42,469 bases of DNA from a virus: the IMG/VR virus record IMGVR_UViG_3300047471_000244, positions 1 through 42,469 of that record; one strand, 5' to 3'. This document shows positions 1 to 42,469 of this stretch, piece by piece. The stretch's first letter is position 1. Each line of letters opens with the position of its first letter. Made by a program: the position numbers and the translations under genes. Under the pieces are notes generated by a model, which did not search any database, was not told where the DNA came from, and saw nothing but the letters and a program-made list of their open reading frames with translations.

Positions 1-268
1 GCCAGAGAATCGCCGCCCATTGCTTATCGAGCGCGATTAGCTGGTCCTCGTCCATGCCGGAGAGCGCCTCGAGCAGCGCCAGCCCCCAGCTTATCGTCAG
101 CGGGCGCGACGCCCACGGCGGATTTATCTTGCCGCCCAGCTCGTCAATCCAACCCTCGATGATGGAGTCTATCTCGACGAAGCCGTCCTGCACGGCAAAT
201 TGAAACTTGATGCCGTCAACCTTGGTCAGCAGCGCGCGCAGCCGGAATTTCCATTGCAGGTCGGTCAT
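1..268 (-). CDS. Hypothetical protein, C-terminus cut by window edge
   Basis: Eighty-nine codons are visible, starting MTDLQWKFRLRALL, and the frame stays open to the left edge. The ATG overlaps the stop of the upstream gene as ATGA, so the genes are translationally coupled. I do not recognise the family. The sequence is mixed acidic/aromatic with no membrane segment. The codons for TISW (positions 97-86) recur in frame in the truncated gene at the right edge, so the two may be parts of one gene in a circular genome. Confidence 0.7.
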   Translation of the reverse strand, partial: MTDLQWKFRLRALLTKVDGIKFQFAVQDGFVEIDSIIEGWIDELGGKINPPWASRPLTISWGLALLEALSGMDEDQLIALDKQWAAILW

Positions 269-807
269 GCCAGATGAATGCCCCCCGCCTTCGCTAGAGC
301 CGCCCGACGAGCGCGCGCCATTTCGGCTAAGTCGTCGTTCAGTCGTGCCGTTTGTTCGGGACTTAGTAAGTCATTAGGCGACCATCGAATCTTGGCCTGT
401 AGCGGGTGCGTATCAACTCTTGGACGACTTTCTCGCCCCCATTTGCCGCCGCCAGTGCGCTCCGCTACTACGCGCCATCCCGCAGCTCGGAGCGACGCTC
501 CCGATTCCTCTGGCAAAGTGTAGGTGATTAGCTTCCGATAACCGAGCGCTTTGGCCGCTCGCCACGCCGCACCGTACAGCATTGAGTTGGCGTTTTTGGT
601 GCCATCGGTGCAAGTGCGATTGACTTCGAGCGTCCAGCCATCATCAAGCATTCGCGCGATCGGACGGCCTACGATGGCAACTCCGACGATGCCGCCGCTA
701 TCCGCCACAGCGAGACAAAACTTAGCCCCCGGCACTGGCGCATGATGCCGATGATGTTTTTCGACGAAGGCATTGGCCTCATCGAGCGTTATAGGTACGA
801 TTTCCAT
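265..807 (-). CDS. XF1762-family protein, GNAT/Mom-like acetyltransferase fold
   Basis: A 180-aa protein matching the phage XF1762 family almost end to end: an HHRHHAPVPG segment near residue 18, then GRPIAR, LEVNRTCTDG, NSMLYGAAW and a GASLRAAGWRVV block near the C-terminus. The family is GNAT-like and resembles Mu Mom, which alters adenines in phage DNA to block restriction. Whether XF1762 proteins do this is inference. It lies a few genes downstream of an MT-A70 adenine methyltransferase, which fits a DNA-modification or anti-restriction role. Its stop overlaps the next start. Confidence 0.85.
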   Translation of the reverse strand: MEIVPITLDEANAFVEKHHRHHAPVPGAKFCLAVADSGGIVGVAIVGRPIARMLDDGWTLEVNRTCTDGTKNANSMLYGAAWRAAKALGYRKLITYTLPEESGASLRAAGWRVVAERTGGGKWGRESRPRVDTHPLQAKIRWSPNDLLSPEQTARLNDDLAEMARARRAALAKAGGIHLA

Positions 808-911
808 ATGACCGCCGCCACGACGTAGGCTACCCCTGTCAAAACCGCGAATATCGCTACTAGTCCCATCGGGAAATGCTCACACAGATAATCGAAGAAA
901 TAGGCGATCAT
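789..911 (-). CDS. Small single-span membrane protein (40 aa)
   Basis: A 40-aa ORF, starting MIAYFFDYLCEHF, with one hydrophobic segment at about residues 15-36 and a short basic tail (KSYL). A G-rich ribosome binding site lies about 8 nt before the ATG. It overlaps the start of the XF1762-like gene by 19 nt and follows the stop of the next small membrane gene by 1 nt. Function unknown. Holin-like accessory or exclusion peptide are both possible. Confidence 0.6.
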   Translation of the reverse strand: MIAYFFDYLCEHFPMGLVAIFAVLTGVAYVVAAVIWKSYL

Positions 912-912
912 T

Positions 913-1056
913 TCAGCCCCCGTACCACGCGCAGACAAAGATGATCGGCAGCGCAACCGCCATCAGCCCGTAGGCGAGCCACACCTTCCAGTTGCCCCGC
1001 CGTTGCCACATCCACGAGCCCTCGGTCTCGTCGAACAGGTCGCAGCGGTGCTTCAT
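913..1056 (-). CDS. Small membrane protein (47 aa)
   Basis: A 47-aa ORF starting MKHRCDLFDETEG, with a soluble N-terminal half and a C-terminal transmembrane segment (about residues 27-44, LAYGLMAVALPIIFVCAWY). The ATG overlaps the TGA of the methyltransferase gene (ATGA), which strongly supports the start. A longer overlapping frame in this interval is arginine-rich and looks like a shadow. Function not recognised. Confidence 0.65.
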   Translation of the reverse strand: MKHRCDLFDETEGSWMWQRRGNWKVWLAYGLMAVALPIIFVCAWYGG

Positions 1057-1619
1057 GCCGTCGCCCCCACAAATAAATCCTTCTGGGGCAAGCCGTTACT
1101 ATACGGAGATTCGTCGCCCCAGCCGTCAAAGCCCGTGATAATCCGCCGATTGAATAGGTCGATGCGAGGCTCGCAACTCACCTTGCGAACGAGCGTATAG
1201 AACTCCCCCGGCTTGGCGCTGTGCTCGGATGGAACCGCCTCGAAGTGAGTCGGGAGATAGCGGAGGCGCTTGAACTCACAGCGCTTGTAATAGCCGAACA
1301 GGCAATGCTGAGTTGTGCCGACGAACCACGAACCAACGCCCGAAGGTTTCACCCACGTTACCGTGGTCAGGTACTTGAACCCCCAGCCCTCCACCACGTC
1401 GAAGGCTTGACGCAAAAATGCGTTCGTCGTCCAGAGCCAGAGATGCGAGCCCACATCAGCGATTGATTCAATTGGAAGCGCCTTGATTTCCTGCAGCCCC
1501 ATTCCTTCGTAAGGAAGTCGCACGGCTTGCTGTGGACGACGTTTCCCGCCCCACGCCATCGGCTGTCGCCACGGCGGGTCAACCACGATGCAACGGTATT
1601 TGCCGTCAGGCAGGTTCAC
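1053..1619 (-). CDS. MT-A70 family adenine N6 DNA methyltransferase
   Basis: A 188-aa protein with the catalytic DPPW at residues 14-17 directly after a short beta strand (CIVVDPPW), as in the MT-A70 family. LWLWTTNAFL, the WVKPS motif and a C-terminal LFNRR segment follow. It transfers a methyl group from SAM to the N6 of adenine in DNA, and in phages usually protects against host restriction. It uses a GTG start whose bases overlap the stop of the upstream lipoprotein gene (GTGA). The target site cannot be read from sequence. Confidence 0.92.
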   Translation of the reverse strand: MNLPDGKYRCIVVDPPWRQPMAWGGKRRPQQAVRLPYEGMGLQEIKALPIESIADVGSHLWLWTTNAFLRQAFDVVEGWGFKYLTTVTWVKPSGVGSWFVGTTQHCLFGYYKRCEFKRLRYLPTHFEAVPSEHSAKPGEFYTLVRKVSCEPRIDLFNRRIITGFDGWGDESPYSNGLPQKDLFVGATA

Positions 1620-1900
1620 TTCGCCAGAATCTCCCCGTGCATCGCCATGTTCTGCTTAACCAGCGCCGCGATGGTCGCGATGTCCAGCCCCGGCGTAATC
1701 CCCGCGCTCATTTCCTTGCCCGTGGCCGGGTCTGTGCAGGTCGCCGTCACCGGCTGCATCTGAGGGATTAGCCCCGCGCTGTAGTTGACGACCGTGGTCC
1801 CGCAGGTGAGCGAGATTGACGACGTGCCGGAGATGCTGCCGATGCTGAGGCCGGCGCAGCCCGCCAGCGGCAGGAGCAATAGAAGCGCTAGGTATTTCAT
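1616..1900 (-). CDS. Putative lipoprotein (94 aa)
   Basis: The chosen start, MKYLALLLLLPLAGC, gives a textbook lipoprotein signal with lipobox LAGC and Cys15 as the lipidated residue, so the mature protein should be membrane-anchored after signal peptidase II. A GAGGTGGGG ribosome binding site precedes this ATG; an upstream ATG would spoil the signal peptide. The mature part is Ser/Thr/Gly-rich with two more cysteines. It is not proline-rich like classical Rz1 outer spanins. A spanin subunit or superinfection-exclusion lipoprotein is possible. Confidence 0.75.
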   Translation of the reverse strand: MKYLALLLLLPLAGCAGLSIGSISGTSSISLTCGTTVVNYSAGLIPQMQPVTATCTDPATGKEMSAGITPGLDIATIAALVKQNMAMHGEILAK

Positions 1901-1910
1901 CCCCACCTCG

Positions 1911-2069
1911 TTAAATGTCCGCATCGGTATCGTGATCTAAAATTCGCTGGTAATCACGCTCAGCCCATTCATCCCACGCCTTACGACAAACGGGACAGAG
2001 CGAACCGCTATGGTGCATGAGGAGTTGCTTGAGAAGTATATACTCCTCGCGCATTTTCTCATGCGTCAT
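1911..2069 (-). CDS. Small CPVC-containing protein (52 aa)
   Basis: The start MTHEKMREEY is chosen because GAGGGTGGGTGGG lies just before it. The protein is charged and helical, with a single CPVC motif and downstream histidine/aspartates that could form a partial metal site. Its first codons overlap the end of the DUF1660-like gene by 11 nt. Function unknown. Confidence 0.6.
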   Translation of the reverse strand: MTHEKMREEYILLKQLLMHHSGSLCPVCRKAWDEWAERDYQRILDHDTDADI

Positions 2070-2208
2070 CCCACCCACCCTCATCAAACATCCGTCGCGT
2101 TTCCCCACAACGGCGACAATAAACGCCATATTGAAGACCGTGCGTTACTCTCATCTGAGCCGCATAGGCTTCTCTATGGCCGAGAATGCGACAGAGCAAG
2201 GCCCTCAC
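2059..2208 (-). CDS. DUF1660-like small zinc-binding protein (49 aa)
   Basis: This small GTG-started ORF reads LLCRILGH near the N-terminus and YCRRCG near residue 31. The spacing resembles the DUF1660 prophage proteins (LLCKLFGH then CKRCG), which are thought to bind one zinc ion. The GTG overlaps the TGA of the upstream gene as GTGA, and AGAGGTGG lies about 5 nt before it. The match to DUF1660 is by motif only. Confidence 0.65.
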   Translation of the reverse strand: MRALLCRILGHREAYAAQMRVTHGLQYGVYCRRCGETRRMFDEGGWDDA

Positions 2209-2375
2209 TGCCACCTCTTTTCATCGGCCAGCTTCTCAAACGTCTCGGGGTTGTCGCCGAGCAGCACAACCGCCGCTTCCATGATCCGGCGCACCGAGAT
2301 TAGCGGCACATTACCGCAGTCTTCGGGCAAGCACCGCTGGTAAACGTCCTGCACTTGCTGGTCGGTGAAATCCAT
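2205..2375 (-). CDS. Hypothetical protein (56 aa)
   Basis: Starts MDFTDQQVQDVYQRC at an ATG that overlaps the TGA of the upstream gene (TGATG). The sequence is a soluble, acidic helical protein with no known motif. It ends in KRWQ, and its TGA overlaps the next GTG start. It is part of the tightly coupled small-gene string. Confidence 0.6.
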   Translation of the reverse strand: MDFTDQQVQDVYQRCLPEDCGNVPLISVRRIMEAAVVLLGDNPETFEKLADEKRWQ

Positions 2376-2740
2376 CAAATGAACTCCCACGAGACCATGC
2401 CGTTATCCGTCATGCCGAGTTGCTTCCAGACGTACTCGCCGAGGTCGATGCCCGCGCCATTGGTCGTGCGCCCTCGAGTATCGGTTCCCGACTCGGCCTG
2501 CGGTCGGTCGCCATCAAAGACGTAGCCGTCGTCGTCGTCGTTCCACGGGCCCACGTCCAACACGATAGCCGTACAAGACCCAAGCAGATCGCCGTTACGG
2601 CTATACCGATAGACGTGCAGAAACTTGTGCAACGCTTTCACCGACGGCAGGGCGACATATGGCACCACCGCGTCAACGATATAGCCAGAAGCGGTCTTGC
2701 CGCCAATGAGGCCTTCGCGGGTCGCTTTAACCGTGATCAT
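2375..2740 (-). CDS. Double-psi beta-barrel (RlpA-like) domain protein
   Basis: A 121-aa protein with AIVLDVGPWN at residues 58-67, the doublet RP near 80, and TNGAGIDL at 93-100 followed by a short helix and a closing strand. This pattern resembles double-psi beta-barrel domains of RlpA and related wall-acting proteins. There is no signal peptide. In the late operon, near membrane-protein genes, a role in cell-wall degradation at lysis is conceivable, but no catalytic residue can be assigned with certainty. Confidence 0.5.
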   Translation of the reverse strand: MITVKATREGLIGGKTASGYIVDAVVPYVALPSVKALHKFLHVYRYSRNGDLLGSCTAIVLDVGPWNDDDDGYVFDGDRPQAESGTDTRGRTTNGAGIDLGEYVWKQLGMTDNGMVSWEFI

Positions 2741-2925
2741 TTCTCCACCACTTGCACGTCGAGCGTCGCCGCTGCGGGGCCAGGTATCGTCTGCGTCTCC
2801 TCGGCGACTTTCGTTACCAGCTTATTCTCGCTGCCGTCGGCGTGGAAAGACGCGCTACCTGGCGAGTGTGGATAAATCGCCAACAGGTAGGAGAGCCCGC
2901 CAAAGCCGCCGATCCCCAGCGCATC
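2737..2925 (-). CDS. In-frame continuation after a TAA stop, no standard start codon
   Basis: This 62-codon frame follows directly, in the same phase, after the TAA (2926-2928) that ends the 51-aa gene upstream. It reads DALGIGGFGGLSYLLAIY, a membrane-like stretch, then an acidic/polar tail ending QVVEK. Its TGA overlaps the next ATG, as expected for a real gene. No ATG, GTG or TTG with a ribosome binding site opens it; CTG two codons in is the only early candidate. Either the TAA is read through, the start is non-standard, or the gene carries a nonsense change. Confidence 0.45.
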   Translation of the reverse strand, partial: DALGIGGFGGLSYLLAIYPHSPGSASFHADGSENKLVTKVAEETQTIPGPAAATLDVQVVEK

Positions 2926-3081
2926 TTAGAACGAGCCCACCGTCAGGTTCATCAGGTTGCCGTGCGAGGTCGCAGCGAGGGTCGCGAGCGTGGCGCCGCC
3001 GAAGGTAATCATCGTCGGCATCACGAAATACTGGATGAAGTAGGATTGCTGGAGGGTGCGGAGCTTCGGGGAGAGGTTCAT
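2926..3081 (-). CDS. Small membrane protein (51 aa), possibly N-terminal half of a longer product
   Basis: Starts MNLSPKLRTLQQSYF at an ATG overlapping the TGA of the two-span membrane gene (ATGA). One hydrophobic stretch (about residues 16-35) suggests a membrane segment. The frame ends at TAA but continues open beyond it for 62 codons. Function unknown. Confidence 0.55.
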   Translation of the reverse strand: MNLSPKLRTLQQSYFIQYFVMPTMITFGGATLATLAATSHGNLMNLTVGSF

Positions 3082-3284
3082 CGCGGCCCGAAGTTTAGCC
3101 CGAAGCTCCCATGCCCAGAGCCGCCCAAAAACCCACAGCAGTTCAAGAACGCAATAAGCACGAGCAACCCGATTAGCAGCCGAATGAGCATATAGACGGG
3201 CGGCGGCAAGGCTATGAAAGGGGCGAGCACCGTCTCCAGAATGTAGAGGACGATTATCGCGATAATCACCCACACAATGAGCAT
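3078..3284 (-). CDS. Two-span small membrane protein, holin candidate (68 aa)
   Basis: The 68-aa product is almost entirely hydrophobic, with spans at about residues 2-25 and 30-50 separated by LPPPVY, then a Gly-rich tail with CC. It resembles short DUF-type inner-membrane proteins found near phage lysis genes. Size, topology and position among late membrane genes make it a holin candidate, but no family match is certain. An overlapping frame through the same DNA is not hydrophobic and is less protein-like. Confidence 0.5.
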   Translation of the reverse strand: MLIVWVIIAIIVLYILETVLAPFIALPPPVYMLIRLLIGLLVLIAFLNCCGFLGGSGHGSFGLNFGPR

Positions 3285-3315
3285 TACTAAGCATTCTAAA
3301 ATGGTGGTCTCTCCT

Positions 3316-3606
3316 TTAGCAGCCTTCGCACGGCTTCCCGTCTTTATCGAACCATTTGTAAATGGGCACGCGCCTGTCGGTGTCGAAGGTGACTTGGACT
3401 CGCATCCGCTTGTGGCTGTGCCCGTGGGCCGTCATCGTCGCGGTGGGCGTCGGCGGCTCCTCGACCCATTCCGCCTTCACCGGCGCGAGGTCGAAGCCCT
3501 TGCAACTCTGGCAGCCCGCCATCACGCAGGTCAGCCGGCGCCCTTCGTGGAACAGAGCCCGGTGCCCGCAAGTGCAGAATGCGTCCTGTGCTATCGGTTC
3601 GCCCAT
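3316..3606 (-). CDS. Cys/His-rich putative zinc-binding protein (96 aa)
   Basis: The N-terminal half contains CTCGH near residue 11, then C (27), GCQSC (31-35) and a distal HGHSH, consistent with one or two metal sites. The C-terminal half ends in CEGC. The spacing matches no named family that I recognise. It lies in the run of small late genes. Confidence 0.6.
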   Translation of the reverse strand: MGEPIAQDAFCTCGHRALFHEGRRLTCVMAGCQSCKGFDLAPVKAEWVEEPPTPTATMTAHGHSHKRMRVQVTFDTDRRVPIYKWFDKDGKPCEGC

Positions 3607-3668
3607 GTCAGCCCGTTCCGCAAATGGTAAAGCATCCAGCTAACCTGACTCGCCTGTGCTGCTGTCAT
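3591..3668 (-). CDS. Possible 25-aa micro-ORF
   Basis: MTAAQASQVSWMLYHL begins at an ATG overlapping the TGA of the upstream gene (ATGA) and runs 25 codons to TAG, overlapping the next gene by 16 nt. The coupling fits its neighbours, but length and lack of homology leave it doubtful. Confidence 0.3.
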   Translation of the reverse strand: MTAAQASQVSWMLYHLRNGLTWANR

Positions 3669-3862
3669 TGTTGCGTATCCACTTTCCGCAATATCTCGAC
3701 TTGGCGCTTAATTGACGGCTCCGCGTCGCCACACTGTCCGCAGAATGCATTGATTGCCGACACTTTACCACAACTTTCGCAAGTCCAAAAAGTCTTGGCC
3801 TTCGCCGCTTTCGCTTCTATGTCGCGATTAAGGCTAAGCGCAAATTCTCGCCAATCATTCAT
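3665..3862 (-). CDS. Zinc-ribbon protein (65 aa)
   Basis: Starts MNDWREFALSLNRD at an ATG overlapping the TGA of the upstream gene. Residues 27-46 carry CESCG and FCGQCG, two CxxC knuckles typical of a zinc ribbon, preceded by a charged helix (AKAAKAK). It could contact nucleic acid or RNA polymerase, but nothing specific can be assigned. Confidence 0.65.
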   Translation of the reverse strand: MNDWREFALSLNRDIEAKAAKAKTFWTCESCGKVSAINAFCGQCGDAEPSIKRQVEILRKVDTQQ

Positions 3863-4509
3863 CCACAAACTCCGTCCCCATTCCACGCGCCCGTGTCGCC
3901 GATGTAAATCCAGGGCCAACCAGGGCACTTGCTATCCGCATAGTACGTGTACGAACCCGCCGGTAGAACTGGCGCAGGCTTGCCCTTGATGACAACCGTA
4001 CAGTCGCCCACGTCGCTAAACCAGAAGCGCACCCACTTGCCGCGCTCGCCGGTGTGGATAATCGGTATCAGTTGGCAGTCCGTGTCGGGAATCTGCCATG
4101 CCGGATGGAGCCCCGCGCCCTGTGGATAGCCGTAGCCGCTGTCGAGGTTCCGGCAGTTTGCGGGCGACCAGCCTTGCTCGGAGCACGCCAGCGGATGCGA
4201 GTAGAAGGCGGAGCCGAGGTTATCGCGGCAGACGTTGAGATGGATAAACGGCCCGACGAGGCAGGCCTGTCCGCCTTGGCGCGGCGTGAGGTTGTAGTAG
4301 AAGGCTTTCTTGACGTGCCCGCCACCGCTGGTTACGGCAGCGGGCCTCGCCTTATAAAATCTGGCAATTGCAGATTTATGGTGATCACCCCCTTGCGTGC
4401 AGGCGTGGCCGAGGCCGTAGAGCAAGGCCCACACGGCAATGACGGCGACGAGGCCGAGCCATAGCCGTCCGTCGCGCCGCCGCCTCGTGCCGTATTCGTA
4501 GGGTTGCAA
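3859..4509 (-). CDS. Membrane-anchored, cysteine-rich ectodomain protein (216 aa)
   Basis: A basic N-terminus (YGTRRRRDGR) is followed by a transmembrane segment at about residues 17-36 (LWLGLVAVIAVWALLYGLGH), giving an N-in signal anchor. The remaining 180 residues are rich in Cys, Trp, Tyr and Gly (for example CLVGPF, ACSEQGW, DVGDC), which fits a disulfide-bonded periplasmic domain. No family is recognised. It may act in lysis, exclusion or surface alteration. Confidence 0.65.
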   Translation of the reverse strand: MQPYEYGTRRRRDGRLWLGLVAVIAVWALLYGLGHACTQGGDHHKSAIARFYKARPAAVTSGGGHVKKAFYYNLTPRQGGQACLVGPFIHLNVCRDNLGSAFYSHPLACSEQGWSPANCRNLDSGYGYPQGAGLHPAWQIPDTDCQLIPIIHTGERGKWVRFWFSDVGDCTVVIKGKPAPVLPAGSYTYYADSKCPGWPWIYIGDTGAWNGDGVCG

Positions 4510-4809
4510 TTACGGATTCGCGGCGATGGTCCCAAGCGCGGCCACGCTCGCCTGCGCCGAGGTATGCGCCGCCGCCAAGTCTGCCACCGCCTGATCGAGT
4601 TCCGCCTGCGTCACCGTGCCAGCTTGCAAGCCCGCCAGCGCGGTCTGAACGGCGGTAATGCCGGTGCCTACCGCGTCGAGGTCGGTCTTGATGGTCGCGA
4701 TGCCTGCCGCCAAGTCTGCTTCAGTCGCCATGATTTTCTGTACTCCTGCCCAAATTTTGTTGAGAGTTTTACGGTCGTCCTCGTTGAAACAATTATTGAA
4801 CCAGCCCAC
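4510..4809 (-). CDS. Alanine-rich coiled-coil protein (99 or 73 aa)
   Basis: From residue 27 on, the sequence is a long amphipathic Ala/Thr helix with heptad-like spacing (ATIKTDLDAVGTGI and so on), common in small phage structural or accessory proteins. The GTG start (MGWFNNCFNE) gives 99 aa. An internal ATG at 4731 (MATEADLAAG) has a better AGGAG site 11 nt upstream and would give 73 aa. Both starts are credible. Confidence 0.6.
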   Translation of the reverse strand: MGWFNNCFNEDDRKTLNKIWAGVQKIMATEADLAAGIATIKTDLDAVGTGITAVQTALAGLQAGTVTQAELDQAVADLAAAHTSAQASVAALGTIAANP

Positions 4810-4829
4810 AGGTTCACTCTACTCTTTGA

Positions 4830-5123
4830 CTACGGCATTGTCCCGCCGCGGTATTTCTCCCGTACTAACAAATCGTAAATAGTGTCGAGTTTCTTGGTGT
4901 TCTCCCTGTGCTTTTCCTCAACGTCGCGCTTCAGGTCTGCCACGATGCGCGTGTGGTAGCGGTCTATAGATGCTTCGATCAACGCGGCCACCGCCTCGTA
5001 CCCAATCTTGTTGTCGAGCGCGGTCTTGACGGCTTCCAGCTTCGCGTTCAGCACGTAGGCTAAGAGGCTGCCAACCAAGCTGACTAACCCGATGGCCGCT
5101 GTCGCGAAGATGCCCCAATTCAT
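4830..5123 (-). CDS. N-terminal membrane span plus charged coiled coil (97 aa)
   Basis: Starts MNWGIFATAAIGLVSL; residues 5-24 form a membrane span, then a long charged helix (KRDVEEKHRENTKK) extends to the C-terminus. This one-span-plus-coil form recalls membrane-associated lysis accessory proteins of the XhlA type, although there the span is C-terminal. A GGGA site lies before this ATG. An upstream ATG at 5240 would add 39 helical residues and overlap the preceding gene by 23 nt. Confidence 0.6.
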   Translation of the reverse strand: MNWGIFATAAIGLVSLVGSLLAYVLNAKLEAVKTALDNKIGYEAVAALIEASIDRYHTRIVADLKRDVEEKHRENTKKLDTIYDLLVREKYRGGTMP

Positions 5124-5217
5124 AGATAATCCCGCTGCTAACTCGTTGTCAACTTTCTGCACACTCTCTGTCAACTCATAGTCTAACTCTCGGCTTCCCC
5201 TTTTGAGCCGTGTCTCA

Positions 5218-5424
5218 TTACCGCCAAGTACCGTTAGCATGGAACACCAGACACATAGTTAGCACGATCCCAAAGCATCCGATGGCCGCTCCCAGCCCCC
5301 CAAGTATCAGATATGCTACCACGCCCGATTGCGTGCGTGCCTTTTTAGCGTGCTGCGCCATCACCGTCACGAACAGAAATCCAAAGCAGAACATCAGCGC
5401 AGCGGCTATTTCGACGTTGTGCAT
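5218..5424 (-). CDS. Two-span small membrane protein, holin candidate (68 aa)
   Basis: Starts MHNVEIAAALMFCF at an ATG overlapping the TGA of the large secreted-protein gene (TGATG). Two hydrophobic segments (about residues 5-24 and 36-59) flank a basic loop (HAKKARTQ). Size and topology fit a class II holin, and it directly follows the fibre genes, a common place for lysis genes. No sequence family is recognised. Confidence 0.55.
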   Translation of the reverse strand: MHNVEIAAALMFCFGFLFVTVMAQHAKKARTQSGVVAYLILGGLGAAIGCFGIVLTMCLVFHANGTWR

Positions 5425-7469
5425 CAGAACGGCCACCCTCCATTCGTCGGCGGCAGAGGTGCCGGTGCAAGGCTGAAAATCGTTTCGCTATCATATTGGA
5501 GCCGCACTGCCGCGCTGGTCTGCGTCGGGGCGCTCACGGATTGCAACCCCTCGGTCGCTGACGCCCACGGGCCACCGCAACTGCCAACTACCTGCGCCGT
5601 CGTAGCAAAGTCGATAGGCATAAAGAATGCCGCGAGCTTGTTGCCCAGCGTGACCGCCGGAGCAATCTGCTCCCCCTGTGTCGCGAGCGTCGGCGAGCAT
5701 CCCGAATAGGCCATGAAGCTGAGAGCGAGGTCGTCGCTGGCGGTCGGGGCTTGTATCGCCGCGGTCATGTCGTTAGCCAGCCCTTCGTTCTTGAGCGTGC
5801 CGCTCGAATCAACCGGCGTCGTCGTGTTGAGATTGCCCACGTCCACGATGAGGGCATCCGCCGTCGATTGGCTGGCCGAGAAATGGAATTGCTCCAGCAC
5901 GTTTGCCGGTAGACCATGAGCCGAGTACGTATCGAGTTGAACGCTGTTGCTCTCGTTGGCCAATGCCGAGGTTTGGTGCGTCCACGGAGATGCTGCGGCG
6001 GTGTTCGTCTTGAGCGCTACGTGACAATAAAGCCACGTCTGAGCGCTCCCTGGCGTCGTGTATGCTTGCGCACCCGTCGAGCCATGCGCGCCCTGCTGAT
6101 AAAGTCCCCCCGCCGCCGCCGAGCCGTTGTTCTGCCATAACACTATATTCGCCGCTGGAGGGACTGGGGTGGTCGCCGATGCTTGTCCAAATAGAAATGA
6201 ATAAATCGTGTCGTTGTCGGTCCCCGTGGTAATCGCTGGAACGCTGGGGTTTGCGGTGGATGCGATCGACCCGCAAGTCGCTGTATCTTTGGAGATCGTC
6301 GCCCCGCTGTTCGAGGCAAAATCCGCAATCCCTTGATTTACGCCGCCGCTCGACCCCGTGAAGGTGTAGGAATGGCTGATGTCGCACGAATCAATTATCT
6401 TGCCGAACGCGCCGATAAACGAGCCCGAGGTCGCAAGGCTTTGCCACGCATCCGAGCCGCACGCAGCAGGCGCCGACATTACTGCCCCATTCCCGAAAGC
6501 GACGGTGAAGAAATCGTTGACAACGGTCGCTGAACTTATGGTGAAGGTCTGATTACCCGTGCCCGTGACATAGGTCGGCGCGTAACGTTGCACGATGTCG
6601 GGCGGTGCCGTGATCGTCGCCCCTGGAGTTAGCTCAGCAATCCCCGCGATATGCACATCCCCCGAATGCACATTGGCCGCGAGCGTCGGCGGACTCACGG
6701 TCGTACTTGAACTGACGGCGGTATCAGCGCCCGCGCCGACTAGCACTTCGCCCGCGCTCGTTGCCTCGATATCCGCTGCGAAGCACGCGATGTCATAGAT
6801 GGCTCCGCCCACGTGCTGAGAGGCTTGCGTCATCACTGCCGCGCCGCTCGTCCCGCTCCAGCCGAGGAATCCCGAAGTCTCCACTCCCGAAGTGGCCGTC
6901 GAAGGAAATGGCGTATTATCGAACGTGGGATTGCCGCCTCCGCCAAAGGCGCACGACTCAAAGACGAGATCGCCGTTCTGCGCTGGCGTGATTGCACCAG
7001 GGGTACAAGATGCCGCGTTCGCGCCGCATTTCCCCGTGATATTGGTCGAGGCGACCGTGATGCCGCCATTGTCCGACGGCGTGATTATCCACGGCGTCAC
7101 CGTCGCCGAATTGTTATTCGTCCAGCTCACCGAGATGGTCGAGCCCGGATCGCCCGCAATCAGGGTCTTCTTGAACACTGCGACGACGGTTTTGTTCTGC
7201 GTCTCGGTCGTCCCAACTTGGCACGACACGCAAAGTGTCCCGTTGACGGTGAAGGTCGGACTGGTCGCCGCAGACGCCCCGCCGTAAATGCTGGTATGCA
7301 CCCAGAGTATTTGCCCGACCTGTGCGCTCGCTGGCACTGTCACGGTTGCGCACGAGGTCTTGTTGCCGCCGCCGCAGGTCTGATAAATCCCAAGGAAATA
7401 CGAGAGCGACGCCGCCTGAGCCGTCAGCGGAGCCAACATGAAGGCGAGCAGAAAGAATAGCCGCCTCAT
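5424..7469 (-). CDS. Sec-exported, cysteine-rich Ig/fibre-like surface protein (681 aa)
   Basis: The start MRRLFFLLAFMLAPLT overlaps the upstream TGA (ATGA) and opens a clear signal peptide with probable cleavage after AQA at residue 19. The mature part is Ser/Thr/Gly/Ala-rich, beta-prone and repetitive, with about 14 cysteines, many in close pairs (TCGGGNKTSC, LCVSC, KCGANAASC). This suggests disulfides and an oxidising destination. It lies last in a run of six signal-bearing genes after the tail-fibre anchor. It could be a virion adhesin or a phage-encoded cell-surface protein. No named family is recognised. Confidence 0.75.
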   Translation of the reverse strand: MRRLFFLLAFMLAPLTAQAASLSYFLGIYQTCGGGNKTSCATVTVPASAQVGQILWVHTSIYGGASAATSPTFTVNGTLCVSCQVGTTETQNKTVVAVFKKTLIAGDPGSTISVSWTNNNSATVTPWIITPSDNGGITVASTNITGKCGANAASCTPGAITPAQNGDLVFESCAFGGGGNPTFDNTPFPSTATSGVETSGFLGWSGTSGAAVMTQASQHVGGAIYDIACFAADIEATSAGEVLVGAGADTAVSSSTTVSPPTLAANVHSGDVHIAGIAELTPGATITAPPDIVQRYAPTYVTGTGNQTFTISSATVVNDFFTVAFGNGAVMSAPAACGSDAWQSLATSGSFIGAFGKIIDSCDISHSYTFTGSSGGVNQGIADFASNSGATISKDTATCGSIASTANPSVPAITTGTDNDTIYSFLFGQASATTPVPPAANIVLWQNNGSAAAGGLYQQGAHGSTGAQAYTTPGSAQTWLYCHVALKTNTAAASPWTHQTSALANESNSVQLDTYSAHGLPANVLEQFHFSASQSTADALIVDVGNLNTTTPVDSSGTLKNEGLANDMTAAIQAPTASDDLALSFMAYSGCSPTLATQGEQIAPAVTLGNKLAAFFMPIDFATTAQVVGSCGGPWASATEGLQSVSAPTQTSAAVRLQYDSETIFSLAPAPLPPTNGGWPF

Positions 7470-8704
7470 CGAATCACCGTCGCGGTAACGTGGCTCGCGT
7501 TCGCGGAGCTGCCCCACGCGCTACTTGTCGATGGATCGGTGGGCGAGACGCACCCTATTTGTTGATAAGTCCCGATTTGCAGATTGTTGGCGATATAAGT
7601 CCCCAAGGTGTCGCCGCCGAGACTGTAGCCGTTGCCCCACGGGCACTGGTAATTCGTTCCACTGATATTCCAGCCGAGTTGGGCGATGCGCGTTCCTGGC
7701 GCGGTCTTCTCGACGCTCGCCCGCTGTGTGACGAACAGGATATTCGAGAAGGTGCCGAGGTTCATGTTGTAGATGTCGTAAGCGCCTGCGGTCGCGTCGG
7801 CGTTATAGCTTGCGCTGCCGGGTGTCGCCGCCGCCGCGTTCTGCCAGTTGGCGTTCGCGTTGGGCGTGAAGTCGATATGGGAACCATTGCCGATCGGCTG
7901 CGCAGTCGCGCCGTACATCGTCCCCAGCGCACTCGCGGGACAAGCCGCGCCGGAATCATAGACGGCCCATAGTCCCTGCCTCAAAGAACCGCCACCGCCA
8001 AGCTCATAGTCAGGCACAGTAACGCCGTTGCCACCGCCTATATTTGGCGCGCTAGTGCCCGGCGTGGCATTGTTGACGTATTGAGTACCGTCCAGCCACG
8101 CCGATTCTTTCGAGGGAACCGTGCCGCTCCCATTCGTTCCCGAGATATAGCACCATTCGTTCTGATGGAAACTGCCATCAGTCGGTAGCGCTACGCTCTT
8201 CGATCCGCTTCCTGTCACGTCACTGAAAATCTTGTTGTCGGTGCCGATTTCCTGCGCCGCATAGTCGATGCAGCCGCGATAGACGCCCGTTGTCGCCTGA
8301 TGCGTGCAATCGTTCAGCCGATTAATAAAGACGTTCGATGTGATGTTTCCAGTGAGCGCGATTAACTGGACGATGCCGATCGCGCGGTGCGGCTGGTTGA
8401 GCTTGACGAAAATCCCTTGCCCCGGATTCGGCGCACCGCCGCCCGCGCACGTCGCTCCGTTGGTCGCCTCCACATAGTAGTCGAGACTGACGCTATTCGG
8501 GTCCCATATCGGCGCACTTATCAAAGCCGTCTGGAAGCAGTTCGGAAAGTTGACGATGTACGGGTAGAGGAAATCCGTCCCGCTAATCGGGTTAGCAGCG
8601 CCATAGCCGTTATAGCTGCCGCCCGCGATCCACGTCCGCGTCTGTGCCAGTGCCGGCGTTACCCACAGGCAAAGCGCGATGAGAATGGGCGCTATGCGGT
8701 TCAT
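7466..8704 (-). CDS. Sec-exported fibre-like protein (412 aa)
   Basis: The start MNRIAPILIALCLWV overlaps the previous TGA; the signal peptide probably ends in ALA before QTRTW. The mature protein is rich in Asn, Gly, Ser and Thr with scattered cysteines, aromatic-rich beta segments and a C-terminal THR/SER-rich end. It has the composition of phage fibre or adhesin beta-solenoid and jelly-roll proteins. It is coupled at both ends to other signal-bearing genes. The exact function is unknown; receptor binding is the main guess from position. Confidence 0.75.
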   Translation of the reverse strand: MNRIAPILIALCLWVTPALAQTRTWIAGGSYNGYGAANPISGTDFLYPYIVNFPNCFQTALISAPIWDPNSVSLDYYVEATNGATCAGGGAPNPGQGIFVKLNQPHRAIGIVQLIALTGNITSNVFINRLNDCTHQATTGVYRGCIDYAAQEIGTDNKIFSDVTGSGSKSVALPTDGSFHQNEWCYISGTNGSGTVPSKESAWLDGTQYVNNATPGTSAPNIGGGNGVTVPDYELGGGGSLRQGLWAVYDSGAACPASALGTMYGATAQPIGNGSHIDFTPNANANWQNAAAATPGSASYNADATAGAYDIYNMNLGTFSNILFVTQRASVEKTAPGTRIAQLGWNISGTNYQCPWGNGYSLGGDTLGTYIANNLQIGTYQQIGCVSPTDPSTSSAWGSSANASHVTATVIR

Positions 8705-9885
8705 CACGATCCAAACGTCGGACAGCTAGGCACCTGAAGTTGTGGTGTAGCCGGCCCGGTATGATATTCAAGCGCAAACAAAATGCAGCTCCCTGCCGAG
8801 GTCGGCATCGTTGGCTGCGCGGCACATCCCCCCGTTGTTGCGAAAGTGACCGCCGTCCCACTGCCAGCGGCAAGCGCCGCGAAAGTGAAAGGCCCGCCGC
8901 CTATTGGATTCGGCTGGCACACCCAGAAATGGTCGCTCCAGCCGCTCACGGGCGCTGCCGTCGAGGCAAAGGTGGTCGTTGTGTTATTCCCGCTCAGGGT
9001 GAGCACATGACACTCGCTAACCGGATGCGTCTTGTTCTTCGGGGTCAGGGTCGAAGTCGTGGTGCCCGATACCACCGTGCAATCGGGGAAAGCGGGGGCG
9101 ACCGTCGCGTCGATAGTGTTCTTGTTGGCCTTGCCGGTAACGTCGCCTGCGAGATTGTTGCCGTTGCCGCCGCCCGTTCCCTGCGCTGCGGCGATCTGAA
9201 TGTACGTCAGCGGGTCGGTGCCGATCGTCGTCACTGGTAGCTGCTCAAGCCAGAGCGTCCCCACCAGCGTTCCGCCAGCCGCCACAGGCACAGCCCCAAC
9301 CGAATCGATATTCGCCGCCGTGTTGTAGTCGGTCGCCCGCGTGAGTACCCAAGGGTTGCTGCCATCTCCCGCCGCGGTTACAAGATAGACGCCGTTTTGA
9401 AAGGTGCTCACTTGATTCTTGACGAGTACGCGATTGTTGAGCACCGCGACGGTGCCATCGACCGTCAGCGTTCCATTGCCGGTGCGAGTGAGCGTCGCGC
9501 CAACGCCCGCAGTGCCGTTGTTGTAAGTCGGCGTGTTCGGCAAGATGGCGATCGTCGCAAGGTCCACTGAGGCCAGCGGATTAAGTGCCGCCAAGGCTTG
9601 CTGAACGAATAGAGTAGTCGGAATCTTTGTGCTGGAGTCACCCGAGGTCGGCGTCGTGCCGATGGCTCCGCTCTGCACAGAGACTACTTGGCCGGTGAGC
9701 ACGCCCCCACTCTGCGAAGTTCCCGAGCCGAAGTCGCCAGCGCCGCTGGTGATGGTCGTGCCGCCCCCACCGCCGCCGGCTCCCGCCCCACCACCGAATC
9801 CGGCGCCGCTGTTATTCCCCGCAGCGGAGGCGACTAAGGGCATCGCCAAGGCCAACATGAGGAGGATTGAGACAAGTCGTTTCAT
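8704..9885 (-). CDS. Tail-fibre repeat-domain protein with signal peptide (393 aa)
   Basis: The signal peptide MKRLVSILLMLALAMPLV with ASA cleavage is followed by AAGNNSGAGFG and a glycine-rich linker. Residues around 130-235 match the widespread phage tail-fibre repeat (YNNGTAGVGATLT, LTVDG, NNRVLVKNQ, GVYLVT, WVLTRATDYNTA), found otherwise in cytoplasmically assembled fibres. The C-terminal domain is beta-rich with cysteines. This mix of a genuine fibre module with a Sec signal is unusual. The start overlaps the upstream stop (TAATG). Confidence 0.8.
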   Translation of the reverse strand: MKRLVSILLMLALAMPLVASAAGNNSGAGFGGGAGAGGGGGGTTITSGAGDFGSGTSQSGGVLTGQVVSVQSGAIGTTPTSGDSSTKIPTTLFVQQALAALNPLASVDLATIAILPNTPTYNNGTAGVGATLTRTGNGTLTVDGTVAVLNNRVLVKNQVSTFQNGVYLVTAAGDGSNPWVLTRATDYNTAANIDSVGAVPVAAGGTLVGTLWLEQLPVTTIGTDPLTYIQIAAAQGTGGGNGNNLAGDVTGKANKNTIDATVAPAFPDCTVVSGTTTSTLTPKNKTHPVSECHVLTLSGNNTTTTFASTAAPVSGWSDHFWVCQPNPIGGGPFTFAALAAGSGTAVTFATTGGCAAQPTMPTSAGSCILFALEYHTGPATPQLQVPSCPTFGS

Positions 9886-11111
9886 TATCCATGAACCTCA
9901 ACCGAGCACTTAGCTTCGAGGGCCGTCGGCGTCCCGCTTGGGACTGCCGTGTAATAAAGAATGTCGTTCGCCGCGATACTGACCGCATCGCCTGCTGTGG
10001 TGTCTGAGCAAGTCGATTGCGCGGTCGTAATCGTGCAAGTCTGCGCGGTGGTTGAAGCATTCTTATTCAACGTCAGAACGTAGCTCGTCCCGCCCGCCGC
10101 CGTAACCGTGCCGTTCGACGCCATCAGGACGCAATGAAGATTGGCCACGATATAGGAGCCGGAGGAGATCGTCATCACGTTTCCGTTGGTCGCGACCGAT
10201 GCCGCTGGCGAGAGACCATTTACCAGAAAATATGACGTGGCCGAGTTGGATAGCGTGGCATTCGTGCCGCCGAGCCACACCCATTTCAGCGAGCCGACCG
10301 TTACCGTGCCAGTGTTATCGACGGTCCATTTACTGACTCCGTTAATCTTTTCATCTTGAAGGGGAGCCGTCTGCCCCGACGGGCCGTTAGCCTGAAACTC
10401 TGTCGTTCCGGTATCGGTCGGCTGGCTAAAAAACTGCGCCTTGGTGCTAATCGCGCTGACGGCTACTCCATTCTGATACCCGACGAAGGGATTCCCCGTC
10501 GAGGTGTTAGCCATGAATACGTTGATGCCATCCTGCGCGATTTGGGACGGCGAGAGAATGATGCTGCCCGCCCTGATAAATTCCGTTCCGTTGCCAGTCG
10601 TCCCCTGCACATAGAAGCTGGTCGGCGAATTGGCCGCATCCGCGAGATTGCACCCCGTCCCGCTGACAACCGCGCACGTCGCGACCAAGACGCTTTGTGC
10701 CCCCGTCGGCACGGAATTGGCCGTGTAACGAAGCAGGTAGAGATGGGTCGCGCCGGTCTCACCTGGACAGGACATCGTTCCGGTCTGCGCCGTGGTTCCT
10801 GTGGCCGACGAGAGCGGTGTTATCCCCATCCCATTAGTGGTATTCGCGTTGATGTCGCCCGCCGCACAGTAATAAAAGGCCGTCGAGCCGCCAGTGAATC
10901 CGCTGACGATCGTCGGCGCAGCAGGAACCGTCACTGGCGAGACGAGAATCGAGCCGTTGGAAGTAATACCGCCGTTAGGGGCAAGCCCCGATGACCCTCC
11001 GGGGGCTCCGCCGCTACCCGAACCGAATCCCGACCCGCTATTATTCCCCGCAGCGAACGCCGCGGATGCGCTGAGTAGCAAGAGAGTGCAAAGGATTCGC
11101 AGGACCTTCAT
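9885..11111 (-). CDS. Fibre-like protein with signal peptide and C1q/TNF-like C-terminus (408 aa)
   Basis: The signal peptide MKVLRILCTLLLLSASAAFA is followed by AAGNNSGSGFG, nearly the same junction as the neighbouring 393-aa protein. The middle is Thr/Ser/Gly-rich with paired cysteines. The last 150 residues (SYFLVNGLSPA to CSVEVHG) resemble small jelly-roll head domains of phage fibres. The ATG overlaps the upstream TGA, and that start is preferred over a GTG two codons earlier. A host-binding role is inferred from position and composition. Confidence 0.75.
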   Translation of the reverse strand: MKVLRILCTLLLLSASAAFAAGNNSGSGFGSGSGGAPGGSSGLAPNGGITSNGSILVSPVTVPAAPTIVSGFTGGSTAFYYCAAGDINANTTNGMGITPLSSATGTTAQTGTMSCPGETGATHLYLLRYTANSVPTGAQSVLVATCAVVSGTGCNLADAANSPTSFYVQGTTGNGTEFIRAGSIILSPSQIAQDGINVFMANTSTGNPFVGYQNGVAVSAISTKAQFFSQPTDTGTTEFQANGPSGQTAPLQDEKINGVSKWTVDNTGTVTVGSLKWVWLGGTNATLSNSATSYFLVNGLSPAASVATNGNVMTISSGSYIVANLHCVLMASNGTVTAAGGTSYVLTLNKNASTTAQTCTITTAQSTCSDTTAGDAVSIAANDILYYTAVPSGTPTALEAKCSVEVHG

Positions 11112-11584
11112 TTCCACGCTATCCCGAAGAAGCAGTCACCGCCGGAAGTGGTGTCCACGGTCAGTTTTTTGCCCGTTGTCGAGCACGCGCAAGTCAGCCC
11201 CGACACCAGCCCGACGCCCTCGTTAGGCAACGAAAAGCTACACGTCGAGGGCTGCGCTGCTGCCGTCGCAGTCGCCAGTGAGCATTGCGAGAGCAGCGCC
11301 GCGACTGACGCCGCCGAACCGTCCGCTGGCAGCGTCGCTGAGTCGAAGCACATCGCTACCAGTGCGGCACTCGTGTTGTAGCTGACTGCGGAAAGCATCA
11401 TAAATCGGCGCGAGCTGGACGGCGACGAATTGACGACGATGACGGAGTTCTCCATGCCGGTCGTCGAAGCATTCGCCCCGTTCGCGTCCTTGTTGCCGGT
11501 ATGGTAGTAGCCGATGGCCTGCGCTCGCGCGAACGACGGAATAAGGAGCGCCGCCAACATCACCCAGAGTATTCGTGCCTTCAT
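11108..11584 (-). CDS. Small Sec-exported protein (158 aa)
   Basis: The start MKARILWVMLAALL has AAGGAG six nt upstream. The signal peptide ends in ARA before QAIGYY. The mature 137 residues contain a cysteine-rich C-terminal half (MCFDS, SQCSL, STCSF, TCACS, GDCFF), consistent with disulfides, and a DANGANAST segment near the N-terminus. It may be a short fibre tip or chaperone for the adjacent fibre proteins. No family is recognised. Confidence 0.7.
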   Translation of the reverse strand: MKARILWVMLAALLIPSFARAQAIGYYHTGNKDANGANASTTGMENSVIVVNSSPSSSRRFMMLSAVSYNTSAALVAMCFDSATLPADGSAASVAALLSQCSLATATAAAQPSTCSFSLPNEGVGLVSGLTCACSTTGKKLTVDTTSGGDCFFGIAWK

Positions 11585-11594
11585 CTCCATCTCC

Positions 11595-12383
11595 TTAGTC
11601 CGTGGTAAATTCAAAGCCTACGCCGACGTTCGTCGCGAAGGGACTGCAAGTTCCCGCCGAGGTGCCGACGCGCAATTCGATAACATCGCCCGCGACCACT
11701 GCGAGCGCCTGGTCCGTATGCCCCGTGGCCGCGCTATTGGCGAGAGTCAGGCTGCTCCCGACTGGCGAGCCATTCTGGTAGAGCACCAGCACCGGCGGCG
11801 TCCCGCAGACTCCCGCCGTCTGAGCGTCGTAATAGGTTCTCACGATATGGATATTCACGCGCGGGATAAGCGTGACGAGGAACGCCTGCGTCGAGAGCCC
11901 GCCGAAGGTCGGAACGAATCCCGTCCCTGCCGCGTGGGCAGCCGGCCCTGTGGCTCCGGTTGGCCCCGTGGCCCCGGTCGGCCCCGTTGGGCCAGTCGGG
12001 CCGGTTGCTCCCGTTGGTCCGGCTGGCCCGGTAGCGCCTGTCGGTCCGGTTGGCCCTGTTGCACCGCCCGCCGGCCCAGTTGCTCCGGTAGCTCCGGTCG
12101 GCCCCGGTACCGCAGCGCCCGCGCCGCAATTCCACACGCCCGCGATGCGCTGTGCCCACGCCCCACTGCCACCGCCCGCACACACGACGGCCAGCTTACA
12201 ATCGAGGCAATAGCCCTCGGTGCCGTTCTCTTGCGGAATCGTCAGGGTCAGATTGGCGAAGGTGGTCGGGCGAAACGTGATCGACCGATAAGTGGGAACC
12301 GGCGTCGGAGCCGCAGCCACGAATAAGAGCATCGCGACAATCGCGGATGCCACGGTCAGAATTGGGCCTTGATATTTCTTCAT
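11595..12383 (-). CDS. Collagen-like exported fibre protein (262 aa)
   Basis: An N-terminal signal or anchor (about residues 9-25, ending VAAAPTPVP) is followed by a head segment with cysteines. A collagen-like stalk of Gly-X-Y repeats ([10 protein letters not shown] units, about 50 residues from residue 92) comes next, then a C-terminal domain ([10 protein letters not shown] to VGFEFTTD) like trimeric C1q/TNF-type tips. Collagen stalks in phage fibres form triple helices. It directly follows the fibre-anchor gene with ATGA overlap, so it is the best candidate for the primary receptor-binding fibre. Confidence 0.8.
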
Positions 12384-12769
12384 CGTGTGACACTCGCCGC
12401 TAGTTCCTGAATTACCAACATCATCCGATCCAGTGATGCCTCCAGCGCTCCTGCCGAAAATGGGTCTTGCGGGTTAAACACGGCGAGTTGGGTCGGCGCG
12501 GTCTTGCGCGTAATCGTAATCGTCCCGCCCGTCACCGGAGCCACACCGAAATTCACCATGCCGCCGTTATTGTAGGTGTTGAGCTTATCGTCGAGCGTCC
12601 CTGAGACCGTGTAGTCGGAGTTGAAGGTCTTTACCGTCACGACACCGCTTGCGTCGGTGTACTCCACCACGAGGTCAGCCTGCGCGTAGAAGTAGCTCGG
12701 GAAGGCGAACGCCGTGCTCATCCCATCCGTCGAGTAGGCGAATTGGACTACCTGATCGCTGACGCTCAT
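12380..12769 (-). CDS. T7-type tail-fibre N-terminal anchor/adaptor protein
   Basis: A 129-aa protein resembling the N-terminal anchor domain of T7 gp17-like fibres: [18 protein letters not shown], an [10 protein letters not shown] strand, DYTVSG, then [16 protein letters not shown] and a C-terminal helix. In T7 this domain joins the fibre to the tail gatekeeper/nozzle junction. Here it stands alone with no fibre shaft, so the exported proteins downstream would have to attach non-covalently. Both ends overlap neighbouring genes by 4 nt. Confidence 0.85.
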
Positions 12770-14298
12770 CGTTCCACCTCGAAGGGGTTGCGGTCGTAGC
12801 CGTCCGCGAACTTCGTCCGCTTCTGCGTTAGCTCAGGGGCCGCCCGTAGTGCCGTGCGCTGCTCGCCCGCCCCCAGAAGCATATATTGAGCCGCTTCCGC
12901 CACATGGCTGAACATATCCTTGACCGGCAGATCGTGATAGCGCTCCTGTCCTGTTACCTGTACGCGCTTGTAATGGTAGCCGCCCGCGAGCGCCTTGCGG
13001 AGCTTCTGGCAGTTGGGATGGATGAGCATCCCAGGCTCGCCATCGACCATCTTGTTCAGGAAATAGGCGAAGGTCTCGCGACGTTTGGTCGGGTCGTTCG
13101 TCGCTGCCGGACGCGCGGCAATACCAGCCGCCCGCAGCACCTCGAAGGGCGTTCCCTTGTCGGTCTGCGCTCGCGTGTCGCCAGCGGGGTCGCCGGTTAT
13201 GGACGCGATCTTGTAGTCCGCGAACTCCCCACGGAGCGTTTGCCCGAGGAGATTACCAAATTCAAGGGCGCCCATATCCTCGGTGACGATTTCTTTATAT
13301 ACACGCCACGCACCCATGATCGTCCGTTGAGCGATAGTTGCCGCCGGCGTGAGCCCAAAGTCGATGCCAACGTAGATCGGCAGATTGCGGTTAAGCGCAA
13401 ACTCCCGGCAGTGCATTCCGTCGCGATACTCGGGATAGACGGGCTTCCCGTCGAGGACGAACCCATACTCACCGTCAACATAGACCTTGATCCATTCGTT
13501 CGATTTGCCAGCACTTAGGCGCTCGTAATAGCCGGGAGTGAGGTTCTTTATATTCTCCGCGTTCGGGGCGCGTCCGCCCGGTTGCGCGTAGAAGCGCTGG
13601 AGCGACTGGTCTTTGCGGAGCGTGCCCATCTCGCGCAACCTATCGGCAATCTCCTCGTTCTTTATTGTCATTTCGGGGTCGGCGAAGTCAGCCATCTTCG
13701 CCCACCAATGGTCGGTATCGGGCGAGTTGGTATCCATGATGATTTGCGGGGCCGCGCAGCCATGAGTGACGTTGCCCTTGGGTCCGCGTACCGTGCGTGG
13801 GAAGCGCCCAACGCGGCCCGTGAGCCCGTCAAGGATGACCTTGGGGAGTTCGCGCGCTTCGTTGATCCACGCATCGCTCAATTCGAGCGACAGCAGGTGC
13901 CGAAGGTCGTCCGGCTGGTCGAGGGCGAGGAAGATGATTTCCCAATCGACCTTGGGGTTATCCGTCTGGATGCGATGCATCGGTGGTCCCTTCTCGCGCC
14001 AGCGTCCCACGTTCGGCGGCACCCATTGCTGCCACGTCTTAATGGTCGTGGTCGTGAGTTCGGGATAGGTATTGCGGATAATCGCGGTGCGACGCCTGAC
14101 GACGCCATCTGGCCCAGGCCGCTGAAGCGTGAAGTTTCGGAGAAGTTTCGCGATGCAGGCGGTCGATTTGCCGGAGCCGAAGGGACCGCGGATACCGCAG
14201 AGCAGCGCATCGTCCGCCACGAAGGCACGCGAGACCGGCCCCGGCGGATTCCAGGTGAAGTTGATCGGCTGCTCGACTTGCTTGACGGTGGTTTTCAT
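12766..14298 (-). CDS. terL: Terminase large subunit
   Basis: A 510-aa DNA-packaging motor. The ATPase half has Walker A GPFGSGKST at residues 38-46 and a Walker B-type segment LSLELSDAWINEA at about 136-148. The nuclease half has GIDFG at 311-315 (Asp313), GDPAGD at 369-374 and KDMFSHVAEA near 460-469, acidic residues fitting the RNase H-like metal site. It cuts and pumps DNA into the prohead at the portal. Placed after the internal virion proteins and far from the small subunit, as in BPP-1-like podoviruses. Start overlaps the upstream stop (ATGA). Confidence 0.95.
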   Translation of the reverse strand: MKTTVKQVEQPINFTWNPPGPVSRAFVADDALLCGIRGPFGSGKSTACIAKLLRNFTLQRPGPDGVVRRRTAIIRNTYPELTTTTIKTWQQWVPPNVGRWREKGPPMHRIQTDNPKVDWEIIFLALDQPDDLRHLLSLELSDAWINEARELPKVILDGLTGRVGRFPRTVRGPKGNVTHGCAAPQIIMDTNSPDTDHWWAKMADFADPEMTIKNEEIADRLREMGTLRKDQSLQRFYAQPGGRAPNAENIKNLTPGYYERLSAGKSNEWIKVYVDGEYGFVLDGKPVYPEYRDGMHCREFALNRNLPIYVGIDFGLTPAATIAQRTIMGAWRVYKEIVTEDMGALEFGNLLGQTLRGEFADYKIASITGDPAGDTRAQTDKGTPFEVLRAAGIAARPAATNDPTKRRETFAYFLNKMVDGEPGMLIHPNCQKLRKALAGGYHYKRVQVTGQERYHDLPVKDMFSHVAEAAQYMLLGAGEQRTALRAAPELTQKRTKFADGYDRNPFEVER

Positions 14299-17200
14299 AA
14301 TGACGGCGCCGTGGCCGAAGCGGGCGTTATCCCGCCGCTAGGCGCTGGTTGATGGGCCATTTCGCGATATTTCATCCGTGCCGCATAGCGCTGGCGAACG
14401 TCTGCACTTTCAGCATACAGCGAACCAATGGCGCCGTGGGTAAAGCCCGTTACTACATGCTCCAGCGCCTTAGCCCTTTCATCGCGTGGCGCCGACTTAA
14501 ATTGCGGATCGGCCACCAGCGCATTCAACGCCTCGCGCATATTCATCCCCGTGCTTGGGTCTTTGATCGTGTTAGTTAAGACTTTGCCCCTATCCTGCTC
14601 TTGCGGTGTCAAGGCAACGCCAACGTCGGGACTATTTGGCTGATCGCCATACTTCGCCGCGCGGCCCGTTCCCGGCATTATGGCGGGGAACTTCATAGGG
14701 CTCGCCCCGTTATCGTATATCGCTTTAGCAACCGGGTCGTGCGTGTCGTGGCCTACAGAGAAGGGCCAGACCTCGTTCGCCATGAAGCCGCCGGGAACGG
14801 GAATCTTTTCGCCGTACAGGTCGCGCACAGGTGGAAGTTCCTGGCTGTAGCCGGGAGTGCCAGCCTTGAACTCGTCCATCATTCCGCGCGTCTGCCGCAT
14901 AATCGGGTCTTCGCGCTTCGCTTCACCTTGGAGCGCAGCGGGAATTAACCCCTTCAATTCGCGCCCGCCGAACTTCGTCACGCCTTCGAGCGGGTCTTTG
15001 CCTTCCTTGGCGTCATCGAATAGCGAACTGAGATTCACGAAGGTCTGCACATAGCTTTGGCGGCTAAGATTACGCGCCATCGCCATCGCGAAGGCCGCGC
15101 CGACGTGCTCAAGCTGCTGCTCGCGGTCGCCAGGAGTCGCCTGTGCATAAGTATCGTGCATATCCGCAGCGATGCCGAGCGGCATCGAAACCGGCTCCGC
15201 CCATCCATAAGGGATGTAGCTATCGCCAATATGAAACGAATACGGTTTCCAGCCGGTCGCCTTGAGGTCGCTCAGGAGCTTCGGGTCACTGGGGCCACCG
15301 CCTGTAATATGGCCGTCCATCGCCCATTGGCCCATCTTCACGCTCATCAGCGTGCCGAGTCCGAGTTTCGCCTTAGCGATCGCGCCGTCGGCACCACCAG
15401 CCTGCATATCCTGCCAAATTTGCTTGCTAAATACTCCGAGGGCCGAATTGTCGCGAGCGAACTTCCAGAGGTTCGTCGGCACGCGACGGAACGGGAAAAG
15501 GAATCGCCCGAGCCCCAGTGGAATCTTGTCGAGCGAATCGCTAATCCCCTGCATCACCGGCCCGAGCGGATTCGAGTAGGTCTGTGTACTCGCGAAGTTC
15601 CGCGCGTTCGCCAGCATCTCGGGCGGCGTATCGTTGGTCAGGTCGGCCACGCGCTGCTTGATAAAATTGCCAGCTTCACCACCACTGAGACCTTGATCCA
15701 TCGCCTCTTTCCAGCCCTGACGTTCCGCGAGGGCGGCAACCTGCGCCCGCATATTCATCGTGCGCGCGAAGTCCTGAAGTCCGCCCATGCTGCGCGGGCC
15801 AAGACCGATGACGTGGCCGAGCAGGTCGATGCCCTGTCCGGTTAGGGTGTTCTCGAAGCGCGTTCCCGTCGAAGTGATCTGCGTCAGTGGGCGCTCGAAG
15901 GCTGCTTCTTCGCCGGGGTAGAGTCGATCAAACTCCGACGTGCCGCTTTTCCAAGTCTTCCCCGCAATACGAAGCGCGTCGCCCACATTGTGCATCCAGG
16001 CGTTAACCATCGCGGGCGCTTCGGTCGGCGCCACATCGCTGCTGGTCATCGCGGCTATCTGGCGCGTTGGAATCGAGAGTGCCATCGACCAGAGGTCGCC
16101 GGTCGCTTTTTTGACCAACGTGCGCGGACGTGAGAGCAGGGCGCCATAGTAGTAATCGCTGATGGCTCCCTTAAGAGAACCGCCAGCCTGCACATTCTCG
16201 TTCATCTTGCCGAGTTGGGCTGCAATCGCGTCGGGGTCGGCGTGGCCAGCGAACATCTGCATCATGTCGGTCATGTTCTGGCCGTCGCCCGCTTGTAAGG
16301 CGAAGCGATTGACTGCGCTCGCCATTGCCGTTTCGGGATTCTTGAGCGGATCGAGAATCTGGAGAGTACGTCCTGCCGCGCTACGCTCGCCCGCGACTCT
16401 GCCGGCCTGCGGAGCCAACGCGGAGACACGATTAAACCATGCTTGAGAATCCGCGGTCACGTCCTCACCCGCCGCTTGGCGTTTGAGAATGTCGAGAGCG
16501 CTATTTCGTAGTTCGATCGCTTCCCCGTGAACCGTTTGCGCGAGTGCGGCAACTCGCATCGTTTGCTCAGGGTCGCCGATGTTCTGCGCCTTCAGTTGCT
16601 CCATCGTCAGGCCGAGTTTCTTCGCGTTCGCCATTGTCTGAGCGACCGGAACCTGCGTCGCGAGGTCGGGGCGATTCACTTCCGCCGCGCCGCCTTCGCC
16701 GACTTGGAGTTTCTTGAATAGGTCGGCTTGCTTCTGGGCGAGGGTCTGCGCAGCAGCTAACGGAGTCGCGTGCTCGGGAACGATCATGTCGGGCGTTAAA
16801 TCGACGGCCTTTGCGGGAGCGGTAACTATTGTCTGTGCCTGTTTCCCCGCTTCAATGTCTGCCGCCCATTTCTGATGCTGATTAACGATCCCCTCCATAT
16901 CGGCAATGGATGTCTTCAGCTTTTCCTGTTGCATCTCGTTTGTTGCGAGATGTTGCGCGGCCTCTTGGGGATCGATGCCCTCGGGAAGATTCTTCGATGT
17001 TTCCAGTAGTTGTCCGTGAAGCGATTGGGTCTCGGCTAATTGACCCCTCAGATTATCCAGTACCCCTTGCACTTTGGCAGTCCGCTCAGCCAGCGTAGTT
17101 ACGGGAGCAGGCGCGGCAGTCGTTGCTACCGGCCCGCCCCCTTCGGCAGCCGGAGCAGCAGCAGCCGGTGCCGATTCTGAAGCCACCGGATTGCCTTGGG

Positions 17201-18137
17201 CGTCAACGATGCCACTAGATTTGGCGGGAACGCCACTTGGCGCCTCGCCCGAGGGCAATCCCGCAAACATACCCATGCCAGTCGCGAACGAGCCCGCAAG
17301 GCCCGAAATCGCGTCAAGCATCGGATGATTGTTCCCGTAGAGCTTACGCGCCTGCTGGATCGTCGCTTCAGCGCCGAGGCTTTGCGCCTTATCGAGCAGC
17401 ACGCCGCCCACGATCGCGGCGGGCGCGGCAACACCGGCCGCCATGAGCGCCGCCGCTCCTCCTCCGATCCCGGCTGCTTTCTGGACGACTTCGGCGCCTT
17501 TGGTCGCGGTTTCAAGGTTACTGAGATTCTGGCCCGCTTCCGCTTGCGCCTGATTGGCTTGCTCCTGTTGAGGTAATAGTTTGTCCGATGGGCGACCACC
17601 GCCAACCGGCGTCCCTTCGCTCGAAGCGCCAGCATCTTGCGCATCACCACCCGCATCCAGGGCTATACCGAGAGATTTCCATTCGTCGGGATGCGTCCGT
17701 AGATAGGCCATCCCATAATCGACCTTGGAATCGTCCGCATGGCGCGCGGCGTAGGCTTGTTCCGCCCCGACCGGATCGTCGCTTCGGCCGCCCGACCTCG
17801 CCAACACATTATCGGCATACTGAAGCGCCGCAGGGTCACGCTCGCCGCGGTCGTACTTCCCTGGCCCCTGGTTGTAGGCGATTAGCGCCGCGCGCTCGTT
17901 ACCTTGATACTTGTCGAGCAGGTCGCCCATGTAGCGCGTGCCGACCTGTCGGTTAACATTCGGGTCTTTGAGCGTGGACGGATCGACGCCGTAATCCTTC
18001 GCCGTCGAGGGCATTACCTGCATCAGCCCTTGCGCGTTTTCGCCCGTCCAATTGTCGGGACCAGTGACGCTAGGGCGCCCACCGGACTCCTCATGGATCA
18101 TGGCGTCGATAAGCTCAGGGCGCGGAGTAGTCGGCAT
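14295..18137 (-). CDS. Internal virion (ejection) protein with lytic transglycosylase domain, gp16-like
   Basis: A 1280-aa protein. Residues 1-115 form an SLT lytic transglycosylase: EESGG with catalytic Glu17, GLMQVMPS at 37-44 and AYNQGPG at 87-93. A Gly/Ala membrane-like segment lies near 225-250, followed by long helical regions. In T7, gp16 forms part of the core, is ejected into the cell and opens peptidoglycan for DNA passage. Size, N-terminal SLT domain and position after the gp14/gp15-like genes support the same role. Confidence 0.92.
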   Translation of the reverse strand: MPTTPRPELIDAMIHEESGGRPSVTGPDNWTGENAQGLMQVMPSTAKDYGVDPSTLKDPNVNRQVGTRYMGDLLDKYQGNERAALIAYNQGPGKYDRGERDPAALQYADNVLARSGGRSDDPVGAEQAYAARHADDSKVDYGMAYLRTHPDEWKSLGIALDAGGDAQDAGASSEGTPVGGGRPSDKLLPQQEQANQAQAEAGQNLSNLETATKGAEVVQKAAGIGGGAAALMAAGVAAPAAIVGGVLLDKAQSLGAEATIQQARKLYGNNHPMLDAISGLAGSFATGMGMFAGLPSGEAPSGVPAKSSGIVDAQGNPVASESAPAAAAPAAEGGGPVATTAAPAPVTTLAERTAKVQGVLDNLRGQLAETQSLHGQLLETSKNLPEGIDPQEAAQHLATNEMQQEKLKTSIADMEGIVNQHQKWAADIEAGKQAQTIVTAPAKAVDLTPDMIVPEHATPLAAAQTLAQKQADLFKKLQVGEGGAAEVNRPDLATQVPVAQTMANAKKLGLTMEQLKAQNIGDPEQTMRVAALAQTVHGEAIELRNSALDILKRQAAGEDVTADSQAWFNRVSALAPQAGRVAGERSAAGRTLQILDPLKNPETAMASAVNRFALQAGDGQNMTDMMQMFAGHADPDAIAAQLGKMNENVQAGGSLKGAISDYYYGALLSRPRTLVKKATGDLWSMALSIPTRQIAAMTSSDVAPTEAPAMVNAWMHNVGDALRIAGKTWKSGTSEFDRLYPGEEAAFERPLTQITSTGTRFENTLTGQGIDLLGHVIGLGPRSMGGLQDFARTMNMRAQVAALAERQGWKEAMDQGLSGGEAGNFIKQRVADLTNDTPPEMLANARNFASTQTYSNPLGPVMQGISDSLDKIPLGLGRFLFPFRRVPTNLWKFARDNSALGVFSKQIWQDMQAGGADGAIAKAKLGLGTLMSVKMGQWAMDGHITGGGPSDPKLLSDLKATGWKPYSFHIGDSYIPYGWAEPVSMPLGIAADMHDTYAQATPGDREQQLEHVGAAFAMAMARNLSRQSYVQTFVNLSSLFDDAKEGKDPLEGVTKFGGRELKGLIPAALQGEAKREDPIMRQTRGMMDEFKAGTPGYSQELPPVRDLYGEKIPVPGGFMANEVWPFSVGHDTHDPVAKAIYDNGASPMKFPAIMPGTGRAAKYGDQPNSPDVGVALTPQEQDRGKVLTNTIKDPSTGMNMREALNALVADPQFKSAPRDERAKALEHVVTGFTHGAIGSLYAESADVRQRYAARMKYREMAHQPAPSGGITPASATAPSL

Positions 18138-19597
18138 TACATCCCCCCTGCGCTTTCATCGCCCGCGGGCGTGATAACGAAGTTGACCGACCTGGCGCGT
18201 TCGGCGGCGCGTAGCGCCTGCTCACGAGTGATCGTGCTCGGCAACGGAACGTGCGGTACCGGCTTGGAAGCTGGCGCATAGCGGCGGCGAATCGCTTCGA
18301 CCTGCTTCTGCACATCGCTAGGCGTCTTGAACTCGCCCGCATCCCACGCCGTTTTGAGGTCGCCCAACGCCTCGCTCATGTTCTGCGTCCGATGGGTGAA
18401 ATCGTCCGACATAAAGCTCTTGGGGAACATATCGCGGATAGCCTGCTGGGCTTGATCATAGGACGCCTTGAGCGGTTTCTTGGCTGCTTCCAGCGTGTCC
18501 GTGCGCCACGCAATTAGCCTATTCCGGTCGGGGCCGTTGATGGTATTCGGGTCGATTGCCTGAATATCTGCCGCGCTGACGCTATTCGGGTCGTTGGTAA
18601 TGCGGTCCTTCCAGAAATCGACCACCCCCGGCGCCGAGTCATCGAAGATTTTCCCGTGCGTATAGATGCGCCCTTCTTGCTGGGAAATCATGCCGTCGTG
18701 GTAAGCCTCGGTCGCAGCTTGCACGAGGCCCGGATCGTGTGCGTTCATCATGCCGTCGAGCTTTGTAACCGTTTGCGCACGCGCGAGCGCATGGGCGGTC
18801 TCGCTCTGCCGGATAGGTTCGCGCACCGCCATATCTGATACGCGCTGCAACGCCCCGACTTCAGACGCGGTAAAGCGCCCCGAGTTCTGATTCAGGAAGG
18901 AATCGAGAGCGCCGGGATTGGATGGGTCGGGGTTGCGTGCGATAGCCTGCGCCCGATTGAGCGACTTGTCCTGATTGTAATTTGCGATGAGTGCGTTCGC
19001 CGTGTTGGGGTTCTTCCCGTAGAGCGCCTGAATCATGCCGAGGTGATTCTGCTCGACGGCATCCGCCTGCGCATTATTGGCGAAGGTGCCATCGGGCTTG
19101 ATAACGAAATTCGGTCCCGCGATATTGGCCGCAGTCTTCCCGTTAATCGTCACCTGATTGTGGTGATCGACCATCGTCTGCGACGCACCCGCGCGAAGCG
19201 CTTCGTCCGCGTATTGCGCTCCCATCTTCGGCAGTTCGGATTGGAGATAGCCCGCGATATGCGCGTTCTGCGGATCGGTGAGCGCCGCCTGAAGGATATC
19301 GTTGCTCTTTTGCTTAAACGCATCGGCCTGCTGGTCGCCGGGAAGCTGCTTGACATCGACGAGCGCCTGAGTGAGCCCCTTGCGTACGCCATTGCTAACC
19401 GTATCGGCGTCGAGGATTTGCTTATGCTGGTACTGGACGGCGAGGATATCCGCGAGCTTGCCGAGCCCTTCGCCGACCTGCGCCTCTCCCTTAGCCTCGG
19501 GCGCGGGAATCTGCGGCGCGGTGCGAGCGTAGCGCGGCGGAACGTCGGCGACACCGACGGTCTGCTGAATCTGGGGTATCTGTGCGAATTCGCCCAT
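18137..19597 (-). CDS. Internal virion protein, gp15-like
   Basis: A 486-aa, mostly helical, Gln/Asp-rich protein with no signal or membrane span. It lies between gp14-like and gp16-like genes, with 1-nt overlaps on both sides. Segments such as LADILAVQYQHKQILDAD and RNRLIAWRTDTLEAA are typical of the helical-repeat internal core proteins of podoviruses. It is expected to form the trans-envelope ejection tube with its neighbours. The assignment rests on order, length and composition. Confidence 0.8.
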   Translation of the reverse strand: MGEFAQIPQIQQTVGVADVPPRYARTAPQIPAPEAKGEAQVGEGLGKLADILAVQYQHKQILDADTVSNGVRKGLTQALVDVKQLPGDQQADAFKQKSNDILQAALTDPQNAHIAGYLQSELPKMGAQYADEALRAGASQTMVDHHNQVTINGKTAANIAGPNFVIKPDGTFANNAQADAVEQNHLGMIQALYGKNPNTANALIANYNQDKSLNRAQAIARNPDPSNPGALDSFLNQNSGRFTASEVGALQRVSDMAVREPIRQSETAHALARAQTVTKLDGMMNAHDPGLVQAATEAYHDGMISQQEGRIYTHGKIFDDSAPGVVDFWKDRITNDPNSVSAADIQAIDPNTINGPDRNRLIAWRTDTLEAAKKPLKASYDQAQQAIRDMFPKSFMSDDFTHRTQNMSEALGDLKTAWDAGEFKTPSDVQKQVEAIRRRYAPASKPVPHVPLPSTITREQALRAAERARSVNFVITPAGDESAGGM

Positions 19598-20136
19598 TAG
19601 AAGCCCATGCTATTGCCCAGCAACGGAATGAAATTCGTGCTCGTGCTGCCGCTGCTCCCGTAACCTACGCCACGCGACATCAGCATCGACGTACCAATTC
19701 GACCGCCGCTGCCGATCGCGTCCCCCATACCGCTCAAAATCCCTTCCTGCGTCGGCTTAATCTGGTTCGCCTGCCACTGCTGGAAGTTGGCCTGATTCTT
19801 GAGGCTCGACGATTCCAGTTCACCCTGATACCAAGTGTTCAACTCGTTCATACGGGCGTTAGTCGCGCTCTGCTTCTCGACCGTCCGCACGCTTCCGCCA
19901 GTCCCGATATTGGCCCCCGCGAAGCCTGCTGCCTGCTCACCTAACAATCCTTGGTCTTTGCGAATCTCCTCCGCTTCATTTGCCGCACCGGCGGCGCTCG
20001 CCTGCTTGGCTTCCTGATTGAGCGCGGTAGCGTTGTACTCGGCGATATTCTTCTGCTGCTGCGCTTGCGACGCCGCAGCCATCCCCTGCATAACCGCCGA
20101 GCCCACCGCCATGATTGCCATTGCTGGGCCAGCCAT
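19597..20136 (-). CDS. Internal virion protein, gp14-like
   Basis: A 179-aa protein with a hydrophobic, Ala/Met-rich N-terminus (AMAIMAVGSAVMQGMAAA), a Gln/Ala helix (QAQQQKNIAEYNATAL) and a Ser/Gly-rich tail. This matches the common podovirus internal core protein B family, which inserts into the outer membrane during ejection. It sits exactly where gp14 is expected in the core-protein cluster. Confidence 0.85.
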   Translation of the reverse strand: MAGPAMAIMAVGSAVMQGMAAASQAQQQKNIAEYNATALNQEAKQASAAGAANEAEEIRKDQGLLGEQAAGFAGANIGTGGSVRTVEKQSATNARMNELNTWYQGELESSSLKNQANFQQWQANQIKPTQEGILSGMGDAIGSGGRIGTSMLMSRGVGYGSSGSTSTNFIPLLGNSMGF

Positions 20137-20552
20137 CAGCTAATCCTCGCGTACAGGCCCGCATCGTGACCTTGGTAGAAGTTGTGCATAATGCCTTCGA
20201 GGCCGAAGCCGAGAATCTTCGTCACCCAGCGATGGCCTTTCACGTTGCCCCTGCTCACCGTTGTTTCGATGCGCGGGATGCGCGATTCGATAAACCACGC
20301 CCGCATGGCCTTGTTGAGACTCAGAAAATGTCGCGACGCGAGCTTCGGATCGGTGAGCGCCCAGCAGCGATAAGTATATTCGTTGATCGGGTAGAGTCCG
20401 ACGCACGCAGCGACGCCCTCATCAACCAGGCCAGCAAAGGCGGGACCGCCGTCGATGGTCTTCTGGATGTAGGCCAAGGCTTCCTGCGCCTCTTCCACGC
20501 CCTGCGCGGCCAGGGTCTCGACGTGCGCTCGCGTTAGTTGCTCAATCTTCAC
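20136..20552 (-). CDS. gp13-like GNAT-fold virion-associated protein
   Basis: A 138-aa protein that uses a GTG start overlapping the upstream gene by 11 nt. Segments GLVDEGVAACVGLYP and RIPRIETTVSRGNVKGHRWVT, then ILGFGLEGIM, fit a GNAT fold, as in T7 gp13 and other proteins encoded at this place. T7 gp13 aids assembly of the internal core rather than acetylation. Which applies here is not visible. Confidence 0.75.
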   Translation of the reverse strand: MKIEQLTRAHVETLAAQGVEEAQEALAYIQKTIDGGPAFAGLVDEGVAACVGLYPINEYTYRCWALTDPKLASRHFLSLNKAMRAWFIESRIPRIETTVSRGNVKGHRWVTKILGFGLEGIMHNFYQGHDAGLYARIS

Positions 20553-22533
20553 TGTCTAAGTTGGGATAGATTCCCACCACCGTCATCGGGTACGGCTCGT
20601 CGTTAAGCATCGTTATGCGACCTTCGACTTCGTAACCCGCAGGGAAATTGAACGCATAGGTCTCCTCCGGCCAGAGGCCGTTATAGACCGTGAGCGCCTG
20701 ACTCATCGGGTCGTCGGGGTCGCGCATCTCCACATTGTCGAAAATACTTTCGGGCGGGTCGCTCAATTCTTTATCGGGATCTTCTCTGCCAATCTTGCCG
20801 CCAAGCGTATTCTGAAAGCGCACAGTGAGGTCGGTTATGCGCTTGACCTTGCCCGCCGCGGAGCCTGTGGTCGCCCCCGCCTCAATCGGCATCGTCGTGA
20901 GACGCGCGAGCTGCGGGAGTCCGATTTGCACTATCTTGGCCGGCCACTGAAGCGAGATTTGACCGCCCGTCACGACGCAATCTGGATGCAACGCGCCATC
21001 CGTCAACACCTTCACGGTCTGGCCTTCGAGGTAGCCGAGGCCGGTAATCGTCTGCGTCGCCGCGCCGTTGTAGGTCGTCCCCGAGTCCGAATAGAAGGCG
21101 TCGGTCGCGAGGTCGTCCCCGGTCACGAAATGCGGCGCCATATATTCGACGTACTGCTTGGTGACGCCGTTGATGGAGCGCTGGACAATCATCCAGAGGT
21201 CGTCCTGCGACTTCGAGGGATTCGGGATGCAGGCGATGGCCCTCACCCCACCAACCATCGGATGGCGATGCCATGCTGTCACGCCCTGCTCCTCGTTGAA
21301 GGTGAAGCCGATAAGGTCGCCAGCAGGAGTCGGAGTAGTCGCGAACGGTATGATCTGCTGGAAATGGCCGCCGAGATGCTGATTCGTCAGGGTCACGCCA
21401 CCGTCGGCAGAATAGGCGTTCGTGAGCACGTCGAGCGCGTTGGTGTTCCGCAATCCAATGCCGATGCCGATATCGTCGGGCGCTCCGATGATCGCGAAGA
21501 TGGTCGCGCTCATAAACGATGGAACTTCGGGCAACACCGGAATCGTTGCGCCCCAGCCCTTGCCGTCGCTGCTGGCCGCAATCAGCGCCTCCTGTGATAG
21601 CGGGCTAGTCGCCGTGACCCGCGTGCCGACCATGTAAAGCAGACCGCCGACTTCGGTGATGGCAACGAAATCGTCGGCTGGCACCGCCGGCGGATCGGCG
21701 GCTGAGGTATAGCCGTAAGTCCACGCTTGGTCGGGCGCAGGCGACCAGACAATGCCGTTGTGCGGATCGGCGGACGCGCCGCCCTTGTTCGCGATTCCTA
21801 CCCATAGATTCAATCGCGACGAATACCAGAGTGGAGACGGAAAACTGACCATATGCGGATAGTTCGCGGGGAACACTTGATCTATCCAGGTAATTCCGTC
21901 GGTCGATTTGAATACCTTTGTCGTGCCGATTACCCAGAGAGTAGTTCCGTCGTCATAAATCTGAGAATAAAAGCTATCGACGGCATTCCGATTCGTCCAA
22001 GTCGCGCCGCCCGCCGGCGAAGTCCATATTTTGTCGCCGACCGCGATCCAGAGATTCAGCCGGGGAATCCATTTCAGCGCCTGAATCGCGTCGAAACTAT
22101 TAGACGCTTCAACGATAACTGGCGCCCATGAGGTCTTGGGCGAAGTAGAAGTAAAGACCGCAGGGTTTCCATTAAGATCGAGCGCGCCGATTGCATAAGT
22201 CGTCCCATCGAAGTCGATGGCTTGTGGGCCGGTCTGCGGCTGTCGGTTGCCGCCCTGCCCGCCAATGAAGGTGGTGCCATCGTTGAGATTGACCGGCATC
22301 GCCCAAGTGCCATCCCACACGGCAATCACGGCTGGCGATACGAAATTCGTAGAGATGATGATCTTGCCATCGTAGTAGAGGTCACCGCCGTAGCTGGGGA
22401 CAGCAGCAGCCAGCGCAAGCGCCCCCAGACCGACCACGGCGGCGTAGGTTTTCAGGTCGATGGTCATCCAAATCGGCTCCGCTGGCGGCGTCGTCGAGAT
22501 ATTGTTGAGGATATAGGTCGTCGTGCCAGCCAT
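20542..22533 (-). CDS. C-terminal half of tail nozzle (gp12-like) fused to an N-terminal beta-propeller
   Basis: A 663-aa protein. Residues from about 45 to 400 carry Asp-box-like turns, IWTSPAGGATW (169-179), VFKSTDGITW (207-216), SSDGKGW (321-327) and SADGGVT (375-381), typical of BNR/sialidase-type propellers. From about 405 it continues as the usual end of podovirus nozzle proteins: LIGFTFNEEQGVTAWHRH, VQRSINGVTKQYVE, LEGQTVKVLTDG and KRITDLTVRF. The normal N-terminal half is the next upstream gene. Together they form the tail tube; the propeller may face outward and bind glycans. Confidence 0.82.
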   Translation of the reverse strand: MAGTTTYILNNISTTPPAEPIWMTIDLKTYAAVVGLGALALAAAVPSYGGDLYYDGKIIISTNFVSPAVIAVWDGTWAMPVNLNDGTTFIGGQGGNRQPQTGPQAIDFDGTTYAIGALDLNGNPAVFTSTSPKTSWAPVIVEASNSFDAIQALKWIPRLNLWIAVGDKIWTSPAGGATWTNRNAVDSFYSQIYDDGTTLWVIGTTKVFKSTDGITWIDQVFPANYPHMVSFPSPLWYSSRLNLWVGIANKGGASADPHNGIVWSPAPDQAWTYGYTSAADPPAVPADDFVAITEVGGLLYMVGTRVTATSPLSQEALIAASSDGKGWGATIPVLPEVPSFMSATIFAIIGAPDDIGIGIGLRNTNALDVLTNAYSADGGVTLTNQHLGGHFQQIIPFATTPTPAGDLIGFTFNEEQGVTAWHRHPMVGGVRAIACIPNPSKSQDDLWMIVQRSINGVTKQYVEYMAPHFVTGDDLATDAFYSDSGTTYNGAATQTITGLGYLEGQTVKVLTDGALHPDCVVTGGQISLQWPAKIVQIGLPQLARLTTMPIEAGATTGSAAGKVKRITDLTVRFQNTLGGKIGREDPDKELSDPPESIFDNVEMRDPDDPMSQALTVYNGLWPEETYAFNFPAGYEVEGRITMLNDEPYPMTVVGIYPNLDSED

Positions 22534-24353
22534 CAGGTCACGTCACCTCGAATCATCCAGATCACGCTATCCGGCTCCTGCTGGTAGGCCAGCGCATTGC
22601 ACCCGATTTTCTCGAAGATATGGTTGGCGAGCGCGGCCAAGTCTTCCGACTGATACTGGTCGGTAAAAAACTGGTACTTCATTATGCGGAGCTTCTGGCC
22701 GCTCGTTTGAATCCACAGCAGCGAGTAGCCGATGAGCACTGGCGGTATCGAGCGCGAGCCGTGGCGCATCTGGGCCTTGCTCGCGATATTCGACGGGCCG
22801 AACGCCTGCCCCGTGTTGATCTCCTGAATGACGTGCTCCGCGCCCTCCGTCCCGACCACCAACACGCGGCCCTCGATTAGCCACTTAATCGGGTCTTGCG
22901 TCGGCAAGGTGATGTGGATGGCCTGGTCGGGCGTCGCTACGCCACCCGGATTGAGCGCCGCATAATTCTCGAAGTCGGACGCCACCGACATGAACACTTC
23001 GCCTTGGCGCGCGAAGGCCAGCCGCCCACGAAAGAATGAACAAGCCGTCGGATAACCGTCACGATTATTGAACGCACCCACCGCCCAGTTCGAGGTCGCG
23101 TTCTGTGAAAAAACTACAGACTTCGGTAAACGGTTCACGGTCCCGTCCTGAGTCTGCTGGATGACATCCCCGGTGGCCGTCCAGAGCATATTGCTCACGG
23201 AGCCGCTGTCGGTGTAGGCGTCCCAGAAGGTGCCATCGACCGGCCCATTGGTCCCGTCGCCGTCAGTATCGTCCTGATAAAGTTCAAAGGTGAGGCCGCC
23301 CTTATTGTGGACGCGATACCATTTGTCGTTGACTTCGGGCATTCCACCGACGCCTGAGATGAAAACGAGGTCGCCATTAGCTCCTGCGGTCGCTACGTCG
23401 GTCGTCACCACTGGCGGCTTAGCCGCCGTGATATTCGTGACGTTGACGATATTCCCGGTCGGATCGACGCCACGCGAGGTCAGTTGAACAAAGCCGAAGC
23501 CGGGGTCGCGGTACTCCCAAAGGATGCCCTCAAGACCGCCCGAGTCGTAAGCCTGCCCAAAGAGATGCGTCGGCGGCACGCTGCCAGTAACTGGCGAGAA
23601 CGGAGTGAGCGAGAAATTCGTCCCGTTCAACGCCTCATAGGTGACGCCATTGAACCGTCGGCGCGCGCCTTTCTTGACGCCGACCCCCGGCTCCCACGGG
23701 CGAATCGTGCGGATATTTTCCTGCGTCAGTTGGAAGTACGCGCCGATGAGCAGCGGGTCGAAGATATCGGATGAGGCCGTCAGTGTGACGCCGGTCCCGG
23801 TCTGAGCATCCGCGAACACCACTGGATTCGTGCCGGGGTTGGCGTCGGCAAAGGGGCCGTTGAGGAAGTCGACGGGCGCGAGCGTCCAGTGCGTCGGCCC
23901 AAAATGCGACAGCTTATAGGCGGGGAAGGTCGCGCTACGATGTGTGATATAAACCACGTCGGCGCTTTCCACGAATACGAGCTGAAACATATTGTCGGAG
24001 TCGTACAGGTCGCTCGCCGCGTAAGGCGAGACAATCTCGTAGGGAACGCCGGGGGAAACCTGCACCTGCGCGTGGTTTTGGTAGAAGCGCATATAGAGGT
24101 CGCCCACCTCAATTATGAACGCCACGCTCTCGCTGCGCTTGAACGGAATCAGGGCAGTCGCTCGATCCGAAAACTTGACCTCGGCGACGAAGCGGGTGCC
24201 GGGGCGCCGCCGCGCCGGTCCCTGCACTTGCGGGATGAAGTTCTCCAGCCGAAAGCAGGCCGTGGCGTAGCCCTTCGTGTCGGTGCGGCTCTCCATCGCG
24301 GGCGACCATTCGCCCGAATTGAAGCCGACTATGCCTGGGGATGCTTTAGCCAT
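22533..24353 (-). CDS. N-terminal half of tail nozzle (gp12-like tail tubular protein B)
   Basis: A 606-aa protein with the typical start of this family: FNSGEWSPAMESRTDTKGYA, then RLENFIPQVQGPARRRPGTR. FFRGRLAFARQGEVFMS and the VVGTEGAEHVI segment follow towards the end. It stops right after VIWMIRGDVT, where ordinary nozzle proteins continue with the domain found in the next gene. The TGA overlaps the next ATG by one base, so equal synthesis of both halves is likely. Six copies are expected at the tail end below the gatekeeper. Confidence 0.88.
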   Translation of the reverse strand: MAKASPGIVGFNSGEWSPAMESRTDTKGYATACFRLENFIPQVQGPARRRPGTRFVAEVKFSDRATALIPFKRSESVAFIIEVGDLYMRFYQNHAQVQVSPGVPYEIVSPYAASDLYDSDNMFQLVFVESADVVYITHRSATFPAYKLSHFGPTHWTLAPVDFLNGPFADANPGTNPVVFADAQTGTGVTLTASSDIFDPLLIGAYFQLTQENIRTIRPWEPGVGVKKGARRRFNGVTYEALNGTNFSLTPFSPVTGSVPPTHLFGQAYDSGGLEGILWEYRDPGFGFVQLTSRGVDPTGNIVNVTNITAAKPPVVTTDVATAGANGDLVFISGVGGMPEVNDKWYRVHNKGGLTFELYQDDTDGDGTNGPVDGTFWDAYTDSGSVSNMLWTATGDVIQQTQDGTVNRLPKSVVFSQNATSNWAVGAFNNRDGYPTACSFFRGRLAFARQGEVFMSVASDFENYAALNPGGVATPDQAIHITLPTQDPIKWLIEGRVLVVGTEGAEHVIQEINTGQAFGPSNIASKAQMRHGSRSIPPVLIGYSLLWIQTSGQKLRIMKYQFFTDQYQSEDLAALANHIFEKIGCNALAYQQEPDSVIWMIRGDVT

Positions 24354-24991
24354 TATCCGGGCAGCCTCGCGATGAGCCAGCTATTGTCCGGCAGCGGGTC
24401 GGGCGGCAGTTCAATGGAATCCGCGCGAATTGCCGCGATGATCGCCGCCTTGTATTCGGTCTGCGCGAGGTCCCGCTTGCTATCCTTCTGCGTCACGTCC
24501 TCGGCCAGCTTCATCGCCAACCGGCAGGCAAATGCCTCGACGAAGCCGGGGTCGAACATGGTCGGGTCGGTGATGCGCGCGATATAGCGCAGCGGCAATG
24601 GCCCTGTCGGGGCGACCGGGGCATTGAAGCCGGTCATCTGGTTGCTGACGATGGTCTTACCCTCGATGCGCCAATCGCTCGCCTCGCTGGTCACGATGCC
24701 GAGCCAGCGCTGCAACCCCGGCACCCACCGGCCAGCCTGAATCACGCGAATGCAATCGTCGGGAAGCTGGTAGGCGGCGGTGTAGCCAAAGACTGGCGGC
24801 ACCACGAGCGCGGGGAGCAGGATGCGCTTGACGGCGAAATTCCAGAGATGCGCCCGCAGTTCTGCGTCGCGCTCCACGTCGTAGATGGCGAGTGCCGAAC
24901 GCGCGGCCTTCACGTTGTCCTGAAGCGTGAGAATACGTTGCTGGCCGAGCAGGGTCAGCGCTACGTTTACGATGTCAACATCGTTAGGCAT
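24353..24991 (-). CDS. Gatekeeper / tail tubular protein A, gp11-like
   Basis: A 212-aa protein beginning MPNDVDIVNVALTLLG, with ALAIYDVERDAELRAHLWNF and PVFGYTAAYQLPDDCIRV, hallmarks of podovirus tail tubular protein A. In T7 a dodecamer of gp11 joins the portal to the nozzle and, with gp12, anchors the fibres. It lies directly upstream of the nozzle gene, with which it overlaps (TAATG). Confidence 0.9.
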   Translation of the reverse strand: MPNDVDIVNVALTLLGQQRILTLQDNVKAARSALAIYDVERDAELRAHLWNFAVKRILLPALVVPPVFGYTAAYQLPDDCIRVIQAGRWVPGLQRWLGIVTSEASDWRIEGKTIVSNQMTGFNAPVAPTGPLPLRYIARITDPTMFDPGFVEAFACRLAMKLAEDVTQKDSKRDLAQTEYKAAIIAAIRADSIELPPDPLPDNSWLIARLPG

Positions 24992-24993
24992 CT

Positions 24994-25314
24994 CTACACC
25001 CGATAATCGCAGAGCACCGAGGTCGCCGGCGCGGTAGTCCCGAAGGTGATCGTCGCGGTCGCCAGAACGTAATCGGTGGTGCGGAGTCCGTCGCGATAAA
25101 CCTTCAGCCCCGCCGCCGGTGTGTTGGCGAGCACAAAGACCTTGTTCACGCCGTTGATCGTTCCGGTGGGCACTTCGCTATCGACGAAGTTCGCTTCCTG
25201 CACCGCCGTCGGCGCAGGCTCCGCCATCACCTGAGTCGCGTTGCGCTGGATTCGCGCTGCGTAATCGACGAGCGCTTGTCCGGTGAGCGCGACCTGCTGT
25301 CGGGCTTCAGCCAA
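24994..25314 (-). CDS. Small virion-type protein with fibre-like beta domain (106 aa)
   Basis: The first 35 residues are helical; then NFVDSEVPTGTINGVNKVF, LKVYRDGLR and TITFGTTAPA form a small beta domain often attached to phage structural proteins. The TTG start is supported by AAGGG 8 nt upstream and overlap with the preceding stop; the next ATG would remove the helix. It probably decorates the head-tail junction or capsid, but this is inferred from position. Confidence 0.65.
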   Translation of the reverse strand: MAEARQQVALTGQALVDYAARIQRNATQVMAEPAPTAVQEANFVDSEVPTGTINGVNKVFVLANTPAAGLKVYRDGLRTTDYVLATATITFGTTAPATSVLCDYRV

Positions 25315-25522
25315 TCGCCGTACCCTTGCCGACCAGATGGCGCACGATTTTCTCTATCAAATCGATCGTGCTCGCATTACCGGCGCCTGAGCCACCTGAG
25401 ATGGTCGGGATAGTCGCAAGGTCAACGCGCACCTCGACATTCCCCGCACCAGGGGCGCTAGTGCCTTCCACTACCGCAAATTCGTCCTGTCCGAACGACA
25501 GGCTGAAAGACCGAGAAGCCAT
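25307..25522 (-). CDS. Small hypothetical virion-region protein (71 aa)
   Basis: Starts MASRSFSLSFGQDEF after an AGGAGGG site 4 nt upstream. The protein is short and beta-prone, with a Gly/Ser-rich middle and a C-terminal helix (IDLIEKIVRHLVGKG). No motif is recognised. It lies between capsid and gatekeeper genes, so a structural or assembly role is likely. Confidence 0.6.
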   Translation of the reverse strand: MASRSFSLSFGQDEFAVVEGTSAPGAGNVEVRVDLATIPTISGGSGAGNASTIDLIEKIVRHLVGKGTAIG

Positions 25523-25531
25523 GATTCCCTC

Positions 25532-25993
25532 CTACTGGCGCATCGTCGCGCACACCGTATTCAATTCAGTTTCGAGCGTGGAACTGCACCCGACGCCGAG
25601 CACCGTCACCTTAATGGCGTACTCGTCCGTGGGTGTTGCGCTAGTCAGTTTCGCACCGATGGCCGTCGAGGCCACTGTCGCGGTCGCCGTCACTGTCGCG
25701 CTCACCGTGCTCTGCGTTATGTCGATGACCTCATAGACCGGGAATGTGGTCGAGCAAGTCGCTTGCGCACGGGCGGTAATCGTATCGAAAGTCGGGGCGG
25801 CCTTCCCCGCCGCGGCGGTGAAATCACACCAGAGCGAGTTGGCCGCGGCAGCGTCGGGAATCGTGCAACAGACCTGCGACTGCGCACCGTTGGGGCTTCC
25901 CGTCCCGCCGTTGTTCATGCCCTGAAGATTGGCGGTATCGGCAAAGGCCAGCGACGGAATCAAGAGCACAAATAAGAGAAACCAGCGTTTCAT
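25532..25993 (-). CDS. Sec-exported protein in the head-tail gene cluster (153 aa)
   Basis: The signal peptide MKRWFLLFVLLIPSLAFA, cleaved before DTANLQ, precedes a Thr/Ala-rich beta-prone domain with CC (near 42), and further cysteines at VGCSS and TVCAT. It resembles in composition the exported proteins of the fibre region, although it lies among head and connector genes. AAGGGA precedes the ATG and sits in a small hairpin. Function unknown. Confidence 0.7.
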   Translation of the reverse strand: MKRWFLLFVLLIPSLAFADTANLQGMNNGGTGSPNGAQSQVCCTIPDAAAANSLWCDFTAAAGKAAPTFDTITARAQATCSTTFPVYEVIDITQSTVSATVTATATVASTAIGAKLTSATPTDEYAIKVTVLGVGCSSTLETELNTVCATMRQ

Positions 25994-26008
25994 CGGCGTC
26001 CCTTTGAA

Positions 26009-26026
26009 GGGGGGCCCAAGCCCCCC
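26009..26026 (-). terminator. Strong GC hairpin between genes (attenuator or processing site)
   Basis: On the minus strand GGGGGG, loop CTTGGG, CCCCCC form a perfect 6-bp GC stem in the 39-nt gap between the 180-aa gene and the exported-protein gene. No U-run follows, so an efficient intrinsic terminator is unlikely. Partial attenuation or protection of the upstream mRNA end is possible. A second small stem (CCTT/AAGG, 26001-26010) covers the next ribosome binding site. Confidence 0.45.
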
Positions 26027-26032
26027 AATCGG

Positions 26033-26575
26033 TTAAGGCATTTTGTAGCTGATTTCGACCACCATCGCGCCGCCGGTGTTAATGGTCGCGGTGCTGGTGA
26101 GCACCACGTCATATTCAACCGAGCCGATCGGCGTTCCCTGGGCCGGGTCAGCCGAGAGCCCAAGAATCTGCCAGACCATCTGATCCATCTTCGCGACGGT
26201 AGTCCACGAGGATTGAATCAACTTCTGGCTCTTGGTCAGTGCGCCCGAAAGGTCGATACCGGCGCCGAAATACTGCTTGGCGTTCGAGATACTTCCGGCT
26301 TGGGTCACTGGGGCAAACGGGTTGGAAACCTCGTAAAGCCCCAAGTCGCCAGCGGTGGAAGTGCCGAGCGCCGCGCAGGTCAGTTCGCATGAGACGATGA
26401 CCGCATTGGCGGGAATACGAAAGAATCCGTAAAACCCGCCCGTGGTCTTGCCGGTCGTCGCGGTACAGAGACCGCGGCGCATGAAGTTGCGGCCACCCGT
26501 GCGCGCGTCATTCAATTTCGGCGGTGCCGCGGTGATATTGGTTATGATCGTACTTGCTACGGTTTCAGCAGGCAT
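26033..26575 (-). CDS. Capsid-associated hypothetical protein (180 aa)
   Basis: A beta-rich protein with no signal: AVIVSCELTCAALG, GDLGLYEV and a closing GGAMVVEISYKMP strand. GGGAGGAACG precedes the ATG. It is set apart from neighbours by hairpins on both sides, which suggests a need for its own expression level, as for a capsid decoration or abundant head protein. No family is firmly recognised. Confidence 0.65.
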   Translation of the reverse strand: MPAETVASTIITNITAAPPKLNDARTGGRNFMRRGLCTATTGKTTGGFYGFFRIPANAVIVSCELTCAALGTSTAGDLGLYEVSNPFAPVTQAGSISNAKQYFGAGIDLSGALTKSQKLIQSSWTTVAKMDQMVWQILGLSADPAQGTPIGSVEYDVVLTSTATINTGGAMVVEISYKMP

Positions 26576-26586
26576 CTTCGTTCCTC

Positions 26587-26613
26587 CCGTCCCTACCAGC
26601 GTAGGGCAGACGG
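26587..26613 (-). terminator. Intergenic hairpin upstream of the 180-aa capsid-region gene
   Basis: On the minus strand CCGT, CTG, CCCTAC, loop GCTG, GTAGGG, ACGG form a 6-bp stem extended by a further 4 bp across a CTG bulge. It lies in the 52-nt gap between two late genes and ends just before the GGGAGGAACG ribosome binding site. No U-tract follows, so it is more likely an mRNA-stability or attenuation element than a terminator. Confidence 0.45.
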
Positions 26614-26627
26614 TTGTTAGGCGGTCG

Positions 26628-26966
26628 TTACTTTACAGGCACGTCTTTCGCCGGAGGCAAAGCCGCGCGCTTCTTGTACTCGTCGTCACTCTCCCCGACC
26701 ATCTGCGCCGGAGGCGCGGGCGGCGGAAGCGGAGCGTCTGGCCGATCCACGACCTTCTGCGGGCCGGGCGGATGATTCATCCGCTTCACCGCAGGGTCGT
26801 AGCTGAAATCGGTACGGTCCTTAACAACCGCCAGACGCGCGAGCCGCGCGTCATAGTCCGCGTCCGATTCGTTCGGCAGCCGTGGCGGCTTGTCGTGGGC
26901 CATAGCGATCCGGCGCTCGTAATCCGCGTCGGACTCGCCAACCATCTGCATAGGTTTACCTTCCAT
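26628..26966 (-). CDS. Triple-repeat ESDxxY protein (112 aa)
   Basis: Contains three copies of a roughly 14-residue unit: MVGESDADYERRIA, LPNESDADYDARLA and MVGESDDEYKKRAA, separated by proline-rich linkers (PPGPQKVVDRP, PLPPPAPPA). Such short repeats may bind several copies of a symmetric partner such as the capsid. AGGAG lies 11 nt before the chosen ATG; a TTG three codons earlier is less likely. It directly follows the capsid gene. Confidence 0.7.
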   Translation of the reverse strand: MEGKPMQMVGESDADYERRIAMAHDKPPRLPNESDADYDARLARLAVVKDRTDFSYDPAVKRMNHPPGPQKVVDRPDAPLPPPAPPAQMVGESDDEYKKRAALPPAKDVPVK

Positions 26967-26984
26967 AGTCGTCAAAGCTCCTAA

Positions 26985-27890
26985 CTATTTGAGGCAGTTA
27001 ATCTGCATCACCTTCTTTTCCTGCAACCGGCACGCGCCGAAGCCCGCCCAGATGCCGACCTGCCACGGAGCCATCTCCAGCCAGTCGGCCTGCACGATCT
27101 TGGTCGTGATGCCTTCCCACGTTCCGAAGTGCATCCCCGACGCCGCGTACACCGGCACCATCCGGTAAGCCGCGGTCGAGTCCAGGTTCAACAATTCGCT
27201 GTGGATGAAGTTCATGCCAAGGAAGCGGGTGATCTTGCCTTCTTCGAGCACCGGCGCGTCGGGCTGGTTGAAGTCGCGGTTGATGACCTGCGCTTCCGCT
27301 AGAAGGTTGTCGAGCTGTGTCGCGGCAGCTACCACATGGAGCGTGTCCGCTTCCAGATCGACTTCATTCGAGAGCAGGAGCCGACGGGCCTCGCGGAGCT
27401 TCGCTACGGTAAGTCCGGTATCTGCCGAAGCGCCGAAGTTGGACGCCACGATATTGCCCGCTGGAAAGGCGGTGGTATCGGCGCCAAGCTGGCCCGTCTT
27501 GGAAGTCTCGAAAAACGCGCGGATGCACTCGGCGTCGTGCTGACGGTTCATACCGGCCATCAGCGATTCGACATAGGTCGAACGCGGATCAGCCTGAGTC
27601 TGGAGTTCATCGAACTTGTCGAAAAGGACGTATTCGTTGAACAGGTTGGGGACGACCCACCGATCATCGTGAAACACGTCGGCGTAACTGACCGGCTGTC
27701 CACGCTGGGTGCGCCGCGTCGGAGTCAGCAAGCCGATTTGCTTTACGGCCTGGGCCTGCTGCGATCCGGTGTGGACGCCCTGACGGAAGGTGTTGACGAT
27801 GCGCGCGGTGCGCTGTTGGGCTAGGAGTTCAAAGATTTGAGTGAACTTGTATTCATACAAGGCCACTACGCTGGTGTCGGCGGTTGCCAT
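26985..27890 (-). CDS. Major capsid protein
   Basis: A 301-aa protein in the expected place just after the scaffold and small-gene cluster. It begins MATADTSVVALYEYKF, followed by VPNLFNEYVLFDKFDELQTQ, RQHDAECIRAFFE and a P-domain-like WEGITTKIVQ and EMAPWQVGIW near the C-terminus. This matches podovirus capsid proteins of the BPP-1/HK97-fold group. GGAGGCTCCCAA precedes the ATG. It is expected to be the most abundant product, and it has a long structured leader of its own. Confidence 0.88.
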   Translation of the reverse strand: MATADTSVVALYEYKFTQIFELLAQQRTARIVNTFRQGVHTGSQQAQAVKQIGLLTPTRRTQRGQPVSYADVFHDDRWVVPNLFNEYVLFDKFDELQTQADPRSTYVESLMAGMNRQHDAECIRAFFETSKTGQLGADTTAFPAGNIVASNFGASADTGLTVAKLREARRLLLSNEVDLEADTLHVVAAATQLDNLLAEAQVINRDFNQPDAPVLEEGKITRFLGMNFIHSELLNLDSTAAYRMVPVYAASGMHFGTWEGITTKIVQADWLEMAPWQVGIWAGFGACRLQEKKVMQINCLK

Positions 27891-28042
27891 TTGGGAGCCT
27901 CCAGAAAGTTAAGTCGGTCACTTTCGCGAAGGCATCCCCGGCTAACCGGAACCATTCACTCGCTCAGGGCGGCTGAGTTACCCGGACGGTCTTTCCCGTC
28001 ATGTCAGCGGAACGCCGTTAGGCGCATCCCCGCTGATGCTTC
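27891..28042 (-). ncRNA. Structured 5' leader of the capsid gene (candidate cis-regulatory RNA)
   Basis: About 150 nt without a gene lie just before the capsid start. On the minus strand they form a chain of hairpins: CAGCGG with an inner CGCC-TAAC-GGCG and closing CCGCTG (28035-28005), GACGG/CCGTC (28000-27985), CTCAG/CTGAG (27977-27963) and CCGG-TTAG-CCGG (27949-27938). A further small stem lies upstream at 28060-28072. It may act as a translational enhancer, an RNase processing site, a protein-binding control site or part of a packaging signal. It matches no riboswitch class I can recall. Confidence 0.5.
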
Positions 28043-28153
28043 TTACAGTCTCTCGATACGCGCGATTAGCGCAATCGGGAGTAACCAAAAAATCTCATCG
28101 AGGGTTACCGTCATTTCCAATCCATCAGTTCGATAGATGCGATATAGCGTCAT
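28043..28153 (-). CDS. Small protein with C-terminal hydrophobic helix (36 aa)
   Basis: An ATG overlapping the TAA of the upstream zinc protein (TAATG) opens 36 codons: MTLYRIYRTDGLEMTV, then EIFWLLPIALIARIERL. The hydrophobic end could bind membrane or a partner. The overlap and continuous frame support it; there is no recognised family. It ends just before the structured capsid leader. Confidence 0.5.
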   Translation of the reverse strand: MTLYRIYRTDGLEMTVTLDEIFWLLPIALIARIERL

Positions 28154-28344
28154 TATCCGTTCGCCCGCGTAATCGAAAACGATGGAGTCGGAGGCGGCGC
28201 GGCGGAGCCGTGCTTATCCTCCCAGTCCGGTACGCAGAGCCAAGCGCCGTTGGTGGTACCGCGCATATCGCGACGCGCAAACTCTTTTTCGCAGATGGCG
28301 CACTTCTCTTTCTTGTCGAGGTCTTTTTTGCTGTTGATAGCCAT
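28153..28344 (-). CDS. Small zinc-finger-like protein (63 aa)
   Basis: Starts MAINSKKDLDKKEK at an ATG overlapping the TAA of the scaffold gene. CAICEKEF at about residues 15-22 and WLCVPDWEDKH further on could provide a CxxC...C...H metal site. The C-terminal tail is Pro/Ser-rich. It lies between scaffold and capsid genes; role unknown. Confidence 0.65.
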   Translation of the reverse strand: MAINSKKDLDKKEKCAICEKEFARRDMRGTTNGAWLCVPDWEDKHGSAAPPPTPSFSITRANG

Positions 28345-29228
28345 TAGCGTCCTTGCGACCCGATCTGAATCAGGCGGTCCCATTCCTGCCGTTCGGGGCC
28401 GCCGGGATTGTTAAGAGCCTTGGACGACCAATCACGGTCCTGTCGCTTGAGGGCCAGTTGCTCGCGAGCCGCCGCAGGCGTCATCCCGAAGCTGCTATTG
28501 CGCTGACCGCCATCGACGAATGAACTCTCGCCCACTTTCTCTCCTATGTTGGAGAATAGTCGCAAAAAGGTCGCAGTGCCAACCGCATCTTCGATCTTGC
28601 CGAGAATTTCCTCCGCCTTGCCGCGGTCGCCGCCCACGCTCGGCATAACGAATTGGCTCACCGCGCGCCGCGCCATCTCCTCGCGCTGGGTGAAGGTTTC
28701 TCCCGGCCATTCGCGCTTAAGCGACGCCAAGTCGATCTGTTCCTGCTGGGCCTGCGCACGCTCCTGCGCCTCGACCGCCCCCTTCATAAATTCAGTGTAG
28801 CCCTCGGCGATGGTCGTGGCCTGGGCCTGACTGACACCAGCCTTATGAAGCACCGGCGCCATCGCGCCCGCAAACTCCTCGCCGCCCTCCACAACGGGGA
28901 GCTTATAATCTGCTGGCGCGGCGGGACGCCCGAGACGACCGTAAAGCGCGTCGAGTTCTTCCGGCTTGGCCGATGCGAGGTCTTTGGGGACGCGAACGAT
29001 TTCATCCTTCGGCACTCCCACGAACCGCTCGGTATCGCGACCGTATTTCAGCGCATCGAGTGGCGACTTAAAGCCCTTGAGTTCGGCGAATCCCTTCAGT
29101 TCAGGCTCGGCGCTATCGTACCATTGAGCAGGGGCAGGGGCCGCCGACGCGGAGGGGGTGTTCGTTACCGGCGGTTGTCCCTGTCCCTGAATTGGTTCGA
29201 CTACGGTACCATTGGGCGCTCCAGCCAT
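28344..29228 (-). CDS. Capsid scaffolding protein
   Basis: A 294-aa protein in the scaffold position just before the capsid gene. It has a Pro/Gly/Ala-rich flexible N-terminus, the family-typical ELKGFAELKGFKSPLDAL (about residues 44-61), RLGRPAAPADYKLP and a Gln/Glu-rich helical middle (QERAQAQQEQIDLASLKREW). Scaffold proteins guide prohead assembly and leave before or during DNA packaging. Composition and order strongly support this. Confidence 0.88.
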   Translation of the reverse strand: MAGAPNGTVVEPIQGQGQPPVTNTPSASAAPAPAQWYDSAEPELKGFAELKGFKSPLDALKYGRDTERFVGVPKDEIVRVPKDLASAKPEELDALYGRLGRPAAPADYKLPVVEGGEEFAGAMAPVLHKAGVSQAQATTIAEGYTEFMKGAVEAQERAQAQQEQIDLASLKREWPGETFTQREEMARRAVSQFVMPSVGGDRGKAEEILGKIEDAVGTATFLRLFSNIGEKVGESSFVDGGQRNSSFGMTPAAAREQLALKRQDRDWSSKALNNPGGPERQEWDRLIQIGSQGR

Positions 29229-29231
29229 ATT

Positions 29232-29570
29232 CTAATTCTCCAATCCTTGCTGCATCCGCAGGCCGCTCTCATTGAGGAAGAACCGATCCGCCTCGGCGAG
29301 TTCGGCTTCCTGTATCGTCAGGTAGCGATTCCACTCCAGCCAGACTTCGTGCCGCCCCTGCGCAATCGCGCTCGCCAGCGCATCGACCTTGCCGTCAGGC
29401 GCGTAGCGCACGGTGGTCTCGCCCGCGCTGCAAAAGTGGCTCATCGCCGCCATCACAATCTTGGCTTCGCTCTTGAGCGTGCGATCGTTATTCAGCATCA
29501 GTCGCGCGAAGGCGTCAGCGAAGACCCGGCGCTTGGCGGCTAGTGCGCGGCGTTGCCACGGCGTAGTCAT
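29232..29570 (-). CDS. Bbp19-family phage protein
   Basis: A 112-aa protein resembling Bordetella phage BPP-1 Bbp19: RRVFADAFARLML near the N-terminus, AMSHFCSAGETTVRYAPDG in the middle and AIAQGRHEVWLEWNRYL after. This family lies between portal and scaffold in BPP-1-like podoviruses; its function is not established. Its ATG overlaps the stop of the preceding small gene. Confidence 0.8.
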   Translation of the reverse strand: MTTPWQRRALAAKRRVFADAFARLMLNNDRTLKSEAKIVMAAMSHFCSAGETTVRYAPDGKVDALASAIAQGRHEVWLEWNRYLTIQEAELAEADRFFLNESGLRMQQGLEN

Positions 29571-29713
29571 TTCTTGCGTCGCTTGTCGCGCATCATCTTC
29601 GTGTACTTGGCGATGATGCCCTTGTCGTCGGCGTCGCCGTCGAGGTGCTTCATGCGGTTGGCGAGGCTGCCGCGATTATCGGCGTCGGGCTCTTTCTTCT
29701 TACTTGTGTCCAC
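29567..29713 (-). CDS. Small basic protein (48 aa)
   Basis: A GTG start inside the end of the upstream gene opens MDTSKKKEPDADNRG, running to DKRRKK. The protein is highly charged and probably unstructured, with basic ends, so RNA, DNA or scaffold binding is possible. The stop overlaps the Bbp19-like start (ATGA), which supports it. Confidence 0.55.
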   Translation of the reverse strand: MDTSKKKEPDADNRGSLANRMKHLDGDADDKGIIAKYTKMMRDKRRKK

Positions 29714-29855
29714 GATTATACACCGAGATTTCGCCCATCTTGGAGGCGAACTTCTTGCTCGAATTAGCCGTCGCGTAGAAGATGTTCTTCCCGCGCTTGC
29801 CGTATTCGGACACGAAACGAGCCATCACGGTCTTACCGGCGCTAGTCTGTGGCAT
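29700..29855 (-). CDS. Small hypothetical protein (51 aa)
   Basis: Starts MPQTSAGKTVMARFV at an ATG overlapping the TGA of the 27-aa membrane peptide; GGGA lies 9 nt upstream. The protein is soluble and basic, without a known motif. An upstream in-frame start would cover the membrane peptide in a less protein-like frame. Confidence 0.55.
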   Translation of the reverse strand: MPQTSAGKTVMARFVSEYGKRGKNIFYATANSSKKFASKMGEISVYNRGHK

Positions 29856-29938
29856 CAGATTTTCCCGTAGTTCATCCCCCAGAAGATGATCGCTGCGTAC
29901 ACCGCGAACCCGAAGCCCACCGAGATAATAGCGTCCAT
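29855..29938 (-). CDS. 27-aa membrane micro-protein
   Basis: MDAIISVGFGFAVYAA continues with IIFWGMN to a short basic tail: essentially one transmembrane helix. The ATG overlaps the stop before it (TAATG) and the TGA overlaps the next ATG (TGATG), so it fits the coupled gene chain perfectly. Confidence 0.5.
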   Translation of the reverse strand: MDAIISVGFGFAVYAAIIFWGMNYGKI

Positions 29939-30126
29939 TAGTCCCCCATGTCACAATAAAAATGCTCGCGCATCGTTATCCACTTGAATAGCCGGTAGAA
30001 TCCCATCTGCTCGATATATTCGCGCATATCGGCGTCGCCGGCCCGATATATCATTCGTTCTTCCGAATTATACGGCCCTTCGCGAATCGAAGGCGGATAA
30101 AACATTCGTGACGTTCCCGCGTCCAT
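29938..30126 (-). CDS. Hypothetical protein (62 aa)
   Basis: Starts MDAGTSRMFYPPSIREG at an ATG overlapping the upstream TGA, with GAGGGGGAAC close before it. Aromatic and Met-rich, with a DADMREYIEQMGFYRLFKW stretch. Soluble; not recognised. Lies between portal and Bbp19-like genes. Confidence 0.6.
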   Translation of the reverse strand: MDAGTSRMFYPPSIREGPYNSEERMIYRAGDADMREYIEQMGFYRLFKWITMREHFYCDMGD

Positions 30127-30425
30127 CAGTTCCCCCTCACGATAATCGGCGCTTCCAAATCTTTCACGCTGGTCACGCTGCCCGAGCGATGGCCGATGCT
30201 TTTCCCCCCGAGCCCGCGCGCCCAACCGTTATAGCGCTGCGCCATCACGTGCGTCGTATTCGGCGGCACATTCTCACCGTGCTCCATCGACAGCATCACG
30301 TCGAGGAACACCGAGGTCTGGCAATCGTGGCAGAGTACGAAACGCCCCGCGCCGATCACTTCCCGGATGTCGAAAGTCGCTATCTTGAGACAGCCACGAA
30401 TCGCGCATGGTTCGGAAGTCGTCAT
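30126..30425 (-). CDS. Cys-containing hypothetical protein (99 aa)
   Basis: CAIRGC near the N-terminus and LCHDC near residue 32 suggest one zinc site. A NGWARGLGGKSIGHRSG segment and a beta-like end follow. No family is recognised. It directly follows the portal gene, separated by no spacer. Confidence 0.6.
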   Translation of the reverse strand: MTTSEPCAIRGCLKIATFDIREVIGAGRFVLCHDCQTSVFLDVMLSMEHGENVPPNTTHVMAQRYNGWARGLGGKSIGHRSGSVTSVKDLEAPIIVRGN

Positions 30426-32108
30426 CTATTGCCCCTGAGCCGGTGCGCTGGTCGCCATCTCACGCGCCTGCGCGATATCCTTGACCGCTCCCGCCGCCTG
30501 CGGCGCCGCCTGCACCAGCGCTTGCGCGTTGGCCTGCTGCGCCTTCTGGTCCTGCAAGGATTGCACTTGTTGAGGGCTCAACAGTAGGTCAGCCCGCACG
30601 CCATTAATCTCGGCTATCTCGCGGCCCACCTTGGCCCAATCGAACGAATCCATGATCTCGGGATGGCCCGCTTCCGCGATCGGCACTACCTGCTCGACCG
30701 TGCGCTGAATCGCAATAACATCCTGCGCCCGCTGGAGCCGGTTAAGGGGAGACTGGTATTCCACTTTGATGAGCCCACCTGATCGAGCCAATGAATCAGG
30801 CATAGCTCCCAAACTATCCAGCATGCCGGCGTGGAACAGAATATCAATTTCCCGATTAATAACATTGCCCAAGAACTCCGATTGCTGGCGTCCCATCGCG
30901 GGCGTCAGGAGAATCCCGCGCTCCTCCGCGATCTGGAGCACCTGGGTTGCCGTCATGTTTGGATTTTCCAGCAGCATCTCGAACACGTTCCCATAGAAAG
31001 CCGTCTTGATGGCCTTCCGCCGGTACTCCATCTTCTCTTCGGTGATATCTACCTTAGCGCCGCTAACATATGGAATAGCCAGTGGCCGGCCATCATCAGA
31101 TACCATCCCATAATTAAGAGCCCCAGGGCGGACAGAAAATGCATTACCACTCTCAGGGAGAAGGACAGGCGGGTCGGCGGCTCTTTGGGCATTGTTCAAA
31201 TCCGTCCGACTCATCTCATTCAACATCTTAATATCGGCGAGGCTCGTAAATGCGGGACTTCGCCCGTACACCTCGCGCGGCCCCACGATGAACCGACTCG
31301 TCGCGTAGGGCATCGTCCGATATCCGCCCTCCTCGACGATCTGGAGCGGCTGATAACAGAGGTAACAACTCTCCCACGCCATCCCTTTATAATCTTTCCG
31401 CCCGCTTTCAGGCTCCCGCCGCGGCTTCACTACGTGCAGCCATTCATATATCCGATACTTCTGGCTCGGATTCTCGTAGCTCGCCTTCACGCCCTTGGGG
31501 ACATTCTCGATTCCCCACTTGTCCACCGCCTGCGTCGCGGTGAAGTCGAACTTCCGAAAGACCGTATCTATGAGCCCGACGTGGTTTTCGGCGAAATACA
31601 AATCTTGGAGGTTGATCGCTCGGTAGCGCAGGCTCGTCCCATACGCATCATCAACGAAGAGGCTCCCTGTCCCGAAACCAACCAGGCCCACCATGTTCTC
31701 GTGAGCTTGACTGGCGAAGTTCGCAGATGGCGAATAACGAGCCGCAAACAGGATGTCATTAAGATTCTCCAAGTATTGCCGCGCCTCGCGGTCATCCTTT
31801 AGCGCCGGGTCGGTCGGCCCCAGGTTGTGCCACTTCTGCGTCCGCGGAAACAACATGCTCTCGAACAACGCCGCGCAATTATCCAGCGCCTGTACCGCCG
31901 TCGAGTCAAATATATACTCCGTCCGCCGCTCCGCCTGCGGCACCCCCAACACGGGCCGCATAAAGATATTCTGCGCCGGGTTTATCCGCCGCGCGATATC
32001 CGCCCAGTAGTTCTCCCAGTTCCACCGATACGCCTGCAACGCCTCAAACTCGCGCTTGTAAGCCTGCGCCTTCTCCCCCATCGCCGTGTCGTTCGCGTAA
32101 TCAGCCAT
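30426..32108 (-). CDS. Portal protein (head-tail connector)
   Basis: A 560-aa protein of the podovirus head-tail connector family: WENYWADIARRINP near the N-terminus, IFDSTAVQALDNCAALFESML (about 66-86), VGFGTGSLFVD, and the long helix ADIKMLNEMSRTDLNNAQRA, ending in Gln/Ala-rich helices. Twelve copies form the channel through which DNA is packaged and ejected. Length and position after the small terminase agree with the family. Confidence 0.93.
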   Translation of the reverse strand: MADYANDTAMGEKAQAYKREFEALQAYRWNWENYWADIARRINPAQNIFMRPVLGVPQAERRTEYIFDSTAVQALDNCAALFESMLFPRTQKWHNLGPTDPALKDDREARQYLENLNDILFAARYSPSANFASQAHENMVGLVGFGTGSLFVDDAYGTSLRYRAINLQDLYFAENHVGLIDTVFRKFDFTATQAVDKWGIENVPKGVKASYENPSQKYRIYEWLHVVKPRREPESGRKDYKGMAWESCYLCYQPLQIVEEGGYRTMPYATSRFIVGPREVYGRSPAFTSLADIKMLNEMSRTDLNNAQRAADPPVLLPESGNAFSVRPGALNYGMVSDDGRPLAIPYVSGAKVDITEEKMEYRRKAIKTAFYGNVFEMLLENPNMTATQVLQIAEERGILLTPAMGRQQSEFLGNVINREIDILFHAGMLDSLGAMPDSLARSGGLIKVEYQSPLNRLQRAQDVIAIQRTVEQVVPIAEAGHPEIMDSFDWAKVGREIAEINGVRADLLLSPQQVQSLQDQKAQQANAQALVQAAPQAAGAVKDIAQAREMATSAPAQGQ

Positions 32109-32239
32109 CAGCGCATATGCTCCAGGCGAATCAGCTCATTCGCCACTATCGCCATTCTGATTATTACCCCAATCGCCCCAGCCCCCAGTCCAATTACGAT
32201 AGCCCCGATCCACCACTCCACCCTCTCACTCATATTCAT
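32108..32239 (-). CDS. Small single-span membrane protein (43 aa)
   Basis: Starts MNMSERVEWWIGAI with a transmembrane segment at about residues 9-33 and a charged C-terminus (ELIRLEHMR). Its ATG overlaps the upstream TGA and its TGA overlaps the portal ATG (TGATG). Function unknown. Confidence 0.55.
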   Translation of the reverse strand: MNMSERVEWWIGAIVIGLGAGAIGVIIRMAIVANELIRLEHMR

Positions 32240-32433
32240 CAGTCGCGGTCTCCATCCCCGTCATCGTCCCGCACTATCATTAAAACCGAGCCCCCGAAAA
32301 CTTGCAGGTTCTGCCGGTGCTCGTCCCATGTCTTTGCTATCGGTGGGCATTTGTGCGACTGCCCCCTCAAATAATTCATTAGGCATACCGGGCACGTCTC
32401 GATCTTGCCCTTCTGCTTTTTATCCTTTTTCAT
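32239..32433 (-). CDS. Small CPVC/HKC zinc-binding protein (64 aa)
   Basis: A lysine-rich start (MKKDKKQKGK) is followed by CPVC at 14-17 and SHKC at 26-29, forming a plausible CxxC...HxC zinc site, and an Asp-rich tail (DDDGDGDRD). It may bind nucleic acid. It lies two genes before the portal in the late operon. Confidence 0.6.
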   Translation of the reverse strand: MKKDKKQKGKIETCPVCLMNYLRGQSHKCPPIAKTWDEHRQNLQVFGGSVLMIVRDDDGDGDRD

Positions 32434-32630
32434 CTAAGGACCATCTGACCCTTATCACAATCCCAGACCAACCGCCCCGTATCCCGCCGATTCAGGCTTG
32501 CCCTTCGCGCCAATGCCCTTTTATTTTTTTCCGACATCGGAGTTGCCGAGTTATCAGGCAAATAGGCGACGGGCGAACGCTCCCACCATTCCCGCGTATC
32601 CCGTAAAAAACCACGCCCTCGCCCTTTCAT
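32430..32630 (-). CDS. Basic hypothetical protein (66 aa)
   Basis: MKGRGRGFLRDTREWW continues to KRALARRASLNRRDTGR; highly basic and Arg-rich. AGGTAGAAAA precedes the ATG, and the TGA overlaps the next ATG. Possible nucleic-acid binding; family unknown. Confidence 0.5.
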   Translation of the reverse strand: MKGRGRGFLRDTREWWERSPVAYLPDNSATPMSEKNKRALARRASLNRRDTGRLVWDCDKGQMVLR

Positions 32631-32635
32631 TTTTT

Positions 32636-32851
32636 CTACCTGTCGCGGACTTCTTGCCCTATTGACACCGAGTATGATATAAGGGTTTCAACAACAAAGC
32701 GCCCCCTCTCTGACTCTCCCCCCCAAAAAACGTTTCGAAGAAGCAGGCAGCTTCCCCGTTCACGCTCTCTTGCTGATAGTGTGTCTGGGCGACTAGCCAT
32801 CGGATTGCTCTCGCAGCCTCCCAGTTCGCGCATTTCAGCAAATTTCGCCAT
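32636..32851 (-). CDS. Possible 71-aa ORF in an otherwise empty stretch
   Basis: The 282-nt stretch 32631-32912 has no convincing gene. This frame, starting MAKFAEMRELGG with a weak AAGAAAA site, is the best candidate. It crosses a G(T)6(G)7 run (minus strand) that would shift easily between frames. The AT-rich piece near 32675-32690 could hold a promoter, but no good -35/-10 pair is visible. Confidence 0.25.
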   Translation of the reverse strand: MAKFAEMRELGGCESNPMASRPDTLSARERERGSCLLLRNVFWGGESERGRFVVETLISYSVSIGQEVRDR

Positions 32852-32912
32852 TTTTCTTATCGCGGGAGCACGGCAATAGCGCTTCGCACGAGCCGTCGCG
32901 TTTTCCTCCCCC

Positions 32913-33116
32913 CTACCCTTGCAAGCCGATACCAGCCGAGCTCCCCAGCACGCTACGCGTGCCGGTGCGAGTCGCAGGCTGGTCCTGCGGTAGCACGGTG
33001 GCAGCGTAGCCACGGCGCCTGCGTATCTGGTCGTTAGCGTCGGCTTGCTGTGCGGCTTGGTCAATCGTCGGGGGTTTCGGTGGCGGTGCGGGCGGAGGCG
33101 GTGCTTTCGGTGTCAT
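32913..33116 (-). CDS. Proline-rich small phage protein (67 aa)
   Basis: Starts MTPKAPPPPAPPPKPP, then DANDQIRRRRGYAAT and a TRTGTRSVLG end. This resembles small proteins encoded between terminase and portal in many podoviruses (a proline-rich head, RRR followed by a T-x-L motif, ending in a xLLGx motif). GAGGTT lies 4 nt before the ATG. It overlaps the small terminase gene by 56 nt. Confidence 0.7.
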   Translation of the reverse strand: MTPKAPPPPAPPPKPPTIDQAAQQADANDQIRRRRGYAATVLPQDQPATRTGTRSVLGSSAGIGLQG

Positions 33117-33528
33117 GTTGAACCTCAACAGGAAACGGTTCACTTGGCGGTTCAGTATCGCCTAGGTTGATGTTGATCTGGAAGGCCGTCGCGCTGCCAG
33201 TGTCGGATGCGTAGTGGCCCTCCGCCTTGCCGAGGGCGTCAAGCGCTCGCTGTTTATGGTCCCAGCGAAACTCGTCAACGGGCATTGTGTCGTAGGCTAA
33301 ACGGCGTTGTTCAGCGTGCCATTTGGAGACGGATTCAACAGCCTCAGCAGTGGCGTCGATACGGGCTGGGCGTTGAATAATGGCGCTAATCTCGGGGTGT
33401 TTAAGTAAGCGAGCTCCAATCGAATAAGCGGTTTTCTGGGAATAGCCTGCGGTAATGGCGGCTTGAGTGGCGTTGGGGTGCGCAAGATAGGCCTTAATGA
33501 AAGCCGCCTGTTGAGGATTCAACGCCAT
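33061..33528 (-). CDS. terS: Terminase small subunit
   Basis: The ATG start MALNPQQAAFIKAYLAHPNATQAAITAGYS is diagnostic of the terminase small-subunit HTH (AAFIKAYL then ATQAAITAGYSQKTA, ARLLKHPEI), which binds DNA to start packaging. The C-terminus is acidic and Ser/Thr-rich. There is no good ribosome binding site before this ATG; a TTG 39 nt upstream (33567) would extend it. It is the first gene of the long leftward late operon. Confidence 0.88.
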   Translation of the reverse strand: MALNPQQAAFIKAYLAHPNATQAAITAGYSQKTAYSIGARLLKHPEISAIIQRPARIDATAEAVESVSKWHAEQRRLAYDTMPVDEFRWDHKQRALDALGKAEGHYASDTGSATAFQININLGDTEPPSEPFPVEVQHDTESTASARTATETPDD

Positions 33529-33582
33529 ATCGGTTGAGTATATGCCGAAACTCAACAGATTGGGCAAGCGAGCAACAGCGGC

Positions 33583-33611
33583 TTGACATCATACTAAGCG
33601 CCAAGTAGATT
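33583..33611 (+). promoter_or_regulatory. Rightward sigma70 promoter for the first RHH gene
   Basis: TTGACA at 33583-33588, 17-nt spacer, TAGATT at 33606-33611 (4 of 6). The predicted start of transcription falls at the ATG of the RHH gene (33619), which has no ribosome binding site, so the mRNA is probably leaderless. The opposite strand has TATGAT at 33593-33588, a possible -10 for the leftward late operon with a poor -35, so the two promoters would overlap. Confidence 0.6.
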
Positions 33612-33618
33612 AGTCGCT

Positions 33619-33741
33619 ATGGCGATGAATCCACTAGAGTCTAAAACGTATCGAGTGCAACTGACAGCAGGCGAGCACAAGGCTTACAAGGTATGGTGCG
33701 CGCAGAATGAGGTGAAGGCGAGCGAGCATTTGGCCCCGTAG
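33619..33741 (+). CDS. Truncated ribbon-helix-helix regulator (40 aa)
   Basis: MAMNPLESKTYRVQLT then EHKAYKVWCAQNEVKASEHLAP matches the strand and helices of CopG/Arc-type RHH DNA-binding proteins, which bind operators as dimers. It ends early at TAG. One extra C in the GGCCCC run at 33732-33737 (or a -1 ribosomal shift) would continue the frame as VAEMHESENT to a TGA at 33768-33770, a much better second helix. No ribosome binding site; a leaderless start is likely. It probably controls the palindromic operator just downstream. Confidence 0.55.
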   Translation: MAMNPLESKTYRVQLTAGEHKAYKVWCAQNEVKASEHLAP

Positions 33742-33779
33742 CTGAAATGCACGAAAGCGAAAATACTTGAGTCTAGCTA

Positions 33780-33808
33780 TTGACACAAAGCGCCTTGTGT
33801 ACTAATCT
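33780..33808 (+). promoter_or_regulatory. Rightward promoter with embedded palindromic operator
   Basis: TTGACA at 33780-33785 with TAATCT 17 nt on (33803-33808), or TACTAA/ACTAAT slightly closer, forms the promoter for the rightward block. The spacer holds the near-perfect palindrome ACACAAAGCGCCTTGTGT (33783-33800; 16 of 18 positions symmetric), overlapping the -35. A protein bound there would block RNA polymerase. The upstream RHH protein is the obvious candidate. Confidence 0.6.
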
Positions 33809-33837
33809 CCAATCATCAAGCAAGGGGAGATTGAACA

Positions 33838-34026
33838 ATGAACTACGCGGGGCAGGTTACGGGAACAATCGAAGCGATTAAGCCTCCGACCAAGAGCCGC
33901 AAGCGTTCTGAGCTGCGAGTGAGAGTCGAGGAGTCAACCTATCACGTGTTGACGTGGATCAAGGATTACTCGGTTGGCCAGTCGATTACGTTGACTCGGC
34001 GTGCCGATGGCACAATCGCCCGCTAA
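33838..34026 (+). CDS. Small early protein (62 aa)
   Basis: MNYAGQVTGTIEAIKPP, basic KSRKRSELRVRVEES and a beta-rich end, preceded by AAGGGGAGA at a good distance. The predicted fold is a small beta barrel, perhaps nucleic-acid binding. First SD-bearing gene after the operator-controlled promoter, so an early protein. Family not recognised. Confidence 0.65.
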   Translation: MNYAGQVTGTIEAIKPPTKSRKRSELRVRVEESTYHVLTWIKDYSVGQSITLTRRADGTIAR

Positions 34027-34052
34027 ACGCTTACTTGTAGGAGAGTAACGAG

Positions 34053-34262
34053 ATGACCATTCAAGAGCGCTACGACAAGATCATGGAGACGCTGAAGGCT
34101 GGCGGAGCGGTAATCGTCGCCACATACACCAAAGCCACCCAGTACGATGCGCGCCATATCGAGTACTTCAAGCTGAGCGGCAAAAGCCTGTATGTCCGTC
34201 GCGGCAAGCATTGGGATTGCATCGATTACTGTGCGCTGCGCTTCGGACTGCCAGCCCGCTAA
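34053..34262 (+). CDS. Small early protein (69 aa)
   Basis: MTIQERYDKIMETLKAGG then a beta segment (AVIVATYTKATQY) and YFKLSGKSLYVRRGKHWDC. GTAGGAGAG precedes the ATG. Soluble, alpha/beta, with a WDCIDYC end. No family recognised. Confidence 0.65.
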   Translation: MTIQERYDKIMETLKAGGAVIVATYTKATQYDARHIEYFKLSGKSLYVRRGKHWDCIDYCALRFGLPAR

Positions 34263-34287
34263 CCAGCAAGCAGAGGAGATGACGACG

Positions 34288-34536
34288 ATGACATATCTAG
34301 AGCCGAATCATCCGCATCATGTGCGCGATTACGCCAAGCTGATTATCAACGGCTTTCGTGTTCTGACGCCCGACTCATGGTCGGCTCGCTCGCTCGAAAA
34401 CAGTCTCAAAGAACGCGAATACTCCGGCGACTGGACAGGCTTCCGCGGCGTCGTGGAGGAGAACGCGAAGCATCTACTGAGTCTTGAGCGTTCCGCGGCG
34501 CGTGCCGAATGGAATCGCTTTTCAGGAGGTATCTAA
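34288..34536 (+). CDS. Early protein (82 aa)
   Basis: Starts MTYLEPNHPHHVRDYA; GAGGAG lies 9 nt upstream, making this ATG better than one 9 nt before it. The protein is helical with charged ends and a W-x-G-F segment (GDWTGFRGVVEENAKH). Function unknown. Confidence 0.6.
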   Translation: MTYLEPNHPHHVRDYAKLIINGFRVLTPDSWSARSLENSLKEREYSGDWTGFRGVVEENAKHLLSLERSAARAEWNRFSGGI

Positions 34537-34538
34537 CC

Positions 34539-34676
34539 GTGACCACCGCGCAGATTCAGGCCAGGAGAGCCCTCATCGACGCCGATTACCCGCCGCGTCA
34601 GCCGCTCTGGTTGCGCCTGCTCGTCGGCGCAGCTATCGCCGTGGCGCTCGGCGTCCTGCTGGAGGTGTGGCGATGA
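34539..34676 (+). CDS. Small tail-anchored membrane protein (45 aa)
   Basis: A GTG start after AGGAGG (9 nt) opens a basic helix (AQIQARRALIDADY) then a membrane span at about residues 22-44 (LRLLVGAAIAVALGVLLEVW). Its TGA overlaps the methyltransferase ATG (ATGA). A membrane-anchored early phage peptide; role unknown. Confidence 0.6.
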   Translation: MTTAQIQARRALIDADYPPRQPLWLRLLVGAAIAVALGVLLEVWR

Positions 34677-35239
34677 AAGTTTTAGTCGCCTGCGAATTTA
34701 GCGGTATCGTGCGCGAAGCATTCCGTAAGCGCGGACACGACGCTTGGAGTTGCGACCTGCTGCCGAGCGAAATCGGCGGCGATCAACATCTTGAGGGTGA
34801 CGTGCGCGATTGGCTCAATGCTGACCATCATTGGGATTTATTAATCGCACATCCGCCATGTACGTTCTTGGCCTCTAGCGGCGCCCGATGGTTTGCGACG
34901 CGACAGCATCAACAAAAGTGGGCCATCGAATTTGTCCGCGATTTGATGGATGCGCCGGTCGACCGTATCGCGCTCGAAAATCCGATTGGAGTGCTATCAA
35001 CGCGATTCCGCAAGCCCGACCAGATAATTCAACCGTGGCAATTTGGACACGGCGAGACCAAGGCCACCTGCCTCTGGCTCAAGAACCTTCCGCCGCTCAA
35101 GCCGACGAACATCGTTGAGGGACGCTACGGTCGCGTATTTCGTGAGGCGCCAAGCCCCGAACGCTGGAAAAATCGCAGTCGCACATACCAAGGAATCGCT
35201 GATGCGATGGCCGAACAATGGAGCAACCCAAATGACTAA
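34673..35239 (+). CDS. DNA cytosine methyltransferase-like protein
   Basis: A 188-aa protein. MKVLVACEFSGIVREAF forms the SAM-binding start; HPPCTFLASSG (60-70) holds the catalytic Cys of motif IV; ENP at 102-104 is motif VI; QPWQFGHGETKATCLWLKN follows. This is a common phage single-domain relative of C5-cytosine methyltransferases, shorter than classic enzymes and without a clear target-recognition domain. Probably modifies phage DNA to evade restriction. The start overlaps the preceding stop. Confidence 0.88.
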   Translation: MKVLVACEFSGIVREAFRKRGHDAWSCDLLPSEIGGDQHLEGDVRDWLNADHHWDLLIAHPPCTFLASSGARWFATRQHQQKWAIEFVRDLMDAPVDRIALENPIGVLSTRFRKPDQIIQPWQFGHGETKATCLWLKNLPPLKPTNIVEGRYGRVFREAPSPERWKNRSRTYQGIADAMAEQWSNPND

Positions 35240-35417
35240 AACCGGAGATATGCTCAACGTCCAGCACCAGACGCGCCACTCCGAGCTGGTTCACGCCGTC
35301 GCGATTGTGGCCCTGGTCGCCGTCGCGTTCGCGCTGTTCTGGTTCGGCTCGCCGCGCGTCCCTGTGTTCAGCCAAATCCATCAGATCGCGATAGCGAAGG
35401 GAGGTTTCCAGCGATGA
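35232..35417 (+). CDS. Single-span membrane protein (61 aa)
   Basis: MTKTGDMLNVQHQTRH precedes a membrane span at about residues 20-41 (LVHAVAIVALVAVAFALFWF) and a short basic tail. GGAG lies 8 nt before the ATG, which overlaps the methyltransferase end by 8 nt. Its TGA overlaps the next ATG. Function unknown. Confidence 0.6.
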   Translation: MTKTGDMLNVQHQTRHSELVHAVAIVALVAVAFALFWFGSPRVPVFSQIHQIAIAKGGFQR

Positions 35418-35674
35418 GCACCAGCAGAGGCGACGCCATCAGGCGCCTGCGACCCGTCAACAAGAGAACGCGGCGCGATGAATTTGCCGAGTTGCGCGAG
35501 CATATCGAATCGCTTCCCGTTATCGGTAGGCGGATATCGGTGCGCCGCCTGCTCGACTTCCACGACAAGGCCGTCGCCGCGTTACGTAAATACGAGACGA
35601 TGACATATGGCCCGCTTATTGACTTCGGCCATGAGGCCCGCGAAGTGCTCGCCGACCTCGACAAGGAGATTTAG
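35414..35674 (+). CDS. Helical early protein (86 aa)
   Basis: A basic N-terminus (RRLRPVNKRTRRDEF) then helical regions with LREHIESLPVIGRR and LLDFHDKAVAALRKY. The ATG overlaps the previous TGA (ATGA). Possible nucleic-acid or protein binding; no family recognised. Confidence 0.65.
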   Translation: MSTSRGDAIRRLRPVNKRTRRDEFAELREHIESLPVIGRRISVRRLLDFHDKAVAALRKYETMTYGPLIDFGHEAREVLADLDKEI

Positions 35675-35676
35675 CG

Positions 35677-35904
35677 ATGCCGCTCGATATTGCGAAATTG
35701 CGCCACGACGCCGACCATGCGACCTCGTTGCTACGCTTACGGGACATCGCCGAGCAGGCCCTCGAAGCCGCCGAGAAATACGAGAAGGCGCTGCGGGAGA
35801 CTTGGGACAAACTCCGCCGAGCTCATACCTGCAAAGACAAGGAATGTGAGTTTGTCGATGCGATCACGGCGGGGCTGCTCGTTATCGACAACGCCCTCGA
35901 CTAG
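35677..35904 (+). CDS. Helical early protein (75 aa), last of rightward block
   Basis: MPLDIAKLRHDADHAT with long Ala/Glu helices (IAEQALEAAEKYEKALRE) and a CKDKEC pair near residue 52. Its TAG shares the bases CTAG with the stop of the opposite-strand gene, so transcription of both blocks meets exactly here. Function unknown. Confidence 0.65.
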   Translation: MPLDIAKLRHDADHATSLLRLRDIAEQALEAAEKYEKALRETWDKLRRAHTCKDKECEFVDAITAGLLVIDNALD

Positions 35905-36284
35905 ACCCGCCCCCGCGCCCGATGCCCGCGATAGCGCGTCAGCGTCGGCGTCGGGCGCGCTCCGCCGTTCCCGTTCACTGCTGAGCGCTTCGCTATCTTC
36001 CCTTCCCAGTTCCGCAGCCGATTCCGCCATACTGCCGCGTCATAGCCCAGCAAATCGCAGCACCAAGCCAGCGAGAACGCCCCGTCCTGCTCGCTTTCAG
36101 CCCAAATGCGTGTCTCTCTATGGATTGGACCGTTCGCGGGCTTCTGGAGGCATCTAATCGCGTCCTCCAGCACCGCCAGCGCCAAGCGCTTGATGGGTTC
36201 GTTCAGCCGCTCGCCGCGGTTGGCGTAGAATTGGACCGGCAGAATGCCCTCGTTCGCAAAGAGATCGTCGTGGTTGTCCATCAT
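35901..36284 (-). CDS. Putative HTH-type phage regulator (127 aa)
   Basis: Starts MMDNHDDLFANEGI. LALAVLEDAIRCLQK and GAFSLAWCCDLLGYDAAVWRNRL follow a pattern seen in phage and bacterial proteins where a helical ALEDAIRC block precedes WI..PFSFxxVCEVLGIDPxxxRRxL, thought to be helix-turn-helix. The C-terminus is basic and disordered. It is last in the leftward block; a late-gene activator is one idea. Confidence 0.65.
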   Translation of the reverse strand: MMDNHDDLFANEGILPVQFYANRGERLNEPIKRLALAVLEDAIRCLQKPANGPIHRETRIWAESEQDGAFSLAWCCDLLGYDAAVWRNRLRNWEGKIAKRSAVNGNGGARPTPTLTRYRGHRARGRV

Positions 36285-36448
36285 GCCGCCGCCTTCGCCG
36301 ATTTCGCCAGCTCGTTAAGCTGCTCCAGGCACCAGAGGCAGACCCGCCTCGCGTAGCGGCTCGTAAAGCTGAAGATTATCGCCTCGTCCTTGTGCACCAC
36401 GCGCCGACAGCGGCAGCACTCGCGATAATTCGTTGAATTTTTGCTCAT
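36281..36448 (-). CDS. Zinc-binding CxxC protein (55 aa)
   Basis: MSKNSTNYRECCRCRRV then RVCLWCLEQL: two CxxC knuckles about 23 residues apart form a credible zinc site. The ATG overlaps the upstream TGA and its TGA overlaps the next ATG (ATGATG), so it is firmly coupled. Confidence 0.65.
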   Translation of the reverse strand: MSKNSTNYRECCRCRRVVHKDEAIIFSFTSRYARRVCLWCLEQLNELAKSAKAAA

Positions 36449-36783
36449 CGTGCGAATTTCTCCACCGCTGCCTCGATTGTCCGTAGAGCGTCACCGCTCT
36501 GCACCATTTCCGCCGTGAACCTGAATACGCGCCAGCCCTTGAGCGTGGCCGCGTTGTATTTCTCCATATCCGCCGCAATGCCCTTGCCGGTCTGATGCCG
36601 TCCCTGAATCCAGGTACCACCCTCGATCTCGACCGCCAGCTTGTAGAGGCAATGGGCGAAATCGAAGCGCCAGCGCCGCGGTGGTGCGAATACCACCTCC
36701 CGTTCCCAGCCGCGGAGCTTCGCCGCCTTGAGCTGCATCGCGAATAGCTCCTCGTGCTCGCTGCGGGCCTTGAGCTTGGTCAT
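36445..36783 (-). CDS. Vsr/restriction-endonuclease-fold nuclease
   Basis: The start MTKLKARSEHEELFA has AGAGGA about 10 nt upstream. WRFDFAHCLYKLAVEIEGGTW (about 50-70), GRHQTGKGIAADMEKYN and LKGWRVFRFT form the usual PD-(D/E)xK core of phage-encoded Vsr-like proteins: Asp, then E-x-E-G-G and a Lys/His pair. It probably nicks or cuts DNA in repair or recombination. It follows replication-like genes in the same block. Length 112 aa is typical. Confidence 0.82.
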   Translation of the reverse strand: MTKLKARSEHEELFAMQLKAAKLRGWEREVVFAPPRRWRFDFAHCLYKLAVEIEGGTWIQGRHQTGKGIAADMEKYNAATLKGWRVFRFTAEMVQSGDALRTIEAAVEKFAR

Positions 36784-36938
36784 TCGCGGTATTCCTCTGG
36801 TCTCACGCCCGTGCCCATAACCCAACGTGCCCAAAGCGGAGCACCCGCCATACAGACATCAATCCTCGGCATATGGAATCGTGTGCATCGCGAGCAGGTC
36901 AGCCAATGCCGCCACCAGCGCTTCGCCTCTTCGGTCAT
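36780..36938 (-). CDS. Small Cys/Trp-rich protein (52 aa)
   Basis: MTEEAKRWWRHWLTCSRCTRF with CSRC and a further Cys near 29, rich in Trp/Arg. GAGGAGACGCTG is a strong ribosome binding site. The TGA overlaps the nuclease ATG. May bind one zinc ion; function unknown. Confidence 0.6.
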   Translation of the reverse strand: MTEEAKRWWRHWLTCSRCTRFHMPRIDVCMAGAPLWARWVMGTGVRPEEYRE

Positions 36939-37150
36939 CAGCGTCTCCTCGGGAAAATAGGGTCAGTCTTCCGTAAAAGATTAGAGAGGGCCAATAAATC
37001 AGCTACGCAGTCGCGATCGATTTCTCCTGTGTCGCACCTTCGCAGAAGCTCTCGCGCCGAAATCCCACAGCGGCGCCTCGATCCAAGCTCCAGTTCTTGG
37101 ATGATTTCTGTTCGGGACAGACGCACGGCGGCCCCCTTCGACACTTTCAT
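36938..37150 (-). CDS. Small hypothetical protein (70 aa)
   Basis: MKVSKGAAVRLSRTEII then RCGISARELLRRCDTGEIDRDCVAD; helical, with an HTH-like ISARELLRRC run. Coupled on both sides. Possible DNA binding, but weak. Confidence 0.6.
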   Translation of the reverse strand: MKVSKGAAVRLSRTEIIQELELGSRRRCGISARELLRRCDTGEIDRDCVADLLALSNLLRKTDPIFPRRR

Positions 37151-37515
37151 CGATTCTTCATCCTCAGCTTGGCCGCTAGTTTGTCCCGCGTTTCTCTAAG
37201 GATTGCGCGACCTTTTTCGATTTCTTCGGGTGTCGATGTCCGCTCGGTTGTCCCGATGCGTGGCCGATTGCGATTCTCGGCGAGCATCCGGCTCTTGCGC
37301 TCGTCGTGCGAAAGCTGGAGCAGTTCGCCCGCCGTCGGGATGCGGTCCTGATTCGGCATGGTCTGGATCGCCCGCATCACCGCCGCCATCACGTCCCGCT
37401 GGTCAGCGTTGGCGAATATCCGGCACCAGCCCGCGATCGTGAGATCGTCGGAGGGTTGCCGCATCCAGTTCGCCTTGAATTGCGCCAGCACCTCAATGGT
37501 CTCGTCGCGATCCAC
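37147..37515 (-). CDS. Helicase-loader-like replication protein (122 aa)
   Basis: A GTG start after GAGGAATCACA. ETIEVLAQFKANWMRQP, then DVMAAVMRAIQTM, RIPTAGELLQLSHDERK resembles phage helicase-loader/replisome-organiser proteins, where a helical repeat is followed by a P-[ST]-[AP]-[GA]-E-L/I-like motif and a charged tail. It would bring host DnaB to the phage origin, which fits a genome lacking its own polymerase. The assignment is by pattern only. Confidence 0.5.
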   Translation of the reverse strand: MDRDETIEVLAQFKANWMRQPSDDLTIAGWCRIFANADQRDVMAAVMRAIQTMPNQDRIPTAGELLQLSHDERKSRMLAENRNRPRIGTTERTSTPEEIEKGRAILRETRDKLAAKLRMKNR

Positions 37516-37819
37516 TGTGATTCCTCATCAGGTTATCCATGCCGGTTTTGCCGTAGAACACGGACTGCCGTGGCGCTTGAGTGCTGACGCCCTGTGGTGT
37601 GGTTCTGAAACCATAGAGCTTCTGATTCACCGCCCACGTCCGCCATGCCTGCGGCCAGAGCTTAAACACGCTGCCAAGCGAGAGATGGTGCGCCTCGAAT
37701 TTCTCCCATTGCAGGGCAATGTCCGCGTCGCTGGAGCTCGGGTTGTACTTGCGGAACGTGGCGATCTCAGGCTCGCCCAGCGCCCAGCCCTCGGGGAACT
37801 CCGTTAGCTGGCGCTTCAC
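37493..37819 (-). CDS. DnaT-like replication protein C-terminal domain (108 aa)
   Basis: The GTG start gives MKRQLTEFPEGWALGE, coupled to the previous stop (GTGA). SSDADIALQWEKFEAHHLS then FKLWPQAWRTWAVNQ matches the end of many phage replication initiators (a FPEGW/LPEGF opening, then a W/F-x-K-F-x-x-x-H segment and a TW-x-x-W helix), related to DnaT. It probably works with the loader-like protein encoded next, which overlaps it by 23 nt. Confidence 0.55.
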   Translation of the reverse strand: MKRQLTEFPEGWALGEPEIATFRKYNPSSSDADIALQWEKFEAHHLSLGSVFKLWPQAWRTWAVNQKLYGFRTTPQGVSTQAPRQSVFYGKTGMDNLMRNHSGSRRDH

Positions 37820-38004
37820 GATTCCACCCCGAGGATGTCCTGGATTCGACAGACCAAGCACCAATCATCCACATCCTTGAGGTGACACCCCGGATCATCG
37901 CAAGTCTTTTCAACGCAGCAAGGTCCATGCGCACAAGGCCCGCTACAGCCAAATTCGCTCAATACCGCTTCGATGCTCTTGCGTTTCGTTGGTTCATCTG
38001 GCAT
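37816..38004 (-). CDS. Cysteine-rich zinc protein (62 aa)
   Basis: Starts MPDEPTKRKSIEAV after AGGAGACGAAACG. CSGPCAHGPC, CVEKTCDDPGCH and CLVC supply at least eight cysteines and two histidines: probably two zinc clusters. Its TGA overlaps the next GTG. Function unknown; nucleic-acid binding is likely. Confidence 0.65.
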   Translation of the reverse strand: MPDEPTKRKSIEAVLSEFGCSGPCAHGPCCVEKTCDDPGCHLKDVDDWCLVCRIQDILGVES

Positions 38005-38039
38005 TATCGTTTCGTCTCCTCACGAGACACCCCCTTGCC

Positions 38040-38324
38040 TCACCACAAGGTTATCGACACCGACGCCTGAGTCGTAATTGACTTGGGCGTTTGTGTTCTG
38101 TTAGAGTCCATCCGTCCACGCAACGTCGCGATTCGATAACCTGACGACGCGGGGGGCTGATTGCGCGCTTCTAAGCTCGACGCCATTAGCCAAATCCATC
38201 CTGAGCCTTTTGCTATGAGGGATGGTTGACGGACTCGTAAGACGCGAAGAGCGGGGAGTCCCGAGAGAGGTGAATCAACACCGAGGGAGAGTCCCAAACT
38301 CTTTATTGGGCATCTTGCGCCCAT
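38040..38324 (-). CDS. Doubtful 94-aa ORF in a 319-nt gap
   Basis: This frame starts with an ATG overlapping the TGA of the upstream zinc gene (TGATG) and is the only long frame in the gap 38005-38323. Its codon use is unlike that of neighbours (many TCA, CTA, AGA and CGA codons), and it reads as low-complexity Leu/Ser/Arg. The gap also holds a small stem (TGGGC/GCCCA, 38307-38323) and repeated GGACTC/GAGTCC pieces that could form RNA structure. Either a weak gene or non-coding. Confidence 0.3.
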   Translation of the reverse strand: MGARCPIKSLGLSLGVDSPLSGLPALRVLRVRQPSLIAKGSGWIWLMASSLEARNQPPASSGYRIATLRGRMDSNRTQTPKSITTQASVSITLW

Positions 38325-38560
38325 CAAACGAGTTTTCCCTGTCCGCTTTGAATCTGCCGATAGCTGTCTATATCGAAGTCTTTAGGAACTGATCCGAAGC
38401 TGGCTCGGTACTCGCGCTCGCCTTTCTTGCAAACGCCGCAAGTACAGTAGGATTTCGTCCTCTTGCGATGGAGCAGCCAGACGAAATGGAGACCGCATAG
38501 ACCCGACCAGTGCTCGTTACCGGCCTTCCTCTCACAGCCCTCTAAGCTACATAGAGTCAT
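38324..38560 (-). CDS. Zinc-finger protein, first of the leftward early block (78 aa)
   Basis: Starts MTLCSLEGCERKAG after GGGGAATCG. CSLEGC followed by LCGLHF gives a CxxxxC...CxxH metal site, seen in phage HNH-type and DNA-binding proteins, and CTCGVC adds another pair at about residue 44. The soluble C-terminus ends in QGKLV. It is transcribed leftward from the divergent control region. Confidence 0.68.
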   Translation of the reverse strand: MTLCSLEGCERKAGNEHWSGLCGLHFVWLLHRKRTKSYCTCGVCKKGEREYRASFGSVPKDFDIDSYRQIQSGQGKLV

Positions 38561-38674
38561 CGATTCCCCGCCGCCTCGTGCATGGCGCTCCAATGCGCCC
38601 CGTCCGCATCCGCTGCTAACTTCCAGTCATCTACAATGTCGAACTTTAAGAGCGATAATCCCACAACGATTCGC

Positions 38675-38726
38675 AGACTAGAATTATTTCGGAATCTTGT
38701 CAAGCGAAATCTGCCACGCTTGACAA
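38675..38726. promoter_or_regulatory. Divergent control region with perfect 10-bp inverted repeat
   Basis: TTGTCAAGCG (38697-38706), ten bases, then CGCTTGACAA (38717-38726): a perfect inverted repeat whose arms each contain a TTGACA hexamer, one per strand. On the minus strand TAGTCT follows after 17 nt (38680-38675) for the leftward block. On the plus strand TTGACA lies 36 nt before the RHH ATG; its -10 (CACACT, 38743-38748) is weak. ATCTGCCAC is repeated at 38709-38717 and 38737-38745. A single dimer pair could silence both directions. Confidence 0.65.
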
Positions 38727-38755
38727 ATTATGTTGCATCTGCCACACTGACCAAC

Positions 38756-38929
38756 ATGGCGAACAAATCGAGCAAGCTCAAACATCCGCCGATGCGCATT
38801 TACTTGCGCCTCTACCCCGAACACGATCTTTCGTTGATGGCCTACTTGCGGGAGAAAATGAAGAAGCTGGATCGCTCCGCCTCGTGGGTCATCAGGGAAG
38901 ACCTCAGACGGCTATTGGAGATGGACTAA
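38756..38929 (+). CDS. Ribbon-helix-helix-like regulator (57 aa)
   Basis: MANKSSKLKHPPMRIYLRL, then HDLSLMAYLREKMKKLDRSASWVIREDLRRLL: a short beta strand and two helices as in RHH DNA-binding proteins, here with an extra basic N-terminus. There is no ribosome binding site, and the ATG sits where transcription should begin, so the mRNA is probably leaderless, as for lambda cI from PRM. Likely binds the inverted repeat just upstream. Its TAA overlaps the next ATG (TAATG). Confidence 0.65.
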   Translation: MANKSSKLKHPPMRIYLRLYPEHDLSLMAYLREKMKKLDRSASWVIREDLRRLLEMD

Positions 38930-39093
38930 TGGACAAGACCAAGGCTGAGGCGGCGGCCTACGCCCCTGAAATCGAGTTGCTGACGCGGGCGCTCAAGCGG
39001 CTCGACGTACATTATGCGCCCACGATGCCAGAGGAGCGCGACGAACTCACGCGCCGCCTGCGCGTGCTGTTGGACCTTGAGGAGGCCAAGTAA
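38929..39093 (+). CDS. Small helical early protein (54 aa)
   Basis: MDKTKAEAAAYAPEIE then a Leu/Arg-rich helix (ELLTRALKRLDVHY) and ERDELTRRLRVLLDLEE: a likely two-helix coiled-coil. The ATG overlaps the upstream TAA. Function unknown. Confidence 0.62.
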   Translation: MDKTKAEAAAYAPEIELLTRALKRLDVHYAPTMPEERDELTRRLRVLLDLEEAK

Positions 39094-39279
39094 ATGAGCA
39101 AAGTATCGGTTGACGCCAATATCGCGCTGGTTCTGGAAGCCTTCGACAAGCGCATTTTCGTGCGCAACATCGAAGGTGACGGCGACCCGATGTGGGGAAT
39201 CAAGTTAATTCCTTACCTCTTGGCGCTAAAGCATCTCGCCGAGTACATCGAAACCGAACTCAAGGGGGAATCGCGATGA
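39094..39279 (+). CDS. Small early protein (61 aa)
   Basis: MSKVSVDANIALVLEAF then KRIFVRNIEGDGDP and a hydrophobic LIPYLLALKHLAEYI helix. AGGAGG lies just before. The TGA overlaps the next ATG (ATGA). Not recognised. Confidence 0.62.
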   Translation: MSKVSVDANIALVLEAFDKRIFVRNIEGDGDPMWGIKLIPYLLALKHLAEYIETELKGESR

Positions 39280-39656
39280 GTCGAGAATTTGAGGCAATCA
39301 TGGCCGCGTTTGACCTGCTCGGATGGCCGGGCGAGAAGGAGAGACCGATGCCAGTAGAACGAACGATGCACGTTTACGAAACTCCGCAAGCGACCTACGA
39401 GCGCCCCGAGCTTCGCAATGAATGTTTCAGGGGCGAAGTGCGTGGCTACTGCGGCTTGGCTGTGGTTTACATCGAGCACCGGAATACCGGCACGCCGCCG
39501 CGCGATACCTGGGCGCTCTCGATCAGGGAAATCCCCTTTGCAATCGAGATGCTTCAGGCGCTCTACAAAGAGGCTCAGGCGCAGGGGCATCCGTTAGCTG
39601 CGGAGAACTTGGACGACCGTTGCCTTTGCGCAATGAGGAATCACAAAAATGGATAA
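39276..39656 (+). CDS. Hypothetical early protein (126 aa)
   Basis: Starts MSREFEAIMAAFDLLG at the overlap with the upstream stop; GGGGGAATCGCG supplies the ribosome binding site. A mixed alpha/beta protein with VRGYCGLAVVYIEHRN in the middle and CLCAMRNH at the end. It directly precedes the putative annealing protein with 8-nt overlap. Function unknown. Confidence 0.65.
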   Translation: MSREFEAIMAAFDLLGWPGEKERPMPVERTMHVYETPQATYERPELRNECFRGEVRGYCGLAVVYIEHRNTGTPPRDTWALSIREIPFAIEMLQALYKEAQAQGHPLAAENLDDRCLCAMRNHKNG

Positions 39657-40659
39657 GGAAACCACAGCCGTAGCCGTCCGCGAGGAACAGGCTCAAGAGA
39701 TGAGCGTCGAGATGGTCTTGCGCCAGACGGCCAAGATTCAGGAGTTGATGCGCGACGCGCTCCAGAAGGATGTTCACTTCGGCGTCATCCCCGGCACCGG
39801 CACCAAGCCGACGCTGCTCAAGCCGGGGGCCGAAAAGCTCTGCCTGATGTTCCGCTTCGCGCCCGAGTACCACCACGTCAAGGATCGCGAGCCCGACGGC
39901 CATCTGACCATCGAATCGACCTGTCGCCTAATTCACTCGCCATCGGGAACGCTGGTCGCCACCGGCTCGGGCATCTGCTCGACGCACGAGTCCAAGTACG
40001 CTTATCGGAAGCAGAATCGGATGTGCCCTAGATGCGAAAAGGAAGCTATCCGCAAGGATACGAAGCCAAAGAACGAAGGCGGCGGCGGGTATTATTGCTG
40101 GCGAAAGCTCGATGGGTGCGGAGCGCAATTCAAGACGCCCGCTGACATCGCTTTAATTGAGGAGCAGGTTGTCGGTCGCGTCCCGAATGAAGATTTGGCC
40201 GACCAGTGGAACACGATTATCAAGATGGCGGATAAGCGCTCGCTCATCGCCGCCCTCCTGAATGGCACCGCAGCGTCGGACATCTTCAATCAGGACTTGG
40301 AGGAGATTCGAGAGAACCTAGAATCGCGTGCTCCTGCCCCGCAAGCGGCCCCCGCCGCCCCGATTGAGCCTCAAGGCGACCTTGCCAGCGATGCCCAGCG
40401 CAAGATGCTCTGGAAGGCCGTAAAGGCCAAGATGGGCGAAGGCCAAGGGCGCTACTGGATCGAGCGCGAGATGCGCGAACTCGGCTGCACCCGTGACACC
40501 ATGACCGTCGATCAGCTCAAGATGCTGGTCGAGCAAGTCGCCGTCTGGGAGAAGCCCACGCCCGTCTCGCGTGGGGATGATGGCCCCAGCATCGCCGATC
40601 AAGACGTACTCGCGGGGATCGACAACGACCAGATGTCGGATAAAGACATCGAGTTCTAG
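39649..40659 (+). CDS. Putative phage single-strand annealing/recombination protein (336 aa)
   Basis: Residues 45-64 carry FGVIPGTGTKPTLLKPGAEK, the mark of a phage family often found beside recombination genes. A zinc ribbon inserted near the middle has CPRC (126-129), Cys150 and Cys157. ADKRSLIAALLNGTAASDIF (194-213) resembles the helix closing the core of Rad52/ERF-like annealing proteins. The C-terminus is a flexible Pro/Ala linker plus a small helical domain. It would anneal ssDNA; the assignment is by inference. Confidence 0.6.
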   Translation: MDKETTAVAVREEQAQEMSVEMVLRQTAKIQELMRDALQKDVHFGVIPGTGTKPTLLKPGAEKLCLMFRFAPEYHHVKDREPDGHLTIESTCRLIHSPSGTLVATGSGICSTHESKYAYRKQNRMCPRCEKEAIRKDTKPKNEGGGGYYCWRKLDGCGAQFKTPADIALIEEQVVGRVPNEDLADQWNTIIKMADKRSLIAALLNGTAASDIFNQDLEEIRENLESRAPAPQAAPAAPIEPQGDLASDAQRKMLWKAVKAKMGEGQGRYWIEREMRELGCTRDTMTVDQLKMLVEQVAVWEKPTPVSRGDDGPSIADQDVLAGIDNDQMSDKDIEF

Positions 40660-40661
40660 CC

Positions 40662-40934
40662 ATGAGCGTGCACGTCAACCCGCTAACTGGGGAGTTAATC
40701 CGCGAGAGCGATTTCGAGGATTACCAGCCGCACGGCGACTGCGCCACGGGCTGTGGCCATCCGGCGACCGAGGTCTGGCAGCTTTATCGGGGCTCCCAGC
40801 GCTTTGAGTTCCGGTGCGGCTGCTGCGTGGCCCTTGGCAAGCTGGCGAAGGCTAAGTGGTATCGGGACCAGATAGAGCGGTTGGAGGCGGAGTACGAAGC
40901 CGCCAATGAGAATTGCAATGAGCCTCGGCCATAA
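40662..40934 (+). CDS. Putative zinc-binding protein (90 aa)
   Basis: MSVHVNPLTGELIRES, then CATGCGHPA and FRCGCCVALG give a CxxxC...CxCC cluster, followed by a charged coiled-coil tail (KWYRDQIERLEAEYEAA). It follows the annealing-like gene after two bases. Possible DNA-binding accessory. Confidence 0.62.
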   Translation: MSVHVNPLTGELIRESDFEDYQPHGDCATGCGHPATEVWQLYRGSQRFEFRCGCCVALGKLAKAKWYRDQIERLEAEYEAANENCNEPRP

Positions 40935-41154
40935 TTACACCGAATATTGCACTCTAGTCGATGTCGGCTGCGCCGCGCAGGATTGCCCCAATGCGATCAC
41001 GCGCAAGGCTCACGCCCACGTTACCGCCAACCACGAGGTCGTCACCGACTGCTGCGGAGCGCAAGCACTCAGCGAGTACGGCGACCCCTACACGCTGAAG
41101 GATTTCGAGGTTGAGCACACCGACCTCAAGCCGTGGCTTAGGAGGGTGAAGTGA
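40918..41154 (+). CDS. Cys-rich early protein (78 aa)
   Basis: Starts MSLGHNYTEYCTLVD inside the end of the upstream gene; an ATG 12 nt earlier is also possible. CAAQDCPNAI and DCCGAQ suggest metal binding. It ends WLRRVK with AGGAGG in its last codons that serves the next gene. Function unknown. Confidence 0.6.
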   Translation: MSLGHNYTEYCTLVDVGCAAQDCPNAITRKAHAHVTANHEVVTDCCGAQALSEYGDPYTLKDFEVEHTDLKPWLRRVK

Positions 41155-41381
41155 TGCTGACGAAGGATTATCACGGCAACGATGATCCGGCTGTATTGCG
41201 GGCGAATATAGCGACGCTGGAAGCCCACATCCGCGAGCAGGACGCCGAGCTGGCCGAGGCGCGGGCGCACCTGATTCACATGATTTACGAAGCCGATTCT
41301 GGATACGACGAGCCGTCCGATTGCAGCGGATGTCAAAAGGCACGCGCATTCGCCCACCCCGCGCCGAAGGAGACGCCGTGA
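41154..41381 (+). CDS. Hypothetical protein with coiled coil and CSGC pair (75 aa)
   Basis: MLTKDYHGNDDPAVLR opens at an ATG overlapping the upstream TGA, with AGGAGG 8 nt before. The ANIATLEAHIREQDAELAEA helix is coiled-coil-like; SDCSGCQKA offers one CxxC. Not recognised. Confidence 0.62.
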   Translation: MLTKDYHGNDDPAVLRANIATLEAHIREQDAELAEARAHLIHMIYEADSGYDEPSDCSGCQKARAFAHPAPKETP

Positions 41382-41539
41382 TGCGCTACTCCGGCGGAAT
41401 CTCCACGACCTCGCTAGGTCCGTCGCCGCTCGGTGGCGGCGGCTCGACCCAGCTATGCTCGCCCGCCGGCGCGTCGGGCGCTACCGGCACGGTCGCGGGA
41501 ACGCCGTCATCAGATGGCACGGATAAACCACAGGTCTGA
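41381..41539 (+). CDS. Low-complexity Gly/Ser protein (52 aa), end of rightward block
   Basis: MRYSGGISTTSLGPSP followed by Gly/Ser/Thr-rich sequence to KPQV. The ATG overlaps the previous TGA. It overlaps the end of the opposite-strand protease gene by 30 nt. Low complexity makes it less certain. Confidence 0.5.
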   Translation: MRYSGGISTTSLGPSPLGGGGSTQLCSPAGASGATGTVAGTPSSDGTDKPQV

Positions 41540-42328
41540 TGCAAGTTGCCGATTGAGCACGTAGGCGAACGGGATGAACCCGTAGCCCTTCTGGCCCCAG
41601 AGAATGCCCCAGCTATTGCGGAACACGAAGGTCATCGGGGGAATCTGCGTTTGCAGTTCATCGCATGGCTGCGGCTGCGCGGTGCGGTTGTAGCCCACGA
41701 TATCCGTCGCGTGACCGCCCTCGGCATCTTCCGAGTCCCCTGGCATCGGAATGTTCCCGTCTCGCGCCGCCATGAACGACGGATAGACCATGATGCCGTA
41801 GTTTACCGGTGCCTGGTTGTGGTGCAGGCATCCGATGATGTTCACGTCGATCTGCGGAATGGGCGCATAGGTATGTGCGCGGATGGTCGCCCCTTGGTCG
41901 TAGGCGGCTTGTGACGGCGGAGTCGTGAAGTCGCTATCGTCGTAGGGCATCAGGCTCTTATCGCAGATGCCGTACTTGTTCCCCGCGCGATAGATGTCGG
42001 AGATGGAAGCGCCCGCGTCCTGGTCGGTCTGCCCGTTCAACAGCCGCTCGTTGTAATACATATACGCGGGCGACGGCACGATGACCGGCGAGCGTCCCGC
42101 GTGGACTTCCGCTATGTAGTACGGAGCGACCGCGGAATGCCCCGTGCAAGCGCCCTGCTGGCCCTGGTCGGTGACTTCCGGGCACAGCTTGATAATCGTC
42201 ATAGACGGCGGCGCCGTGTCGATGCTGAAGCTCGCATCGAGTTTGTGCGGTGGCGTCCGAATTGGGCCATCCCAAACGTAGTTTAGCGAACGCCGAACGC
42301 CGAGATGGTCAACGGAAAATCCGATCAT
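41510..42328 (-). CDS. Papain-like (C1A) cysteine protease
   Basis: A 272-aa protein with the full papain triad: TDQGQQGACTGHSA gives oxyanion Gln55 and catalytic Cys61 (six apart, as in papain); GGHATDIVGYN gives His206; FRNSWG gives Asn238. VPSPAYMYYNERL and ISDIYRAGNKYGICDKS are typical of bacterial and phage C1 peptidases. There is no signal peptide or propeptide. The start has AAGGGG upstream. It is probably made late, and may process virion or cell-surface proteins. Confidence 0.9.
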   Translation of the reverse strand: MIGFSVDHLGVRRSLNYVWDGPIRTPPHKLDASFSIDTAPPSMTIIKLCPEVTDQGQQGACTGHSAVAPYYIAEVHAGRSPVIVPSPAYMYYNERLLNGQTDQDAGASISDIYRAGNKYGICDKSLMPYDDSDFTTPPSQAAYDQGATIRAHTYAPIPQIDVNIIGCLHHNQAPVNYGIMVYPSFMAARDGNIPMPGDSEDAEGGHATDIVGYNRTAQPQPCDELQTQIPPMTFVFRNSWGILWGQKGYGFIPFAYVLNRQLASDLWFIRAI

Positions 42329-42337
42329 AAAATCCCC

Positions 42338-42469
42338 TTATTCCGGTGGGAGGCTGAGTACGACTTGGCAGTGATTCGGCCCCAAGAACACCGCCAGCGC
42401 GTCGCAGAACAGCCGCGCCTTGATGCTCCCCGCCGCTTCCTCCTGCCCGAGTATCCAGCTTATCGTGTG
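42338..42469 (-). CDS. Hypothetical protein, N-terminus cut by window edge
   Basis: Forty-three codons, reading TISWILGQEEAAGSIKARLF to LSLPPE, then TAA nine bases before the protease start. TISW is encoded by the same 12 bases in the truncated gene at the left edge, in the same phase. If the genome is circular these two are likely the ends of one gene of about 100 codons. Not recognised otherwise. Confidence 0.6.
   Translation of the reverse strand, partial: HTISWILGQEEAAGSIKARLFCDALAVFLGPNHCQVVLSLPPE

Follow-up and report, generated by a model that had tools for sequence, protein, structure and literature searches.

Small regulators produced from leaderless messages are known, among them lambda cI and tetR of Tn1721. 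Small RHH repressors that act at viral promoters are known as well, including Arc and Mnt of phage P22 and SvtR of SIRV1; none of these is known to occur as two leaderless genes placed at separate divergent regions, and lambda cI is one of few leaderless phage genes that have been studied well. No case of a leaderless phage RHH gene was found among the titles and abstracts of the open-access literature. Lambda cI has been mentioned as a leaderless case (PMC9031893), and the C proteins of restriction-modification systems are small autoregulators, commonly leaderless, with the operator positioned at the promoter (PMC4824078). In type V-K CRISPR-associated transposons, the gene of the small repressor CvkR is divergent from its target Cas12k, both mRNAs are leaderless, and an inverted-repeat operator is located in the short spacer between them; in sister systems, the repressor is an Arc-like RHH protein (PMC9938897).

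The phage analysed here contains two control regions that share features with these systems. The resemblance to lambda cI expressed from PRM consists of a phage regulator with a putatively leaderless message and an adjoining bidirectional operator region. In contrast to CI, which is an HTH protein, the proteins of this phage resemble RHH proteins; they are associated with two regions instead of one, and the window gave no match to an integrase or a CI-type domain. The C proteins differ in being HTH proteins encoded in restriction-modification operons, not in phage control regions. CvkR is of the MerR type and belongs to a transposon, and its binding and transcription starts are proven, whereas those of the phage are predicted from sequence. 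No close sequence relation was found between the phage proteins and Arc, Mnt, or SvtR. The phage RHH pair is best read as a putative variant on the known leaderless regulators lambda cI, C proteins, and CvkR. The explanation favoured here, which is considered fairly probable, is that there are two divergent regions, each with a leaderless RHH-type local autorepressor as its first rightward gene.

The window, which is the whole analysed stretch of 42,469 bases, comes from IMG/VR, where it is a virus record, and represents a podovirus-like phage. The phage portal protein shares 42% identity with its counterpart in Caudoviricetes MW202898 and 35% with the one encoded by Burkholderia phage BcepC6B. 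More distant relatives are located inside bacterial genomes, mostly those of Burkholderiales and Alphaproteobacteria, and the host is likely to be proteobacterial. Genes of the late operon (portal, tail, and others) are directed leftward from terS at 33528. The block from 33619 to 35904 is directed rightward, that from approximately 38600 to 35901 leftward, and genes are again directed rightward from 38756. This arrangement of opposed blocks places both RHH-like genes at the two divergent junctions:

33061..33528, minus strand: terS, which encodes the small subunit of terminase, heads the leftward late operon and diverges from RHH1
33619..33741, plus strand: RHH1, RHH-like gene of 40 aa, truncated as judged from comparison with the relative L003
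38756..38929, plus strand: RHH2, RHH-like gene of 57 aa that opens the rightward early operon

The original prediction, that both RHH-like genes have a TTGACA exactly 36 nt before the ATG and lack a ribosome binding site, is borne out by the sequence. None of the Shine-Dalgarno cores GGAG, AGGA, or GAGG is present upstream of 33619 or 38756, and the promoter elements are positioned identically:

33583..33588, plus strand: -35 TTGACA of RHH1, 36 nt before the ATG at 33619
33606..33611, plus strand: -10 TAGATT (4/6), spacer of 17, ending 7 nt before the ATG
38720..38725, plus strand: -35 TTGACA of RHH2, 36 nt before the ATG at 38756
38743..38748, plus strand: -10 CACACT (3/6), spacer of 17, ending 7 nt before the ATG

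Both genes combine the two marks of a leaderless gene, namely the absence of a Shine-Dalgarno sequence and a promoter at the start codon. The evidence lies in the position of the promoters relative to the start codon and not in the motif itself, because a general promoter scan of the region gave no excess over shuffled sequence (5 found, 5.4 expected). TTGACA is not enriched in the window either (13 copies, 12.5 expected), and four of the 13 copies fall inside the two control regions. A match to TTGACA of at least 5/6 at 34-37 nt before the start is found in just 4 of 307 other genes. A -35/-10 pair placed for transcription beginning at the start codon was scored for all other predicted genes of the window phage and four relatives (n = 309). 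The scores of the RHH pair are 10 and 9, and values of at least 8 and at least 9 are reached by four and one of the 309 genes, respectively. Both window genes had been picked for their geometry by the original prediction, and the unbiased test is provided by the relatives.

The relatives L031 and L032 encode RHH genes that were located by synteny, as divergent from terS, before their geometry was looked at. The protein of L031 has 124 aa, with a zinc-finger/HNH-like front part followed by an RHH, and is preceded by TTGACC-17-GACAAT-6-ATG. The RHH of L032 is different and is preceded by TTGACG-18-AATCAT-5-ATG. TTGACN is positioned 35 nt before the ATG in both. The leaderless-type layout thus recurs in divergent relatives whose RHH proteins differ. 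In the window, L031, and L032 alike, the gene that follows the RHH gene is of the ordinary type, with a TTGACA promoter, a leader, and a Shine-Dalgarno sequence, which makes the contrast specific to the RHH gene. A third kind of RHH, located beside terS in L025, a part of contig G002, does not have the geometry (score 4). A possible RHH-like counterpart for the second region is the first small gene of a rightward operon in G006 (L108:1089, TTGACA-17-AAATAT-8-GTG); it was picked out by the geometry scan, which makes it biased evidence, and has no Pfam match.

It is also conceivable that the messages have ordinary short leaders without a Shine-Dalgarno sequence, and that the start-proximal promoters are misassigned and the true starts lie upstream. 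The -10 of RHH2 matches at three of six positions, and with TATGTT at 38729 as an alternative -10, the leader would be approximately 15 nt long. Furthermore, a Shine-Dalgarno core is present in 163 of 307 other genes of these genomes, so that nearly half of them share its absence. However, several relatives whose flanks are unrelated keep the -35 and -10 elements at this distance from the start, as opposed to one of the 309 background genes. Short leaders are therefore regarded as unlikely, although they are the strongest competitor of leaderless messages. The RHH messages are likely to begin at or within a few nucleotides of the start codon, as inferred from the promoter geometry. The CACACT of the second RHH gene is, by itself, a poor match to a -10 element.

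The terS gene of the window also lacks a Shine-Dalgarno sequence and has the arrangement TTGCCC-19-TATACT-8-ATG:

33537..33542, minus strand: -10 TATACT of terS

Start-proximal terS promoters are present in L025 (TTGACT-19-TATAGT-5-GTG) and L029 (TTGACC-19-TAACAT-5-GTG). The leaderless appearance of terS is weaker in L032, L033, and L031, and more distant TerS genes mostly lack a start-proximal promoter. Nevertheless, terS looks leaderless across the clade, judging from these promoters. Several terS genes and the RHH2 counterpart of G006 begin with GTG. In E. coli and Caulobacter, leaderless mRNAs that begin with GUG are translated inefficiently (PMC9031893), which, together with the probable proteobacterial hosts, is a caveat for a leaderless reading of the relatives that start with GTG.

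It is a rather doubtful, broader proposition that the clade uses leaderless translation systematically, for the first genes of the early operons (RHH) and the first gene of the late operon (terS), with many internal genes led by Shine-Dalgarno sequences. If so, the phage programme could be timed by host conditions that favour leaderless messages, such as 70S initiation and the levels of initiation factors or initiator tRNA. The uncultivated clade seems to keep the start codons of the regulator and terS at the transcription start, even though RHH proteins and repeats have been swapped. It may therefore provide a naturally occurring series in which the preference of mobile elements for leaderless regulators could be examined.

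Inverted repeats are located on the promoters of both regions:

33533..33556, no strand: inverted repeat GTTGAGT-N10-ACTCAAC, candidate operator covering the -10 and spacer of the terS promoter
38697..38726, no strand: inverted repeat TTGTCAAGCG-N10-CGCTTGACAA, candidate operator whose arms hold outward-facing TTGACA -35 boxes on both strands
38675..38703, minus strand: candidate divergent leftward promoter, TTGACA (38703-38698), spacer of 17, TAGTCT (38680-38675)

The repeat of the second region is exact and unique (expected number 0.00), and the -35 boxes of the two divergent promoters lie within its arms. It is kept in L002 with one change, which is outside the hexamer. In the proposed mechanism, for which the DNA binding, repression, and direction of control are predicted from the observed repeats and promoters, each RHH protein would autorepress its own divergent region locally. 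RHH2 would bind the 30-bp inverted repeat with both -35 boxes and damp its own operon and the leftward operon together. The targets of RHH1 would be sites within its own promoter and the next one, or the repeat over the terS promoter, or both. Leaderless translation would result in weak, leader-independent expression of the regulators, and the leaderless layout would allow the promoter, operator, and start codon to be packed into approximately 40 bp.

The assignment of each protein to its own region is suggested by the comparison of G000 with G002, in which RHH2 is the same and the second-region repeat differs in one base, whereas RHH1 and the terS repeat are different. The terS promoter of G002, which encodes a different RHH1 protein, has GTTAAC repeats instead. 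This swap, a single comparison, suggests that region 1 is the target of RHH1 and region 2 that of RHH2. Since G005 has a GTTAACC repeat at terS but no adjoining RHH gene, and one comparison is available, the terS repeat is only moderately supported as the candidate operator of RHH1.

The claim that the two genes are RHH-like stands in part. Proteins at the syntenic position of RHH1 resemble ParD/ParG in L031, NikA in L025 of G002, and HicB/RHH_1 in L032, all below the curated cut-offs. The joint profile of six such proteins (A3) matches the RHH structures HP0222, ParG, ParD, 2kel, ORF56, and NikA with E values of 0.0014-0.5. Nevertheless, the signal of the A3 profile comes mainly from the relatives, and neither window protein passes the curated RHH cut-off. 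The match of RHH2 to RHH_1 has an E value of 0.02 and 15.3 bits, below the curated cut-off of 20.5; in single-genome searches, the E values were 0.001 and 0.0005. No RHH family match was found for the truncated 33619 protein or for intact RHH1. Alignment of RHH1 and RHH2 to a small RHH profile with hhalign gave no significant individual assignment. Single-sequence AlphaFold models are of low confidence (pLDDT 68 and 78) with inconsistent topology, and a Foldseek search with the low-confidence model of RHH2 gave no meaningful match. Because leave-one-out recovers neither RHH1 nor RHH2, their name rests on a short strand-helix-helix pattern and on synteny. The RHH assignment appears solid for several relatives and weak for the two window proteins, for which "RHH-like" is, by these profiles, the right strength of name.

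Intact RHH1 has weak similarity to MobC relaxosome proteins of Methylocystis plasmids (E = 0.04), the RHH1 of G002 has weak similarity to NikA-like proteins, and RHH1 adjoins the terminase genes. MobC and NikA-like proteins belong to the relaxosome, have the RHH fold, and in many cases also control their own expression. RHH1 might accordingly be an accessory protein, for example a MobC- or ParG-like one with a role in DNA processing or packaging, that only regulates itself and does not control terS. However, no relaxase or partition gene was identified, and the weak matches may reflect just the common RHH fold, so this role is judged improbable.

The original prediction would be refuted by frames that are not conserved in relatives, and this is half the case. 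RHH2 at the second region of L002 and G002 is 100% identical in protein, with no amino-acid and two synonymous changes; the search for close RHH2 relatives gave L002 only. The 33619 frame is intact in L003, the only further copy of RHH1 found in IMG/VR, but cut short in the window. L003 and the window are 99% identical over 7.9 kb, with 11 substitutions and one indel. The indel consists of 37 extra bases in L003 at window position 33729, which give an intact RHH1 frame of 62 codons. The second helix of RHH1 is present in the L003 protein and missing from the window copy. RHH1 of the window is a truncated, probably inactive allele, cut short by a 37-nt deletion. The gap in the window sits between two TTG trinucleotides, which suggests that the 37 nt were lost through slippage. 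Assembly collapse is less likely, as the 37-nt stretch is the sole indel in 7.9 kb and is flanked by TTG alone. A naturally broken regulator allele would thus be present in one of two nearly identical phages.

Regulators expressed from leaderless messages at bidirectional regions, as originally predicted, agree with the geometry that recurs beside terS and with the inverted repeats on the promoters; however, a working twin switch would be absent from the window genome, the first gene being broken. Mutual repression of the two RHH proteins as a bistable lysis-lysogeny or timing switch is highly improbable: both genes are placed at divergent control regions, and the -35 context of RHH1, GGCTTGACAT, agrees with one RHH2 half-site in 8 of 10 bases, but six of these are the -35 hexamer itself, the inverted repeats differ between the two regions, the RHH1 region of G002 lacks any such half-site despite an identical RHH2, and RHH1 is broken in the window. 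The different repeats and the comparison of G000 with G002 favour two independent local autoregulators instead. Tyrosine integrase (PF00589), serine recombinase (PF00239), and HTH_3 or CI-type repressor domains have no match in the window, so a lysogeny decision is not indicated; a CI/Cro-type HTH pair with common operators is likewise not seen. A tyrosine integrase is present in the relative G005.

Downstream of RHH1, a promoter with a palindrome in its spacer serves the gene at 33838, whose message has a leader of the ordinary kind and a Shine-Dalgarno sequence:

33780..33808, plus strand: second rightward promoter, TTGACA-17-TAATCT
33783..33800, no strand: near-perfect palindrome ACACAAAGC/GCCTTGTGT

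Motif sharing between this promoter and that of RHH1 gives a weak hint only, with GCATGC at p = 0.08 and ACATG at p = 0.37. The motif AAGCGCC is common to the palindrome and the spacer of the RHH1 promoter, which is a weak signal (shuffle p = 0.03).

The gene starts of RHH1, the first RHH-like gene, and the divergent terminase small subunit gene (terS) resemble each other. As inverted-repeat arms they are 80% complementary and ATGGCGWTGAATCC opens both, as if one gene start had been copied from the other. A direct repeat near RHH2, the second RHH-like gene, has one copy overlapping the RHH2 -10 and is a possible second operator element.

33508-33532 and 33615-33639, inverted-repeat arms at the terS and RHH1 starts
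38709-38720 and 38737-38748, direct repeat ATCTGCCACGCT / ATCTGCCACACT, copies 28 bp apart

In L031, a compared sequence, the RHH1 position is occupied by what looks like a zinc-finger/HNH-like segment fused to an RHH domain (8449-8823, minus strand). Start-proximal promoters also precede two genes in other compared sequences.

L059 582, plus strand, HTH-like regulator, TTGACA-17-CATCAT-6-ATG
L022 2731, plus strand, distant terS, TTGACA-17-TAATAT-6-ATG

The Mom-like gene of the window has TTGACA 35 nt upstream of its ATG, without a credible -10.

265-807, minus strand, Mom-like/XF1762-family gene
1053-1619, minus strand, MT-A70-type methyltransferase gene
34673-35239, second DNA methyltransferase gene (phrog_757)
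41510-42328, minus strand, gene for a cysteine peptidase of the papain family (C1), Pfam E=3.8e-9

The MT-A70-type methyltransferase gene looks mobile. It is sited differently in two related phages: the window has it in its left part, whereas in L002 (4265-4787) it adjoins the second control region. The phage genome also encodes a papain-family cysteine peptidase.
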